A DNA stretch of 64,000 nucleotides, taken from NCBI RefSeq assembly GCF_001931675.1, contig NZ_CP014839.1, forward strand, positions 2,790,001 through 2,854,000, written 5' to 3'. Position 1 is the first letter of the stretch; the number at the start of each line of letters is the position of its first letter. The stretch is from Pandoraea thiooxydans. GTDB taxonomy: Bacteria; Pseudomonadota; Gammaproteobacteria; Burkholderiales; Burkholderiaceae. Positions 1-64,000 of the stretch are shown one piece after another. The position numbers and the translations under genes are program-made. The notes under the pieces are model-generated. The model saw only the letters and a list, made by a program, of their open reading frames with translations, searched no databases and was not told the origin of the DNA.

Positions 1-3
1 ACG

Positions 4-351
4 ATGCGCACGCACCATCTGCAACGGCCGTCCTCTTGGTGGATGTATTTGATACACCGTGTGTCCGGACTGGCGTTGGCGTTGTTCCTGCCGCTGCATT
101 TTCTCGTGCTCGGTCAGGCACTGGCAGGCGCCGCACCGCTGCAGACGGTACTCGACCTGACTCGCGCGCCGCTGGTGCGCACCCTGGAATGGGCGGTGGT
201 GGTCGCCCTGGCGGCGCATCTGGCGGCCGGCCTGCGCGTGCTGTGCATCGAGTTCTTCGCCTGGCACGCGCTGCAAAAGACGTTGTCCACTATCGCAATC
301 GCTTTCACCGCACTGTTCGGCCTGGCTTATCTGCTGGCTTTGATCCGTTGA
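4..351 (+). CDS. SdhC-like cytochrome b subunit of a succinate dehydrogenase/fumarate reductase-type complex
   Basis: A 115-residue hydrophobic protein with about three membrane segments. It has the SdhC-type signatures HRVSG near residue 18 and LH near residue 31, and a later H-x-x-x-G-L-R motif near residue 72, where the family places quinone- and haem-binding residues. The role is inferred as membrane anchor and electron acceptor site for the flavoprotein encoded at 4619-6355. The gene sits at the left edge, so an iron-sulfur (SdhB-like) partner could lie just outside. No SdhD-like gene is visible in the window. It is probably not the housekeeping sdhC, because its neighbours are an ABC importer and a fumarase-like pair. 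Family assignment is good; partner assignment is inferred. Confidence 0.72.
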   Translation: MRTHHLQRPSSWWMYLIHRVSGLALALFLPLHFLVLGQALAGAAPLQTVLDLTRAPLVRTLEWAVVVALAAHLAAGLRVLCIEFFAWHALQKTLSTIAIAFTALFGLAYLLALIR

Positions 352-411
352 ATCCGTCAAATGATGAGCGGCACCCATGCCGCCATCGCTTGCACCTGGG
401 AGGAGGGAACC

Positions 412-1413
412 ATGAAAGTGTGTCGTTCGTTATTGGCCGTTGCTCTCATTCTGGCTTGTGCTACCGCACGCGCCGAAATGACCGAAATCAAGATCGCCCG
501 TCAGTACGGCGTCAGCTATTTGCCGTTGATGATCATGCAGGATCAAAAGCTGATGGAGAAACAGGCGGCGGCCGAGGGCATTCCCAATCTCAAGGTCGAT
601 TGGGTGAAGTTTGCCGGCGGCAACGTGATGAATGACGCGCTGCTCTCGGGATCGCTGCAGATCGCCTCGGGCGGCGTCGGACCGCTGGTCATGATGTGGT
701 CGCGAACAGCCGGCACGCCGCTGGCGGTCAAGGCGCTGTCGTCGATCAACTCGATGCCGCTGCTGCTCAATACGAGCAACCCGAAGGTCAAGACCATCAA
801 GGACTTTACCGACAAGGACAAGATCGCCTTGCCGGCCGTCAAGGTATCGATTCAGGCGATCACGCTGCAGATGGCCGCCGAGAAAGCGTTCGGCCCGGGT
901 AAGGAAAACGCGCTCGATCATCTGACGGTCTCGCTCTCGCACCCCGACGCCCAGCAGGCGCTGCTGTCGGGCGCCAGTGAAATCGACGCGCATTTCGGGT
1001 CGCCGCCGTTCCAGGAACAGGAACTGGAGAAGAAAGGCATTCATACCGTGCTCAATTCGTATGATGTGCTGGGCGGCAAGTCGACGTTCAATCTGGTGTG
1101 GTGCACCAGCACTTTCTACAAGCAAAATCCGAAACTCGTGAAGGCCTTCATGGGCGCTCTCGAGAAATCGATCGAGATGATCAACCACGACAAGAAGTGG
1201 GCCGCGCAGACCTATCTTCGCCTGAGCGGACAGAAGAGCGACGTGGCGGAAATCGAGCACATGATCGATACCCCCGACGTTTCGTTCACCACGGTGCCGC
1301 ACAACGTCATGAAGTATGCGACGTTCATGTTGCACACCGGCCTGATTCAGAAAAAACCCGACAGTTGGCAAGCCATGTTCTTTCCGACCATGCACAGCGC
1401 CGACGGCAGTTGA
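412..1413 (+). CDS. ABC transporter periplasmic substrate-binding protein (SsuA/TauA/NMT1 type)
   Basis: A 333-residue exported solute-binding protein. The start at 412 is preferred over the upstream in-frame 361 because a strong GGAGGAGGG ribosome site precedes it. That start also gives a clean signal peptide (MKVCRSLLAVALILACATARA, cut before EMTEIK at about residue 22). The body has the pattern of sulfonate/nitrate/thiamine-precursor binding proteins: an early YGVSYLPLMI segment, then G-G-V-G-P and a C-terminal helix-rich half. It is followed after 24 bases by the ATPase and then the permease of the same importer. The ligand cannot be read from sequence. The fumarase-like and dehydrogenase genes downstream suggest a dicarboxylate or a substituted (possibly sulfonated) dicarboxylate. 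Confidence 0.85.
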   Translation: MKVCRSLLAVALILACATARAEMTEIKIARQYGVSYLPLMIMQDQKLMEKQAAAEGIPNLKVDWVKFAGGNVMNDALLSGSLQIASGGVGPLVMMWSRTAGTPLAVKALSSINSMPLLLNTSNPKVKTIKDFTDKDKIALPAVKVSIQAITLQMAAEKAFGPGKENALDHLTVSLSHPDAQQALLSGASEIDAHFGSPPFQEQELEKKGIHTVLNSYDVLGGKSTFNLVWCTSTFYKQNPKLVKAFMGALEKSIEMINHDKKWAAQTYLRLSGQKSDVAEIEHMIDTPDVSFTTVPHNVMKYATFMLHTGLIQKKPDSWQAMFFPTMHSADGS

Positions 1414-1437
1414 TCTCCCACCACGAGGATTCGTCGC

Positions 1438-2208
1438 ATGAGTCATTCGCAAGCGTTGTTGGATGTGTCGGGCGTCACCTTGCAATACAAGACGCCGCGC
1501 CATTTGGTGATGGCCACCTACCGGGTCAGCTTCCAGGTCCTGCAGGGTGACCGGTTCATCCTGCTGGGCCCGTCGGGCTGCGGGAAATCGACCCTGCTCA
1601 AGGCGGTGGGCGGGTATCTGACGCCCACCGAGGGCGAGATGCGCCTGAAAGGGCAGTTGATCCGCAAGCCCGGGCCCGACCGCATGATGGTGTTCCAGGA
1701 GTTCGATCAGTTGCTGCCCTGGAAGACGGTGCGCGAGAACGTCATGTTCCCGCTGGCCGCGGCGCGCCGCCTGGACCGCAAGTCGATCGAGGAGCGGGCG
1801 ATGCACTATATCGATAAGGTGGGTCTGACGAAATTCGCGCAGAGCTACCCGCACACATTGTCCGGCGGCATGAAGCAGCGCGTGGCGATCGCGCGCGGCA
1901 TGGCGATGGAGCCCGACATTCTGCTGATGGACGAACCGTTTGCCGCGCTCGACGCGCTTACGCGCCGCAGGATGCAGGATGAACTGCTGGCATTGTGGGA
2001 AGACACACGCTTCACCGTCCTGTTCGTGACCCACTCGATCCCGGAGGCCATCAAGATCGGCAGCCGCATCCTGTTGCTGTCGCCGCATCCCGGCCAGGTG
2101 CGCGCGGAGTTGGACACCGCCACCGACAGTGCTTCGGCGCAGGTGCTCGAGCAACGTATTCAACAGATGCTGTTTTCCGAAACGATCGAGGAGGCGGAGA
2201 ATGTCTGA
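1438..2208 (+). CDS. ABC transporter ATP-binding protein (SsuB/TauB/NrtD type)
   Basis: A 256-residue nucleotide-binding subunit that powers the importer. Walker A is GPSGCGKST (about residues 43-51), the signature is SGGMKQR (about 141-147) and Walker B is ILLMDEPFAALD (about 161-172), followed by the switch histidine in FVTHSIPEA. The length is normal for the nitrate/sulfonate/taurine subfamily. Its stop overlaps the permease start by 8 bases, which implies translational coupling. The substrate is unknown. Confidence 0.9.
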   Translation: MSHSQALLDVSGVTLQYKTPRHLVMATYRVSFQVLQGDRFILLGPSGCGKSTLLKAVGGYLTPTEGEMRLKGQLIRKPGPDRMMVFQEFDQLLPWKTVRENVMFPLAAARRLDRKSIEERAMHYIDKVGLTKFAQSYPHTLSGGMKQRVAIARGMAMEPDILLMDEPFAALDALTRRRMQDELLALWEDTRFTVLFVTHSIPEAIKIGSRILLLSPHPGQVRAELDTATDSASAQVLEQRIQQMLFSETIEEAENV

Positions 2209-3097
2209 CGGCACCGTGAATTCGCGCGCCCGTCCGCTGCCGGCGGCACGCGCCGAGATCGTGCGGCAGGCCGAGGAGGCCAAGCACTTCAGCGTGGTCG
2301 AGAAGCCGCTCTCGGGGTTCGAAAAGCTTTACAACCAGGCGTGGCTGCGCAAGCTCTTCATCCTGGTCATTCTCGGGCTGTTGTGGGAGGGCTATGGCCG
2401 CTCCCTCAATAATGCGCTGCTGCTGCCGACCCTGGGTGCCACGCTCGGCGCCCTGTGGCACGGCATATTCAGCGGCGTGCTGCTCGAGCGCGCCTGGACG
2501 TCGATCCACGTGCTGCTGGTGGGCTACGCGGCCGGTATCCTGCTCGCCGCGCTGCTCACGGCACTGGCGATCTCGTCGCGCATCGGTACCGATTTTCTCG
2601 AGACGATGACTTCCATGTTCAACCCCCTGCCGGCAATTGCGCTGTTGCCGCTGGCGTTGATCTGGTTCGGCCTGGGCACCGGCAGCATCGTGTTCGTGCT
2701 GATCCACTCGGTCACCTGGTCGGTCGCGCTCAACACCCATTCGGGGTTTTCTTCGGTCAGCACGACGTTGAAGATGGTCGGACGCAACTACGGGTTGCGC
2801 GGGCCGGCTTACATCACCAAGATTTTGATTCCGGCGGCCTTCCCCAGCATCCTGACCGGCCTGAAGATCGGCTGGGCCTTTGCATGGCGCACCTTGATCG
2901 CGGCCGAGCTGGTGTTTGGCGTGAGCTCCGGCTCGGGCGGGCTGGGCTGGTTCATCTACGAGAACAAGAACCTGCTGGACATCGCCAATGTCTTTGCCGG
3001 GCTGCTCACCGTGATTCTGATCGGCCTGGCGGTCGAGAACCTGATCTTCCGCGTGATTGAACGCCATACGGTGCGGCGCTGGGGCATGCAGTCCTGA
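2201..3097 (+). CDS. ABC transporter inner-membrane permease (SsuC/TauC type)
   Basis: A 298-residue permease with about six membrane segments. The start at 2201 is chosen over an upstream in-frame 2129 because GAGGAGGCGGAGA precedes the ATG and the overlap with the ATPase is then only 8 bases. The binding-protein-dependent permease region around residues 190-240 contains the EAA-like loop that contacts the ATPase (A-F-P-S-I-L-T-G-L-K-I). The gene is followed after 16 bases by the fumarase-alpha-like gene, so transport and metabolism share one transcript. Confidence 0.88.
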   Translation: MSDGTVNSRARPLPAARAEIVRQAEEAKHFSVVEKPLSGFEKLYNQAWLRKLFILVILGLLWEGYGRSLNNALLLPTLGATLGALWHGIFSGVLLERAWTSIHVLLVGYAAGILLAALLTALAISSRIGTDFLETMTSMFNPLPAIALLPLALIWFGLGTGSIVFVLIHSVTWSVALNTHSGFSSVSTTLKMVGRNYGLRGPAYITKILIPAAFPSILTGLKIGWAFAWRTLIAAELVFGVSSGSGGLGWFIYENKNLLDIANVFAGLLTVILIGLAVENLIFRVIERHTVRRWGMQS

Positions 3098-3113
3098 TGG
3101 AGGAATTCCACTG

Positions 3114-3986
3114 ATGAAAATCGACCCCGCCGCCGTCGAAGAGGCGGCTCGTCTGCTCTACATTCGCGCCCTCAAGATTCTGCCGGATGACATCAAACAG
3201 GGCTTCACGCGGCTTCAGGCCGCCGAGCGCAGCGCGACGGGACGTCGCGTGCTCGACACCATGGTGCGTAATATCGCAGTGGCCGAGCAAACCGATAATC
3301 TGCTGTGCCAGGACACCGGCATTCCGATCTACAACGTGGTCGTCGGCCGCGGCGTCGAGTTCGACGGCTGGGCGCTGAAGGAAGCGATTGCCAGCGGGGT
3401 GGCACGTGCCACGCGCGAGCATCCGCTGCGCTCGTCGGTGGTGCACCCGCTGACCCGGCAGAATCTGCACACGTCGTGCGGCACGCGCATTCCGGTCATC
3501 CATATCGATTTTTGCGAGGCGCCCGACTGCCTGACGCTGGAGATGATTCCGAAAGGCAGCGGCTCGGAGAACAATTCGTGGCTGAAGATGGCGCTGCCGG
3601 CCGAGGGTGTCGATGCCATCAAGACGTTCGTCGTCGATTGCGTGCTGTCGGCCGGCGGCAAAACCTGCCCGCCGACCATCGTCGGCGTCGGCGTGGGCGG
3701 CACCGCCGACCTTTGCGTGCATCTGGCCAAAATCGCCGCAACCCGCCCGCTCGGCTCGCACTGCGACGATCCTCAGGGGCGCGAGCTCGAGACGCAACTG
3801 TCGAACGTGGTCAACACGCTGGGCGTCGGCGCCCAGGGGCTTGGCGGGGACGCCACCGCGTTTGCCGTGCATGTCGAAGTGGCCCACACGCACATCACGC
3901 TCAATCCGGCCGCCGTCAATATGCAATGCCACTCGGCACGGCGCGCACTGGCACGCTTCACGCCGGCCGGCGTGGCTTACGAATAA
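3114..3986 (+). CDS. Class I fumarase/tartrate dehydratase family, alpha subunit
   Basis: A 290-residue [4Fe-4S] hydro-lyase alpha subunit. The start at 3114 has GGAGG eleven bases upstream; an earlier in-frame start lies inside the permease. Three cysteines fit the cluster ligands of class I fumarases: Cys65 in LCQDTG, Cys185 in GGKTCPP and Cys272 in MQCHSARR. The family adds water across a C=C bond of a dicarboxylate such as fumarate/malate, or L-tartrate/oxaloacetate for TtdAB; some members act on mesaconate. The enzyme is split in two genes as in TtdAB, not fused as in E. coli FumA. The actual substrate is not decidable from sequence. Confidence 0.87.
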   Translation: MKIDPAAVEEAARLLYIRALKILPDDIKQGFTRLQAAERSATGRRVLDTMVRNIAVAEQTDNLLCQDTGIPIYNVVVGRGVEFDGWALKEAIASGVARATREHPLRSSVVHPLTRQNLHTSCGTRIPVIHIDFCEAPDCLTLEMIPKGSGSENNSWLKMALPAEGVDAIKTFVVDCVLSAGGKTCPPTIVGVGVGGTADLCVHLAKIAATRPLGSHCDDPQGRELETQLSNVVNTLGVGAQGLGGDATAFAVHVEVAHTHITLNPAAVNMQCHSARRALARFTPAGVAYE

Positions 3987-4010
3987 CGTCGTCTGCATGG
4001 AGGAGGCGCC

Positions 4011-4622
4011 ATGGCGCATCATGACATTACACTGCCGGTCGACGAAGCCGCTGTGCGGGCGCTGCGCGCAGGCGACACCGTCACCCTGAACGGCACGCTG
4101 TTCGGCATTCGCGATGCAAACCAGATTGCGATGTTCGACCACGGCCGCACCACCCGCTTCGATATGCGCGGCGGCGCGGCCATCCACACGGCGCCCAATG
4201 TGCGGCGCGTGGCGCGGTCGCCGCAGTATCCCGCCGGTTATGCGCCGGTGTGCATCGGCACCACCACCAGCGCCCGCATGGAGCGCTTCACGCGGCCATT
4301 GATGACGCAGTTGGGCGTGCGCCTGATTATCGGCAAGGGGGGACTCGGCAGCGACTCGCTCGGTGCCTTCGCGGAATTGGGCGGCGCTTATCTGGCGATC
4401 GTCGGCGGTGCCGCCGCGCTGGAGACGACGTGGATCGAGGCGATCGAGGACGTCGATCTCGACGACCTGAATCCGGAGTCGCTGTGGCGCTTTCGCATCC
4501 GCGATTTCGGCCCGTTGCTGGTGGGCATGGACAGCCACGGCGGCAGTCTGTACGCCGACGTGGCGGCGCAGGCCCAGGCGCGACGCGCCGATGCGCTGGC
4601 GGCCCTCGGAGTGCACTCATGA
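4011..4622 (+). CDS. Class I fumarase/tartrate dehydratase family, beta subunit
   Basis: A 203-residue swivel-domain partner of the preceding alpha subunit. Family motifs include GTTTSARM near residue 83 and the glycine-rich IIGKGGLG near 106-113, both part of the substrate carboxylate-binding region. An AGGAGG ribosome site lies just upstream. The stop overlaps the flavoprotein start by 4 bases (ATGA). The alpha and beta subunits together should form the heteromeric hydratase of this operon. Confidence 0.87.
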   Translation: MAHHDITLPVDEAAVRALRAGDTVTLNGTLFGIRDANQIAMFDHGRTTRFDMRGGAAIHTAPNVRRVARSPQYPAGYAPVCIGTTTSARMERFTRPLMTQLGVRLIIGKGGLGSDSLGAFAELGGAYLAIVGGAAALETTWIEAIEDVDLDDLNPESLWRFRIRDFGPLLVGMDSHGGSLYADVAAQAQARRADALAALGVHS

Positions 4623-6355
4623 ACCTGCCGCTGCGTCGTATCCAGACCGACGTCCTGATTCTCGGCGCGGGCGGCGCGGGGCTGTTCGCCGCGCTGCACG
4701 CCAAGCGCGCCGCGCCCGCGCTGCGGGTGACGATCGCCGTCAAGGGACTGCTCGGCAAATGCGGCTGCACGCGCATGGTTCAGGGCGGCTATAACGTGGC
4801 GCTGGCCGACGGCGACTCGATCGAGCGGCATTTCATGGACACCATCGAGGGCGGCAAGTGGCTGCCCAATCAGGAACTGGCCTGGACGCTGGTCAACGGC
4901 GCGGTCGAGCGCGTGCACGAACTCGAGAACGAAATCGGCTGCTTTTTCGATCGCAATCCGGACGGCACGCTGCATCAAAAGGCGTTCGCCGGCCAGACGT
5001 TCGATCGCACCGTGCACAAGGGTGACCTGACCGGCATCGAGATCATTGGCCGGCTGGCCGAGCAGGTCTGGGCGGCCGGCATCGACCGGCTCGAGGAGCA
5101 TCGCGCCATCGCACTGATCCGTTCGAGCGACGGCGCGAGCCTGGCCGGCGTGCTGATGATCGACGTGCGCAGCGGCGCCTACGTATTCGTGCAGGCGCGT
5201 GCGGTGCTGCTCGCCACCGGGGGCGGCCCGACCATGTACAAGTACCACACGCCCAGCGGCGACAAGAGTTGCGATGGTCTGGCCATGGCGCTGCAAAGCG
5301 GCCTGCCGCTGCGCGACCTGGAAATGGTGCAATTCCACCCGACCGGCCTGCTGGCCGGACAGCACACCCGCATGACCGGCACGGTGCTCGAGGAGGGGCT
5401 GCGCGGCGCTGGCGGATATCTGCTCAATGGCGCTGGCGAGCGCTTCATGGCGCGCTACGATGCGCGCGCCGAGCGCGCCACGCGCGACATCGTGTCGCGC
5501 TCCATCTATCGCGAAATGCTGGCCGGCCAGGTGAGCCCGAATGGCGGCGTGTACATCAGCATGGCGCACCTGGGGCCGGAGAACGTACGTCGCCAATTCA
5601 AGGGCATGGTCGAGCGCTGCGCCGATTGCGGTTTCGATCTGGCTGGCGGACGGGTCGAGGTGGTGCCCACCGCCCACTACATGATGGGCGGCTTGATGTT
5701 CGAGACCGACGGCGCGACCGAACTCCCCGGCCTGTTCGCGGCGGGAGAGGACACCGGCGGCGTGCATGGCGCCAATCGCCTCGGCGGCAACGGTGTGGCC
5801 AACTCGACCGTGTTCGGCGGCATTGCCGGCGACGCCATGGCGGCCTGGATCGGCCAGAGTGACTGGCGAGCGCCGGACGAGGACGCCATTGCACACGCAA
5901 TCGCGCGCAGCGAGCATCCGTTCCATCAACCGGCAGGACAACTGCAGGCGATTCGCGACGCGCTGTATGAAACCATGTGGCAGGACGCCGGCATCATTCG
6001 CACCGCCACAGGCCTGATGCGCGCCAGGGATACGTTGGCCGAACTGGCTGCGCGGCTGGATCGTTGCGGCATCGACGACGGCGCGCGCACGTTCCATCTG
6101 ACCTGGCACGACTGGCTCAATCTCGACAATCTGATTGCCGTGAGCCGCGCGATCGTCACTGCGGCGCTGGCGCGCGAGGATTCCCGCGGCGCGCATTTTC
6201 GCGACGACCACCCCGAGGCGGGCGACCTGGCCACCTCGACCTATACGGTCGTGCGCGCGCGCGAAGCCGCACGCGCCGGAGACGATTTGAGCGTGTCGCA
6301 CGAACCGGTCAAATTCACGCGCGTGCAGCCTGGGCAATCGCTGCTGGCCGCATGA
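4619..6355 (+). CDS. Fumarate reductase/succinate dehydrogenase-like flavoprotein subunit
   Basis: A 578-residue FAD-dependent dicarboxylate oxidoreductase. It has the N-terminal dinucleotide fold LGAGGAGLFAA (residues 15-25), the catalytic QFHPTG region, the EGLRGAGG arginine region, HYMMGG, and the C-terminal FAD motif GANRLGGNG. At the position where SdhA/FrdA carry the histidine that binds FAD covalently (S-H-T before QGG), this protein has G-C-T (Cys50), so FAD is probably non-covalent. That resembles soluble members such as L-aspartate oxidase and lower-potential enzymes. It probably works with the SdhC-like anchor at 4-351. It may oxidise a substituted succinate or reduce an ene-dicarboxylate linked to the hydratase upstream. 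The start at 4619 is coupled to the beta-subunit stop. Confidence 0.85.
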   Translation: MNLPLRRIQTDVLILGAGGAGLFAALHAKRAAPALRVTIAVKGLLGKCGCTRMVQGGYNVALADGDSIERHFMDTIEGGKWLPNQELAWTLVNGAVERVHELENEIGCFFDRNPDGTLHQKAFAGQTFDRTVHKGDLTGIEIIGRLAEQVWAAGIDRLEEHRAIALIRSSDGASLAGVLMIDVRSGAYVFVQARAVLLATGGGPTMYKYHTPSGDKSCDGLAMALQSGLPLRDLEMVQFHPTGLLAGQHTRMTGTVLEEGLRGAGGYLLNGAGERFMARYDARAERATRDIVSRSIYREMLAGQVSPNGGVYISMAHLGPENVRRQFKGMVERCADCGFDLAGGRVEVVPTAHYMMGGLMFETDGATELPGLFAAGEDTGGVHGANRLGGNGVANSTVFGGIAGDAMAAWIGQSDWRAPDEDAIAHAIARSEHPFHQPAGQLQAIRDALYETMWQDAGIIRTATGLMRARDTLAELAARLDRCGIDDGARTFHLTWHDWLNLDNLIAVSRAIVTAALAREDSRGAHFRDDHPEAGDLATSTYTVVRAREAARAGDDLSVSHEPVKFTRVQPGQSLLAA

Positions 6356-7104
6356 GCCACACCGCCGTCCTGGTGCTGATCGGCTCGGCCGTCGGCGGCT
6401 TCATTTCCGGCCTGGCGGGATTTGCCTTCGGCCTGGTGGCCATGGTGTTCTGGGCCTGGACCATCAAGCCGCAACTCATCGGCCCGATGCTGGTCGTGGG
6501 CTCGTTGTCGGGGCAATTGCTGACGATCCGCACCGTGCGCCATAGCATTCGCCCCGCGATGGTGTGGCCGTTTATCGCGGGTGGCGTGATTGGCGTGCCG
6601 GTGGGCGCGAGCCTGCTGCCGTATCTGGACCCGCTGTGGCTACGCATGACCGTGGGCGCATTGCTATTCGTGTACTGCCCGTTGATGCTCTGGTCGGCCA
6701 GTTTGCCCGGCATTCGCTGGGGCGGACGCAAGGCCGACGGCGCGATCGGTGCGGTGGCCGGCGTGCTGGGCGGGATCGCCGGCCTGATCGGCCCGGTGCC
6801 GACCTTGTGGTGCATCCTGCGCAATTGGCCCAAGGACGTGCAGCGTGCGGTGTGCCAGAGCTTCTTTATTGCGATGCAGTCGCTGACGCTGGTCGTCTAT
6901 CTCTTCAACGGCTTGCTGACCGGCGAAGTGCTGCGGCTGTTCGCGCTGCTGCTGCCGACGGCATTGATCAGCGCCGGCCTGGGCGCGCGACTGTATGTAC
7001 GGCTGAGCGACCTGGCGTTTCGCCGCGTGCTGCTGATCATTTTGTTTTTTACCGGCACCCTGCTGCTGGCGTCGGCGCTCTGGCAGTGGTGGCGCACCGC
7101 GTGA
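6352..7104 (+). CDS. TSUP (TauE/SafE) family membrane permease
   Basis: A 250-residue protein of about seven to eight membrane segments. It has two internally similar glycine-rich halves (GGFISGLAGFAFGL near the start and GGIAGLIGPVP near the middle), as in the TauE/SafE family. Known members export sulfite, sulfoacetate or related anions, or move small organic acids. The start overlaps the flavoprotein stop by 4 bases, so it is the last gene of the operon. The association with a sulfonate-type importer makes export of sulfite or an organic acid plausible but unproven. Confidence 0.82.
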   Translation: MSHTAVLVLIGSAVGGFISGLAGFAFGLVAMVFWAWTIKPQLIGPMLVVGSLSGQLLTIRTVRHSIRPAMVWPFIAGGVIGVPVGASLLPYLDPLWLRMTVGALLFVYCPLMLWSASLPGIRWGGRKADGAIGAVAGVLGGIAGLIGPVPTLWCILRNWPKDVQRAVCQSFFIAMQSLTLVVYLFNGLLTGEVLRLFALLLPTALISAGLGARLYVRLSDLAFRRVLLIILFFTGTLLLASALWQWWRTA

Positions 7105-7119
7105 GCGCCGCGCCGTGCC

Positions 7120-7758
7120 TCAGGATTGGCTGACGGCAACCGCGCCAGGCTGGCCGATGAAGTGCTCGCGATAGTATTTCAGCTCGTCGATCGATTCGTG
7201 GATATCGGCCAGCGCGGTATGCATGCCACGCTTGTTGAACCCCTTGGCAATCTCTGGCTGCCAGCGCCGGCACAGTTCCTTGACCGTGCTGACGTCGAGG
7301 TTGCGGTAATGGAAAAAGGCCTCCAGGCGCGGCATGTAGCGTGCCATGAAGCGGCGGTCCTGGCAGATCGAATTGCCGCACATCGGCGATTTGCCGGCAG
7401 GCACGTACTGCGCGAGAAACGCCAGCAGCAGGTCTTCCGCCTGCGCCTCGTCGATGCCCGAGGCCTTGACGCGATCGATCAGCCCCGAGCGGCCATGGGT
7501 GGTCTTGTTCCAGTTGTCCATGCCGTCGAGCACGGCATCGGACTGGTGAACCGCCAGGACCGGGCCTTCGGCCAGCACGTTCAATTCCGAGTCGGTCACC
7601 ACCACGGCGACCTCGATGATGCGGTCCTGCTCGGGCTGCAGGCCGGTCATTTCCATGTCGACCCAGATGAGGTGAAACTCGTTCTTGATGATCGCGGGCT
7701 GCGTGTCTGGCGAAGTCGAGGGCGCGGCGGTAGCCGGTGTGGTTGGTGTATCTGACAT
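7120..7758 (-). CDS. orn: Oligoribonuclease
   Basis: A 212-residue DEDDh 3'-5' exonuclease that degrades 2-5 nt RNA (including pGpG from c-di-GMP breakdown) to mononucleotides. Asp34 and Glu36 lie in WVDMEMTG, and later motifs include [12 protein letters not shown] and the terminal H-x4-D (HTALAD). The core matches the family length of about 180 residues. A proline/threonine/serine-rich N-terminal tail of about 25 residues precedes it and looks disordered. The gene is convergent with the operon to its left and divergent from the M48 protease gene. Confidence 0.96.
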
Positions 7759-7908
7759 GGGGCTCTGAAAAGTAATCGGGTGAGACTCGCCGCCGTGACA
7801 ATGCGGCCAGCGGGCCGGAACAGGCTGCCATTTTGCCCGAATATGCGCTTTTTGGCGCGCTTCGCTGGTTTCCCGGCGGGCAGACCGGAGGGCGATGGCG
7901 AAAGAATC

Positions 7909-7914
7909 TATAAT
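7909..7914 (+). promoter_or_regulatory. Probable -10 box of the M48 protease gene
   Basis: A perfect TATAAT hexamer lies 35 bases upstream of the start at 7950. No convincing -35 hexamer is found at 16-18 bases, so this is a partial promoter call. Confidence 0.4.
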
Positions 7915-7949
7915 TCGAGCATTCCTCCTCGACGAGCAAACGAATCCGG

Positions 7950-9197
7950 ATGTTTACCTACCTTTTTGTGTTCTTCCTGCTGGCGATGGTGATTGTGAAG
8001 CTGTGGCTGGCCGTGCGGCAAGTGCGCCACGTGGCGCAGCATCGCGGCGCCGTGCCGGCTCAGTTCGCGTCGACCATCGCATTGAGCGATCATCAGCGGG
8101 CGGCCGACTACACGATCGCCCGCAGCCGGCTCGGCATGTGGGAGACACTGGCGCAAGGTGCGTTGCTGCTGGCCTGGACCCTGCTGGGCGGGTTGCAATG
8201 GCTGCATGTCGGCGTGATCGAGTGGCTGGGTCAGGGAACCCTGGCGCAGGTCGTGCTGGTCGGCGCCGTGCTGGTGATTTCCGGCATCGTCGATTTGCCG
8301 TTCGCCTATATCCGCCAATTTGTCATCGAGCAACGCTTCGGTTTCAACCGCATGACGCTCGGCCTGTTCATTGCCGACCTGTTGAAGTCGGCGATCGTCG
8401 GGCTCATTCTGGGCGTGCCTTTGCTGCTGGCCGTGCTGTGGCTGATGACGCAGGCCGGGCAGTGGTGGTGGTTTTATGCGTGGGTGGTCTGGGTGGCGTT
8501 CAATCTGGTGGTGCTGGTGCTGTACCCGACGGTGATCGCACCGCTTTTCAATAAATTCGAGCCGCTCAATGACGAAGCGCTGAAGGCCCGTATCGAGGCG
8601 CTGATGAAACGGTGCGGCTTTGCCGCCAAGGGGCTGTTCGTGATGGACGGCAGCCGCCGCTCGGCGCATGGCAACGCCTACTTCACCGGCTTTGGCGCGG
8701 CCAAGCGGATCGTGTTCTTCGATACGCTGCTCAGCCGGCTCTCCCCGACTGAAGTCGAGGCAGTGCTCGCGCACGAACTGGGACATTTCAAGCATCGCCA
8801 TGTGCTCAAGCGGATTGTCGTGACCTTCGCGCTGAGCCTGGTGTTTCTGGCCCTGCTCGGCTGGCTCTCGGGCCGCACCTGGTTCTACACCCAGCTGGGC
8901 GTCATGCCCTCGCTGACCGGCAGTAACGCCGGCCTGGCGCTGGTATTGTTTTTCCTGGTGCTGCCGGTGTTCGGCTTTTTCTTCAGCCCGCTGGGCAGCC
9001 TGTCGTCGCGGCGGCATGAATTCCAGGCCGATGCGTTTGCCGCCCAGCAAACTGGCGCCGCCGATCTCGTCAATGCGCTGGTCAAGCTGTATCAGGACAA
9101 TGCGTCGACCTTGACGCCCGATCCGCTCTACACGGCGTTTTATTATTCTCATCCGCCTGCCTCGCAACGCATCGACCGGCTGCTCTCGCACGCATGA
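7950..9197 (+). CDS. M48 family (Ste24/CAAX protease-like) integral membrane metalloprotease
   Basis: A 415-residue multi-pass membrane protease. The zinc site is His275-Glu276-x-x-His279 (AHELGH), with the third ligand Glu357 in RRHEFQAD. There are about six to seven hydrophobic segments, as in the Ste24 group, which has a large intramembrane chamber. In bacteria the role is presumably membrane protein quality control, not prenyl-protein processing. The stop overlaps rsgA by 4 bases (ATGA), so the two genes are co-translated. Confidence 0.92.
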
Positions 9198-10138
9198 AGC
9201 GCGCGTCCGCTCCCCGGGGAAAATCCGCCGCGGCACCGGTCGCCGCGTTGGCGGGCCGAGTCGTGGCCGCGCATGGCCGGCACTATGCGGTGGAGCTCGA
9301 TGACACTAGCGAGACGCTGCTGTGCTTTCCGCGCGGCAAGAAGAGCGCCGTCGCGGTGGGCGATCGGGTCGCACTGCAGCGCACCGCCGCCGACCAGGGT
9401 GTGATCGAGGACATTTTGCCTCGCCGCAACCTGCTGTATCGCTCGGATCAGTTCAAGAGCAAGCTCTTCGCCGCCAATATCGATCGCCTGCTGATCATGC
9501 TCGCCACGCAGCCCTCGTTCAGCGAGGATCTGCTCGGACGCGCGCTGGTCGCTGCCGAGGCCCACGAACTCGCACCGCTGATCGTGCTCAACAAGACCGA
9601 CGTGACCGACGCGCTGCCGGCAGCGCGCGATCGCCTGGCGCTATATCAGTCGCTGGGCTATGAGGTCGTCGAAGTCTCGATCAAGCAGGCGCCGCAGGAG
9701 GCACAGGCCCGCCTGCTGCCGGCTTTGGCCGATCGCGCCACGCTGCTGCTGGGACAGTCGGGCATGGGCAAGTCGTCGCTGGTCAATTTGCTGGTGCCGG
9801 ATGCGGAAGCGGCAACGCGCGAAATTTCGCACGTGCTCAACTCAGGGCGCCACACCACGACCTTCACGCGGCTGTTTCATTTGCCGGGCGGGGGCGCGCT
9901 GATCGATTCCCCGGGTTTTCAGGAGTTCGGCCTGCATCATTTGAGCGAGGGGCAGCTGGAGCGGGCCTTTCCGGAGTTTCGCCCGCTGCTCACGGGATGC
10001 CGGTTTTATAACTGCCACCACACCAAGGAACCGGGCTGCGCGATCCTGGCAGCGCTGGCCGAAGGCGGCATTGCCCCTCGGCGTCACGCGCTGTATGCGC
10101 AACTGCTGCATGAATCCGAACAGCAGTTGCCGTGGTAG
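9194..10138 (+). CDS. rsgA: Ribosome small subunit-dependent GTPase A
   Basis: A 314-residue circularly permuted GTPase that assists late 30S maturation. It has an N-terminal OB fold. G4 NKTD (133-136) comes before the P-loop GQSGMGKS (187-194) and G3 DSPG (238-241), which is the permuted order. A C-terminal zinc site is formed by Cys269, Cys274, His276 and Cys282. The length is typical. Confidence 0.97.
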
Positions 10139-10152
10139 GAAACGTTAGAAAA

Positions 10153-11091
10153 TCAGCCGAACCAGACGGCGATCGTCAGCATCATCAGTAGCAGCATCCA
10201 CAGCAGCACGGCCCGCCAGACCAGGCCTACCGCTGCCTGCAGGGTACGCGGTGTGCAGTCGCTGCCGACCGGTAACGGCGCCTCGTGGTCACCGTCCAAC
10301 GTGTCGACGCTCGACGGTTCGGCCAGCGGGCCGACCAGCCGGGCGCCGAGCGCGCCACTGCCGGCCGCCAGCAGAATGCCGTCGTTGCCGTCGGGCCATT
10401 GCTTGGCGTAGGTGCGCCACGCATAGATCGCATCCTCGAAATTACCGACGATGGCAAAACCGATCGAGGTCAGGCGCGCGGGAATCCAATCGATCACATA
10501 AAAGGCACGCCGGGCGAACTGGCTGAATTCAGGACTGCGATCCGGGCCGGGTTCGGACCAGTGGCGCGCCAAATATTCCGAGACGCGATAAAGCACGGCC
10601 CCGGCCGGCCCGATCGGCATCAGGAACCAGAAAAAGACGCCAAAAACATGGCGATGCGAGGCAACGACCGCGTGAACGAGCGTGTTTCGTACAACTTCCT
10701 GCACCGGCATGTCGACCGTGTCGATGCCGATCCATTGGCGCAGGATTTCGCGAGCCCGGTTGGGATCGTCATTGTTCAGGGCGAGATGGATGTCGGTGAA
10801 GTAATGGCTGAACTGACGGAATCCCAGCGTGAGGTAGACGATCAGCACATTCCACGCGAAGCCGAGCAGAATGTTGATGCGCATCAGTACGTAGTAGACG
10901 ATCGCCACCACCAGCACGAACGGCACCACCACCACCAGCCAGGCCAGCAGGCCGTGCTTGGCCCTGCCGGCATCGAAGCCTTGCGCGGTATGCTCCGCGT
11001 GCGAGCGCACGAGGTTATATATCGGATTGTGTGTGGACAGCGCGCGGACCTGTTCGATAATCAGGGCCAGCAAAACCGAGAAGAATGTCAT
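10153..11091 (-). CDS. CobD/CbiB (AmpE-like) family membrane protein
   Basis: A 312-residue membrane protein with N-terminal membrane segments (about residues 50-65 and 75-90), a central soluble stretch, a segment near 150 and a hydrophobic C-terminal helix. It resembles the CobD/CbiB family proteins that are widespread in Burkholderiales outside cobalamin clusters. No cobalamin genes are nearby, so a function in adenosylcobinamide synthesis is doubtful; a regulatory (AmpE-like) or unknown role is as likely. It lies downstream of the Nudix gene on the same strand and converges with rsgA. Confidence 0.7.
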   Translation of the reverse strand: MTFFSVLLALIIEQVRALSTHNPIYNLVRSHAEHTAQGFDAGRAKHGLLAWLVVVVPFVLVVAIVYYVLMRINILLGFAWNVLIVYLTLGFRQFSHYFTDIHLALNNDDPNRAREILRQWIGIDTVDMPVQEVVRNTLVHAVVASHRHVFGVFFWFLMPIGPAGAVLYRVSEYLARHWSEPGPDRSPEFSQFARRAFYVIDWIPARLTSIGFAIVGNFEDAIYAWRTYAKQWPDGNDGILLAAGSGALGARLVGPLAEPSSVDTLDGDHEAPLPVGSDCTPRTLQAAVGLVWRAVLLWMLLLMMLTIAVWFG

Positions 11092-11185
11092 GCGATCGGA
11101 TTATCGAATGGAATGACGTAAAGATAGCACAGGTCGGCACCGCGCCGATGGCCGCGCAATGCCTTGCGCGTCAGGCTGCACGGCG

Positions 11186-11878
11186 TCAGGCACGGAGGAA
11201 ATGATAGAAATTGCGGAGCATCGCGGCAGTCGCGCCCCAGATGAAAAACTCGCCTCCGTCCGGGCGCGGATAGGGCATGGCATAGAAGTGCCGCTCACCG
11301 ACAACCCATTTGAATAGTCTGACCTGATGATTATTGGGGTCCATCAGGAAATACAGCGGCACTTCGAAGATCTCGTCGACTTCCTGACGATCGGCCTGCA
11401 ACGCGAACGGCGGTGCGATCAGGCCGACGACCGGCGCGATGCGAAAGCCGGTGCCGGTGACGTAGTCGGGCAGCGTCCCGATAACTTCCACATGCTCGGT
11501 ATTCAATCCGATTTCCTCACGCGTCTCGCGCAAGGCGGTGGCGACCGGGTTCGGGTCTTCGGGCTCGCGACTTCCACCAGGGAAGCTGATTTGCCCGGCA
11601 TGCGCACTCAGATGGGCGGTGCGGCGCGTGAGCAATACCGTCAGCCCCTCGTCACGCTCGACCAGCGGCACCAGCACCGCGGCCTGGCGGGGCAGGACGG
11701 CTTGTCCAAGGCGGCTCAGGCCGTGTTCGACAGCGATCTCGGGTTGCCAGATCGGCGGGTTGGCAAAGCGATCACGCAAGGCGGCGGGCAGCAGGCGTTC
11801 GGCCGGCACAGGCGGCTCGCCCTCGCGGGTCGCGATGACCGGCAGGCGTTCTGGATGAGAAATCAGGGGGGAAGCCAC
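11186..11878 (-). CDS. Nudix hydrolase, CoA pyrophosphatase type
   Basis: A 230-residue protein with the Nudix box G-x5-E-x7-REUxEE-x-G (from GGSREPED to RETREEIGL, about residues 100-123). Just before it stands the UPF0035 motif of CoA pyrophosphatases (LLTRRTAHLSAHAGQISFP). The expected activity is cleavage of CoA or acyl-CoA to phosphopantetheine and 3',5'-ADP. The start is a GTG at 11878 without a clear ribosome site, so the N-terminus is uncertain. Confidence 0.87.
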   Translation of the reverse strand: MASPLISHPERLPVIATREGEPPVPAERLLPAALRDRFANPPIWQPEIAVEHGLSRLGQAVLPRQAAVLVPLVERDEGLTVLLTRRTAHLSAHAGQISFPGGSREPEDPNPVATALRETREEIGLNTEHVEVIGTLPDYVTGTGFRIAPVVGLIAPPFALQADRQEVDEIFEVPLYFLMDPNNHQVRLFKWVVGERHFYAMPYPRPDGGEFFIWGATAAMLRNFYHFLRA

Positions 11879-11937
11879 GATGTTATTCGAATGGATATGT
11901 CGCCTATTCTACTAGCCTCCGGCTAATTGCGACGGTC

Positions 11938-11966
11938 AAAAAAAAAGCACCCGAAGGTGCTTTTTT
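11938..11966 (-). terminator. Rho-independent terminator after rplS
   Basis: An 11-bp perfect stem (GGTGCTTTTTT paired with its complement) encloses a four-base CGAA loop, followed on the minus strand by a T run. It closes the rpsP-rimM-trmD-rplS operon. Confidence 0.9.
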
Positions 11967-11984
11967 CCTGGCACAGCGGATGCC

Positions 11985-12374
11985 TCAAGCTTCTGCCGTC
12001 GTCTTTTTGCTCTTGAACGCCAGCTTTTCCTTGATGCGAGCCGATTTGCCCGAGCGCTCGCGCAAATAGTACAGCTTCGCACGGCGGACGTCGCCGCGAC
12101 GCTTGACTTCGATGCTGGCCAACAGCGGCGAGTAGGTTTGGAAGGTACGCTCCACACCTTCGCCCGAAGAAATCTTGCGCACGATGAACGAGGAATTCAG
12201 ACCACGGTTGCGCTTGGCGATCACCACACCTTCGTAAGCCTGAACACGCTTGCGGTTTCCTTCAACGACGTTGACGTTAACCACCACGGTGTCGCCGGGA
12301 GCAAATTCGGGAATGCTCTTGTTGGCGGTCAGGCGGACGATCTCTTCCTTTTCGAGTTGTTCGATCAGGTTCAT
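11985..12374 (-). CDS. rplS: 50S ribosomal protein L19
   Basis: A 129-residue large-subunit protein located at the 30S-50S interface. The start at 12374 ([12 protein letters not shown]) is chosen because GGAG lies six bases upstream and it matches the family N-terminus; the upstream in-frame ATGs add only seven residues. Conserved stretches include [20 protein letters not shown] and [17 protein letters not shown]. The lysine- and alanine-rich C-terminal tail is slightly longer than usual. It is the last gene of the operon. Confidence 0.97.
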
Positions 12375-12491
12375 TGCTTGCTCCATAGCCATCATGTCGA
12401 CGTTTCATACCGCCCCGGCGGGGTCGGCCTCGACAGAGGATGATTTTAATCGGCGTCGATTCAACGACGCCACCCTCCGGCAAGCGGGCCA

Positions 12492-13253
12492 CTAATTCGG
12501 TTCGCTCGCCAGTTTTGCCAGCACAGCCTCATCGGCCTTGCTGAGCAATCCATTGCGACGCGCCGCCTCGATCAGATCGGGCCGCTTGCGCCAGGTGTTG
12601 GTCAACGCCTGTTGGCGTCGCCATTTTTCAATCTCGGCATGGTGTCCTCCCAGCAACACTTCGGGGACACGCACGCCCTGATATTCTTCCGGCCGGGTGT
12701 AATGCGGGCAGTCGAGCAGGCCGTTCACGAAACTGTCCTGCTGCGCCGATTGCGCGTCGTTCAATACCCCCGGCAATTGCCGGACTACCGCGTCCATCAA
12801 TGCCATCGCGGGCAACTCGCCACCCGACAGCACGAAATCGCCCAGGCTGATTTCCTCGTCGACGCAGCGGTCAATCAGGCGCTGGTCGATTGCTTCATAG
12901 CGACCACACAACAGCACCAACCCCTCTTCCGCAGCGAAACGCATGACGTGGCGGTGGGTCAACGGCGCGCCTTGCGGCGACAGCGCCACCACGCGCGGCC
13001 TATGCACACCCGTTTGGCGTTGCGCCGCTCGCGCAGCGTCGATCGCATCTTCGAGCGGCTTGGCCAACATCACCATGCCCGGTCCGCCTCCGTAGGGACG
13101 ATCATCGACCGTGCGATAGTTATTGCTGGTGAAATCACGCGGATTCCACAAGCGCATTCCAAACTGCCCCTGCTTCAGTGCGCGACTGGTGATTCCCCAC
13201 TCGCTGATCGCCTGAAACATGTCAGGAAAGAGCGTAATGACGTCGAACTGCAC
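12492..13253 (-). CDS. trmD: tRNA (guanine(37)-N1)-methyltransferase
   Basis: A 253-residue SPOUT methyltransferase that methylates G37 of tRNAs reading CUN, CCN and CGG. Motifs YGGGPGMVM (about 58-66) and LSGGELPAM (about 139-147) form the trefoil knot and SAM pocket. It starts at GTG 13253 behind a strong AGGAGGAGC ribosome site. Its position between rimM and rplS is the classical order. Confidence 0.97.
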
Positions 13254-13303
13254 CGCTCCTCCTCATGTATCGCCCAAAGGCGATCGTGCATCGCCGGTCG
13301 GCG

Positions 13304-13927
13304 CTAATAGTCCCGCCCCCAGTCGACCACGATGCGTCCGCCAGCCGTATCGACTTCGTGCACGTATTGGGCGACGAACGGGATCAGCCGCTCGGCATCC
13401 TGTGGCGCGCCGCGCCGGTCCGTCGCCGGGTAAGTCACGCGCAGTACTGCATGCGCGCCGTTGTCGAGCAGTCCGCTGACCTTGCCGAGCGCCTCGCCCT
13501 GCAGATTGGTCACCTGGGCGCCGATCAAATCGACCCAATAAAACTCATCTTCCTGCGGCACCGGAAAGGCGCTGCGGGGCACCCAGACCTGCAGACCCTT
13601 GAGCGCTTCGGCAGCGTCACGGCCTTCGATACCCTTCGGTTGAGCAACGATCGAGCCGCTGTGCTCGCGGCTGCGAGCGATTTCGACGACATACGCATCA
13701 CGTTCGCCGGGCCGCCGCAACCACCAGCGGCCAGCCCCGAGGAGCACTGCGCCGTCGGCGGCGTGCGGTTGCACTTTCAACCAGCCGCGAATGCCATGCG
13801 CCTCGGCGACATAGCCCAACTCGACCAGGTCGTCCGGCAAATCGTTGGCTGCCATGGGTGTACAGGCGGATGGCATGCCGCCCTGCTGCGTCGCCTGACG
13901 ACGGATCAGTGGTTCACCGCTACGCAT
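13304..13927 (-). CDS. rimM: 16S rRNA processing protein RimM
   Basis: A 30S maturation factor that binds S19. The RimM N-terminal domain (LGYVAEAHGIRGWLKV) is followed by a PRC-barrel domain ending near RIVVDWGRDY. The start is uncertain: 13927 (207 residues) is listed, but 13876 and 13855 are also possible because ribosome sites are weak. An even longer open frame to 14050 would overlap rpsP and is unlikely. The N-terminal extension before the conserved domain has no recognised function. Confidence 0.9.
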   Translation of the reverse strand: MRSGEPLIRRQATQQGGMPSACTPMAANDLPDDLVELGYVAEAHGIRGWLKVQPHAADGAVLLGAGRWWLRRPGERDAYVVEIARSREHSGSIVAQPKGIEGRDAAEALKGLQVWVPRSAFPVPQEDEFYWVDLIGAQVTNLQGEALGKVSGLLDNGAHAVLRVTYPATDRRGAPQDAERLIPFVAQYVHEVDTAGGRIVVDWGRDY

Positions 13928-13982
13928 GTGAATCGGCGAACCCTGTTGAAATACCCACCCCGCCAGACATGTACGATGCCAA

Positions 13983-14237
13983 TCAGGCCGTCTTTTGCGC
14001 GGCTTGCTGCTTGAGCAGGCGCGTGACGGTCGGCGACAGTTGTGCGCCAACGCCTTGCCAATAGGTCAGACGGTCTTGAGCGATACGCAGACCCTCTTCC
14101 TTGTCCGACGCGACCGGGTTGTAGAACCCGATGCGCTCGATGAAACGGCCATCGCGGCGATTACGGGAATCCGTTGCCACGATGTTGTAAAACGGGCGCT
14201 TTTTCGCGCCGCCGCGAGCCAAGCGGATAACGACCAT
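13983..14237 (-). CDS. rpsP: 30S ribosomal protein S16
   Basis: An 84-residue small-subunit protein. The family signature [20 protein letters not shown] is followed by the expected [14 protein letters not shown] segment. It is the first gene of the rpsP-rimM-trmD-rplS operon, with a TATAAT promoter element upstream. Confidence 0.98.
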
Positions 14238-14553
14238 AGTAATTCCTTGAGAAACCTAAACGGGTTTGAGCACAGAAAGCGCGTGATTATAGCGCAAAAA
14301 CATCGTCAAAACAAACACTTCGAGCCCTCCCCGGGAACCCGTCGCGCCGGACTCGCGCCGGCCGGCCGGCCCTCGGCGTGCCAATCGGGGCTTCTCGGCG
14401 CGCCGCTTTCCATCCGATGCCTACGGGGATATCCTGAGGTTATCTTGATTGCGATGAAAATGTGCGGCACGCAACCGCCAGGAACCGATCGGCCCGCAGG
14501 GAGTCAATCGGGATCAGAAATCCAACGCATTGCAGCACTGTGGATCACAAAAA
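14238..14553. other. Non-coding gap between rpsP and the META lipoprotein gene
   Basis: 316 bases without a supported gene. The left third holds the rpsP promoter and leader on the minus strand. The middle has a GC-rich stretch with tandem GGCC units near 14360-14373. I see no clear promoter or RNA gene on the plus strand. Confidence 0.5.
14286..14314 (-). promoter_or_regulatory. Probable promoter of the rpsP operon
   Basis: On the minus strand a perfect TATAAT (-10, 14286-14291) is preceded at 17 bases by a weak TTGTTT (-35, 14309-14314), about 50 bases upstream of the rpsP start. Confidence 0.6.
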
Positions 14554-15108
14554 ATGACCAAAAAGAATGCCTTCACGAGCGCCGCCCGTTTGCTGGCCGC
14601 ATTCTCGATCGTGCTGAGCTCCTTTGTCGGATGCGCGGCAACGCCAATTTCGCCGCATGCCGACCGGGCCGTCGGCCAGCCCGGCACTGGCATTGCCGGA
14701 CTGACCGGTCGATGGGTTTTGTTGAGCTGGGTGGGGCAACATGCTTCGCCACCGCCCGCCGCGCGCAACGTGACCCTGGTGCTCTCGAAAGACGGGGCTT
14801 ATGGCGGCTCGGGCGGCTGCAACAGGATTTTCGGGCAATATCACGTCGGTCCGGCTCATCAGCAGATCAGCGTGAATCCGCCGGCGACGACCCGCATGAG
14901 CTGCCCGGTCGACGTGATGGCGTTCGAATCGCGGTTTCTCGCCACCCTCGCGCACGTCAACCGGTTCGAACTGACCGGCAACACCCTGGTCCTTTTCGTG
15001 CGTGACACCGATCGCCTGACCTTTGCCCGTCAGGTCATTCCCCGACAAGGATCGCTGGCCGATAACGCGCCGGGCAAATCGATGGCATCGGGCCGAACGC
15101 CAGCGTAG
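14554..15108 (+). CDS. META domain (HslJ-like) putative lipoprotein
   Basis: A 184-residue protein. The N-terminus MTKKNAFTSAARLLAAFSIV is followed by SSFVGC, which looks like an export signal with a non-ideal lipobox (Cys27). The body carries the META-domain signature: a tryptophan-rich first strand (GRWVLLSW), GGSGGCNRIFGQY, and the TRMSCP cysteine motif. META/HslJ proteins are outer-membrane or periplasmic proteins tied to stress and antibiotic tolerance, without a known enzymatic activity. The start could also be 14530; no strong ribosome site separates the two. Confidence 0.8.
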   Translation: MTKKNAFTSAARLLAAFSIVLSSFVGCAATPISPHADRAVGQPGTGIAGLTGRWVLLSWVGQHASPPPAARNVTLVLSKDGAYGGSGGCNRIFGQYHVGPAHQQISVNPPATTRMSCPVDVMAFESRFLATLAHVNRFELTGNTLVLFVRDTDRLTFARQVIPRQGSLADNAPGKSMASGRTPA

Positions 15109-15237
15109 AATAAGCGCCGCACTGACCGGGCAGGCAACGCCGGCAGCGCCATCGGCCGGCATGGCCAACTGGCGCGCGCTGCCCCTCGGGCAGGCGCGAT
15201 CGCAAAATAAACGGCCGTATCTCCCTGATGACGCCCC

Positions 15238-15678
15238 ATGGCTTATAAATCCAAGACCGTGGCTGCCCTGCTTGCCTTTGCACTCGGCACGCTTGGCGGC
15301 CATCGCTTTTACCTGTACGGGCCGCGCGACGCATTCGGTTGGCTGCACCTGCTGGGCACGCTGCTCGGCATCGACGGCTGGCGGCTGTTGACGCACAGCC
15401 AATTGATGTCACCGCTGGGTTGGGCGCTTACGATCTGTGGCGCCGTTTCGCTGTTCTCCAGCTTGCTGGCGGCAATCGTCTACGGACTGCGTCCCGACGA
15501 AGCCTGGAATAGCCGCTTCAATAGCCAAAGTTTGCGTAAATCACGCTCCGGCTGGAGCGCCATTCTGATAGTGAGCGCCTCCCTCTTTATTGGCGCCGGG
15601 CTGATGATGTTCGGTTTCGTCGTCGGCTTTCAGACTTACTTCGAAACACATCTGCCACCCAATTCGCTGTCACAATGA
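15238..15678 (+). CDS. TM2 domain-containing membrane protein
   Basis: A 146-residue protein. The N-terminal TM2-type motif (KSKTVAALLAFALGTLGGHRFYL) has two membrane helices joined by a short turn, followed by two further hydrophobic segments near 58-80 and 107-130. The TM2 family is widespread and its biochemical role is unknown. It shares the strand of the preceding lipoprotein and following acyl-CoA synthetase genes but is separated by 130 and 75 bases, so an operon is not certain. Confidence 0.78.
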   Translation: MAYKSKTVAALLAFALGTLGGHRFYLYGPRDAFGWLHLLGTLLGIDGWRLLTHSQLMSPLGWALTICGAVSLFSSLLAAIVYGLRPDEAWNSRFNSQSLRKSRSGWSAILIVSASLFIGAGLMMFGFVVGFQTYFETHLPPNSLSQ

Positions 15679-15753
15679 CATAAACGACCGTACTACCGTA
15701 CTGATCCGCACGGGTCAGCAACGGAGATGCGGCCGGATCCACAGGAGACAAAA

Positions 15754-17385
15754 ATGCTCACCAGGCAATCGACCTATGCCGAACTCGTCGCCGGCTTTTC
15801 GTGGCACATCCCGCCGCGCTTCAATATCGGCGTCGACACCTGCGACAAATGGGCCGACGGCAGCGGGCGCCTCGCGCTGATCTATGAAAGAAACGACGGC
15901 ACGCAAGCGCGCTACACCTTCGACGACATCAAGGCACGCTCCAACCAGCTCGCCAATAGCATGCGCCGGCAAGGCGTCGAGCGCGGCGACCGCATCGGCA
16001 TCTTTCTTCCGCAAACACCGGAAACGGCGCTCGCGCATATCGCCGCTTATAAGCTGGGGGCCGTGGCTGTGCCGCTGTTCGCCCTGTTCGGCATGGAGGC
16101 GCTCCAGTATCGCTTGTCCAACTGCGGCGCCACCGCGCTGGTCACGGATCGCCAGGGCCTGGAGAAGATTCGCTCGATTCGCGATACCTTGCCCCACCTG
16201 AAGACGATCTATTGCATCGACGCGACAGCTTCCGATACCGATGCCTGCGATTTCTGGCAACAGCTGCAAGCCGAAGCGGATGCGTTTGAGCCAATCGACA
16301 CGTCAGCGGACGACCCGGCCGTCATCATCTACACCTCCGGCACGACCGGCAAGCCCAAAGGCGCACTGCACGCGCATCGCGTGCTGCTGGGGCATCTGCC
16401 CGGCGTCGAGATGTCGCATGAATTTTTCCCGGAGCACGCGCGGCTGATGTGGACGCCGGCCGACTGGGCCTGGATCGGCGGCCTGCTCGATGTGCTGCTG
16501 CCCGCCTGGCATCATGGCGTGACCGTGCTGGCCCGCCGCTTCGAAAAGTTCGACGGCGAGGCGGCATTCGATCTGATGGCCCGCCACGGCGTCACGCACA
16601 CCTTTCTGCCGCCGACCGCCCTCAAGATGATGCGCGCAGTCAAGGATCCGCAACGCTGGCGCTTGTCGCTGCGTGCCGTCGCCAGTGGCGGCGAGTCGCT
16701 CGGCGAAGAGCTGATCGAGTGGGGGCAGGCCGCGCTGGGCGTCACCATTAACGAGTTCTATGGGCAGACCGAATGCAATGTGGTGCTGTCGTCGTGCTCG
16801 TCGCTGTTTCCACCCAGCATCGGCTCGATCGGCAAAGCAGCGCCCGGACACCAGGTACGGATCGTCGACGACGCCGGCGAAGTATTGCCGGTCGGGACCG
16901 AAGGCAATATCGCCGTGCGCGCCCCCGATCCGGTGATGTTTCTCGGTTACTGGGACAATCCCGACGCCACTCGTGCGAAATATGCCGGCGACTATTTGAT
17001 CACCGGCGATCTTGGCGTGGAGGATGCGGACGGTTTCATCCGGTTCATTGGGCGCAACGACGATGTCATCACCAGCGCCGGCTATCGCATCGGCCCGGGA
17101 CCGATCGAAGATTGCCTGCTCGGTCATCCGGCCGTGCGCATGGCGGCCGTGATTGGCGTTCCCGATCGCGAACGCACCGAGATCGTCAAGGCATTCGTGG
17201 TGCTGAACCCCGACTACAAGCCGAGCGATGCGCTGGTCAAGGAAATTCAAATGCACGTCAAGACGCGTCTGGCCGCGCACGAGTACCCGCGCGAGGTCAG
17301 TTTCGTCGATGCGCTGCCGATGACGACTACCGGCAAGATCATTCGCCGAGCCCTGCGCGAGGCGGCTGGCGACGCGAAGACGTAA
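15754..17385 (+). CDS. AMP-forming acyl-CoA synthetase (acetyl/medium-chain type)
   Basis: A 543-residue ANL-superfamily enzyme that activates a carboxylic acid to acyl-AMP and then acyl-CoA. The P-loop-like motif YTSGTTGKPKG is near residues 192-202. The adenylate motif GQTE lies in NEFYGQTECN, and the hinge motif GDLG/RNDDVI near 425-440. The catalytic lysine is in TTTGKIIRR near 527. CAGGAGA precedes the start at 15754. The chain-length range is not decidable from sequence. It is convergent with the radical SAM gene, 15 bases away. Confidence 0.9.
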   Translation: MLTRQSTYAELVAGFSWHIPPRFNIGVDTCDKWADGSGRLALIYERNDGTQARYTFDDIKARSNQLANSMRRQGVERGDRIGIFLPQTPETALAHIAAYKLGAVAVPLFALFGMEALQYRLSNCGATALVTDRQGLEKIRSIRDTLPHLKTIYCIDATASDTDACDFWQQLQAEADAFEPIDTSADDPAVIIYTSGTTGKPKGALHAHRVLLGHLPGVEMSHEFFPEHARLMWTPADWAWIGGLLDVLLPAWHHGVTVLARRFEKFDGEAAFDLMARHGVTHTFLPPTALKMMRAVKDPQRWRLSLRAVASGGESLGEELIEWGQAALGVTINEFYGQTECNVVLSSCSSLFPPSIGSIGKAAPGHQVRIVDDAGEVLPVGTEGNIAVRAPDPVMFLGYWDNPDATRAKYAGDYLITGDLGVEDADGFIRFIGRNDDVITSAGYRIGPGPIEDCLLGHPAVRMAAVIGVPDRERTEIVKAFVVLNPDYKPSDALVKEIQMHVKTRLAAHEYPREVSFVDALPMTTTGKIIRRALREAAGDAKT

Positions 17386-17400
17386 CGCGCGCGCCGACGC

Positions 17401-18489
17401 TCAGAACAGGTCCAGTTGCGCGCTGTGTGCATCGGGCCGGCGAAACCGCGTCGCGTCCAGCTGACGGCGTGCCATGTTCAAGCCATTGCGCCGGCACGCC
17501 AACTCGAAACGCCGGCGCACCAGTTCCGCATATTGGCCGGTGCCGCGCATGCGGCTGCCAAAATTTGCGTCGTTATGGCGACCGTCCCGGACTTGCTCGA
17601 TGAGGCTCATTACATGCGCCGCGCGTGAGGGGAAGTGAGCGTGCAGCCACTTGACGAACAGGTCATGAACCTCGAGCAGCAAGCGCAACATCACGTAACC
17701 GGCGCCCTCCGCCCCGGCCTGGGCCGCGACCTCGAGCACGCGCTCGATGTCATAGTCGTTGAGCGCCGGAATGATCGGCGCGACGATCACGCCGGCCGGC
17801 ACGCCCGCCTGCGCGAGCCGGCGAATCGCCTCGATGCGGCGCCCCGGCGTATTGGCGCGAGGCTCCAGTAGCCGCGCGAGATCGGCGTCCAGCGTGCCCA
17901 CCGACAGGAACACCCGTACCAAACCCTTGCCCGCCATGCGCGAGAGAATATCGAGGTCGCGCACGACCAGCGCCGACTTGGTGGTGATGCCGACGGGGTG
18001 ATTGAAGTCTTCCAGCACCTCGAGTATCGAGCGCGTAATGGCAAGCCCGCGCTCGATCGGCTGGTAGGGATCGGTATTGGCGCCGAGCGCGAGTATCGCG
18101 GGCCGATAGTTCGGCTTGCTCAACTCCACGCGCAACAGTTCCGCGGCGTTGCGCTTGGCGTATAACTCCGTCTCGAAATCGAGCCCCGGCGAGAGCCCGA
18201 GATAAGCATGCGTCGGCCGAGCGAAACAATAGATGCAGCCATGTTCGCAGCCACGATATGGGTTGATCGACCGGTCGAACGGCACGTCCGGCGAGTTGTT
18301 GCGGGAAATGATGCGGCGGGCGATTTCGTCGGTGACATGTGTCTTGAACTGCACCACATGCTCGTGAGCCGCATTGGCGGATTCGATCGTCTCGTCGGGC
18401 TCTCGTGACCAGGCGCTAAAACGTTCAACCTGGTTGGACGTGGCGCCTCGCCCTTTGAGCGCGGCAGTTGGCTGATCGGAGGAAGGCAT
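17401..18489 (-). CDS. PA0069-family SplB-like radical SAM protein, SOS-controlled, with C-terminal clamp-binding motif
   Basis: A 362-residue radical SAM protein of the DNA-repair-photolyase (SplB, COG1533) group. The [4Fe-4S]/SAM cysteines are Cys81, Cys85 and Cys88 in CEHGCIYC, followed by TDPYQPIE and TKSALVVRD motifs of the same family. The last five residues are QLDLF (358-362), which matches the consensus QL(S/D)LF used to bind the DNA polymerase sliding clamp. A near-perfect LexA box sits 16 bases upstream of the ATG, and AGGGG serves as ribosome site. Inference: a damage-inducible DNA repair or tolerance enzyme recruited to the clamp. The substrate lesion is unknown. From memory, PA0069 is reported in the Pseudomonas aeruginosa LexA regulon, which should be checked. 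Confidence 0.88.
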   Translation of the reverse strand: MPSSDQPTAALKGRGATSNQVERFSAWSREPDETIESANAAHEHVVQFKTHVTDEIARRIISRNNSPDVPFDRSINPYRGCEHGCIYCFARPTHAYLGLSPGLDFETELYAKRNAAELLRVELSKPNYRPAILALGANTDPYQPIERGLAITRSILEVLEDFNHPVGITTKSALVVRDLDILSRMAGKGLVRVFLSVGTLDADLARLLEPRANTPGRRIEAIRRLAQAGVPAGVIVAPIIPALNDYDIERVLEVAAQAGAEGAGYVMLRLLLEVHDLFVKWLHAHFPSRAAHVMSLIEQVRDGRHNDANFGSRMRGTGQYAELVRRRFELACRRNGLNMARRQLDATRFRRPDAHSAQLDLF

Positions 18490-18503
18490 GACGACCCCTT
18501 GAG

Positions 18504-18523
18504 TACTGTATATTTATACAGTA
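18504..18523. promoter_or_regulatory. LexA (SOS) box upstream of the radical SAM gene
   Basis: CTGTATATTTATACAG at 18506-18521 matches the E. coli-type LexA consensus CTGT-N8-ACAG, with the AT-rich alternating centre. The flanking TA on each side gives two perfect 9-base arms around a central TT. It lies 14-34 bases upstream of the radical SAM start and overlaps the proposed -10 box. Confidence 0.88.
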
Positions 18524-18548
18524 TATCGCTTCCTCCATCGCTTGGCAG
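18520..18548 (-). promoter_or_regulatory. Probable promoter of the radical SAM gene, occluded by LexA
   Basis: On the minus strand -35 CTGCCA (18543-18548) and -10 TATACT (18520-18525) are 17 bases apart. The -10 overlaps the edge of the LexA box, so bound LexA would block initiation. Confidence 0.6.
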
Positions 18549-18577
18549 GGCGTCGGGAATTTCGCGCCCTGTTTGCC

Positions 18578-19066
18578 TTACTCTTGCGCGTCGATCACGA
18601 GCGTCTCTTTGATTTCTTCCATCACGACGTAACTTTTGGACTGCACCGCGCCGGGCAGCTGCAGCAGGATGTCGCCCAGCAGCTTGCGGTATTCCGACAT
18701 CTCCCGGATGCGCGCCTTGATCAGGTAGTCGAAATCGCCCGACACGAGATGACACTCGAGCACCTCGGAAATGCGCAGCACCTCGCGGCGAAACTGCTCG
18801 AACATATTGCCCGATTTGTGATCCAGCGTGATTTCGACAAACACCAGCAACGTGGCACCCAGCGCGACCGGATTGACCCGTGCGTAATAGCCGGTGATCA
18901 CACCGTCGCGCTCCATGCGCTTGACTCGCTCGATACACGGCGTGATCGACAGGCCGACCTGCTCGGCGAGGTCTTTCATCGAGATGCGCCCGTCGCGCTG
19001 CAGGATCGTCAGGATGCGTCGATCCAGTTTGTCGAGCGTGCGCACGGACTGCTGCTGGATTCTCAT
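18578..19066 (-). CDS. Lrp/AsnC family regulator, probable alanine-responsive regulator of dadA
   Basis: A 162-residue feast/famine regulator. The N-terminal winged HTH (LDRRILTILQRDGRISMKDL, then LSITPCIERVKR) is followed by a RAM ligand-binding domain containing the G-D-F-D-Y segment (HLVSGDFDYLIKAR). It is divergent from dadA across a 107-base AT-rich spacer, a typical Lrp-binding arrangement. By context it probably activates dadA (and possibly ald) in response to alanine, like DadR. The name is inferred from neighbourhood only. Confidence 0.88.
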   Translation of the reverse strand: MRIQQQSVRTLDKLDRRILTILQRDGRISMKDLAEQVGLSITPCIERVKRMERDGVITGYYARVNPVALGATLLVFVEITLDHKSGNMFEQFRREVLRISEVLECHLVSGDFDYLIKARIREMSEYRKLLGDILLQLPGAVQSKSYVVMEEIKETLVIDAQE

Positions 19067-19173
19067 TATTTTTTCCCGAAAACAGAAAATCTACATGAAC
19101 AATTACTACTTAATACTCAATAGTATAGCGATTATTAATACCAATTTTTAAATTTACAGCATCGGAGCATACT
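19067..19173. promoter_or_regulatory. AT-rich divergent control region between lrp-type gene and dadA
   Basis: A 107-base spacer that is strikingly AT-rich compared with the surroundings (for example 19131-19158). It includes short dyads such as TACT-N4-AGTA. It probably contains both promoters and Lrp-type sites. No single promoter can be fixed with confidence. Confidence 0.5.
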
Positions 19174-20460
19174 ATGCGGGTGGTCATTCTCGGTAGCGGC
19201 GTTATTGGCACCGCCAGCGCTTTCTATCTCGCACAGGCTGGCCATCAGGTCACTGTCCTCGACCGCCAGCCCGGCCCCGCCCTGGAGACCAGTTTCGGCA
19301 ATGCCGGACAGATTTCTCCGGGTTATGCGTCACCCTGGGCCGCCCCGGGCATCCCGCTCAAAGCAGTCAAATGGCTGTTTCAGGCCCACGCGCCGTTGGC
19401 CATTCGCGCCGACGGATCGCTGTTCCAATTGCGCTGGCTCTACCATATGCTGCGCAACTGCACTGCCAGCCGCTATGCGGTCAACAAGGAACGCATGGTG
19501 CGCCTGGCCGAGTACAGCCGTGACTGCTTCCGCGCCCTGCGCGCCGAAACCGGCATCGAATACGAGGGGCGCCAGCAAGGTACGTTGCAGTTGTTCCGTA
19601 CCCAGGCGCAGCTTGACAACGCGGCGCGCGACATCGCCGTGCTCGAGCAGGCCGGCGTGCCCTTCGAACTGCTCTCGCCCGCCGAACTGGCACGGGCCGA
19701 GCCGGCGCTGGCTGCCGTCAGCCACAAGCTGACGGGTGGCCTGCGCCTGCCCAATGACGAAACCGGCGACTGCCAATTGTTCACCACGCGCCTGGCCGCG
19801 ATGGCCGAGGATCTGGGCGTGCAATTTCGCTATGACACACCGATCGATGCACTGCTGACCAACGGCGACCAGATCAGCGGCGTCGTCTCGGGCCAGCAAG
19901 TCATCAAGGCCGACGCCTATGTGGTTGCGCTCGGCTCCTATTCGACGCCATTCCTGCGCGGCATCGTCGATATCCCCGTCTATCCTCTCAAGGGATATTC
20001 GATCACCGTACCCATCGCCGACGAACGCGCCGCTCCGGTGTCGACCGTGCTGGATGAAACCTACAAGATCGCGATCACACGTTTTGACGATCGCATCCGG
20101 GTGGGCGGCATGGCCGAGGTCGTCGGCTATGACAAACGCCTCAAGCCACAACGGCGCGCCACGCTCGAGATGGTCGTCAATGATCTGTATCCCGGCGCAG
20201 GCAACACCGCCGAGGCCAGTTTCTGGACGGGTTTGCGGCCGATGACGCCAGACGGCACGCCGATCGTCGGCGCCACGCCGGTAAAGAATCTGTTCCTGAA
20301 CACCGGGCATGGCACGCTCGGCTGGACCATGTCGTGCGGCTCGGGCCAGCTCCTGGCCGATCTGATCTCGGGCCGGCGTCCGGCGATCGCTGCGGACGAC
20401 CTGTCGGTCGCCCGTTACCTGAGTGAGCCTGCCGACACACGGCAACCTGCTTATGCCTGA
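19174..20460 (+). CDS. dadA: D-amino acid dehydrogenase
   Basis: A 428-residue FAD enzyme (DAO family) that oxidises D-alanine and other D-amino acids to 2-oxo acids and passes electrons to the respiratory chain. The N-terminal dinucleotide motif [14 protein letters not shown] is at residues 3-16, and the DadA-typical [20 protein letters not shown] at 40-60. The C-terminal [10 protein letters not shown] is the FAD-closing segment. CGGAG precedes the start. No dadX racemase follows; an alanine dehydrogenase gene takes that place. Confidence 0.95.
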
Positions 20461-20466
20461 TACGCG

Positions 20467-20492
20467 AACGGCGCTCTCGAGCGCCGTTTTTT
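20467..20492 (+). terminator. Rho-independent terminator after dadA
   Basis: A GC-rich hairpin (ACGGCGC paired with GCGCCGT, loop TCTCGA) followed by six T. It lies between dadA and ald, so ald is probably transcribed mainly from its own promoter or by read-through. Confidence 0.82.
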
Positions 20493-20534
20493 ATTCAACC
20501 GCTTCACCCAAGCACGACACGATAGGAGACAGCC

Positions 20535-21668
20535 ATGAAAATCGGCGTACCCAAGGAGATCAAGAACAATGAGTTCCGCGTCGGCATGACCCCAGGCGCG
20601 GTGCGCGAAGTAGTCGCGCATGGTCACGAAGTCTGGATCGAGAGCCATGCCGGCGACGGTATCGGCATGGACGATCAGGCTTACGTCGCCGCTGGTGCCC
20701 ACATTGCTCCAAGCGCGGCGGACGTTTTCGAGCGCGCGGAATTGATCGTCAAAGTCAAGGAACCACAAGCCGTCGAACGCGCACGGCTGAGGCCGGAGCA
20801 AACGCTCTTTACCTACTTGCACCTGGCGCCCGACCCCGAGCAAACGGCCGACCTGGTCAAGAGCGGGGCAACGTGCATCGCTTATGAGACCGTGACCTCT
20901 TCCCAAGGGGGGCTGCCGCTGCTGGCGCCGATGTCCGAGGTCGCGGGTCGCATGGCTGTTCAGGCGGGCGCCACCGCGTTGGAAAAATCGCATGGCGGCC
21001 TGGGGTTGCTGCTCTCCGGCGTGCCGGGCGTGGAACCCGGCAAAATCGTGATTCTCGGCGGCGGCGTGGTCGGCTCGAATGCCGCCACCATCGCCTGCGG
21101 CATGGGAGCTGAAGTGGTGGTGATCGACCGCTCGGTGGACGTCCTGCGGCGGCTATCCGCGCAGTTCGGCGGGCGCATCAAGACGGTTTATTCGACCCGC
21201 CACGCGATCGAACAGCATCTGCGTGACGCCGATCTGGTGATCGGCGGTGTGCTCATTCCGGGGGCCGCGGCGCCAAAGCTGATTACGCGCGACATGCTGG
21301 GCCTGATGCAGCGCGGCGCAGTGATTGTCGACGTGGCAATCGATCAGGGCGGCTGCTGCGAAACCTCGCGCGCGACCACGCACGCCGATCCGGTGTATGT
21401 CGTCGACGACATTGTGCATTATTGCGTCGCCAATATGCCCGGCGGGGTACCCCGCACATCAACGAAGGCGCTCAACAACGTGACATTGCCGTTTATTCTT
21501 CAGCTCGCTGGGCAAGGCGTGCGCGGCGCTCTCGAAGCCAACCCGCATCTGCTCAACGGCCTGAACGTCGCCAATGGCGCAGTGACCAACGCGGAAGTCG
21601 CGCAGGCGTTGAACTATCAGTACCGAGCACCCTTGAGCGCCATCGCCCATTTACCGCGGCCGGCCTGA
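20535..21668 (+). CDS. ald: Alanine dehydrogenase
   Basis: A 377-residue NAD-dependent enzyme that interconverts L-alanine and pyruvate plus ammonia. The N-terminal family motif MKIGVPKEIKNNEFRVGMTP is followed by catalytic Lys and His in the KVKEPQ and FTYLHLA regions. The NAD-binding motif ILGGGVVGSNAA is near residues 172-183. Length is slightly above the usual 370. With dadA it covers both alanine enantiomers. Confidence 0.95.
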   Translation: MKIGVPKEIKNNEFRVGMTPGAVREVVAHGHEVWIESHAGDGIGMDDQAYVAAGAHIAPSAADVFERAELIVKVKEPQAVERARLRPEQTLFTYLHLAPDPEQTADLVKSGATCIAYETVTSSQGGLPLLAPMSEVAGRMAVQAGATALEKSHGGLGLLLSGVPGVEPGKIVILGGGVVGSNAATIACGMGAEVVVIDRSVDVLRRLSAQFGGRIKTVYSTRHAIEQHLRDADLVIGGVLIPGAAAPKLITRDMLGLMQRGAVIVDVAIDQGGCCETSRATTHADPVYVVDDIVHYCVANMPGGVPRTSTKALNNVTLPFILQLAGQGVRGALEANPHLLNGLNVANGAVTNAEVAQALNYQYRAPLSAIAHLPRPA

Positions 21669-21739
21669 GCGGGCGCGAGTGTACCGCCGAGGTCGCGGCG
21701 GTTGCCGCGGCCTCCTGCATTGCTCTCGATAACGAAGAA

Positions 21740-23521
21740 TCAGAACTGTGCTTCGGCCAGTGCCAGCACGTCCTCGCTGCCCTCGATGATGGAGGTGGCC
21801 AGACCCGGCGCCTGCGTCAACACGTGATCGGCGAAAAAGCGCGCGGTGACTTGCTTCGTACCATAAAACGCCTTGTCCTCGTCGAGTCTGCGCTGCGCCG
21901 CGAGGAACGCGCGACCCAATTGCCAACCGGCCAGTACGATGCCGGCGAGTTTCAGGTATGGCACGCTGCCGGCAAAGACGGTGTTGGGCTGCGACTTGGT
22001 CTGGGTGACCACGAAGTCGACCACGCGCAGCAATGCCTGCCGACCCGCCGCCAGACGCCGTCCGATGGCCGCGCCGGCCTCGCCCTGGGCCGTCAATTGT
22101 GCCTCGGTCGCTTCGATTTCGGCACACAGCGCCCTGGCCGCGGCGCCACCGTCACGCACCGTCTTGCGCCCCACCAGGTCATTGGCCTGAATGGCCGTGG
22201 TGCCTTCGTAAATCGTCAGAATCCTTGCATCGCGATAATATTGCGCCGCACCGGTTTCTTCGATGAACCCCATGCCGCCGTGCACTTGCACGCCGAGGCT
22301 GGTGACCTCCAGCGACATCTCGGTGCTCCATCCCTTGACGATCGGCACGAGATATTCATAGATCGCCGCATTGTCGCGCCGCACCTGGGCATCGGGGTGA
22401 TGGTGCGCCATGTCGCACGCGCCGGCCGCCGCATAAGCCAGTGCCCGCGCGCCCTCGATCTGGGCGCGCATGGCCATCAGCATGCGCTTGACATCCGGGT
22501 GGTGCACAATGGTGACCGCCTCGCGCGCCGAGCCGTCGACCGGCCGGCTTTGCACCCGCTCACGGGCGTAAGCCACGGCCTTCTGATAGGCGCGATCCGC
22601 GATCGACACGCCCTGCATGCCGACGGCAAAACGGGCGGCGTTCATCATGATGAACATATACTCGAGCCCGTGATTGAGTTCGCCGACCAGATAGCCCTTG
22701 GCGCCGCCATGATCACCGAATTGCAACACTGCCGTCGGGCTCGCCTTGATGCCCAATTTGTGTTCGATCGACACGCAATGAACGTCATTGCGCGCGCCCA
22801 GGGAGCCATCGTCGTTGACCAGGAACTTGGGCACGATAAACAGCGAAATACCTTTTACGCCCTCCGGTGCGTCGGGGGTTCGCGCCAGCACCAGATGGAC
22901 GATGTTCTCGGCCATATCGTGCTCGCCATAGGTGATGAAGATCTTGGTGCCGAACAACTGGTAGCTGCCGTCGGCTTGCGGTTCGGCACGCGTGCGCACC
23001 AGCGCCAGATCGGAGCCGGCCTGCGGCTCGGTGAGATTCATGGTGCCGGTCCATTGCCCCGACAACAGGCGCGGCACATAAAGCTGCTGCTGCGCCGCGC
23101 TGCCAGCGGTCAGCAGGGCCTCGACGGCGCCGTCGGTGAGCAGCGGACAGAGCGCGAACGAAAGATTCGCGGCATTGAGCATCTCGTTGCAGGCGGTCGC
23201 CACCAATTTCGGCAGCCCCTGCCCCCCGTAAGCCTGCGGGTGCAGCACGCCCTGCCAGCCAGCTTCACCGAACTGGCGGAACGCCTCCTTGAAGCCAGGA
23301 GTCGTGCGAACCTCGCCGTCCTGCCAGGTACTCGGGTTTTTGTCACCAGTGACGTTCAGCGGCGCGACGACCTCCTGATTGAACTTGGCGGCCTCCTCCA
23401 GCACCGCCTGCACCGTTTCCGGCGTGGCATCCTCGAAGCCGGGCAATGCCGCTACTTGCGCCAGTCCGGCCAATTCGTTCATGACAAACAACATTTCCTT
23501 AACAGGCGCTTGATAGCTCAT
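21740..23521 (-). CDS. Acyl-CoA dehydrogenase (long form with C-terminal extension)
   Basis: A 593-residue flavoprotein of the acyl-CoA dehydrogenase long subgroup that includes DmdC-like enzymes. It has the FAD/acyl motifs NLTEPQAGSD (about 155-164) and KIFITYGEHD, the central QGVSIADRAYQ helix, and HGGMGFIEETG with a catalytic-region glutamate. The last about 120 residues form the extra C-terminal domain of this subgroup. The start at 23521 is chosen for AAAGGAGAC upstream. It probably passes electrons to the EtfAB encoded next door. The substrate is unknown; the family name alone does not prove methylmercaptopropionyl-CoA. Confidence 0.88.
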   Translation of the reverse strand: MSYQAPVKEMLFVMNELAGLAQVAALPGFEDATPETVQAVLEEAAKFNQEVVAPLNVTGDKNPSTWQDGEVRTTPGFKEAFRQFGEAGWQGVLHPQAYGGQGLPKLVATACNEMLNAANLSFALCPLLTDGAVEALLTAGSAAQQQLYVPRLLSGQWTGTMNLTEPQAGSDLALVRTRAEPQADGSYQLFGTKIFITYGEHDMAENIVHLVLARTPDAPEGVKGISLFIVPKFLVNDDGSLGARNDVHCVSIEHKLGIKASPTAVLQFGDHGGAKGYLVGELNHGLEYMFIMMNAARFAVGMQGVSIADRAYQKAVAYARERVQSRPVDGSAREAVTIVHHPDVKRMLMAMRAQIEGARALAYAAAGACDMAHHHPDAQVRRDNAAIYEYLVPIVKGWSTEMSLEVTSLGVQVHGGMGFIEETGAAQYYRDARILTIYEGTTAIQANDLVGRKTVRDGGAAARALCAEIEATEAQLTAQGEAGAAIGRRLAAGRQALLRVVDFVVTQTKSQPNTVFAGSVPYLKLAGIVLAGWQLGRAFLAAQRRLDEDKAFYGTKQVTARFFADHVLTQAPGLATSIIEGSEDVLALAEAQF

Positions 23522-23583
23522 GGCCGTCTCCTTTGACATTAAAAATCTGTTGTTCTGCGGGATGCACGCCGCGCGAGACCGTG

Positions 23584-23616
23584 AAAAAAGGGCGCAGGAA
23601 ATTGCCGTGCGCCCTT
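23584..23616 (-). terminator. Rho-independent terminator after etfA
   Basis: A nine-base stem AAGGGCGCA / TGCGCCCTT with an 11-base loop, followed on the minus strand by a T run. It separates etfBA from the acyl-CoA dehydrogenase gene downstream. Confidence 0.85.
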
Positions 23617-23653
23617 GCTTCTTGCTTTACCTACCCGGGTGTTCTCGCGTAGC

Positions 23654-24589
23654 TCAGCCCAACGCGCCGATCAGCTCCGGCACCACGGTGAACAGATCGC
23701 CCACCAGGCCGTAGTCGGCCACCGAGAAGATCGGCGCCTCCGGATCCTTGTTGATCGCCACGATCACCTTCGAATCCTTCATGCCGGCCAAATGCTGGAT
23801 CGCGCCCGAAATCCCCACCGCGATGTACAACTGGGGCGCGACAATCTTGCCGGTCTGCCCGACCTGATAATCGTTGGGCACGTAGCCCGCGTCGACCGCC
23901 GCGCGCGAGGCGCCCAGCGCCGCGTTCAGCTTGTCCGCCAGCGGCTCGAGCACCTTCGTGTAGTTCTCGCCCGAACCCAGCCCGCGACCGCCCGAGACGA
24001 TGATCTTGGCCGAGGTCAGCTCCGGCCGGTCCAGCTTGGTGACTTCGCGCCCCACGAAGCGCGACAGGCCCGCATCGGCCGCCGCCGCCACGTTCTCGAT
24101 GGCCGCGCTGCCGCCTTCGGCCGCCGCCGCATCGAACCCCGTGCTGCGCACCGTGATGACCTTCACCGGGTCGGCGCTTTGCACCACCGCCAGCGCGTTG
24201 CCCGCATAGATCGGCCGCTCGAACGTGTCCGCGCTCTCCACCCGGGTGATGTCCGAGAGTTGCGCGACGTCGAGCAGCGCCGCCACGCGCGGCGCGATGT
24301 TCTTGCCGTAGGCCGTGGCCGGCGCGAGGATGTGGCTGTAACCCTGGGCGATCGCCAGCACTTGGGCAGCGACGTTCTCCGCCAGCCCGTCGGCCAGATG
24401 CGGCGCATCGGCCACCAGCACCTTGCTTACCCCGGCGATCCTGGCCGCCTGCTGGGCCGCGCCGCTGCAATTGGCGCCCGCCACCAGCAGGTGCACTTCG
24501 CCTCCGCACTGCGCCGCTGCGCTCACCGTGTTCAGCGTGGCGGCCTTGATGCTCTGATTGTCGTGTTCTGCAATTACAAGAATGCTCAT
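23654..24589 (-). CDS. etfA: Electron transfer flavoprotein alpha subunit
   Basis: A 311-residue FAD-binding half of ETF. The start [11 protein letters not shown] at 24589 matches the family N-terminus and has AGGGAAG upstream. The C-terminal FAD domain is clear: [40 protein letters not shown] and [10 protein letters not shown] in order. It carries electrons from acyl-CoA dehydrogenases to ETF-quinone oxidoreductase. The gene begins 11 bases after etfB. Confidence 0.97.
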
Positions 24590-24600
24590 GACGGCTTCCC

Positions 24601-25350
24601 TCACAATACCTTGGCTTCGTTCTTCAGCTTGTCGACCAGCGTGGCCACGTCGGGCACCTTGACCCCGGCGCTGCGCTTGGCGGGCTCGCTCACCTTGAGG
24701 GTTTTCAGGCGCGGCGCGACGTCCACCCCGAGCGCCTCGGGCGTCACCGTCTCCAGCGGCTTTTTCTTGGCCTTCATGATGTTGGGCAGCGTCACGTAGC
24801 GCGGCTCGTTCAGGCGCAGATCGGTGGTGATCACCGCGGGCAGATTCAGCGCCAGCGTCTCGAGCCCGCCGTCGACCTCGCGCGTGACTTGCGCCTGGCC
24901 GTCGGCCACCACTACCTTGGAGGCGAAGGTCGCCTGCGGCAGGCCGGCGAGCGCGGCCAGCATCTGGCCGGTCTGGTTGCTGTCGTCATCGATCGCCTGC
25001 TTGCCCAGGATCACCAGTTGCGGCTGCTCCTTGTCGACCAGCGCCTTGAGCAGCTTGGCTACGGCCAACGGCTGCAGTTCCTCGCCCGACTCGACCAGGA
25101 TCGCGCGGTCCGCACCGATCGCCAGCGCCGTGCGCAGCGTCTCCTGGCATTGCGTGGCGCCGCACGACACGGCAATCACTTCGGTTGCCACGCCCGCTTC
25201 CTTCAGCCGCACCGCCTCTTCCACCGCGATTTCGTCGAACGGGTTCATCGACATCTTCACGTTGGCAATGTCAACCCCGCTGCCGTCGCTCTTGACGCGG
25301 ACCTTGACGTTGTAATCCACCACCCGCTTGACTGGTACCAGAATTTTCAT
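24601..25350 (-). CDS. etfB: Electron transfer flavoprotein beta subunit
   Basis: A 249-residue AMP-binding half of ETF. The start [14 protein letters not shown] at 25350 follows a GGAGG site. The signature V-x-R-x2-D-x3-E-x3-L is present as the AKKKPLE region near residue 200, and the adenine pocket motif GKQAIDDD is near 119-126. It is the first gene of the etfBA operon. Confidence 0.97.
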
Positions 25351-25389
25351 CAACTTCCTCCACAATGGTATTCACATCATTCCAGCGCC

Positions 25390-25417
25390 ATTATAACCAC
25401 AGGCATAATGATGCAAA
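25390..25417 (-). promoter_or_regulatory. Probable promoter of etfBA
   Basis: On the minus strand -35 TTTGCA (25412-25417) and a perfect -10 TATAAT (25390-25395) are separated by 16 bases, about 40 bases upstream of the etfB start. Confidence 0.6.
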
Positions 25418-25601
25418 TTGCGGTGTTTTTTGCGCTTCTGATGAGATTGGCGCAGCAAATTCGCCTCGAACGATCGTGCTATTTTAATGGAAAACCGGCA
25501 AATTCCTACCTCGATTTTGGGATTTTTCCTCTAGTGCCGTGCTCGCGCTCAACGCAGAGACTATGATCGAATAGCGGCTTTAAAGCTTCGCCGCGCCCAT
25601 C

Positions 25602-26459
25602 ATGCTCCATACCGCTTACGAATTGCACGGCAGCGACGGTCTGCCCTTGTTCGCCCAATCGTGGCAAGCGCCCGATGGCGCGCCGCGAGGGGTTATCGCA
25701 CTGGTGCATGGTATGGGCGAGCATAGCGGCCGATATGCCAAACTGGCGGAATATCTCGGCCAGCATGGCTTCGCCACCTACGCCTACGATTTGCGTGGTC
25801 ACGGGCGCTCCGGCGGCCCACGAGTATATGTCGACAAGTTTGACGAATATCTTAGTGATACCGACGTTTTTCTGACCGACTTGCGACGTCGGTGCGGTCC
25901 GACACCGGTGTTTCTGGTAGGCCACAGCATGGGAGGCACGATTGCTGCGCTATACGTGATAACGCGCCAGCCGGCGCTGCGCGGACTGGCGCTGAGCAGC
26001 CCTGCCGTTGAACTCGGCGCGGACATTCCCAAAGCACTGATCGTCGCCGGACGCTGGCTGGCCCGGGCGCTGCCTCGGCTGCCGGTACGCAAGATCGACG
26101 CTCGCCTGATATCGCGCGACCCGGCCGTCATCGCCCAAGCGGCGAGCGACCCGCTTAACCATTACGGCGGCACGCCAGCACGCACCGGCGCGGAACTGCT
26201 CAACGCCATGTCCAGAGTGCTGGCTGCTTGCCGCACGTTGCGCACGCCCATGTATATCTTCCACGGCACCGAGGATCGCCTGACCTCGCCTTCCGGCAGC
26301 CAGGCGTTGTATGCCGGCTCGGCCTCGCTCGACAAGACGCTGCGCCTGTATCCCGGCAGCTACCACGAAACCATGAACGACCTCGACCAGGAACAGGTTT
26401 TGCAGGAACTGGCCGACTGGCTGGTGGCGCATTCGCCGCGCACCGCGTCGGCGGCTTAA
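25602..26459 (+). CDS. Alpha/beta hydrolase, monoacylglycerol lipase/lysophospholipase type
   Basis: A 285-residue serine hydrolase. The oxyanion-region motif LVHGMGEHSGRY (about 34-45) is typical of monoacylglycerol lipase-like proteins. The nucleophile is in GHSMGG (about 108-113), the acid in the GTEDRLTSP segment, and the histidine in YHETMND. No signal peptide is seen, so it is probably cytoplasmic. The substrate is unproven. Confidence 0.86.
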   Translation: MLHTAYELHGSDGLPLFAQSWQAPDGAPRGVIALVHGMGEHSGRYAKLAEYLGQHGFATYAYDLRGHGRSGGPRVYVDKFDEYLSDTDVFLTDLRRRCGPTPVFLVGHSMGGTIAALYVITRQPALRGLALSSPAVELGADIPKALIVAGRWLARALPRLPVRKIDARLISRDPAVIAQAASDPLNHYGGTPARTGAELLNAMSRVLAACRTLRTPMYIFHGTEDRLTSPSGSQALYAGSASLDKTLRLYPGSYHETMNDLDQEQVLQELADWLVAHSPRTASAA

Positions 26460-26555
26460 GACACAAAACCCTTTGCCCTTACCGGCTTTCTGGCTAAAGG
26501 CGGGCGATCGCGGTGCGCGGACTATACTCCAAGAATGACCATTGGAGCCCGTCTT

Positions 26556-27329
26556 ATGAGCGATCCGGAGAAATTTTCCGCGCAGCGCATTACACAGATT
26601 AAATTCTGGATGCCGAATCTGTTTACTTTCAAAACGACGCGGCCGGCCAGCCTGACCTTTACCCCTGGCCAGTTTGTCAGGTTGGGGCTGCACAAAGAAG
26701 ATGGCAGCGAAGTCTGGCGTGCATATTCTTTTGTCAGCGCTCCCGACGAAGAAAATTTGGAGTTCTATTCAATCGTCGCCCCCGACGGCGAGTTCAGCCC
26801 GCGGTTGGCCAGGATGCGCACAGGCGACGAATTGCTGGTGGCGCATACTGCCTTTGGCTTTTTGACACTGGATCGCTTCGAAGATGGCCGGGATCTCTGG
26901 CTGCTTGCGACCGGCACCGGACTCGCCCCGTATATTTCGATGCTGCGAACCCAGGAACCCTGGCATCGCTTCGAGCGGATCTTCCTGGTGCATAGCGTGC
27001 GTCTGGCCGCGGACCTGACCTACCGTGACGAGATCGAAGACTTGGCGCGTCGCAACGGGCCGCAGACCCATACCGCCGAGTTGCGCTACGTGGCAACGGT
27101 CACACGGGAGAAGGCGCCCGACACGCTTGGCGGGCGCATCACGCAACTTATCGAAAACGGCGCGCTGGAACAGGCGGCGGGCGCCACGCTCTCACCGCAG
27201 CATTCACGCATCATGGTGTGCGGCAATCCAGAAATGGTGCGCGATACGCGCAAACTGCTCACCGGCATGGGTTATGCGGTGAGCCGCTCGGCGACGCCTG
27301 GCCCACTCGCGCTCGAAAATCAATGGTGA
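26556..27329 (+). CDS. fpr: Ferredoxin/flavodoxin-NADP reductase
   Basis: A 257-residue FAD enzyme exchanging electrons between NADPH and ferredoxin or flavodoxin. It has the FAD motif RAYSFVSAP (about 55-63), the NADP region TGTGLAPYISML (about 119-130) and the C-terminal VCGNPEMVRDTR. Start 26556 is preferred over 26535 because it fits the family N-terminus. A TATACT -10-like box lies at 26523-26528. Confidence 0.92.
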   Translation: MSDPEKFSAQRITQIKFWMPNLFTFKTTRPASLTFTPGQFVRLGLHKEDGSEVWRAYSFVSAPDEENLEFYSIVAPDGEFSPRLARMRTGDELLVAHTAFGFLTLDRFEDGRDLWLLATGTGLAPYISMLRTQEPWHRFERIFLVHSVRLAADLTYRDEIEDLARRNGPQTHTAELRYVATVTREKAPDTLGGRITQLIENGALEQAAGATLSPQHSRIMVCGNPEMVRDTRKLLTGMGYAVSRSATPGPLALENQW

Positions 27330-27344
27330 GCGCTCGCGCACCGA

Positions 27345-28145
27345 TCAGTCGCGGGACCAGTGCGGCGGGCGTTTTTCGATGAAGGCTTGAACACCCTCGA
27401 GGGCGTCGCCGGCCATCATGTTGCAGGCCATCGTCTGCCCGGCCAGTTGATACGCGGCTTCGATGCCGGTCTCCAGCTGGCGATAGAACAGGCCCTTGCC
27501 GGCGGCCACGGCAACCGCCGGCTTGGCGCAGATCGTTCGGGCCAGCGCCCCCAATTCGTCGTCGAGTTTATCCAACGATACGACGCGATTGACAAGACCC
27601 CGCTCACGCGCGGTATTGGCATCGATGAATTCGCCGGTGAGCAGCATTTCCATCGCCTGCTTGCGCGACACGTTTCGGCCGAGCGCCACGCTGGGGGTGG
27701 CGCAAAACAGGCCGTAGTTGATGCCAGAGACGGCAAATCGCGCGACGTCGGCCGCGACCGCGAGGTCGCACATGGCGACCAGCTGGCATCCGGCAGCCGT
27801 CGCCAACCCATGCACGCGGGCAATCACGGGCTGAGGCAGACGCTGAATCGTCAGCATCAGGCGGCTGCATTGCGCAAACAGTGTCTGATAATAGGTCAGC
27901 GACGGCGCAGCGCGCATCTCCTTGAGGTCATGCCCGGCGCAAAATGCCGGACCGGCACCGCCGAGAATCACCACCCGCACCGATTCGTCGACCGCGATTG
28001 CTTCCAGGGCCCGCTGCAGCGCATCCAGCATCGCCTCGGACAACGCGTTGAATTGGCGCGGCCGGTTCAAGGTCAGCGTCACCACTCCGTGGGCATCGCG
28101 CGTTTGCAGCAGCAAAGGAGCGTCCGGTTGGGCTTCCTGATTCAT
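27345..28145 (-). CDS. Enoyl-CoA hydratase/isomerase family protein
   Basis: A 266-residue crotonase-fold protein. The oxyanion-hole segments are FCAGHDLKEM (about 67-76) and GLATAAGCQLVAMCDL (about 111-126). The position of the first catalytic glutamate of true hydratases is taken by Ala/Gly in ATAAG, so the exact reaction may differ from water addition. AAGGAG precedes the start. The gene is 38 bases downstream of the deacetylase-family gene on the same strand. Confidence 0.85.
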   Translation of the reverse strand: MNQEAQPDAPLLLQTRDAHGVVTLTLNRPRQFNALSEAMLDALQRALEAIAVDESVRVVILGGAGPAFCAGHDLKEMRAAPSLTYYQTLFAQCSRLMLTIQRLPQPVIARVHGLATAAGCQLVAMCDLAVAADVARFAVSGINYGLFCATPSVALGRNVSRKQAMEMLLTGEFIDANTARERGLVNRVVSLDKLDDELGALARTICAKPAVAVAAGKGLFYRQLETGIEAAYQLAGQTMACNMMAGDALEGVQAFIEKRPPHWSRD

Positions 28146-28183
28146 TGCTCAACTCCTTGTTGTGAGACCGGTCGACAGGCCGG

Positions 28184-29107
28184 CTACAGGTCGGCCAGCA
28201 CCCTCAAATGCGCAACGACACTGCGGCCGAGCGCCGACAGGTTGTATCCGCCCTCCAGACAGCTGACGATGCGCCCATGGGCGTGTCGCTGCGCAACGGC
28301 CTTGACTTGCGCCGTGATCCAACTGAAATCCGCCTCGGTAAGGGCAAGGCCGCCAAGGTCATCGTCGCGATGCGCGTCGAAGCCCGCCGAGATGAAGATC
28401 ATCTGAGGCTTGAATTCCTCCAGGCGCGGCAGCCAGGTCAGGTCGATCATTTCGCGCACTTCCAACCCGCCGGTGCGCGCCGGCACCGGCACGTTGACCA
28501 TATTGGGGGCTGGATTTTCGGTGCCGCTGTATGGGTAAAACGGATGCTGGAAAATGCTGCACATGAGCACCCGGGACTCTCCGGCAAAAGCGGCTTCGGT
28601 GCCGTTGCCGTGGTGCACGTCGAAATCGACGATGGCGACCCGCTGCAGGCCATGGACGTCAAGCGCATGACGCACCGCAACCGCGATATTGTTCAGCAGA
28701 CAAAACCCCATGGCGGTACCTGGGGTCGCGTGATGTCCGGGCGGTCGAATGCTGCAGAATGCGTTCTCCAGCTCGCCGGCGAGCACCGCGTCGGTCGCGG
28801 CAACCGCCGCGCCAGCGGCCCGTCGGGCAGCTGTTAGCGAATGCGAGTTGAGCACCGTATCGCCGTCGATCGCAAAGTAGCCGCTCTTCGGCGCGTTGGC
28901 CGACAGGAAATCCCAGTGAGCAGCCGTGTGCGCCCGCAGAATGTCCGCTTCCGCCACCAGCGGCGCTTCGCGCCGCTCCAGCAGGCCGTCGATGCGCCCG
29001 GCGATCAACTGGTCTTCAATGGCCTGCAGGCGGGCAGGGCATTCCGGATGCCATTCACCCATTTCATGGAGCACGCAGTCCGGGTGCGTGTAAAAGCCGG
29101 TCGCCAT
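28184..29107 (-). CDS. Histone deacetylase/acetylpolyamine amidohydrolase family protein
   Basis: A 307-residue zinc amidohydrolase. Catalytic and metal motifs are in order: RPPGHHA (about 121-127), the Asp and His ligands in IVDFDVHHGNGT (about 158-169), and SAGFDAHRDD (about 247-256). The C-terminal EGGYNL carries the transition-state tyrosine. Bacterial members remove acyl groups from small molecules or proteins; the substrate is not evident here. Confidence 0.92.
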   Translation of the reverse strand: MATGFYTHPDCVLHEMGEWHPECPARLQAIEDQLIAGRIDGLLERREAPLVAEADILRAHTAAHWDFLSANAPKSGYFAIDGDTVLNSHSLTAARRAAGAAVAATDAVLAGELENAFCSIRPPGHHATPGTAMGFCLLNNIAVAVRHALDVHGLQRVAIVDFDVHHGNGTEAAFAGESRVLMCSIFQHPFYPYSGTENPAPNMVNVPVPARTGGLEVREMIDLTWLPRLEEFKPQMIFISAGFDAHRDDDLGGLALTEADFSWITAQVKAVAQRHAHGRIVSCLEGGYNLSALGRSVVAHLRVLADL

Positions 29108-29298
29108 ACGAAAATCTTTGTCTCGATCTGTTTAAATCGCTGCGCGGCCAGTCTCCGGGCGCGGCAGCCTCTTTTGCTATTATCCGCCCGTTCGCTTCAC
29201 GGCTGGCAACTGGGGGAATCTGCGGATTAAGGTATCACAGGTTCACTCGGTTATACTGCACGCATTGCTTTCCCCCGGCCCGACTCTCGCCTGACCGT

Positions 29299-30438
29299 AT
29301 GAAAAATCCGCTAAGGACTCCTCACGTGGACAAGCTGGCTCGCATTGTTGCCAACGTTTCGCTTTCGTTCCTGTTTGCCTTCGCCGCTGTCGTCCTGGCG
29401 CCTGCCCACGCGCATGCGACCCCGAGAAACGACCGGACGAACAATTCGCTGGAGGAGGAAATCGTACCCCAGCATTACGCCAACAACCCGGACGTCGACG
29501 CGTTCATTGCCGATCTGGTGGCGCGCGACGGATTCGACGGCGCGGCGTTGAAACGGCTGTTCTCGCAAGTCGATTATTCCCAGACGGCAGCGCGGCTGGT
29601 CGCGCCGCCGCCAGTGCCGACCCCGAAGAACTGGAGCGCATATCAGTCACGTCTGGTCGATTCCATTCGCATCAATGACGGCGTCCAGTTCTGGCAGGAC
29701 AATGATGCCACCTTGAAACGAGCGGCCGAACAATTTGGTGTGCCCCCGAGCATTATTGTTGCCATTATCGGCGTCGAAACCGTCTACGGTCGGCACATGG
29801 GCAACTTCCGCACGATCGACGCGCTGACGACCCTGGCCTTCGACTATCCGCAGACGAAGAACCGGGACGACCGCATGACAATGTTTCGCAAGCAGCTGGA
29901 AAATTTCTTGGTCTGGACCCGCGAACGCAATGTCGATCCGCTGTCGGTCTATGGGTCATATGCTGGTGCCATCGGCATTCCTCAATTCATGCCGACCAGC
30001 CTGATCAACTATGCAGTCGATTACGACGGCGATGGCAAGATCGACCTCGCGCACAGCGCTGCCGACGCAATCGGCAGCGTCGGCAATTTCCTGATGCAGC
30101 ATGGCTGGGAACGCGATCAGCCGGTGATTTGGCATATCGCGAGCGACCCTGGCAGCCAGGGGCTGGCGCAAGCGGGCGCGGATGGGCAGGCCAAACCGCA
30201 TTGGACGCTGGGTAATTTCCTCAAGGCGGGCATCGAGATGAACGAGCCCGGCCTGAACCTCGCCGCGCAGAGCAACACTCCGGTGTTGGTCATCGATTTA
30301 CCGACACCCGACCAACCCACTCAGTACTTCCTGGGGCTGCAGAATTTCTACGTCCTCACGCGCTATAACCGCAGTTTTTTCTATGCGATGGCGGTGTATG
30401 ACCTGGCCCAGGCAATCAAGGCGGCCAAAGCACCCTGA
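29299..30438 (+). CDS. mltB: Membrane-bound lytic murein transglycosylase B
   Basis: A 379-residue peptidoglycan lytic enzyme (GH103/SLT_3 type) forming 1,6-anhydro-muropeptides. A long signal peptide (hydrophobic about residues 20-38, ending PAHAHA) is followed by the catalytic domain with the acid glutamate in IIGVETVYGR (about 155-164). Next come GAIGIPQFMPTSL and the DYDGDGKIDL loop. The C-terminal segment has the NFYVLTRYNRS motif. No lipobox is seen, so it may be soluble in the periplasm. Confidence 0.93.
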   Translation: MKNPLRTPHVDKLARIVANVSLSFLFAFAAVVLAPAHAHATPRNDRTNNSLEEEIVPQHYANNPDVDAFIADLVARDGFDGAALKRLFSQVDYSQTAARLVAPPPVPTPKNWSAYQSRLVDSIRINDGVQFWQDNDATLKRAAEQFGVPPSIIVAIIGVETVYGRHMGNFRTIDALTTLAFDYPQTKNRDDRMTMFRKQLENFLVWTRERNVDPLSVYGSYAGAIGIPQFMPTSLINYAVDYDGDGKIDLAHSAADAIGSVGNFLMQHGWERDQPVIWHIASDPGSQGLAQAGADGQAKPHWTLGNFLKAGIEMNEPGLNLAAQSNTPVLVIDLPTPDQPTQYFLGLQNFYVLTRYNRSFFYAMAVYDLAQAIKAAKAP

Positions 30439-30525
30439 AAGGCCTGAACCGAGGCGCGCGATAAAGTAAATTCGCGCGCCGGCAAGCATTGACAGCTCAA
30501 CGATAGCGCGGCGGTGAAGCGGGGC

Positions 30526-31428
30526 TCAGGCAGGAAATACGCCGGTCGACAGATAGCGGTCGCCACGATCGCATACGACGAAAACGATCGTCGCATTCTC
30601 GACTTCCCGCGCAATACGCAATGCAATCGCGCAGGCCCCTGCAGCGGAAATACCACAAAAAATGCCTTCCTCCGCAGCCAGCCGTCGCGCCATGACCTCG
30701 GCTTCGGCCTGGGTAACGGACTCGGTACGATCAACCCGATTTCTGTCGAAAATTTTCGGCAGATAGGCTTCCGGCCATTTGCGGATGCCGGGAATCCGCG
30801 ACCCTTCCGCAGGCTCGGCGCCAACGATCTGAATGGCTGCGTTTTGTTCCTTCAGATACTGCGATACGCCCATGATCGTACCGGTCGTGCCCATGGCAGA
30901 GATGAAGTGCGTGATGTTTCCACCAGTGTCCCGCCAGATTTCCGGGCCAGTCGTTTCATAGTGAGCCAGCGGATTGTCCGGATTGGCAAATTGATCGAGA
31001 ATCACACCTTTGCCGTCTTTTTCCATTTGATTCGCCAGATCGCGGGCGTATTCCATGCCCCCCTTGACCGGCGTCAGAATGATCTGCGCGCCATACGCTG
31101 CCATGCTCTGCCGGCGCTCGATCGACAAGTCTTCCGGCATGATGAGAATCATTTTGTAACCGCGTATGGCGGCAGCCATTGCCAGCGCAATACCGGTGTT
31201 GCCGCTGGTCGCCTCGATCAGCGTATCGCCCGGCTTGATCCGGCCACGGGCTTGTGCATGCTTGATCATCGATAACGCCGGACGGTCCTTGACCGACCCT
31301 GCCGGATTATTTCCTTCAAGCTTGCCCAGAATCACGTTGTTGCGGCGACGCGCCTCCTCGTCCGGCAAGCGCACCAGTTGCACCAGAGGGGTATTGCCGA
31401 TCGTGTCTTCAATGGTTTTGTAAGTCAT
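30526..31428 (-). CDS. cysM: Cysteine synthase B
   Basis: A 300-residue PLP enzyme that makes cysteine from O-acetylserine and sulfide or thiosulfate. The PLP lysine is in NPAGSVKDRPA (about residues 39-49), the phosphate loop is ATSGNTGIAL (about 68-78), and SAMGTTGTIMG is the second phosphate-binding loop. The arginine-rich C-terminal and loop pattern fits CysM better than CysK. Confidence 0.94.
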   Translation of the reverse strand: MTYKTIEDTIGNTPLVQLVRLPDEEARRRNNVILGKLEGNNPAGSVKDRPALSMIKHAQARGRIKPGDTLIEATSGNTGIALAMAAAIRGYKMILIMPEDLSIERRQSMAAYGAQIILTPVKGGMEYARDLANQMEKDGKGVILDQFANPDNPLAHYETTGPEIWRDTGGNITHFISAMGTTGTIMGVSQYLKEQNAAIQIVGAEPAEGSRIPGIRKWPEAYLPKIFDRNRVDRTESVTQAEAEVMARRLAAEEGIFCGISAAGACAIALRIAREVENATIVFVVCDRGDRYLSTGVFPA

Positions 31429-31532
31429 TGCACAAAGCTCGCGAGCATAGGGAGTGCTTGCATTCTAAACCACGGCGGAGCGCGGTGCTGCAGCTCGGTC
31501 CGGACGGTTGCCCACCCGCTCATCGGGGAAAT

Positions 31533-31552
31533 AAAAAACCGCCGAAGGCGGG
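31533..31552 (-). terminator. Rho-independent terminator after the ComEA-like gene
   Basis: On the minus strand the stem CCGCC-TTC-GGCGG is followed by six T. It lies about 35 bases past the ComEA-like stop and before the cysM promoter region. Confidence 0.8.
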
Positions 31553-31587
31553 GGCCAAGGGCGGTTCTTTGGAAATGCAAGAAATCG

Positions 31588-31986
31588 CTACTTCTGCGCG
31601 GGTTTGCCGGCGGGCGTGGTAGCTGCGCCTTCATGCGCGGCGTTTTTCTTGGCCGCCTTGTCAGCCGAATGAGCGTTGCCTTTCGCGTCGCCATGCTTGC
31701 TTGCTGTCACTGGCGCCGCCTTCCTGTCGCCGAACGTCAGCCCTTCCGCCTCGAGTTTGGCAACGGATTTGCTCCCAATGCCCTTGACTCGTCTGGCAAG
31801 GTCCTCAGCGCTTTTGAACGGACCATTCTTGGTTCGTTCTTCCACGATCGCTTTTGATTTGGCTGCACCAATGCCCTTGATCGTTTCCAATTGAGCCTGG
31901 CTGGCCGTATTGACGTCAACGGCGGCCGCGGCCATACCGGAGAAAACAAAAAAAGCGACAACTGCCAGCAGTACTTTCTTCAACAT
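31588..31986 (-). CDS. ComEA-like helix-hairpin-helix secreted DNA-binding protein
   Basis: A 132-residue exported protein. The start at 31986 gives a signal peptide (MLKKVLLAVVAFFVFSGMAAAA) cut before VDVNTAS. One (HhH)2 domain follows: VNTASQAQLETIKGIGAAKSKAIVEER then LARRVKGIGSKSVAKLE. The about 55-residue tail is rich in Lys, Ala and His and is probably disordered and DNA-binding. Similar proteins bind incoming DNA in the periplasm during transformation. No other competence genes are nearby. Confidence 0.86.
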   Translation of the reverse strand: MLKKVLLAVVAFFVFSGMAAAAVDVNTASQAQLETIKGIGAAKSKAIVEERTKNGPFKSAEDLARRVKGIGSKSVAKLEAEGLTFGDRKAAPVTASKHGDAKGNAHSADKAAKKNAAHEGAATTPAGKPAQK

Positions 31987-32144
31987 AATGCGGTCCTTAT
32001 CGAGATTGACCACTTTTAAAATGGGCATACGACGATGCCGTTGCCCTCCCTGTGTCAACACCCCGCACCCGCGCCATCGGCGGAGAACCGACAGCAACGG
32101 GCGCGTGGCGCAAACGCTTCCAGCTCTCGAAGGCTGTTACAGAA

Positions 32145-33146
32145 TTATTTTGAAAGCAACCAATGACAGTACCGCTCAACGCCTTGAGCGACACTCAGGA
32201 ACGGAGCGTCGTAACCCGCCGCCCTCAATTGACCGATATCGGCTTGTGTGAAGCATTGATACTTGCCACGCAATGCGTCCGGAAATGGAATGTACTCAAT
32301 CAATCCGTCACGCACCAACGCTTCCAGCGGCATCGCCGGCATGCCCTGTACGCCACGTAGCGTATTGACCACGGCCATCGCAACGTCATTGAACGGCTGG
32401 GCACGGCCAGACCCCAGGTTGAAGATGCCGCTTTGCTCCGGGTGGTCGAAGAAATGCAAATTGACCTTCACGACGTCTTCGACCGATACGAAATCGCGGC
32501 TCTGCTGACCGGCGGCATACCCGCCGTATTCGCCGAACAGCTTGACCTTGCCTTCGCTGCGGAACTGGTTGAAATTGTGAAAGGCGACCGACGCCATGCG
32601 CTCCTTGTGCGCTTCGCGCGGACCGTAAACATTGAAATAGCGAAACCCTACGACCTGACTGGGCAGCTTTCCACCGGCGTTACGGGTCAGCCGCCGGACA
32701 ACCTGGTCGAAAAGAAATTTCGAATACCCATAGACGTTGAGCGGCTGCTCATACTCGCGCGACTCGACGAAGGTGTCGGAGCCCCCATAGACCGCGGCCG
32801 ACGACGCGTACAGCAGCGGTACGGCTTGCGCCAGACAACTGTCGAGCAGCGCACGCGTGTAGCGGAAATTGTTTTCCATCATATAGCGGCCGTCGGTTTC
32901 CATCGTGTCCGAACATGCGCCCTCGTGGAATACCGCGCGTACTTTACCGAACTCGCGCCGCGCCATACGCTCGATGAAATCGGTTTTGTCGAGGTAATCG
33001 CTGATATCGCAATCAACCAAATTGCGAAACTTGTCGGCGCGAGTCAGGTTATCGACCGCCACGATGTCGGTTTCGCCGCGCTCATTGAGTGCCTTGACAA
33101 GGTTGGCGCCGACAAAACCCGCTGCGCCGGTGACGATAATGGTCAT
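32145..33146 (-). CDS. hldD: ADP-L-glycero-D-manno-heptose 6-epimerase
   Basis: A 333-residue NADP-dependent SDR epimerase for the LPS inner-core heptose precursor. The start at 33146 gives the Rossmann motif [17 protein letters not shown] at the N-terminus; the upstream frame overlaps rfaE1. The catalytic Tyr and Lys are in [11 protein letters not shown], and the substrate loop is in [11 protein letters not shown]. It is one base after the rfaE1 stop, so it is co-transcribed. Confidence 0.97.
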
Positions 33147-33147
33147 G

Positions 33148-34107
33148 TCAGTTGCCTGGGAAAAGTTCTGCGTAATCGACGGTTGCCGTACCGAGCTTGC
33201 CGACGACGATACTGCCCGCCCGGTTCGCGTGCCGCACCGCGTCAGCCAGAGGCACGCCCGCTCCGACCATTGCGGCCAGCGTCGCAATCACGGTGTCGCC
33301 GGCACCCGAGACATCGTAGACTTCGCGTGCCTGAGCAGGCTCGTTCAGCACACCATCTGCGGTGAAGAGCGTCATGCCCTCCTCGGACCGGGTCAGCAGC
33401 AGCGCGTCGAGCGCGAGATCGTCGCGAAGCCTTTGCGCACGCGCCACAAGGTCGCTCTCCGAATGCCACCGCCCGACGACCTGCTGCAATTCCGCACGAT
33501 TTGGGGTGAGCACGGTAGCGCCCCGGTATCTCGCATATTCGCTGCCCTTCGGGTCGACCAGGACGGGCACGCCCGCCGCTCGAGCCGTCTCGATCATGGG
33601 CTGCACGTGGGTGAGACCACCCTTGGCATAGTCGGACAACAAGACGACGTTATGTGCCGGCAGCAGCTTGCGATACCGATCGAGGACGCCGAGCAAGACC
33701 TCGTGAGTCGGCTGATTTTCGAAATCTATCCGCAGCAATTGTTGCTGGCGCGATACGATTCTCAACTTGATCGTTGTCGACAGCTCTTCATCGCGGTGGA
33801 TGTGCGACGCGACGTCGCTCGCCGCCAACATGTCGGCAATGCGGTCACCCGGTTCATCCTGCCCGATCACGCAGAGCAGATCGGCTTTTGCGCCCAGCGC
33901 CGCCGCGTTGAGGGCGACGTTGGCAGCGCCGCCCAGGCGCTCCTCGTTGCGTTTCACATGCACGACGGGTACCGGTGCTTCAGGTGATATTCGGTTGACA
34001 TCGCCAAACCAATACCGGTCCAGCATCACGTCCCCGACGACCAACACGTGCGCCGCCGCGAGCCGCGCGCGCGTAATGGTGCCTGAGTTAGTCATTGTCT
34101 TACTCAT
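33148..34107 (-). CDS. rfaE1: D-glycero-beta-D-manno-heptose-7-phosphate kinase
   Basis: A 319-residue ribokinase-family (PfkB) enzyme for the heptose pathway. It has the N-terminal [21 protein letters not shown], the substrate loop [11 protein letters not shown] and the catalytic GAGDT motif in [12 protein letters not shown] (about 275). Only the kinase domain is present; the adenylyltransferase half of E. coli HldE must be a separate gene, as is usual in Burkholderia (HldA plus HldC). The start overlaps the ugd stop by 4 bases. Confidence 0.95.
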
Positions 34108-35480
34108 GAGCGTTGTGGCGCGGCAGAGCGCCCAATGGCGTAATACTCGATACCCAGTTCGCTCATGGCTTCCGGAGCGTAAAGATTACGACCGTCGAAC
34201 ACCAGCGGCGCCCTCATGGCCGCCTTGACGCGCTCGAAGTCGGGGCTGCGAAAAGCTTTCCATTCAGTCACAATGACCAGCGCATCGGCCCCTTCGAGTG
34301 CATCATTCTGTGATTGGGCAAAGGTGACGCGAGCCAGTAGTTCCTCTCGCCCCGCAAAATCGAGCGCCAGCACACGGCGAGCCTCGTCCATGGCAACGGG
34401 ATCGTAGATCCGCACGGAAGCGCCGTGCCCCAACAGGGCGGCAATGATGCGCCGGCTCGGCGCTTCGCGCATATCGTCGGTATTGGGTTTGAATGCCAAC
34501 CCCCAGATAGCGAATGACTTGCCGTCAAGGCGTTCACCCAGGCGCGCCAGGATCTTGCCAATCAGCACTTCCTTTTGCCGTTCGTTGACTGACTCGACCG
34601 ACGCCAGAATCTGCAGCGGCAGGCCGTTCTCGTTCGCGGTTCGCATCAACGCCTGGACGTCCTTGGGGAAACATGACCCTCCATAGCCGCATCCGGCATA
34701 GAGGAAGTCATAGCCAATGCGCGGATCCGAACCGATGCCCAGGCGAACGTGCTCGATGTCGGCACCGACGCGATCGGCCAGGTTGGCGAGTTCGTTCATG
34801 AAGGAAATCCGCGTCGCCAGCATTGCGTTCGCGGCGTATTTAGTGAACTCGGCAGAGCGCACATCCATAAAAAACGTTCGTTCATGGTTGCGGTTGAACG
34901 GTGCATACAGCGCTTTCATCATTGCCTTGGCCTTTTGCCCGGCAACGTCGTCGCGGCAGCCCAGCACAATGCGATCGGGGCGCATGAAATCTTCCACCGC
35001 AGCGCCTTCCTTGAGGAACTCCGGATTCGATACCACGGCGAATTCTGTGTCGGCGCCACGCGCCGCCAGCTCCTTGGCAATCACGTCGGTCACCCTGTCC
35101 GCGGTTCCAACCGGGACGGTCGATTTGTCGACGACAACCTTGTACTCCTTCATGTGACGTCCAATGTTCCGTGCCGCTGCCAGCACGTACTGCAAATCTG
35201 CCGAGCCGTCTTCGTCGGGCGGCGTGCCAACGGCAATGAATTGGATCTGGCCGTGCGCTACGCTCGCTGCAATGTCGGTCGAGAACACCATACGCCCGCT
35301 GGCACGGTTGCGGTCGATGATTTCCTGCAAGCCCGGTTCGTGGATAGGTACGCCGCCACTATTCAGAATGTCGATCTTGCGCTGGTCGATGTCCAGGCAA
35401 AAAACGTCATTGCCAAGCTCGGCCAGACAGGCGCCCGTGACAAGTCCAACATAACCGGTGCCGATGATAGTAACTTTCAT
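34104..35480 (-). CDS. ugd: UDP-glucose 6-dehydrogenase
   Basis: A 458-residue NAD enzyme that makes UDP-glucuronate, the precursor for Ara4N-modified lipid A and capsules. The N-terminal motif [20 protein letters not shown] fixes the start at 35480. The catalytic cysteine is in [13 protein letters not shown] (about residue 261), and the C-terminal domain includes [16 protein letters not shown]. It lies between lapB and rfaE1 in an LPS-related operon. Confidence 0.97.
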
Positions 35481-35501
35481 AGCTGCTCGATACAAATAGG
35501 A

Positions 35502-36677
35502 TCAGGATGAAGCTGGCATGTCGGCGCGGCGGGGCACGTAGGTCTCCCATCCGCCGCACCCGGGGCATTGCCAGTAGAAAAAGCGGGCGCGAAAGCCGCA
35601 CTGCTCGCAGACATAGCGCGGCAAATTTTTGGTGCGCTGGAGTAGCCACTCTCGCACCATGACCAAATCGGCTTGCTGCGACCCGCTGGCGTGTTCGTGA
35701 TGCGCTGTCAGCAACTTGACGGCAGACTGCACGCTGGGCGCACGCTTCATTTCGTCTCGCACTACGGCGTAGGCCGCGTCGGGTCCATCCTGTGCCATGA
35801 CTTTTTCAAACACAACCTCGGCCAGATCATCCGAAGGATGGAGCGAAAGCATGTCGCGCAGATGAACGATGCCCTCGGCAGTTCGTCCCAGCGCTTCATA
35901 GGCACGCATCAGCCGCCCCGCAGCGAATCCCACGTAGGTTGGATTCTGCCGAGGTACCTCGCTCAGGATCGCCAGCGCACCTGCCGGGTCGCCATTGTGA
36001 AGCAGCATATCGCCACGCAACAGCATCGCGCGGACATTTGCCGGGTTGACGCGCAATGCCGCCTCGATTTCGGCCGAGGCGGCTGCGGCGTCTTTTCGCT
36101 GCAATGCTTCCTGCGCCAGTTCGCAATGAAACTGGGAGATTTCCTTTTCGTACGAAGAGCCGTCGCCGTCGGCGGCCAGGCGATCGGCACACTCGAGCGC
36201 CTTGTGCCACTCCTTTTCGATCTGGTAGATCGCCAGAACACTGTGCTGGGCCTGTTTTGCGAAGCTACCGGTTTGCAGTCGCTGGAAGGCTTCCTCGGCG
36301 CGATCCAGAAGGCCGGCCTTCAGGAAATCCTGTCCGAGATCGAAAAGCGCATGCTCCTGCTCGCTAACCGGCAGATCATCGCGACTCAGCAGGTTCTGGT
36401 GAACACGGATAGCGCGCTCTGTTTCGCCACGCCGCCGAAACAGGCTGCCGAGCGCGAAATGCAACTCCGTTGTCTCGGGATCGAGTTTTGCAACCTCGAT
36501 AAAAGCGTCGATCGCCTTATCGGGTTGTTCATTCAGCAGAAAATTGAGCCCGCGAAAATAAGATCGCGGTAAGTTGCTGCTCTCGGAAAGCAGGCTCTTG
36601 ACGTCGAACCGGGATGCGGCCCAACCCAGCCCAAAGATCACTGGGATCGCCAGCAACCACCAGACCTCGAATTCCAT
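35502..36677 (-). CDS. lapB: Lipopolysaccharide assembly protein B
   Basis: A 391-residue inner-membrane TPR protein that controls LPS amount by regulating FtsH degradation of LpxC. It has an N-terminal membrane helix (about 5-20), then TPR repeats (LNFLLNEQPDKAIDAFIEVAK and following). A C-terminal rubredoxin-like zinc site has four cysteines in YVCEQCGF and WQCPGCGGW. It follows lapA after 56 bases and precedes ugd by 21. Confidence 0.95.
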   Translation of the reverse strand: MEFEVWWLLAIPVIFGLGWAASRFDVKSLLSESSNLPRSYFRGLNFLLNEQPDKAIDAFIEVAKLDPETTELHFALGSLFRRRGETERAIRVHQNLLSRDDLPVSEQEHALFDLGQDFLKAGLLDRAEEAFQRLQTGSFAKQAQHSVLAIYQIEKEWHKALECADRLAADGDGSSYEKEISQFHCELAQEALQRKDAAAASAEIEAALRVNPANVRAMLLRGDMLLHNGDPAGALAILSEVPRQNPTYVGFAAGRLMRAYEALGRTAEGIVHLRDMLSLHPSDDLAEVVFEKVMAQDGPDAAYAVVRDEMKRAPSVQSAVKLLTAHHEHASGSQQADLVMVREWLLQRTKNLPRYVCEQCGFRARFFYWQCPGCGGWETYVPRRADMPASS

Positions 36678-36733
36678 TGTGGTATTTCTTTTGATAGTGT
36701 CGGTTAAACGCCGTCAGACTGGCGTTGGGTCAT

Positions 36734-37030
36734 TCAGACGGGCGGCAGGATGGGCGGTTGCTGTTGCACCCCGCTGGCGTCCCGTTGGGCCTGTTCCAGC
36801 GCCCGGCGCGCGCGGCGCAGATCGAAGCGCTGACGCACCAGACTGGGCAGTGTCGCCAGCACCCCCATCAGCATTCCCACCACGAAGAATGCAAGGCCAA
36901 TCAGAATCAGAGGCGCAGTCCATGTGTGCCCAAGAAACAGATGCAGCGGGACCTCGTCGGTATTGGCCAGCGCGAGCAGCAAAAGCACCAAAAAAATCAC
37001 CAGCCGTACGATCCAAACAATCAATTTCAT
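36734..37030 (-). CDS. lapA: Lipopolysaccharide assembly protein A domain-containing protein
   Basis: A 98-residue protein with two membrane helices (about 4-22 and 40-62) and a coiled-coil basic tail (RQRFDLRRARRALEQAQRDA). The start at 37030 is chosen for GGAG upstream and fits the family; the longer open frame reaches back over the ihfB terminator. It is the DUF1049/LapA partner of LapB. Confidence 0.9.
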   Translation of the reverse strand: MKLIVWIVRLVIFLVLLLLALANTDEVPLHLFLGHTWTAPLILIGLAFFVVGMLMGVLATLPSLVRQRFDLRRARRALEQAQRDASGVQQQPPILPPV

Positions 37031-37170
37031 GTCGAAATGCTCCTGCGGCAGGTTTGAAGTACATGACAACCCGCCCTCGGGCCTGCGCCATGCAGTGTCG
37101 CCGTATTGTACCGGAAAGCCCTCGCGCGTCTCCGCACGGCAAGGCGAGCAATAGAAAACGTCCGGCGCAA

Positions 37171-37206
37171 AAGTAAAAAAAGCGTCAGAAGACGCTTTTT
37201 TTACTT
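37171..37206 (-). terminator. Perfect 16-bp bidirectional terminator after ihfB
   Basis: AAGTAAAAAAAGCGTC is perfectly repeated inverted around an AGAA loop. The core GCGTC/GACGC is flanked by seven A and seven T, so it can act in both directions. It lies 14 bases beyond the ihfB stop. Confidence 0.9.
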
Positions 37207-37219
37207 GGAAAACCAATTG

Positions 37220-37513
37220 CTAGTTTTGCTCGGCCTTGTGGTCGACTCGCTCGCGCAATTCCTTGCCTGGCTTGAAGTGCGGCACGAACTTCTCCGGCAC
37301 CAGCACTTTCTCGCCGGACTTGGGATTACGCCCAACCCGCGGCGGCCTCCGGTTGAGCCCAAAGCTGCCGAAACCTCGGATCTCGATACGGTGACCGCAT
37401 GCCAGGGCATCGGCCATCGCATCAAGTATCGCCTTGACGGCGAAATCGGCGTCTTTGAGCACCAGTTGCGGAAATCGCGCCGCGAGCTGGTTGACCAATT
37501 CGGATTTGGTCAT
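37220..37513 (-). CDS. ihfB: Integration host factor beta subunit
   Basis: A 97-residue DNA-bending histone-like protein. It has the N-terminal [17 protein letters not shown] and the family signature [24 protein letters not shown] containing the intercalating proline region. The position just after rpsA is the classical cmk-rpsA-ihfB order. The rpsA-ihfB gap is 12 bases. Confidence 0.98.
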
Positions 37514-37525
37514 AAGGCTCGAACC

Positions 37526-39235
<1,710 letters not shown>

Positions 39236-39320
39236 AAAAATGGAAAATACCGTCAGGCGCGCATGTGGAACTGCGCCACAACGGGGGGTTAAAAGTTAAA
39301 AACACGCCATGAACAAAAGT

Positions 39321-40016
39321 TCAGGCACCTTGCGGGTACTGCGCTTGCGAGAACCATTCGAGCACCTGCGCAACAGCCTGATCGGCGGTCATGCCGGATG
39401 TATCGAGTACCCTCGCCCCTTCTGCCGGCCGCAGCGGCGCTTCTGCCCGGGTGCGATCCCGCGCGTCACGCTCCTGCAAATCCAGTAAAAGACTATCTAT
39501 ATTAGCAGAAAATCCTTTTTCTATCAATTGCTTATATCGCCTCTGCGCGCGCGCCTGAACGCTGGCGGTCAGAAACACCTTCAAAACCGCATCAGGAAAG
39601 ACGACCGTGCCCATATCACGGCCGTCGGCGACCAGTCCCGGCGCCTTCCTGAAGCTGTGCTGAAGCGCCAGAAGAGCACGCCTTACCGCCCCATGGACGG
39701 CAATCGCCGATGCTCGATTGCCGATCGCTTCGGCACGAATCGCGTCCGTGACGTCCTCGCCCGAGAGCCACACTCGCTGCTCGCCGAAGCGCACATCCAG
39801 GGTTTCGGCCAGAACCGACAGGGCATCGGCGTCGTCCGGGGCGATGCCATGGCGGGCACTGGCCAGTGCGGTCAAGCGGTATAGCGCGCCGCTGTCGAGA
39901 TAATGAAATTCCAGCGCATCGGCAACCCGGTGCGCCACCGTCCCCTTCCCCGAGGCCGTCGGCCCGTCGACGGTGATCACTGGTATCGCGCTATTGTCGC
40001 GCTCACTAACATCCAT
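39321..40016 (-). CDS. cmk: Cytidylate kinase
   Basis: A 231-residue NMP kinase that phosphorylates CMP and dCMP. The P-loop is [11 protein letters not shown] (about residues 18-28), followed by the CMP-binding insert with [19 protein letters not shown] and the lid [13 protein letters not shown] terminal segment RVLDTSGMT is also conserved. It lies between aroA and rpsA on the same strand. Confidence 0.97.
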
Positions 40017-40226
40017 GAGATAGCAAAGTCCTGCTTGGTTTGATATTTTCAGGCGTCAAGACCCGACAATGCCGGAAGCGAGGGACGTGGCCCCGTAACC
40101 CTCGCTGGAGCACCATTGCCACGCGTCAACTTCCGGATCCCGCACCGGGACACTTTTTTGTCGCCGGATTGAGTATAGTCGGGACACCGATCGCCAGGCG
40201 AACAGAACTCTTTGCCGGGCATCGCC

Positions 40227-41546
40227 TTAATCGACAATGCGGCTAAATTCAGCAAAATAATCGGGAAACGTTTTTGCGACGCAACCCGGGTCGTTAATGC
40301 GCACAGGCACGCCGCCCAGGCTTGCCAGAGAAAAGCACATCGCCATGCGGTGATCATCGTAGGTATCGATTGCCGCATCGCGACGCAGCTTTGCCGGAGG
40401 CGTAATGCGCAGGAAATCGGCGCCCTCGTCGACCGCAGCACCAAGTTTGCGCAATTCCGTCGCCATGGCGGTCAGGCGATCCGTCTCCTTGACCCGCCAA
40501 CTGCCGATATTTCGCAGGTAACTGGTGCCATCGGCAAACAGCGCCGCCACGGCAATTGTCATCGCCGCATCCGGGATGTGATTGAAATCCATGTCGATCG
40601 CACGCAGTTTGCCGTTTGCCGTCGAGACGCCATGCGCGACAACCGAATGTTCGCCCAGCGTAATCCTGGCACCCATTTGTTCAAGGGCGTCGACAAACCG
40701 GATATCCCCTTGAATACTGTCGCGCCCGACCCCTTCGACGGTGACCGGCCCGCCGCCTATGGCGCCCGCCGCGAGGAAATAGGATGCCGAGGACGCATCG
40801 CCTTCGACGTGAATCGTTCCAGGGCTTCGATATCCGCCTCCTTGCGCGATGCCCGGAACCGTGAACCGTTGCCATCCATCGCGCTGCACTTGCACGCCAA
40901 AACGGCTCATCAGTCGCAGGGTGATGTCGATGTACGGCTTGGAGATCAGTTCGCCGTCGACAACGATCTCAACGCCATCGCCTGCCGCGCTGAGCAGTGG
41001 AGCAGCCATCAACAGCGCGGTCAGAAACTGACTCGAGACGTCACCTCGCACCCGAATCGGCACTTGGTGCAGTTGCACATCGGCCGCATGGATATGCAAT
41101 GGCGGGAAGCCGGGCTGGCCCGTGTAGTCGATACGAGCGCCGATCTGCCGCAAACCGTCCACCAGATCGCCGATCGGCCGCTCGTGCATGCGCGGCACGC
41201 CGGAGAGGCGATAGTCGCCTCGATTGAGTGCCAGGGCGGCGGTCAGCGGCCGTATCGCGGTTCCCGCGTTGCCCATGAAAAGAGTCGCCTGCTTGACCGG
41301 AAAATCGCCGCCCGCGCCGTGCACCACCGTGCTGCCGTCACCCGGTTGGTCCCACCGAACACCCAGCGTGCGCAAAGCCTCGAGCATGACGTGGGTGTCG
41401 TCCGACGCCAGCAGGTCATGCACCACGGTCACGCCCTGGCTCAACGCTGCCAGAAGCAAGACGCGATTGGAAATGCTTTTCGAGCCAGGCAACTTGATCG
41501 TGCCGGAAGCCTTCGAGAACGGACCGAGATCGAGGAAGTTCGTCAT
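40227..41546 (-). CDS. aroA: 3-phosphoshikimate 1-carboxyvinyltransferase (EPSP synthase)
   Basis: A 439-residue shikimate-pathway enzyme joining shikimate-3-phosphate and PEP. It has the N-terminal [17 protein letters not shown] (about 20-36) and the PEP/glyphosate region [12 protein letters not shown] (about 92-103) with the wild-type class I residues. The C-terminal KETDRLTAM is also present. The start overlaps the tyrA stop by 4 bases. Confidence 0.97.
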
Positions 41547-42415
41547 TTTTCTTGCTGCCTTCCCCAGTCCAGACGCGCCTGACTGGCGCGCGAAAATACG
41601 CGCTCGAGCGCGGCGCCATCTGCCGCCGCCAGCATGCGCCGCATGTCTTGCAACATCGCCATATATCCGTCGATTTCACCCAACAGAGGGGCCCTGTTGG
41701 CGAGGCAAATATCACGCCACATCTCTGGGTTCGATGCGGCAATGCGCGTGAAGTCGCGAAACCCGGCTCCCGCGTTGTCCAGCTTCAGATCGGCGTACGA
41801 GCTGTCCAGGATTTGCGCGACCAGCGCATAGGAGAGAATATGGGGCAGATGGCTGACCGCCGCGAACACGGCATCATGCTGCTCAGCCGTCATATGCTTG
41901 ACCAGCGCACCGGCAGCACACCACATCTGCTCGATGCAAGTGACGTCCGCCGGACGATTTTCCGGCAATGGACATAAAATCGCCCGCTTGCCGCGGTACA
42001 ACCCGGCCTGGGCCGCATCGACACCGCTCAGCTCCCCGCCGGCGATCGGATGTGCCGGCACGAAACGCCAGGCATCAGCCCCCAGCGCGGCATACGCCGC
42101 AGCGACCGCATCCCCCTTGGTACTGCCGGCATCGGTAACGATCGTGCCGCCACGCAAGTGCGGTGCCATGGCGCGCAACAAGACCGGCGTCTGAGCCACC
42201 GGCGCAGCCAGAACGATGATATCGGCATCCGCCAGGGCCGACTCGATCGACTCGGCGATGTCGTCGATAACGCCGAGCGCCAGCGCGTGCTGCAAGCTGC
42301 CGCGGCTACGTCCGATGCCGACGATTTGCCTGGCGACGCCAGCTTCCTTGAGCGCCAGAGCTAGCGACCCGCCGATCAAGCCGACGCCTGCGATAACAAG
42401 TTTTTGAATGGCCAT
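41543..42415 (-). CDS. tyrA: Prephenate dehydrogenase
   Basis: A 290-residue NAD(P)-dependent enzyme of tyrosine synthesis. The start at 42415 ([20 protein letters not shown]) gives a proper Rossmann motif. The active-site segment [15 protein letters not shown] (about 113-127) and the [18 protein letters not shown] helix are typical. It is monofunctional (no chorismate mutase fused) because that domain is in pheA. Confidence 0.94.
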
Positions 42416-42437
42416 GAGAAAAGAAGATGTCAGGCGC

Positions 42438-43520
42438 TCAGCGAGCCTGGGGATAGGAACCGAGCACTTTGCAGTACGCGGCTCGTTCCTCGAGTTCCGC
42501 CAGCGCGCCGGCAATCTTCGGGTCGGCGCGATGACCCTCGATATCGACGTAGAAATAATATTCCCACGCACCGCTCTTGGCCGGCCGGGATTCAAAACGA
42601 GTCATTGAAACGCCATGCCGCGCCAGCGGCTCAAGCAGACCAAACACGGCACCCGCGCGGTTGGCCACGGAGAGGATCAGTGAAGTTTGATCACGCCCGC
42701 TCGGCGCCGTATCGAGGGTGCCGATAACAACAAAGCGGGTTCTGTTATGTGGATCGTCCTGAATATGGGCCTGTGCGACCTGCAGACCATACTGGGCGGC
42801 GGCCGCATCGCCGGCAATGGCCGCCACGGTGGCATCGACGCTGGCCAGCCGAGCTCCCTCTGCGTTGCTGGATACGGCACGCCGCTCCAACTGCGGCGCA
42901 TTGGCGCTCAGCCAGTGCTGGCACTGAGCCAGCGCCTGAGGATGCGCACAGACGGACGTAACCCCCGCCAAGTTGCCACTGAGTGTCAGAAGGTTGTGAT
43001 GAATCGGCAGCGCCACTTCGCCGCTGATCGTCAACGGCGACTGGAGCAGCAGGTCGAGCGTGCGCGAGACGGCGCCTTCGGTGGAATTCTCGACTGGCAC
43101 AACCCCGAAATCCGCGGCTCCGGCCTCAACCGCGCGGAAGACCTCGTCGATCGACGCACAAGGTTGCTCCTGAACGCTGCGCCCAAAATATCCGAACGCG
43201 GCCTGCTCGCTGTAGGTTCCGGACGGCCCCAGGTAAGCGACTGCCAGCGGCTTTTCCAGCGCTCGGCTGGCGGACATGATTTCGCGCCAGATCGCCGACA
43301 GGCTGTCATTGCCGAGCGGTCCGCCATTCGAGTCCTGCAAGCGAGCGATCACCTGTAGTTCGCGCTCAGGCCGAAAAACCGGCGCGCCCAGACGCTTCTT
43401 GACTTCGCCGACCTCGAGCGCCACTGCCGCGCGCTGATTCAGCAGCTGGAGCAGTTGTTCGTCGATTACGTCGATTTTTGCGCGCAGCGGCGCAAGTAAT
43501 GCGGAGAGTTCGTCTGCCAT
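42438..43520 (-). CDS. pheA: Bifunctional chorismate mutase/prephenate dehydratase (P-protein)
   Basis: A 360-residue enzyme of phenylalanine synthesis. The chorismate mutase domain (about 1-90; LRAKIDVIDEQLLQLLNQRA) is followed by prephenate dehydratase (YLGPSGTYSEQAA, then VPVENSTEGAVSRTLDLL). A C-terminal ACT domain carries the phenylalanine-binding ESRP motif (TRFESRPAK). The start MADELSALL at 43520 has no strong ribosome site but fits the family. Confidence 0.97.
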   Translation of the reverse strand: MADELSALLAPLRAKIDVIDEQLLQLLNQRAAVALEVGEVKKRLGAPVFRPERELQVIARLQDSNGGPLGNDSLSAIWREIMSASRALEKPLAVAYLGPSGTYSEQAAFGYFGRSVQEQPCASIDEVFRAVEAGAADFGVVPVENSTEGAVSRTLDLLLQSPLTISGEVALPIHHNLLTLSGNLAGVTSVCAHPQALAQCQHWLSANAPQLERRAVSSNAEGARLASVDATVAAIAGDAAAAQYGLQVAQAHIQDDPHNRTRFVVIGTLDTAPSGRDQTSLILSVANRAGAVFGLLEPLARHGVSMTRFESRPAKSGAWEYYFYVDIEGHRADPKIAGALAELEERAAYCKVLGSYPQAR

Positions 43521-43593
43521 CAATCTATCTTCGTTGAGCGAATGTGATCGGTGCCGCGCTCGGGAAAGACTCCGCGCGCGGGGTGCGCCGGTG

Positions 43594-44691
43594 TCAGCCG
43601 TGGCTGCGTTCAAATTCTCGCAGGTAGTCGACCAGCGCCTGCACGCCCGCGAGCGGCATCGCATTGTAAATCGACGCCCGCATGCCACCCACGAGCTTGT
43701 GCCCTTTGAGTTGCAGCAGACCACGCTCTCGCGCGCCGTCCAGAAACGGCTCGTTCAACCGCTCATCGGCCAGGAAAAACGGCACGTTCATGCGCGATCT
43801 GCAGGCCGGGGCAACCTGAGTCCGATAGAAATCGCTCTCATCCAGGCATCGATAGAGCGTCTCGGCCTTTGCTTTATTGCGCTGCTCGATGGCTGCCAGG
43901 CCACCTTGCCCCTTGATCCACCGAAACACCAATCCGGCAATGTATATCGCATAGGTCGGCGGTGTGTTGTACATGGAGTGGGCTTCGGCAACGGTCTTCC
44001 AGTCGAAGGCCGACGGGCAGACCGGCAATGCACGTCCCAGCAACGCTTCGCGCACGATCACCAGCGTCAGACCGGCCGGCCCGATGTTCTTCTGTGCACC
44101 GCCATACATCACGTCGAATTTCGACACGTCCATCGGCCGGGAGAGAATATGCGACGAAACGTCAGCCACCAGCGGCGTATCGGGCAGCCCGGCCGACTTC
44201 AGATCGGGGGTCCAGAAATATTCGACACCATGGATCGTTTCGTTCGTGCAGATGTGCACATACGCGGGATTCTTGGACAAACGCCAGGTGTCCTGTGGCG
44301 GAATCGCCCTGAAACCGTCGGCCTCGCTGCTGGCCGCAATATTCACGGAACAATACTTGCGCGCTTCCTTTTGGGACTTGATCGACCAGGCGCCAGTGAC
44401 AACGTAATCGGCTTCGTGCCTGTTGCCCAGCAGATTCATCGGCACGATGGCGTTCTCGGCCAGCGCCCCGCCTTGCATGAAGAGGATCCGATAGTCGGAC
44501 GGCACCGCCAGCAACTCGCGTAGATCCGCCTCGGCCTGCCCGATGATCGACGTGAACTCCTTGCCGCGATGGCTCATTTCCATCACGCTCATGCCCGAGC
44601 CATGCCAGTCGAGCATTTCCGCAGCGGCTTCGGTCAGCACTTCGGGAGGAAGCGCCGCAGGACCCGCCGAAAAATTATAGGGCCGTGTCAT
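43594..44691 (-). CDS. serC: Phosphoserine aminotransferase
   Basis: A 365-residue PLP enzyme of serine (and pyridoxine) synthesis. The N-terminal [14 protein letters not shown] is diagnostic. The PLP lysine is in [13 protein letters not shown] (about residue 200). The gene is followed after 73 bases by pheA and preceded by an unusual hairpin with a T tract just upstream of its start. Confidence 0.97.
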
Positions 44692-44704
44692 TGCTGTTCA
44701 AGGG

Positions 44705-44763
44705 AAAAATTGAAACGCAAAAGGATGCGCGGACCCGAATCCGCGACGCCTCTTGCGTTTCAA
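44705..44763 (-). terminator. Large nested hairpin with T tract just upstream of serC
   Basis: An 11-bp perfect outer stem (TTGAAACGCAA at 44710-44720 with TTGCGTTTCAA at 44753-44763) encloses a second six-base GC stem (CGCGGA / TCCGCG). On the minus strand it is followed by five T and then the serC start 14 bases later. It looks like an intrinsic terminator or attenuator in the serC leader. Confidence 0.62.
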
Positions 44764-44799
44764 CTCTACTCGGGGGACGCACTGGGCGCCACCAAAACA

Positions 44800-44837
44800 A
44801 TAATGGCCGCCAGCAGTCACCCGCAAACGGCCATTAT
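44800..44837 (-). terminator. Hairpin downstream of the DUF2059 gene
   Basis: A 10-base stem ATAATGGCCG / CGGCCATTAT with an 18-base loop begins about 20 bases beyond the DUF2059 stop, with a partial T tract on the minus strand. A probable but not ideal terminator. Confidence 0.55.
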
Positions 44838-44857
44838 CGATCAAACAGACAGGAAAA

Positions 44858-45427
44858 TCACTTCGCCGGTTTGACGGCAGCGACTTCCTTTTCGGCCAAA
44901 GTGCGCGTTGCCTGGATGGATTGCGGCATGTATTTGCGCATCAGACCGCCAACCACATCCTGGCCGACCTTATCCTGCACCTGGATGTACTTCTGCCCGG
45001 TGGGGCTCTTGTAGAACTTGGTCAAGTCCTTGATTTCGTTGGTCGTGTAGTATTTTGCGTAAGCGTCATATTGCGCCTGGATCGCGTCGTTCTTGAAGTT
45101 GTCGGTGGTGAATACCTTGCCGGCCTGATCAACCAATTTCGGAACCGCTTCTTTCTGCAAAGTCGGAACGGCAGCCCGCTTTTGCGCTTCCGTCAACGAC
45201 TTGTTCTGCACCAGCGCCTGCTCGAGAATCGCCGGCACCATTTGCTTCGATTGCTCCTGGGCACCTTCTCCAATCGCCTGCACCAGCTTGTCGGCGTCGA
45301 TTGCACCGAGCAGATCCTTGATTGCGGCGCGCTCGCCAGCATTGACCGATGTGCTTTGCTGAGCCATCGCCATCGCGGGTACAACCAGCAACAACCACAT
45401 CCACTTCTTCAGGTTAATGAATCGCAT
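44858..45427 (-). CDS. DUF2059 domain-containing periplasmic protein
   Basis: A 189-residue exported protein with signal peptide MRFINLKKWMWLLLVVPAMAMA, cut before QQSTS. The DUF2059 domain near residues 110-150 has YYTTNEIKDLTKFYKSPTGQK. The mature part is helical and charged. The function is unknown. Its position between gyrA and serC is common in Burkholderiaceae. Confidence 0.85.
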   Translation of the reverse strand: MRFINLKKWMWLLLVVPAMAMAQQSTSVNAGERAAIKDLLGAIDADKLVQAIGEGAQEQSKQMVPAILEQALVQNKSLTEAQKRAAVPTLQKEAVPKLVDQAGKVFTTDNFKNDAIQAQYDAYAKYYTTNEIKDLTKFYKSPTGQKYIQVQDKVGQDVVGGLMRKYMPQSIQATRTLAEKEVAAVKPAK

Positions 45428-45523
45428 TATTTGGGTAACTCCATTACATAATTCGCAGGCAAATCGCCTGACATGTTGAGATGCGTTCTCGTTCGAGATT
45501 TCGCTTGCCAGTACAATCGACCG

Positions 45524-48109
45524 TTACGATTTGAGGTCGGCTTCATCCACCTCACCATCGGTTTCAGCGATCGGCTGCAATCCCGATAGTTTGGTGCCCT
45601 CGTCCAGACTGATCAGCGTCACACCCTGGGTGGCGCGCCCCATTTCCCGGATTTCAGCGACCCGGGTCCGGATCAGCACGCCGCCAGTCGTGATCAGCAT
45701 GATCTCGTCGTCGGCCTCGACCAGTGTAGCAGCTACGACCTTGCCGTTTCGCTCGCTGGTCTGGATAGCAATCATACCCTTTGTGCCTCGGCCGTGGCGC
45801 GTATATTCAACAATCGACGTACGCTTTCCGTAACCGTTTTCGGTGGCGGTCAGCACCGACTGCTGCTCATTCTCCGCCACCAGCAGCGCGATGACCTGCT
45901 GACCGTCTTCCAGTTGCATGCCGCGCACGCCGCGCGCCTCCCGCCCCATCGGGCGCACGTCGTTTTCGTCGAAGCGTACCGCCTTGCCGGCATCGGAGAA
46001 CAGCATGACGTCGTGCGCTCCGTCCGTGATCGCGGCGCCAATCAGGATATCTCCGCCGTCGAGATTGACAGCGATGATGCCGCGCTTCATCGGCCGGCTG
46101 AAGGCCTCGAGCGGCGTTTTCTTGACCGTTCCCAGGCTGGTCGCCATGAAGACGTACCGGTCTGCAGAAAATTCCTTGACCGGCAGCACCACGTTGATCT
46201 TCTCGCCGTCCATCAGCGGGAACATGTTGACGATGGGCTTGCCGCGGGAATTGCGCGAACCCTGTGGCACCTCGTACACCTTCAACCAGTAGACGCGACC
46301 GCGATTGGAGAAGCAAAGTATCGTGTCGTGAGTATTGGCGATGAACAGCGTGTCGATCCAGTCGTCTTCCTTGGTCGCCGTTGCCTGCTTGCCGCGCCCG
46401 CCGCGTTTTTGCGCCCGGTACTCGGACAGCGGCTGGGATTTGATGTATCCGGCATGAGACAGCGTCACGACCATGTCCTGCGGCGTGATCAAGTCCTCCG
46501 TGAAGAGCTCGGTCGCATTGAGTTCGATCCGCGAACGGCGCGCATCGCCGAACTCGGCTCGCGCAGCACTCAGCTCCTCTGCAATGATCGTGGTGATACG
46601 CTCCGGTGACGCCAGGATATCCAGCAGATCGGCGATCTGCGCCATGACTTCCTTGTATTCCGCAACGATCTTGTCCTGCTCGAGCCCGGTCAGGCGCTGC
46701 AGTCGCATCTGCAGGATTTCCTGCGCCTGCGTATCCGACAGGCGGTACAGGCCGTCGACCTGCATGCCGACCCGCGGATCGAGCCCATCGGGCCGGAATG
46801 CCGCCAGCCCGCCAGGCGTGTCGGCCTGGGCACGGCCAAGCATCTCGCGAACCACCGAAGAATCCCAGGCCCGCGACATCAACTCCTGTTTGGCAACAGG
46901 CGGCGTCGGTGCGGCCTTGATGATGGCGATGAATTCATCGATATTGGCCAGCGCCACGGCCAGGCCCTCGAGCACATGGCCACGCTCGCGCGCCTTGCGC
47001 AGCTCGAAAACGGTGCGACGCGTAATGACTTCGCGGCGATGCGACAGGAAATGCACCAGCATTTCACGCAGATTGAGCAACTTCGGCTGGCCATCGACCA
47101 GTGCCACCATGTTCATGCCGAAGGTGTCCTGCAGCTGGGTATTCTTATATAGATTGTTGAGGACAACCTCGGGCACTTCGCCACGCTTGAGCTCGATCAC
47201 GACGCGCATGCCGCTCTTGTCGGACTCGTCGCGGATATCGGAGATGCCCTCCAGGCGCTTCTCATTGACCAGCTCGGCAATGCGCTCGAGCAACGAACGC
47301 TTGTTTACCTGGTACGGCAGCTCATCGATGATGATCGCCGTGCGCTGCCCTTTGTCCATTTCCTCGAAATGCGTGGTAGCGCGCATCACCACGCGGCCGC
47401 GGCCAGTGCGATAACCGTCGCGCACGCCTGCGATGCCGTAGATGATCCCGGCGGTCGGGAAGTCGGGCGCTGGGATGATTTCGATCAGCTCGTCGACCGT
47501 CGCCTCCGGGTGCTTGAGCACGTGCAGACAGGCGTCGACCACTTCATTGAAATTATGCGGCGGAATGTTGGTGGCCATCCCGACGGCGATCCCGGACGAC
47601 CCGTTGATCAGCAAGTTCGGGATCCTGGCGGGGAGGATGAGCGGTTCCTTTTCGCTGCCGTCGTAATTGGGGCCGAAGTCGACAGTTTCCTTGTCGATGT
47701 CTGCCAACAATTCGTGGCCGATCTTCGCCATCCGGATTTCCGTATAACGCATGGCCGCCGCGTTATCGCCATCGACCGAGCCGAAATTGCCCTGGCCATC
47801 CACCAGCATATAGCGCAGCGAGAAATCCTGCGCCATCCGAACGATCGTATCGTAGACCGCAGAATCGCCGTGCGGATGGTACTTACCGATCACGTCGCCG
47901 ACGATACGGGCGGACTTCTTGTACGCCCTGTTCCAGTCATTATTCAGTTCGTGCATCGCGAACAAAACACGTCGATGCACCGGCTTGAGGCCGTCCCGAA
48001 CGTCCGGGAGGGCTCGCCCCACGATCACGCTCATGGCGTAATCGAGATACGAGCGGCGCATCTCTTCTTCCAGCGATATCGGGAGCGTTTCTTTGGCGAA
48101 CTGATCCAT
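45524..48109 (-). CDS. gyrA: DNA gyrase subunit A
   Basis: An 861-residue type II topoisomerase subunit that cuts and rejoins DNA during supercoiling. Numbering matches E. coli: catalytic Tyr122 in AMRYTE, and quinolone-determining Ser83 and Asp87 in HGDSAVYD, both wild type. The GyrA box is QKRGGRGK, followed by the beta-pinwheel C-terminal domain. The usual acidic tail is short ([13 protein letters not shown]). It heads the minus-strand block. Confidence 0.99.
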
Positions 48110-48517
48110 TATTGGTTTCTATCAAGCGTTTATCGCGATAGGAAGCTGCGCGCGACATTATCCAAACATTCTAACATGCGCGACCATGCGCTCCGGAGTC
48201 GCCACGGTCCTTATCGGCAAGCTCTCACGGGTCAGAAAATAAAATCCGCAAACTTAGGAGTCGACCTATTGAAAATACCGACGTCCAACTGTTGCTCTCA
48301 AACCACAATCACGCGCAGAAGGTTTGGCAAGCTGGGTTTTTTTTAGCGTCAGAGAAAAGCTCTATGGCAAAATGCCGGTGCATAAGTTAGACATTACTCG
48401 AAGTGTACGTAGCGGCTCGCGCCGGTTCGGCGATGCTATACTTCGAGCGATGTAAGACTTGTTCCGTCGTCTAGGCTCGCAGTAAACCTGCGGTAATCTC
48501 ATTTCGAGAGGAGAAAT
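48110..48517. other. Divergent intergenic region between gyrA and ompA
   Basis: 408 bases with no supported gene. It holds the gyrA leader on the minus strand and the ompA promoter on the plus strand. A -10-like TATACT is at 48437-48442 without a good -35. A small hairpin CGCAG-TAAAC-CTGCG (48478-48492) lies in the ompA leader before the GAGAGGAG ribosome site. A run of eight T near 48337 may end a short transcript. Confidence 0.45.
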
Positions 48518-49186
48518 ATGAATAAATTCGCAAAGCTCGCGATTGTTGCAGCTACCGCAGTGATGGCTGCATCCGCAATGGCTGAAAGCTACGTTCAGAC
48601 CGCACCCGGTCCGATCGCTGCGTCGAAGCAAGCCGTCAACAGCAACTGGGTCAACGGTAGCGGCCAGTGGGTATGGAAGAACGGTTCCGACGAACTCTGC
48701 TGGCGCGATGCTTTCTGGACTCCGGCGACTGCCAACGCGAAATGCGACGGCTCGATCATTGCACAAGCTCCGGCTCCGGCACCGGCACCGGCCCCCGCAG
48801 TTGCTCCGGTCAGCCAAAAGGTCACCTTCCAGGCTGACGCGCTGTTCGACTTCGACAAGGCTGTCCTGAAGCCCGAAGGCAAGGAAAAGCTGAGCAACCT
48901 GGCCGCTCAGATCAAGAATGTGAATCTTGAAGTCGTGGTCGCCACCGGCTACACCGACCGCATCGGTTCCGATCGTTACAACGATCGCCTGTCCGTGCGT
49001 CGCGCCGAAGCCGTCAAGGCATTCCTGGTCAGCCAAGGCATCGAAGCCAACCGCATCTACACGGAAGGCAAAGGCAAGCGCGATCCGGTCAAGACCGATT
49101 GCCATCAACGTAACCGCAAGGCTCTGATCGCTTGCCTGGCACCGAACCGTCGCGTGCAAGTCGAAGTGGTCGGCACCAAGAAGTAA
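48518..49186 (+). CDS. ompA: OmpA family outer membrane protein (short Burkholderiales type)
   Basis: A 222-residue protein with signal peptide MNKFAKLAIVAATAVMAASAMA. It has a short N-terminal region with conserved tryptophans (NSNWVNGSGQWVWK, ELCWRDAFWTP), an Ala-Pro linker (about 87-97) and an OmpA-type peptidoglycan-binding domain (TGYTDRIGSDRYNDRLSVRRAEAV). There is no eight-stranded beta-barrel as in E. coli OmpA. Two cysteines (in KTDCHQ and ALIACLAP) flank an insertion typical of this group and probably form a disulfide. Confidence 0.93.
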   Translation: MNKFAKLAIVAATAVMAASAMAESYVQTAPGPIAASKQAVNSNWVNGSGQWVWKNGSDELCWRDAFWTPATANAKCDGSIIAQAPAPAPAPAPAVAPVSQKVTFQADALFDFDKAVLKPEGKEKLSNLAAQIKNVNLEVVVATGYTDRIGSDRYNDRLSVRRAEAVKAFLVSQGIEANRIYTEGKGKRDPVKTDCHQRNRKALIACLAPNRRVQVEVVGTKK

Positions 49187-49199
49187 GCAGCCTGACTTC

Positions 49200-49231
49200 G
49201 AAAAGCCCTGCTCCGGCAGGGCTTTTTTTTT
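49200..49231 (+). terminator. Rho-independent terminator after ompA
   Basis: A 10-bp stem AAAAGCCCTG / CAGGGCTTTT with a CTCCGG loop, followed by T residues, begins 14 bases past the stop. Confidence 0.92.
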
Positions 49232-49259
49232 GCCATGAGCAAGAACCGTTCGCTATACT
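49230..49259 (+). promoter_or_regulatory. Probable promoter of ubiG-gph
   Basis: -35 TTGCCA (49230-49235) and -10 TATACT (49254-49259), spacer 18, directly after the ompA terminator and about 75 bases before ubiG. Confidence 0.65.
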
Positions 49260-49331
49260 GGCCTCGATAAGCCTTGTCGGGGCTGTAATGCCCGCAATCG
49301 CCTCGCCTGACCGCCTCTTGAAAAAGACCGC

Positions 49332-50027
49332 ATGAACGCCGATCCTCAAGAATTGCAGAAATTCAGTGAACTGGCCCACCGTTGGTGGGATCCGCATAGC
49401 GAATTCAAGCCTCTCCACCAAATCAACCCGCTCCGACTCGACTGGATCGAGCAGCACGTCTCGCTTGCCGGCAAACAAGTCCTCGACGTCGGCTGCGGAG
49501 GCGGCATCCTGACCGAATCGATGGCGCGCCAAGGCGCCCAAGTCAAAGGCATCGACCTCTCGCAAAAAGCGCTCGGCGTGGCCGATTTGCACAGCCTCGA
49601 GAGCGGCCTGACCGTCGCCTATGAGGAAATCGCCGCCGAAGCGCTGGCGGCCCGCGAGCCGGGCCACTACGATGTGGTGACCTGCATGGAGATGCTCGAG
49701 CACGTGCCGGACCCCGCCGCCGTGGTCGCCGCGTGCGCCACACTGGTCAAACCGGGTGGTCACGTGTTCTTTTCCACATTGAACCGAAATCTGAAGGCGT
49801 ATCTGTTCGCCATCATTGGTGCCGAGTACATGCTACGCCTGCTGCCGCGAGGCACTCACGACTACGCCAAATTCATCCGCCCAGCCGAATTGGCGGGTTT
49901 TGCGCGCAACAGTGGGCTGCAATTGATCGACATCAAGGGTCTGACGTACAACCCACTGACCCAACGCTACGCGATCAACGACGATACCGATGTCAATTAT
50001 CTGATTGCCTGTACGCGAGATGCCTAA
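49332..50027 (+). CDS. ubiG: Bifunctional ubiquinone O-methyltransferase UbiG
   Basis: A 231-residue class I SAM methyltransferase that performs both O-methylations in ubiquinone synthesis. The N-terminal [25 protein letters not shown] is diagnostic, the SAM motif is [13 protein letters not shown] (about 53-65), and EMLEHVPDP and FSTLNRN follow. It overlaps gph by 8 bases. Confidence 0.97.
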
Positions 50028-50706
50028 ATTGCCTCACCCGATCCGCGCCGTGCTCTTCGACCTCGATGGCACGCTGGCCGATACCGCGCCAGACCTGGTC
50101 GCGGCCATCAACAAGATGCGGCTCGCGCGCGCCATGCCGGCGCTGCCGTACGAATCGCTGCGCCTGCTGGCTTCGCATGGCGCCCGTGGACTCGTCGGCG
50201 CGGCCTTCGACCGGCAACCGGGCGACGACGAATACGAGCCGCTGAAGCAGGAATTCCTGGCCAACTACGCCGACGCCTTATGCGTCGATACGCGCCTGTT
50301 CGACGGCATTCCGACCGTGCTCGAGGCGCTCGAGCAAAGAGGTATGCCCTGGGGTATCGTCACCAATAAAATCACTTGGCTGACAACCCCCCTGGTGCGC
50401 CAACTCGGCCTGAGTGAAAAGGCGGCCTGCGTGGTTTGCGGCGACACCACGCCCCACAGCAAGCCTCACCCCGCCCCGCTGCTCTACGCCGCCGAACAAA
50501 TCGGCATCCTGCCCGAGCACATCGCCTACGTAGGCGATGACTTGCGTGACGTCCAGGCCGGCAAGGCAGCAGGCATGCCCACCGTCGCGGCAGCCTATGG
50601 TTATTGTGGCGACGGCTTGTCACCTGTCGAGTGGCAAGCCGATGCACTCGTCAAAGCGGCCGTGAACCTGATGGACCTGCTCGATACGACAAGCGTGTCG
50701 GCCTGA
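50020..50706 (+). CDS. gph: Phosphoglycolate phosphatase
   Basis: A 228-residue HAD hydrolase that removes phosphate from 2-phosphoglycolate. HAD motif I is [11 protein letters not shown] (about 13-23), motif II is the VTNK region, and motif IV is [17 protein letters not shown]. The start at 50020 (ATG, overlapping ubiG) is preferred over TTG at 50005. The ubiG-gph pairing is common. Confidence 0.93.
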
Positions 50707-50761
50707 CTGTTTCCCAGTCTTCCTTGCTGAGATCGCGCAGCAACCCCGCAAAAGGAAAACC

Positions 50762-53700
50762 ATGGCTGATCCGGCGCACAACCCAACCCGCTCGAACATC
50801 GTTCTCCAGCGCGTCAAGGCGGTCGGCCGATCGCCACGCACCCGCAAGGGCGGTCTGATAGCCCTGGTTGTCGTTCTTCTGTTCGGCTTGGTCACGTTCT
50901 TCGGTGTTCCGCCGCTGATGCACCGGGTCGTAGCGCAGAAACTCAGTCAATGGCTCGAGCGTCCGGTCTCCTTCGGCGATATCAGCGTGAACCCGTACAC
51001 GCTGCGCCTGGATGTCCACAACGTGCATATCGGTGGCCGTCAGGCAGGTCAGCAGTTTGTCGACATCGGACTGCTGCACGTCGATGTCTCATGGTCATCG
51101 TTATTCCGATTTGCTCCGGTCATCGACGAATTGACCATCGATCGCCCGAACATTCACATCGTCCGCACGGCCGAACAGCGCTTCAATTTCTCCGACCTGA
51201 TCGACAAGGCGACCCAGGGCCCCAAACCCAAGGAGCCCAGCAAGCCGGCGCGTTTTGCCATCTACAACGTACAAGTGCATGACGGCACGATCCAGTTCGA
51301 TGACCGCGTTCTCGACACGCAGCATCAAGTACAGCACCTGCAACTCGGCATTCCGTTTATCGCCAACCTGCCGTCCGACACCAACGTCTTCGTACAGCCG
51401 CTGCTGCAAGCGACCGTCGACGGCAGCCCGCTCCACGTGAGCGGCAAGCTCAAGCCGTTTGCCTCGTCACTCGACTCCATCGTCGATCTCAAACTCGATC
51501 GGTTCGACGTGCCGCGCTATCTGGGGTATGTGCCTGCCGCGCTGCCATTCGACCTCAAGCAAGGTACGCTGTCGGCCGACCTGCACGTTCAGTTCGTGCG
51601 AACCGGCAGCACGCCGAATATCACGCTCAGCGGCACGCTCGGCATGGACAACGTGGATTTGCGCGACACTCACGGCGCTGCGCTCGTCACGCTCAAGCAT
51701 GCCGAGGCCAACCTGGGCGACGTCGAACCGCTACGCAATTTCGTCCATTTGAATGCGGTAAGAATCGACGGCCTGGCACCGACCGTCACCATCCAGAAGG
51801 ACGGCAAGCTCAATTTCCAGCAACTGCTCGCCACACCCCGCGCCGCCGCACGCACCGCTCCGACGGCAGACGCGACGGTCGCAGTCGCGAAGCCCGCGGC
51901 GGCGGCTCCTTCGGCTCCATCGGCGACGTCCGTGGCGGCCGCTTCGTCGCCCGCGGCATCGTCCGCCGCAGCGGCAAAGACAGCGCCAAACACCGCGACC
52001 AAGGCGGCCACGCCCACCCCTCTCGATCTGGCAATAACCGCATTCAACCTGACCAACAGCACCCTCCATTACCGTGACGAGCGAGCCGGTCCGGCCGCCG
52101 TTGCCACGCTGGACAACATCCATATTGCGCTCAGAGACGTGCAAACGCTTGGCAACGCGCCAGGCAGCTACGATATCGGCGCGCAATTGTCCACGGGCGG
52201 AAGTCTGGCGGCGCAGGGCGGATTCACACTCTCCAGCGCACAAGCCAACGGCGACATCGCGCTGCACGACATCACGCTGTCGGCGCTCCAGCCGTTGCTC
52301 AAACCCGTTTTCGCTGGCGACATCAAGGGCGGCACACTCTCGGCCCGAGCCAAATTCAAAGGCCAGTTCGCGACCGGCAAGCCGGACCTGCAAGTGGCCC
52401 CCGCCAGCATCGCGCTCGATCGCCTCGATCTGCGCACCCCCGACAAACGCGACGCCCCCCTCAAGGTCGCCGCGCTGGACGCTCAACTGACGAGTTTCGA
52501 CCTGCTTCGCAAACATGTGGACGTTGGCAGTATTACGGTCAAAGGGCTCGACGCAGCAATTCGCCGCGAACATGACGGCGCCATCAACCTGCTCAAGCTC
52601 GCCGCGGCCGCACCCGCGCACGACAAAGCCGGCGCCCCGGCCAAGGCGCCCACGCGACACGGCGCGGCGCCCGCAGCGGAGCAAAGCCGCAGCAACCCAT
52701 GGCAATGGCAAATCGGCGCGCTGGGGCTGGAAAATGCCGCCGTCAGCTTTGACGACGAAGCGGTTACCGGCCGCCCGGTCAAGGTGCGACTCACCGCACT
52801 CAACGCCAAGGTGCAAGGTATTTCGCAAGACCTCGCCAAGCCGCTGGCCGTCGAAATCAATGGAAAGGTCCAACCCCGGGGCACGCTGAATATCACCGGC
52901 ACGGTAAGCCCCGAGCCACTCAAGGGCGCCCTGACGGTGCGCACGCAAAGCCTCGATCTTGCGGCGTTCGAACCGTACATCGACACGACCTTGAACGCCT
53001 CCATCGCCAGCGCGCTGCTGAGCGCCCAAGGCAAGCTCGGGTTCGCCAGGCCACATGACAAGATAGAAGTCAGTTACCTTGGCAATGCAACGCTTGGCAA
53101 TGTCTTGATGCGCGACAAGCTGACTTCCGAGAGCTTTCTGCGCTGGGGAGCGCTCAACGCCGAGCACATCGATTTTCGCTATGGCATGGGTGAGCCCAAG
53201 GTTCACGTCGGCGCGCTGTCGCTCTCGCGCTTCTACTCGCGCATCATCATCAACAGCAACGGCCGGCTCAATCTGGAAGATGTCGTTGCGAAAAAAACCG
53301 AAGCGCCAAAATCGCTGACGCGCGCCGAGCCTCAAGGCACGCCGGCGACACCTGCGCCCGCCCCGGCCAGTGGGCCCGTGGCGGGGGCGGGTAAAGTGAT
53401 TCCGGCCGACATCGCGATCGGACGGGTCACGCTGCAAGGCGGGCGCATCAACTTCACCGACAACTTCATCAAGCCCAATTACACCGCCAACCTCACGCAA
53501 ATCGGGGGCAGCATCGGCGCCTTCGGCACGCGATCCACTGCGCCGGCCGACGTCGTACTCAAAGGAAGCGTGGATAACGACGCGCCGATCAACATCGACG
53601 GCAAAATCAATCCGCTCACGCCGATGGCGTTCGTCGACCTCAAGGCCAAGGCCGATGGCATCGAGCTTACCAACCTGACGCCCTACTCGGACAAATACAC

Positions 53701-54592
53701 CGGCTATCCGATCGAAAAGGGCAAATTGAGCCTCGATGTTCACTACCTGCTCGACCAGGGCAAGCTGACTGCCGACAACCATATTTTCATCGACCAGTTG
53801 ACCTTCGGCGACCGGGTCGAGAATGACACCGCCACCAACTTGCCGGTCAGGCTCGCGGTCGCCCTGCTCAAAAACTCGCGCGGCGAAATCGACGTGCAAA
53901 TTCCCGTCTCGGGATCGCTGTCCGATCCGCAATTCAGTCTGGGCAGCGTGATCGTGCGCGCCTTCGTCAACCTGATCGTCAAGGCCGTGACCGCGCCGTT
54001 CAACCTGCTGGCATCGGCCTTCGGCGGCGGCGATCAGCAGCTGGGCTTTGTCGCCTTTGCCCCGGGTTCGTCGACGCTGGACGAGGCCAGCATCAAAAAA
54101 CTGGAAACCCTGGTCAAAGCGCTCAATGACCGACCGGCGCTGCAACTCGACATCATCGGCCGGGTCGACCCGAACAAGGATATTGAAGGACTGCGCAAAG
54201 CCAAGGTCATGCGCCTGGTGCGCGCCCAAAAACGCGAGGCGTTGATCGCCGAGGGAGCCAACCCCGACACCGGCCCGATCACGGTCGCCCCAAATGAATA
54301 CAATAAGTACCTTGAATTAGCCTACAAAGCAGCCAAGTTCCCCAAGCCGCGTAATTTCATCGGTTTCGCCAAGTCATTGCCGCCGGCCGAGATGGAAAAG
54401 CTCATGGCCGCCAATATGACGGTCACCGAGCAGGATCTGCGCGCGCTCGCCAATGCCCGCGCCAACGCGGTGCGGGAATGGTTCAATGGCAAGATCGCCG
54501 CCAACCGGCTGTTCGTCGTCGCCCCCAAACTCACCGCCGAAGGGATCAAGGACAAAGGTGACACCACCAGGGTTGATTTCTCGCTGAAATGA
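50762..54592 (+). CDS. DUF748 (AsmA-like) very large envelope protein
   Basis: A 1276-residue protein anchored by one N-terminal membrane helix (about 32-50) with the rest periplasmic. Repeated AsmA-like beta strands follow (VDVSWSSLFRFAPVIDELTIDRPNIHI and many similar units). Three Ala/Pro/Ser-rich low-complexity linkers interrupt it, near 355-415, 615-640 and 865-885. The C-terminal part (FAPGSSTLDEASIKKLETLVKAL) has an OmpA-domain-like pattern seen in the DUF748 family. AsmA-type proteins are thought to form lipid-carrying bridges between membranes; whether this one does is inferred. Confidence 0.86.
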   Translation: MADPAHNPTRSNIVLQRVKAVGRSPRTRKGGLIALVVVLLFGLVTFFGVPPLMHRVVAQKLSQWLERPVSFGDISVNPYTLRLDVHNVHIGGRQAGQQFVDIGLLHVDVSWSSLFRFAPVIDELTIDRPNIHIVRTAEQRFNFSDLIDKATQGPKPKEPSKPARFAIYNVQVHDGTIQFDDRVLDTQHQVQHLQLGIPFIANLPSDTNVFVQPLLQATVDGSPLHVSGKLKPFASSLDSIVDLKLDRFDVPRYLGYVPAALPFDLKQGTLSADLHVQFVRTGSTPNITLSGTLGMDNVDLRDTHGAALVTLKHAEANLGDVEPLRNFVHLNAVRIDGLAPTVTIQKDGKLNFQQLLATPRAAARTAPTADATVAVAKPAAAAPSAPSATSVAAASSPAASSAAAAKTAPNTATKAATPTPLDLAITAFNLTNSTLHYRDERAGPAAVATLDNIHIALRDVQTLGNAPGSYDIGAQLSTGGSLAAQGGFTLSSAQANGDIALHDITLSALQPLLKPVFAGDIKGGTLSARAKFKGQFATGKPDLQVAPASIALDRLDLRTPDKRDAPLKVAALDAQLTSFDLLRKHVDVGSITVKGLDAAIRREHDGAINLLKLAAAAPAHDKAGAPAKAPTRHGAAPAAEQSRSNPWQWQIGALGLENAAVSFDDEAVTGRPVKVRLTALNAKVQGISQDLAKPLAVEINGKVQPRGTLNITGTVSPEPLKGALTVRTQSLDLAAFEPYIDTTLNASIASALLSAQGKLGFARPHDKIEVSYLGNATLGNVLMRDKLTSESFLRWGALNAEHIDFRYGMGEPKVHVGALSLSRFYSRIIINSNGRLNLEDVVAKKTEAPKSLTRAEPQGTPATPAPAPASGPVAGAGKVIPADIAIGRVTLQGGRINFTDNFIKPNYTANLTQIGGSIGAFGTRSTAPADVVLKGSVDNDAPINIDGKINPLTPMAFVDLKAKADGIELTNLTPYSDKYTGYPIEKGKLSLDVHYLLDQGKLTADNHIFIDQLTFGDRVENDTATNLPVRLAVALLKNSRGEIDVQIPVSGSLSDPQFSLGSVIVRAFVNLIVKAVTAPFNLLASAFGGGDQQLGFVAFAPGSSTLDEASIKKLETLVKALNDRPALQLDIIGRVDPNKDIEGLRKAKVMRLVRAQKREALIAEGANPDTGPITVAPNEYNKYLELAYKAAKFPKPRNFIGFAKSLPPAEMEKLMAANMTVTEQDLRALANARANAVREWFNGKIAANRLFVVAPKLTAEGIKDKGDTTRVDFSLK

Positions 54593-54603
54593 CCCATCTA
54601 TGG

Positions 54604-54609
54604 GATAAT
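54604..54609 (+). promoter_or_regulatory. Probable -10 box of tmRNA
   Basis: GATAAT (in TATGGGATAATT) lies 14 bases before the tmRNA 5' end and 12 bases after the DUF748 stop. No good -35 is seen. Confidence 0.5.
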
Positions 54610-54623
54610 TGCAGAACACACAC

Positions 54624-54983
54624 GGGGCCGACCTGGTTTCGACGTGGGTAGTGAAGCAATTCAGGGCATACCGAGGACCCGTCACCTCGTAAATCAATGG
54701 GAATCAACTAACTGCAAACGACTCTCGTTTCCAGCTGGCCGCTTAACACCGGCCAACCTCGCACTAGCCTGCTGATGGGGTAGGGTCGCAAGACCGCGCG
54801 AGGTCATTTTCATCAGATCGTGCCAGATGGCGTCGCGACGTCCGGTACTAAAACCTAGCGAATCGCCGTGCCGAAGCGTGTTCTGTCCGCGTCGGAACGG
54901 TTAAATCAAAAGACAGGACTAAGTATGTAGAACTGGTTGCAGAAGACTTACGGACGCGGGTTCGATTCCCGCCGGCTCCACCA
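54624..54983 (+). ncRNA. ssrA: tmRNA (SsrA) with tag ANDSRFQLAA
   Basis: 360 bases from GGGGCCGACCTGG to CCGGCTCCACCA. The seven-base acceptor stem (GGGGCCG with CGGCTCC, one G-U pair), the T-arm GGTTCGATTCC and an encoded CCA are present. The tag reading frame starts at GCA 54714 and ends with TAA at 54744-54746. It gives Ala-Asn-Asp-Ser-Arg-Phe-Gln-Leu-Ala-Ala. It rescues stalled ribosomes together with SmpB. It is one-piece, not permuted. Confidence 0.97.
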
Positions 54984-55015
54984 ACACAGCGTCAAGCGAC
55001 ACCAAGGTTTGACCC

Positions 55016-55052
55016 AAAACCCCGCCCAGCCCGGCTGCGCGGGGTTTTCCTT
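55016..55052 (+). terminator. Rho-independent terminator after tmRNA
   Basis: Stem AAAACCCCGC (55016-55025) paired with GCGGGGTTTT (55039-55048), loop 13 bases, T-rich end. It stands about 33 bases past the tmRNA. Confidence 0.82.
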
Positions 55053-55173
55053 TTATCGCCCCGTCCATCGCCATCCCTTCACAGGGAAGGCAGGGGCATC
55101 CCGCTTTCCGGAAAATCGGTTGCCCCGTGCTCCTGAGCGGCGTCGAACGACACAACGCGCGGTGAAAGGAAAA

Positions 55174-56082
55174 TCAGGCCCGCTGCCCCAGCCAGATGCC
55201 CGCGACAATGGTCACCAGGCCAGCGGCGTGATACCAATGCGGCCACTCGCCCAATAACAGGGTCGACAGCAGCGCCGCGAACACCGGCGTGAGCGTGATA
55301 AAGAACACCGGCAGGTGCGCGCCGGCACGGGCGATAGCCCGGTCCCACGCAAAATACGCCAATAGCGAAGGCGTCGTCGCGACGTACAGCATGATCGCCA
55401 CGACTTTCCCGCTCCAGTGAACCACCTGGTGCTCAACGGTCAACTCCCAGACCGTAAACGGCAGGCTGACGATCACACCCATCACGATCTGCGCGAACAA
55501 CAACACCGTCAGCGGCACGGCCGGCCGATTCTTGCGCAGCAGCCAGGTATAGCCGCTCCAGGTAATGGTCGCCACCAGCATGAACAGGTCACCCGGCACG
55601 AAATCGAATTGTACGAGGCGGCTCAGTTGCCCGCGCACCAGCACGAGCGATACGCCCACCAGGCAAAGCGCCGCGCCGGCGACATGCCACCCGGCCACGC
55701 GCTCGCGGAAAAAAATCACCCCGACCAGCAGCAGGAACAGCGGCATCGATGCGCCGATCAGCGTGACGTTGATTGGTGTGGAGGTCGTGAGCGCGAGGTA
55801 TTGCAAAGCGTTATAGCTGGCGATCGAGAGCACGCCCATCGCCGTAATCACACCGAGGTTCTGCCGCAGCGTAGCGCGGTGAGCCACGACCCCGCGCCAT
55901 GCGTAGGGGGCCAGCAGCAGCCCCGCAAACACCCAACGTGCGAAATTCAGGGTGATCGGCGGCACCGCGCCGATCGCAAGCCGACCGACGATGGCGTTAC
56001 CGGCCCAACACAATGGCGGAAAGGTCAGCAGAAAAAGCGTCAACCAGTTGGGACGGGTACCGCTGGGGGTGGTGGAGATCAT
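55174..56082 (-). CDS. EamA (DMT) family transporter
   Basis: A 302-residue inner-membrane protein with about ten helices and two EamA repeats (first PPLCWAGNAIVGRLA, second ATITWSGYTWLLRKN). The start at 56082 (MISTTPSGTRPNWL) is preferred over TTG at 56115. Family members export amino acids or metabolites; the substrate is unknown. It is convergent with tmRNA and divergent from the methyltransferase gene. Confidence 0.9.
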   Translation of the reverse strand: MISTTPSGTRPNWLTLFLLTFPPLCWAGNAIVGRLAIGAVPPITLNFARWVFAGLLLAPYAWRGVVAHRATLRQNLGVITAMGVLSIASYNALQYLALTTSTPINVTLIGASMPLFLLLVGVIFFRERVAGWHVAGAALCLVGVSLVLVRGQLSRLVQFDFVPGDLFMLVATITWSGYTWLLRKNRPAVPLTVLLFAQIVMGVIVSLPFTVWELTVEHQVVHWSGKVVAIMLYVATTPSLLAYFAWDRAIARAGAHLPVFFITLTPVFAALLSTLLLGEWPHWYHAAGLVTIVAGIWLGQRA

Positions 56083-56319
56083 TACGCGTCGAACCCTTGG
56101 CCTGTTTTCGCCCAATTATGCAACAAACCCTCGCAGCGGTTCTCGCCAGACGCCGCCGTCACGGCATTCAAAGTACCGCCAGTTAAGTTCTTCCCTGACA
56201 ATCCGCAAAGTAATGTCATTTAATGAACAGATACCTTGCGGACGCGAATACTTCACCACCGCGATGAGCGTAGCCTCGCCTGATCTCGCGGCATATTTTG
56301 TCCTTGAACGGGGGTCACA

Positions 56320-57318
56320 ATGAACGGGGTCTCTCCACAGCCTTTTGTCGACGCGATACTCGGCTACCAGAAAACAGCGGCAATCAAAGCCGCGATTGCG
56401 CTCGACCTGTTCTCCGCCATCGCCGACGAGGATGGCAAACTGCCGGGCATCGCGAAGCGAGTACAGGCTTCCGAGCGCGGCGTCCGCATCCTGTGCGATT
56501 ACCTGACGATACACGGCTTCCTCGAAAAAGCGCAGGACCGCTATCGCCTGACGCCCGCGACTTCCACATTCCTCACGACCTCCTCGCCGGCCTGGATGGG
56601 CAGCATCGTGGATTTTCTCGCCGCGCCGGAAATGACGGCGCTGTGGCTGGACGATCCGGTCTCGTTCGTGCGCAACGGCGGAGCCGCCGGACTGGGCACG
56701 GTCGCCCCCGACAATCCTGTCTGGGTGAAATTCGCGCGCGCGATGGTGCCCTTCGTGGCGCAGACCGCGCAAGGTGTTGCGCATGAGGTAAGCACCTGGG
56801 AAAACGCTCCCGGGCGGGTGCTCGACATCGCGGCAGGGCACGGGCTATTCGGCATCGCCATCGCCAAGGCGATCCCGGGCGCGGAAATCGTGGCGTGCGA
56901 CTGGCAGGCGGTACTCGCGGTGGCCAAGGAAAATGCCGCTGCCGCCGGCGTGATGGCGCGTTATCGCACAATCGTCGGCAGCGCCTTTGAAGTTGACTGG
57001 GGTACGAACTTCGACCTGGTGCTGCTGACGAATTTCCTCCATCACTTCGACCCGCCGACCTGCGTCGAAATACTCTCAAAGGCGCGGCGCAGTCTTGCGC
57101 CAGGGGGGCGGGTGCTTGCGGTCGAATTCGTCCCTGACGGGGATCGCATATCGCCGCCTTTCGCGGCGGCGTTTTCCTTCACGATGCTTGCATCGACCCC
57201 GCACGGTGACGCGTACACCGCGCGCGAATTCGAGCAAATGGGCCAAACGGCCGGCTTCACCAAGGTGAGCGTCGCGTCGCTGCCGCCCTCGCCGCAAAGT
57301 CTGATCGTCTTCGCATAG
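56320..57318 (+). CDS. Class I SAM methyltransferase, acetylserotonin O-methyltransferase-like
   Basis: A 332-residue small-molecule O-methyltransferase-like protein. The N-terminal winged-helix dimerisation domain (about 1-95, IAKRVQASERGVRILCDYL) precedes the SAM motif VLDIAAGHGLFGIAIA (about 167-182). The LLTNFLHHFDPPTCVEIL segment and acidic D in IVACDW are also present. The substrate is unknown. No biosynthetic cluster surrounds it. Confidence 0.85.
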   Translation: MNGVSPQPFVDAILGYQKTAAIKAAIALDLFSAIADEDGKLPGIAKRVQASERGVRILCDYLTIHGFLEKAQDRYRLTPATSTFLTTSSPAWMGSIVDFLAAPEMTALWLDDPVSFVRNGGAAGLGTVAPDNPVWVKFARAMVPFVAQTAQGVAHEVSTWENAPGRVLDIAAGHGLFGIAIAKAIPGAEIVACDWQAVLAVAKENAAAAGVMARYRTIVGSAFEVDWGTNFDLVLLTNFLHHFDPPTCVEILSKARRSLAPGGRVLAVEFVPDGDRISPPFAAAFSFTMLASTPHGDAYTAREFEQMGQTAGFTKVSVASLPPSPQSLIVFA

Positions 57319-57412
57319 CGCGGCGCCAGGCCCGCACGCTCGAAGCGGGTCACGCCCTCGCGCGAATGGATTGCCGGCGTTCGTGTGCCCGCGCGCGCGG
57401 TAGCGGTGGAGC

Positions 57413-58777
57413 TCAGCGCGCCGCCACCGCGCCCCACTCATCGCGAAAGACCGCCTCCATCTCGAGACGAAAGGCGATCGCCGGATTGGCACGATCGAAA
57501 CCGACATCGGCCCAACGGACCGGCACACCGGCGGCCACGGCTCTCTCCAGCTTGAGGCCATGCGCGAGCCCGATCGGCACGGCGCCTAGCTCGAGCGACG
57601 CCTGGGCAGGAATCACCTTGCCGTACACCGTGAAACCACCCTCGCCGTCGAGCACTTCGCCCGGCTTGAGCGCTCGCTTGGCGATCGACACGACGTCGGC
57701 GCGCCAGCCGTTGGTGGAGCCGGTCGGCTCGCCCCGCGTGGCAATGCTCGCCACCGACGTTCCCAACTCGAGCCCGATCAGGTGATAGGGTTTGTAAGTC
57801 GCGGCAAAGCGGCCACTGTCGTCTGTCTTGAGACCATACTGCTTGAAGCACTCGCGAACGTAAGCTGTCGGTGCGTCGAATACGACGTAGACACCCCACC
57901 GAAGGTCCCGAAACACCGGGCGCCCGTCGCGCTCGAGCGAGGACACGACCTCCACCGTACCCCGCCTGGCGAGGATGCCGCCCTGTTCCATCGGGCGCAG
58001 CACGCTGGGCAGGTCGTCCACGCCACAGGGCGGAAACGCCAGGCCATTGTCGGGCGGGCTCAAATCGCAGGCATTGGCGACTGCCGCCATCTCCAATGCG
58101 GATTTCGTGCCGTCCAGGAAGGAATTGAACATCTGCGGATTGAAATCGCCGCCGGCGACCTGCTCGGGGGTAAAGCCATAGTGTCCCCAGACCGTATCGG
58201 GCGTGGACTGGTGATACACGGGCAGATATTTGGTGCCCTTGCCGGCACACACCACCTCGAAACCGGCCGTGCGAACCCAGTCGACCAGCTCCGCGATCAA
58301 TGCCGGCTGATCGCCCGAGGCCATCGAGTAGATAATGCCCGCCTGCTCAGCGCGGCGGGCCAATAACGGGCCGGCCAAAGCATCGGCCTCGACGTTGACC
58401 ATCACCACGTGCTTGCGGTGCTCGCATGCCATGAGCACATGACGAATGCCGGCGGCCGGGCTGCCGGTCGCATCGATCACGATATCGACGAACGGGCTGG
58501 CAATCAGCGCCTGCGCGTCGTCGGTCACGAAGGTGCTCGTGCTGCGGGCCGCGTCCTCGAACGATCTGGCCGAGAATCGCTCCGGCGCCCATCCCACGCG
58601 CTGCATGGCATCCTGCGCGCGCGCGGGCGACAGATCGGCGATGCCGGTCAGGTGAATGCCGACGGTTCGCCACGCCTGCGATAAATACATTGAGCCGAAT
58701 TTTCCGGCGCCGATGAGACCCACGCGAACCGGCTTGCCGTCGGCTGCGCGGCGCTGCAATTTTGCGAACATCGACAT
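57413..58777 (-). CDS. Gfo/Idh/MocA-like oxidoreductase with C-terminal SAF domain
   Basis: A 454-residue protein. The N-terminal Rossmann motif is VGLIGAGKFGSMYL (about 19-32), and the homoserine-dehydrogenase-like central part has DVVIDATGSP and HVVMVNVEADAL. The last about 120 residues resemble a SAF (antifreeze/FlgA-like) domain. Members of this combination are annotated as NAD(P)-dependent oxidoreductases near sugar-acid or polyol catabolic genes. The substrate is not known. It is divergent from a LysR gene, which is probably its regulator. Confidence 0.78.
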   Translation of the reverse strand: MSMFAKLQRRAADGKPVRVGLIGAGKFGSMYLSQAWRTVGIHLTGIADLSPARAQDAMQRVGWAPERFSARSFEDAARSTSTFVTDDAQALIASPFVDIVIDATGSPAAGIRHVLMACEHRKHVVMVNVEADALAGPLLARRAEQAGIIYSMASGDQPALIAELVDWVRTAGFEVVCAGKGTKYLPVYHQSTPDTVWGHYGFTPEQVAGGDFNPQMFNSFLDGTKSALEMAAVANACDLSPPDNGLAFPPCGVDDLPSVLRPMEQGGILARRGTVEVVSSLERDGRPVFRDLRWGVYVVFDAPTAYVRECFKQYGLKTDDSGRFAATYKPYHLIGLELGTSVASIATRGEPTGSTNGWRADVVSIAKRALKPGEVLDGEGGFTVYGKVIPAQASLELGAVPIGLAHGLKLERAVAAGVPVRWADVGFDRANPAIAFRLEMEAVFRDEWGAVAAR

Positions 58778-58905
58778 GCGTTCCTCCTGGATCGGGTAAT
58801 TTCGGCGCGCGACCGTTTTTTTCTCCAGGCCCGGCGCGAGTGCTTGTTCCGCTGAAGGTTATTCAATACGATGCCCTTGTGTAAATTCGCAAAGGAGCAA
58901 AGCTG

Positions 58906-59910
58906 GTGTGCGCAAAATCACATACCCCAGTTTTCGATTGGGACGACCTCCGCTCCTTCCTGGCCGTTGTACGCGCCGGGCGCCTCACCACTGCCGCCCT
59001 GCAACTGCAAATCGATCACTCGACCCTGAGCCGGCGCATCTGCGCGCTGGAGGCCTCCCTCCAGGTGCGGCTTTTCGACCGCCTGCCGACCGGCTACTCG
59101 CTGACGCCGGCCGGCGAGCGCCTGGCCGCCGAAGCGCAGGCGATGGAAAGCGTCGCGATCCGCATCTGTTCGGAGTTATCGGAGGCCGGCCGCCGCATGA
59201 CGGGCTCGATCCGGCTCGCGACACCGGAGGGCTTCGGCACTTATTTTCTGGCGCGGCAACTGCACCTGTTCGCCGAGCAATACCCCGAGGTCAAAGTCGA
59301 GCTCATCGCAAACCCCGGCGCGGTCAGCCTGACCAAGCGACAGGCGGATATCGCCGTCACGATGTTTCGCCCCGAGAGCGGGCCATTGCGCGCCAGGAAA
59401 CTGGCGGACTATGAATACGGGTTATACGGGTCCCACGAATATCTGCGCACGCGGCCGCGGCTCAAAACCCTTGGCGATGCCGCCTCGCATCGTTTGATCG
59501 GCTACATTCCGGATCTTCTGCCGACGCCCGCGCACGACTATCTGAAGGAATTTTTCGGCAATCGTCAGGCGGATCTGCAGATCTCGAATATCCTGACCCA
59601 GTTGAGCGCCACGCTCGACGGCTATGGGCTCTGCGTGCTGCCCTGCTTCATGGCCGATACTCACCCGGAGTTGGCGCGAGTTCTGCCGCAGACCGTTTGC
59701 CTGACCCGCTCGTATTGGTGGGTCACGCACGCCGAACTGCGGGCGCCCGCACTGGTCAGGGCAATGAAGAGCTTTCTCGAGGAAGCCACCGCGCGCAGCC
59801 GATCGGCGCTCATGCCCAGCGCCAGCTTCGGCCAGGCGCTGGCCGGCCGGCCCGCCGGCGCGGCATCACCGATGGACGCGCCGGCCAGCGACGATCTATC
59901 GCTGCCATGA
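58906..59910 (+). CDS. LysR family transcriptional regulator
   Basis: A 334-residue LysR protein. The N-terminal winged HTH (about 11-70; FLAVVRAGRLTTAALQLQIDHSTLSRRICALE) is followed by a substrate-binding domain. The start is GTG at 58906 behind AAAGGAG. The C-terminal Ala/Pro-rich tail is longer than usual and overlaps the end of the convergent AceE-like gene by 15 bases. It probably regulates the divergent SAF-domain oxidoreductase gene. Confidence 0.9.
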   Translation: MCAKSHTPVFDWDDLRSFLAVVRAGRLTTAALQLQIDHSTLSRRICALEASLQVRLFDRLPTGYSLTPAGERLAAEAQAMESVAIRICSELSEAGRRMTGSIRLATPEGFGTYFLARQLHLFAEQYPEVKVELIANPGAVSLTKRQADIAVTMFRPESGPLRARKLADYEYGLYGSHEYLRTRPRLKTLGDAASHRLIGYIPDLLPTPAHDYLKEFFGNRQADLQISNILTQLSATLDGYGLCVLPCFMADTHPELARVLPQTVCLTRSYWWVTHAELRAPALVRAMKSFLEEATARSRSALMPSASFGQALAGRPAGAASPMDAPASDDLSLP

Positions 59911-62616
59911 GCCGGCTTGCACCGGCTTGTTTTTGCCGTATCGCTCACGCGCGCTGACGACGACATCGGCCTCGATCTCGCCGTCGTCGGCGAGCGCCTT
60001 GAGAGCGGCAATCACGATCGATGCACGGTCGACCTCGAAGAACCGGCGCAGCGCCTCACGCGTATCGCTGCGGCCGAAGCCGTCGGTGCCGAGCGTCACG
60101 TAGCGACGCGGTACATACGCGCGGATCAATTCGGGCACGGCACGCACGTAATCCGTGGCGGCGATCACCGGGCCACTCGACGCGCCCAGCGCCTGGGTCG
60201 CATAGGGTGCCTCGGCCGGCTCGCCCAGACGCGCCAGGCGCTCGGCAGCCATGCCGTCGCGCTGCAGTTCCGTGAAACTGGTCACGCTCCAGACGCCGGC
60301 CTCGATGCCCCAGTCCTCCTGGAGCATCTGTCGTGCGATCAGCACTTCCCCGAGAATCGCGCCGGCGCCGAGCAGTTGCACGCGCGCCGCGTCGTTCGAA
60401 GCTGACGGCAACCGATAAATACCCTTGAGAATACCCTCGCGGACTGCCTGAAAATCTCCCTCCGGGGCCGACGGCTGCGCAGTGTTCTCGTTCATCACCG
60501 TGACGTAATAGAACACGTCGTGCTGGCGCTCGACCATCTCCCGCATGCCTTCGTCGACGATCGTCGCCACCTCGTAAGCAAAGGCCGGATCGTATGCCCG
60601 GCAATTCGGGATCGTCGACGCCGCCAAATGGCTGCTGCCGTCCTGATGCTGCAGGCCCTCGCCGCCGAGCGTCGTCTTGCCGGCCGTCGCGCCGATCAGG
60701 AAGCCGCGAGCCCGCTGATCGGCCGCCGCCCAGATGATGTCGCCGATACGCTGAAAGCCGAACATCGAGTAATAGATATAGAACGGCAGCATCGGCAGAT
60801 CGTGCACGCTGTATGACGTCGACGCGGCGATCCATGACGACACGGCGCCGGCCTCCGAAATGCCTTCCTCGAGAATCTGGCCGCTCGTATCCTCCCGGTA
60901 ATACAGGATCGAGCCGAGATCCTCCGGCTCGTACAGTTGGCCAAGCGGCGAATAAATCCCGACCTGCCGGAACAGGCTGGCCATGCCAAACGTGCGCGCC
61001 TCGTCCGCGACGATGGGCACCACCCGCGGGCCCAGCGCGTGGTCCTTGAGCAGCGCGCCGAGCATGCGTACCAACGCCATCGTGGTCGACATCTCCTTGC
61101 CGGCAGCCTGCAGCGCGAACTGCCCCCAGGCCTGCGTCGGCGGTACGGCCAACCCCTGCGAGGCCGCAGTGCGCCGTCTGGGCAGATAACCTCCCAGGGC
61201 CTCTCGCCGCGCATGCAGATATCGCATCTCGGGGCTGTCGTCAGCCGGCTTGTAAAACCTTACTTGTGCGACGTCCTCGTCGGAAAGCGGCAGGCGGAAA
61301 CGATCGCGGAACGCCTTCAGATCGTCAAAACCCAGCTTCTTCTGCTGGTGCGTGGTCATGCGGCCCTGGCCGGTCACGCCCATGCCGAAGCCCTTCATGG
61401 TCTTGGCGAGAATCACCGTCGGCTGGCCGCGATGGGACAGCGCCTGCGCGTAAGCCGCATACAGCTTGCGCGCATCGTGGCCGCCGCGTCGCAGCCGATC
61501 GATATCCTCGTCGCTCAATTGCGCGGCGAGTGCCGCCAGCTCGGGATTCTGTCCGAAAAAGCGCGCGCGGTTGTAGGCACCGTCATTGGCCGAGAAGGTT
61601 TGAAACTGACCGTCGACCGTATGCGCGAAGGCTCGCGGCAACGCGCCGGTGCGATCGCGCGCAAACAGCACGTCCCAGTCCGATCCCCACACCACCTTGA
61701 TCACATTCCAGCCGGCGCCGGTGAATTGGGCCTCGAGTTCGTCGATGATGCGCCCGTTGCTGCGCACCGGGCCGTCGAGCCGTTGCAGATTGCAGTTGAT
61801 CACGAACACCAGGTTGTCGAGCCCCTCGCGCGCAGCCAGCGACAATGCGCCGATCGATTCCGGCTCGTCCATCTCGCCGTCGCCGAAAAATCCCCAGACC
61901 TTGCGGCCCTCGGTGTGCGCCAGACCGCGGTTCTGCAAATAGCGCATGAAGCGCGCCTGATAAATCGAATTGATCGGGCCGATGCCCATCGAGCCGGTCG
62001 GAAACTGCCAAAAGTCCGGCATTAGCCACGGATGCGGATAAGAGCATAGGCCCGGGCCGGAAATTTCGCGCCGGTAGTGCTGCAAGTGCTCCTCGCTCAG
62101 AAACCCTTCGAGGTAGGCGCGGGCGTAGACTCCCGGCGACGAATGCGGCTGAAAATAGACCAGATCCCCACCCGCGCCATCGGCGGCGCCCGGTGCGGCA
62201 GCCCTGAAGAAATGATTGAACCCGACTTCGAACAGATCGGCGGCCGAGGCATAGCTGGCGATATGACCACCGAGTTCGCCATACGCCTGGTTGGCGCGCA
62301 CCACCATCGCCAGCGCATTCCAGCGCAGCGCGGCTCCCAGCCGCTCCTCGAGCTCGAGATTGCCCGGATAAGGCGGCTGCTCATCGAGCCCGATCGTATT
62401 GACGTAGGGAGTGATGCGCGCGCGTGCCGATTCGACGCCCAGCGACAGCGCATGCTCGGCCAGCCGGTCGAACAGGTATTGCGCGCGGCCTTTGCCGACG
62501 TGCGCGACCACCGCATCGAGCGCTTCGAGCCATTCGGCCGTCTCTGCGGGATCGCTGTCCTCCCTCTCGGTGGCGAGCGCGCGTATCTGTTCGCTACCGC
62601 TGGCTAAATTCGTCAT
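59896..62616 (-). CDS. Homodimeric pyruvate/2-oxoacid dehydrogenase E1 (AceE paralogue, MdeB type)
   Basis: A 906-residue TPP-dependent E1. The TPP motif runs from GDGEMDE to NCNLQRLDG, followed by GPVRSNGRIIDE. The C-terminal transketolase-like domain has GKTTLGGEGLQHQDG and the SYDPAFAYE-type segment RAYDPAFAYEVA. It is not in an aceE-aceF-lpd operon; it is divergent from an Lrp/AsnC gene, as mdeB is controlled by MdeR in Pseudomonas putida. There MdeB uses 2-oxobutyrate from methionine breakdown. That role is inferred from context only; no methionine gamma-lyase gene is in the window. Confidence 0.85.
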   Translation of the reverse strand: MTNLASGSEQIRALATEREDSDPAETAEWLEALDAVVAHVGKGRAQYLFDRLAEHALSLGVESARARITPYVNTIGLDEQPPYPGNLELEERLGAALRWNALAMVVRANQAYGELGGHIASYASAADLFEVGFNHFFRAAAPGAADGAGGDLVYFQPHSSPGVYARAYLEGFLSEEHLQHYRREISGPGLCSYPHPWLMPDFWQFPTGSMGIGPINSIYQARFMRYLQNRGLAHTEGRKVWGFFGDGEMDEPESIGALSLAAREGLDNLVFVINCNLQRLDGPVRSNGRIIDELEAQFTGAGWNVIKVVWGSDWDVLFARDRTGALPRAFAHTVDGQFQTFSANDGAYNRARFFGQNPELAALAAQLSDEDIDRLRRGGHDARKLYAAYAQALSHRGQPTVILAKTMKGFGMGVTGQGRMTTHQQKKLGFDDLKAFRDRFRLPLSDEDVAQVRFYKPADDSPEMRYLHARREALGGYLPRRRTAASQGLAVPPTQAWGQFALQAAGKEMSTTMALVRMLGALLKDHALGPRVVPIVADEARTFGMASLFRQVGIYSPLGQLYEPEDLGSILYYREDTSGQILEEGISEAGAVSSWIAASTSYSVHDLPMLPFYIYYSMFGFQRIGDIIWAAADQRARGFLIGATAGKTTLGGEGLQHQDGSSHLAASTIPNCRAYDPAFAYEVATIVDEGMREMVERQHDVFYYVTVMNENTAQPSAPEGDFQAVREGILKGIYRLPSASNDAARVQLLGAGAILGEVLIARQMLQEDWGIEAGVWSVTSFTELQRDGMAAERLARLGEPAEAPYATQALGASSGPVIAATDYVRAVPELIRAYVPRRYVTLGTDGFGRSDTREALRRFFEVDRASIVIAALKALADDGEIEADVVVSARERYGKNKPVQAGSWQR

Positions 62617-62765
62617 GGCAGGACTCCGTGAGAGAAGCGTCAGGGCTATATTAAAAAATTAATTTTAATCATCCCGGAGAAGAATGTTTCTCTCATTTAC
62701 TGACTTTCATGGTCTTGACCGGTATATTTATTCTGCTTAATTCAATTCCATGGAATATTTATCCT
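62617..62765. promoter_or_regulatory. AT-rich divergent control region between the AceE-like and Lrp genes
   Basis: 149 bases, AT-rich. An inverted repeat ATTAAAA-N6-TTTTAAT (62650-62669) and a second dyad GAGAA-N6-TTCTC (62678-62693) are probable regulator sites. A plus-strand promoter may be CTGACT (62700-62705) and TATATT (62723-62728), spacer 17. Confidence 0.5.
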
Positions 62766-63293
62766 ATGACCTCCGTTCCCAAACGGCTCGACCGGATCGA
62801 TATCGGCATTCTGAGCGAACTCCAGCAAAACGCGCGCATCACCAATGCCGAACTGGCTCGCGCGGTCAATCTCTCGCCGACACCGTGCTTCAACCGAGTA
62901 CGCGCGCTGGAAAATCTCGGGCTCGTCAAGCAACAGGTCACCTTGCTCAATCCCGAACCGCTGGGCTTGAGAATCAACGTTTTTATCCAGGTGAGTCTCG
63001 AGAAGCAGGTCGAGGACGCGCTGCAGCGCTTCGAGCAGGCCATCGCGGAACAGCCCGAGGTCATGGAGTGCTACCTGATGTCGGGCGATGCGGACTATCT
63101 GCTGCGCGTGGTCATGCCCGACATCAAGGCGCTGGAGCGCTTTATCCTGGAGCGCTTGACGACCATTCCCGGCGTCTCGAACATCCGTTCGAGCTTCGCG
63201 CTCAAGCAAGTCCGCTACAAGACCGCGCTGCCGTTGCCATCATCGGGGCTCACGCTGATCGATGCAGACGACGCCTCAACGGACTGGCGGTGA
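62766..63293 (+). CDS. Lrp/AsnC family regulator (MdeR type by context)
   Basis: A 175-residue Lrp-family protein. The HTH ([23 protein letters not shown], then [13 protein letters not shown]) is followed by a RAM domain with G-D-A-D-Y-L-L-R-V (residues about 115-125). The start at 62766 removes a hydrophobic 19-residue extension that does not fit the family. It is divergent from the AceE-like gene and is probably its activator. Confidence 0.88.
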
Positions 63294-63388
63294 ATGTGCC
63301 GCTCAAACAGCGCGAGGCCGGGATGCGCGATCATTGGCCGCCGGTGTACTAGACTGAATCAATGGGTCAAGGATGCGGGAGGCCAGCG

Positions 63389-63613
63389 ATGATCGAAATT
63401 TCAGAAACGGTCGGTACGCGTGATTTTTCGGCGCAGCTCGAGCGCAATGGCATCGTCATATTCAAGGAACACGGACACGAGCGCAGCCGGCTGACGTTGA
63501 ACGACGCGCTCGCCGCACTCGCCGAAGAGCGTGACGACGACGAGGATATCCGTGCGGCGACCGTCGAGGACATGCTGCGAGCGCTGATTCACGATTGCGC
63601 CCGTGCGGTCTGA
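63389..63613 (+). CDS. Small acidic protein of unknown function
   Basis: A 74-residue protein starting at ATG 63389 behind GGGAGG. It has a short N-terminal beta-like part (MIEISETVGTRDFSAQLE) and a negatively charged helical part with EERDDDEDIR. No signal peptide, membrane helix or recognised domain. It sits between the MdeR-type gene and the EAL-domain gene. A real but unassigned gene is likely because of the good ribosome site and start. Confidence 0.6.
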   Translation: MIEISETVGTRDFSAQLERNGIVIFKEHGHERSRLTLNDALAALAEERDDDEDIRAATVEDMLRALIHDCARAV

Positions 63614-63629
63614 GGCGAGCCGTCCGGCC

Positions 63630-64000
63630 TCAGTGAAACCCTCGCCGGGCCAGGATCGCCGCGCTGTCCCAGGGGTCGCCGGTTTCGGCGCCCGTCAGGA
63701 TCGTTTTGACATACGCTTCGATAGCCGGATCCTGGATGAAGTCCGCCGACGAGCGCGCCGCCAGGATCGCGTCGGGCAACTGCGGCCGGGCGATGCAGAA
63801 TCCCTGGATATAGTCGATCCCGACTTCGGTCATGGCTTTGACGGTGTCGAGGTTGTCGACCCACTCGGCGACGCTGGTCATGCCCAGATTGTGCGATAAC
63901 CCGGCAATCGCTTCGATGATCGACAGATTCGCCGGATGGGCGATCGCCTGCGTGACCAGCGAGCCGTCGATTTTCAGCAAATCGGCCGACAGGCTGCTCA
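63630..64000 (-). CDS. EAL domain protein, 3' end only
   Basis: The C-terminal about 123 residues of an EAL (c-di-GMP phosphodiesterase) domain; the rest lies beyond the right edge. Visible motifs are LKIDGSLV, TSVAEWVDN (where active enzymes usually have A-E-G-V-E) and DYIQGFCIARPQ. A W in place of G in the A-E-G motif and an N for E may affect activity. A C-terminal extension of about 45 residues follows the EAL core. Confidence 0.82.
   Translation of the reverse strand, partial: SSLSADLLKIDGSLVTQAIAHPANLSIIEAIAGLSHNLGMTSVAEWVDNLDTVKAMTEVGIDYIQGFCIARPQLPDAILAARSSADFIQDPAIEAYVKTILTGAETGDPWDSAAILARRGFH

Follow-up and report, generated by a model that had tools for sequence, protein, structure and literature searches.

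A PA0069-family radical SAM protein of Pandoraea thiooxydans with a predicted LexA-controlled promoter and a conserved clamp-type C-terminal peptide

The gene and its promoter

The window, that is, the whole 64-kb stretch of DNA that was analysed, carries on its minus strand an open reading frame at 17401-18489 (stop codon included). It starts with ATG and encodes a radical SAM protein of 362 amino acids ending in ...SAQLDLF-stop. The protein matches PF04055 and, in an NCBIfam scan, the model NF033668 ('PA0069 family radical SAM protein') with 499.3 bits (cut-off 360; 5e-150), model positions 1-348 of 348 covering residues 12-362. The Rv2578c family model NF038135 gives 219.9 bits, below its cut-off of 430, so the protein is a distant relative of that family and not a member. 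The radical SAM [4Fe-4S] motif C81-X3-C85-X2-C88 lies at 18226-18249 on the minus strand. Its cysteines are invariant in all 114 sequences of an alignment that comprises the window protein and 113 of 119 diverse candidates; L114, L134, L160, L161, L173, and L214 were left out as unusually long. The only other cysteine is C332. Membership in the PA0069 family and a CX3CX2C cluster motif had both been proposed in the first-pass annotation and are thus confirmed. We know of no reaction that is established for this family.

A survey of 397 Pseudomonadota genomes found genes of the PA0069 family in 211, in 205 of them above the cut-off. A reduced genome of 1.2 Mb from the same genus (G003) has no match to the family or to ImuB. 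A phage origin of the gene was considered and rejected, as a phage collection held only nine partial relatives, all below 60% identity and none spanning 80% of the query. These records (H1-H9) are gut phage contigs and Acidianus two-tailed viruses that share 32-36% identity with the query across 45-57% of its length.

The gene stands alone. Upstream lies an Lrp-like regulator (18578-19066, minus strand; best model 215 bits, cut-off 233), and an AMP-binding enzyme (15727-17385) is the tail-to-tail neighbour. None of the neighbours in the window is a repair gene. The Lrp-like regulator (minus strand), an FAD-dependent oxidoreductase, and an alanine dehydrogenase/PNT-type gene (both plus strand) together occupy 18578-21668 and look like an amino-acid catabolic cluster adjoining the radical SAM gene. 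An Rfam scan of 16000-21000 at gathering thresholds returned no match.

A probable ribosome-binding site, AAGGGG, can be read at 18495-18500 on the minus strand. It is preceded by a palindromic LexA box, CTGTATAAATATACAG on the gene strand, at 18506-18521 (minus strand), which was identified by pattern reading and from the boxes upstream of homologues. The extended palindrome TACTGTATAAATATACAGTA covers 18504-18523, and 16 bases separate the box from the ATG. A consensus scan places a candidate sigma-70-like promoter, CTGCCA-17-TATACT, at 18520-18548 (minus strand). Its -35-like hexamer (18548-18543) and -10-like hexamer (18525-18520) match the consensus at 9 of 12 positions, and the latter shares two bases with the box. 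A LexA box 16 bases before the start and overlapping the -10, as described at first pass, is therefore present, and it is a perfect one.

The short pattern CTGTN8ACAG is weak evidence when taken alone, because it also turns up in shuffled sequences and is no commoner in the genome than its reverse. The box is its single copy in the window, and at least one copy also occurs in 35 of 100 shuffles; the genome (4.46 Mb) has 18 sites versus 20 for the reversed-pattern control. The longer pattern TACTGTATN4ATACAGTA, with up to three mismatches, is found at seven genome sites versus four for its reversed control. The site of the radical SAM gene is the sole copy without a mismatch in the 4.46 Mb genome. 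Other sites precede imuA (one mismatch), lexA (two and three), recA (two), and uvrA (three). The identities of lexA, recA, and imuA are above model cut-offs, while the uvrA fragment at its locus matches UvrA models below their cut-offs. The sixth other site, at 4095910-4095929 (L220; two mismatches), follows a YbdK-type ligase gene, and no SOS gene was recognised beside it.

LexA-type boxes upstream of homologues

Homologues were collected at 200 loci, consisting of 30 of the 31 matches of a first search, the 30 best of 211, 60 loci spread over families among the matches listed, and the best 80 of 596. Since this selection favours high scores, 30 lower-scoring homologues, which were not de-duplicated, were added as a separate set. 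An exact LexA-type box is present within 250 bases upstream at 153 of the 200 loci, a count that uses all loci and is not made up of independent cases, because kinship among them is often close (of the 40 other genomes in the first search, 24 belong to the same genus). CTGTN8ACAG is found at 42 loci and GTTCN7GTTC at 111; the two never occur together, and 47 loci have neither. Among segments long enough to compare, 150 of 197 upstream segments contain a box versus 6 of 598 control segments taken inside or after the gene. The lower-scoring set is similar, with an exact box at 23 of 30 loci (17 CTGTN8ACAG and 6 GTTCN7GTTC). The nearest relative, L018, which is 91% identical, has a box with one mismatch. 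We take CTGTN8ACAG to be the beta/gamma type of LexA box and GTTCN7GTTC to be the alpha type. Inheritance of a single site does not explain the boxes, because two different recognition sequences precede the same gene. According to PMC3323433, the LexA proteins of alpha- and beta-proteobacteria recognise markedly divergent motifs. Conserved boxes support membership in the SOS/LexA regulon computationally, and LexA control of the window gene is predicted.

The 47 box-less loci were searched for the LexA-type pattern of Xanthomonadales, and it was rejected as their box since only L087 matched. Nine of them (L088, L089, L091, L093, L094, L156, L172, L181, and L212), all with PQG-type tails, have an element resembling TGTCGC-N4-GCTGAGAC directly before the gene, and the [CG]TGAGAC core of this kind is seen in 2 of the 153 box-bearing loci. 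The element is a possible alternative regulatory site of box-less homologues. With up to two mismatches, it occurs 57, 45, and 44 times in three genomes, and the reversed pattern 46, 35, and 36 times. Its only exact copy is at the radical SAM gene in two of the three genomes; in the third, the copy at this gene has one mismatch, as do four other sites. We do not claim a second regulon for this element.

Regulation of such genes by LexA is not new. In 2012, the authors of PMC3323433 predicted that LexA controls 'splB' in both alpha- and beta-proteobacteria; they read the enzyme as a spore-type photolyase and proposed a role in photoreactivation. This 'splB' is taken to be the same gene type as the window gene. 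Elsewhere, SplB is called SOS-regulated in several species. PMC7739468 includes a radical SAM protein in the core Gram-positive regulon. In PMC9380542, a Streptomyces radical SAM gene is among the LexA targets, with a LexA ChIP signal and a response to mitomycin C. Two papers that mention PA0069 do not address its function in the passages that name it; one of them is a microarray list for P. aeruginosa, in which it stands close to PA0669 and PA0670. A search of open-licence papers for PA0069 together with LexA gave no match. The regulatory half of the present case is known in outline.

The gene might, in principle, encode a common type of radical SAM enzyme that has no connection with DNA and carries a LexA-like site by chance. 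Its stand-alone position and its amino-acid-type and AMP-binding neighbours would fit such an enzyme. However, the boxes upstream of 153 of the 200 homologues, the best box of the genome, and the conserved tail described below argue against it, as does the Streptomyces LexA target of PMC9380542 if it belongs to the same family. We regard this explanation as very improbable.

The C-terminal clamp-type peptide

The last five residues of the protein (358-362; 17404-17418, minus strand) read QLDLF, a pentapeptide of the type that binds the sliding clamp. The first-pass annotation had pointed to these five residues, and they are read directly at the protein end. Conservation of such ends was analysed with the expression Q-x-x-[LMF]-[FLIW], which has a broad second position and was composed after inspection of the tails and applied unchanged to the controls. 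After removal of seven duplicates (identical in the last 120 residues), the 200 loci gave 193 distinct homologues. Of these, 188 carry the motif within 30 residues of the C-terminus, 164 at the very end and 24 with 1-10 residues beyond it. Among the 30 lower-scoring homologues, 29 contain it within the same distance of the end, 19 of them at the very end. In the controls, the motif was found in only 8 of 3860 internal 30-residue stretches and in 577 of 9650 shuffled tails. Neighbouring open reading frames (715, taken mechanically with shadows included) never end in the motif, and ten have it in the last 30 residues. Lack of conservation across homologues was one of the refuting conditions named at first pass, and both the pentapeptide and the LexA box withstand this check.

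The commonest residues of the motif are, in order, Q, L/M, S, L, and F/L. This is close to the clamp peptide consensus QL[S/D]LF with its conserved glutamine, as given in PMC3716654. Like the cysteines of the cluster, Q358 and L361 are invariant throughout the 114-sequence alignment, of which L114 is not part. Residues 353-357 are variable. Proteins of other Pandoraea species often have a long stretch of variable sequence before their conserved end, which is QMPLF or similar. Six homologues miss the motif (L114, L124, L125, L127, L165, and L247), and five of them show a variant end or one with an additional residue (QMALDL, QMRLAF, QLTLPG, QLNLEL, and QMGLDF). L114 is the sole one of 223 homologues (193 distinct and 30 further ones) without a recognisable clamp-type end in frame, possibly through a frameshift or a real loss.

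The tail also differs from the rest of the protein in the AlphaFold2 model. Mean pLDDT is 91.9 and at least 91 in every block of residues 51-350, versus 68 in 351-360 and 53 in 361-362; the first 50 residues range from 48 to 78. The pentapeptide is thus borne on a low-confidence, presumably flexible tail of residues 351-362 (17404-17439, minus strand). Conserved ends combined with low tail pLDDT are typical of a short linear motif that is kept by selection and borne on a flexible tail, as far as sequences and a predicted model can tell. A conserved peptide of the QL[S/D]LF type in a flexible region is what marks a beta-clamp client, and we infer that the protein binds the clamp.

The conserved C-terminus could instead be a degradation signal, or another C-terminal signal, that limits the lifetime of the enzyme after SOS induction. 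SOS proteins are often unstable, and 164 of the 188 motifs are at the very end. However, the other 24 have 1-10 residues after the motif, which is not expected of a C-end degron. Furthermore, Gln and Leu inside the motif vary less than its final residue, and the match to the clamp consensus is close. Such a signal is therefore an improbable explanation of the tail.

Similar ends are seen beyond the family, in a small sample. Four actinobacterial relatives from Arthrobacter, Tsukamurella, Streptomyces, and Nonomuraea, all in plasmid records, end in QEPLF, QESLF, QLTLL, and QLRLL, respectively, all of the form QxxL[FL]. Within 400 bases upstream, three of the four have CGAACN4GTTCG, presumably the actinobacterial LexA consensus, with a single mismatch; Tsukamurella has none. 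Sites of the TCGAAC type appear in a table of PMC9380542. The Tsukamurella relative carries the annotation Rv2578c family, and the Streptomyces relative scores 512 bits against NF038135 (cut-off 430), a model that reaches only residue 288 of its 325 and so leaves the tail outside. The ends of a Gemmatirosa and an Aeromonas relative are QLSLGI and QLRLF. One radical SAM relative each from Paenibacillus and haloarchaea has no such clamp-type end.

Since LexA control had already been predicted in print, only the clamp tail appears to be unreported. Among the matches listed in the open-licence literature, there is no report of a clamp motif in the SplB, SPL, or radical SAM family. A list published by Dalrymple et al. 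in 2001 reportedly may include further motif-bearing families. A near-universal clamp-type tail would tell where the enzyme acts and why it accompanies the damage response. If clamp delivery is true, radical chemistry would join the list of clamp-delivered activities. The annotation of the PA0069 family has been vague until now, and the clamp tail would make its role directly testable.

Fold, proposed role and known systems

Kinship with spore photoproduct lyase (SPL) became visible through the predicted fold, because sequence searches found no credible solved relative: phmmer returned nothing credible, and a profile search only weakly reached SkfB and NifB. When the predicted model was compared with solved structures, SPL chains ranked first to sixth in both comparisons, with 14-16% identity. 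This best match, a DNA-lesion enzyme, is ahead by about 4 Z units. The model therefore supports an SPL-type radical SAM fold, and the SPL-like grouping made at first pass agrees with it.

The protein could be a true SPL that splits 5-thyminyl-5,6-dihydrothymine in dry or UV-exposed vegetative cells. This would be near the photoreactivation role that PMC3323433 proposed in 2012 for soil proteobacteria. SPL is also the closest solved fold, CX3CX2C is common to both, and Y87, the counterpart of B. subtilis SPL Y97 before the third cysteine, is invariant in all 114 sequences. However, the H-donor C141 of SPL has no conserved counterpart in the alignment columns, where only the three cluster cysteines are conserved, and the position of the radical-relay Y99 after the third cysteine is taken by F89 in the window protein and, over the 114 sequences, by F in 73 and by Y in 41. 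In addition, the NCBIfam scan of the window protein at 1e-3 reported no SPL model, and in the literature the spore photoproduct is the dominant lesion of endospores, whereas vegetative cells form other dimers. A true SPL is thus unlikely. In the alignment column of residue 130, Cys is found in 39 and Pro in 61 of 114 sequences, the window protein being among the latter. This split could define sub-groups with different radical quenching.

Gene order in homologues offers further hints. At 138 loci the available sequence extends 900 bases or more beyond the gene; in 66 of these an RNase HII signature follows on the same strand within 3.2 kb, and in 49 within 600 bases. It is found at 62 of 81 loci with a GTTCN7GTTC box, which make up 62 of the 66 linked loci, and is absent from the window locus. 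A CcrM-like signature is present in 19 of the 138 loci, 18 of which also have RNase HII. Two RNase HII genes were checked and both are above the model cut-off; one CcrM-like gene checked is above the Pfam DNA methylase cut-off and below that of the CcrM model. The same-strand order radical SAM, rnhB, and CcrM-like methylase is seen in 18 loci (L046, L148, and L188 are examples with rnhB) and is possibly a damage-linked gene group. Of 397 Pseudomonadota genomes, 118 have both the radical SAM gene (above cut-off) and ImuB, 87 the gene only, 12 ImuB only, and 180 neither, counts that ignore kinship, come from an insensitive single-query search, and are not relied on. The ImuB query was the open reading frame after imuA, which no NCBIfam model names and Pfam assigns to IMS. 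SplB-like enzymes are linked to ImuB-C domains in PMC3765255. The RNase HII, CcrM-like, and ImuB links favour a role at DNA.

These links are compatible with a clamp-tethered enzyme that acts on something other than a damaged base. It might process RNA primers or embedded ribonucleotides, or act on a polymerase or another protein bound to the clamp, since RNase HII signatures follow 66 of 138 loci and ImuB co-occurs. Radical SAM structures with lower Z scores act, according to their entry titles, on peptides or tRNA. On the other hand, a DNA-lesion enzyme leads the fold comparison by about 4 Z units, and the RNase HII linkage is missing from the window and nearly confined to GTTCN7GTTC loci. 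We consider a substrate of this kind unlikely.

The reading that we prefer, and hold to be reasonably probable, is an SOS-induced, clamp-delivered radical SAM enzyme of SPL fold that processes DNA lesions. This supports the first-pass suggestion of a damage-induced repair or tolerance enzyme delivered to the replication clamp. LexA would repress the promoter until damage activates RecA and LexA is cleaved. The radical SAM protein would then be made alongside RecA, UvrA, and an ImuA-type mutasome. Its flexible tail would put Q-x-x-L-F into the hydrophobic cleft of the clamp and so hold the barrel of the enzyme at gapped or primer-template DNA. There, the 5'-deoxyadenosyl radical may attack a lesion and reverse or process it, with a base adduct and a base-base crosslink as the likeliest kinds of damage. 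The final H donor is unlikely to be the cysteine used by SPL, because none is conserved there in the window protein; Y142, N138, and T139 are putative candidates for the residue in its place. Against this reading stand the 47 of 200 homologues without an exact box, the mismatch in L018, the lack of a clamp peptide in L114, and the absence of repair genes among the window neighbours.

A broader proposal is tentative, and we would put its chances at somewhat below even. Clamp-tethered radical SAM enzymes may form a widespread class in many Pseudomonadota and Actinomycetota that directly reverses a lesion of growing cells, for example a base-base crosslink, with an H donor other than the SPL cysteine. 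If true, this would be a light-independent direct-reversal pathway at replication sites.

Several known systems can be set beside the window protein. It is a full-length member of the PA0069 family NF033668 above the cut-off, but the name and description of this model are silent on function, SOS control, and a clamp tail. The Rv2578c family NF038135 of Actinomycetota has a related core (220 bits for the window protein), and four actinobacterial relatives, two of them assigned to this family, end in QxxL[FL]; however, the window protein is below its cut-off, and the model stops short of the Streptomyces tail. SPL/SplB (PDB 4FHC, 4FHE, 4FHF, 4FHG, 4K9R, and 4RH0) is the closest solved fold. LexA-type boxes set the window family apart from SPL, and the flexible clamp-type tail may do so too. 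In PMC4929162, archaeal SplB-like genes lie beside nreB, and repair of intra- or interstrand crosslinks is suggested. There, too, an SplB-like enzyme is linked to a sliding-clamp-associated repair family, although the PCNA motif is on the adjoining Nre protein (less clear-cut in NreB) and not on the SplB-like enzyme. The beta-clamp client polymerases UmuC (QLNLF) and Pol II (QLGLF), as quoted in PMC3716654, have the same short peptide class. In those systems the cargo is a polymerase, whereas here it would be a radical SAM enzyme.
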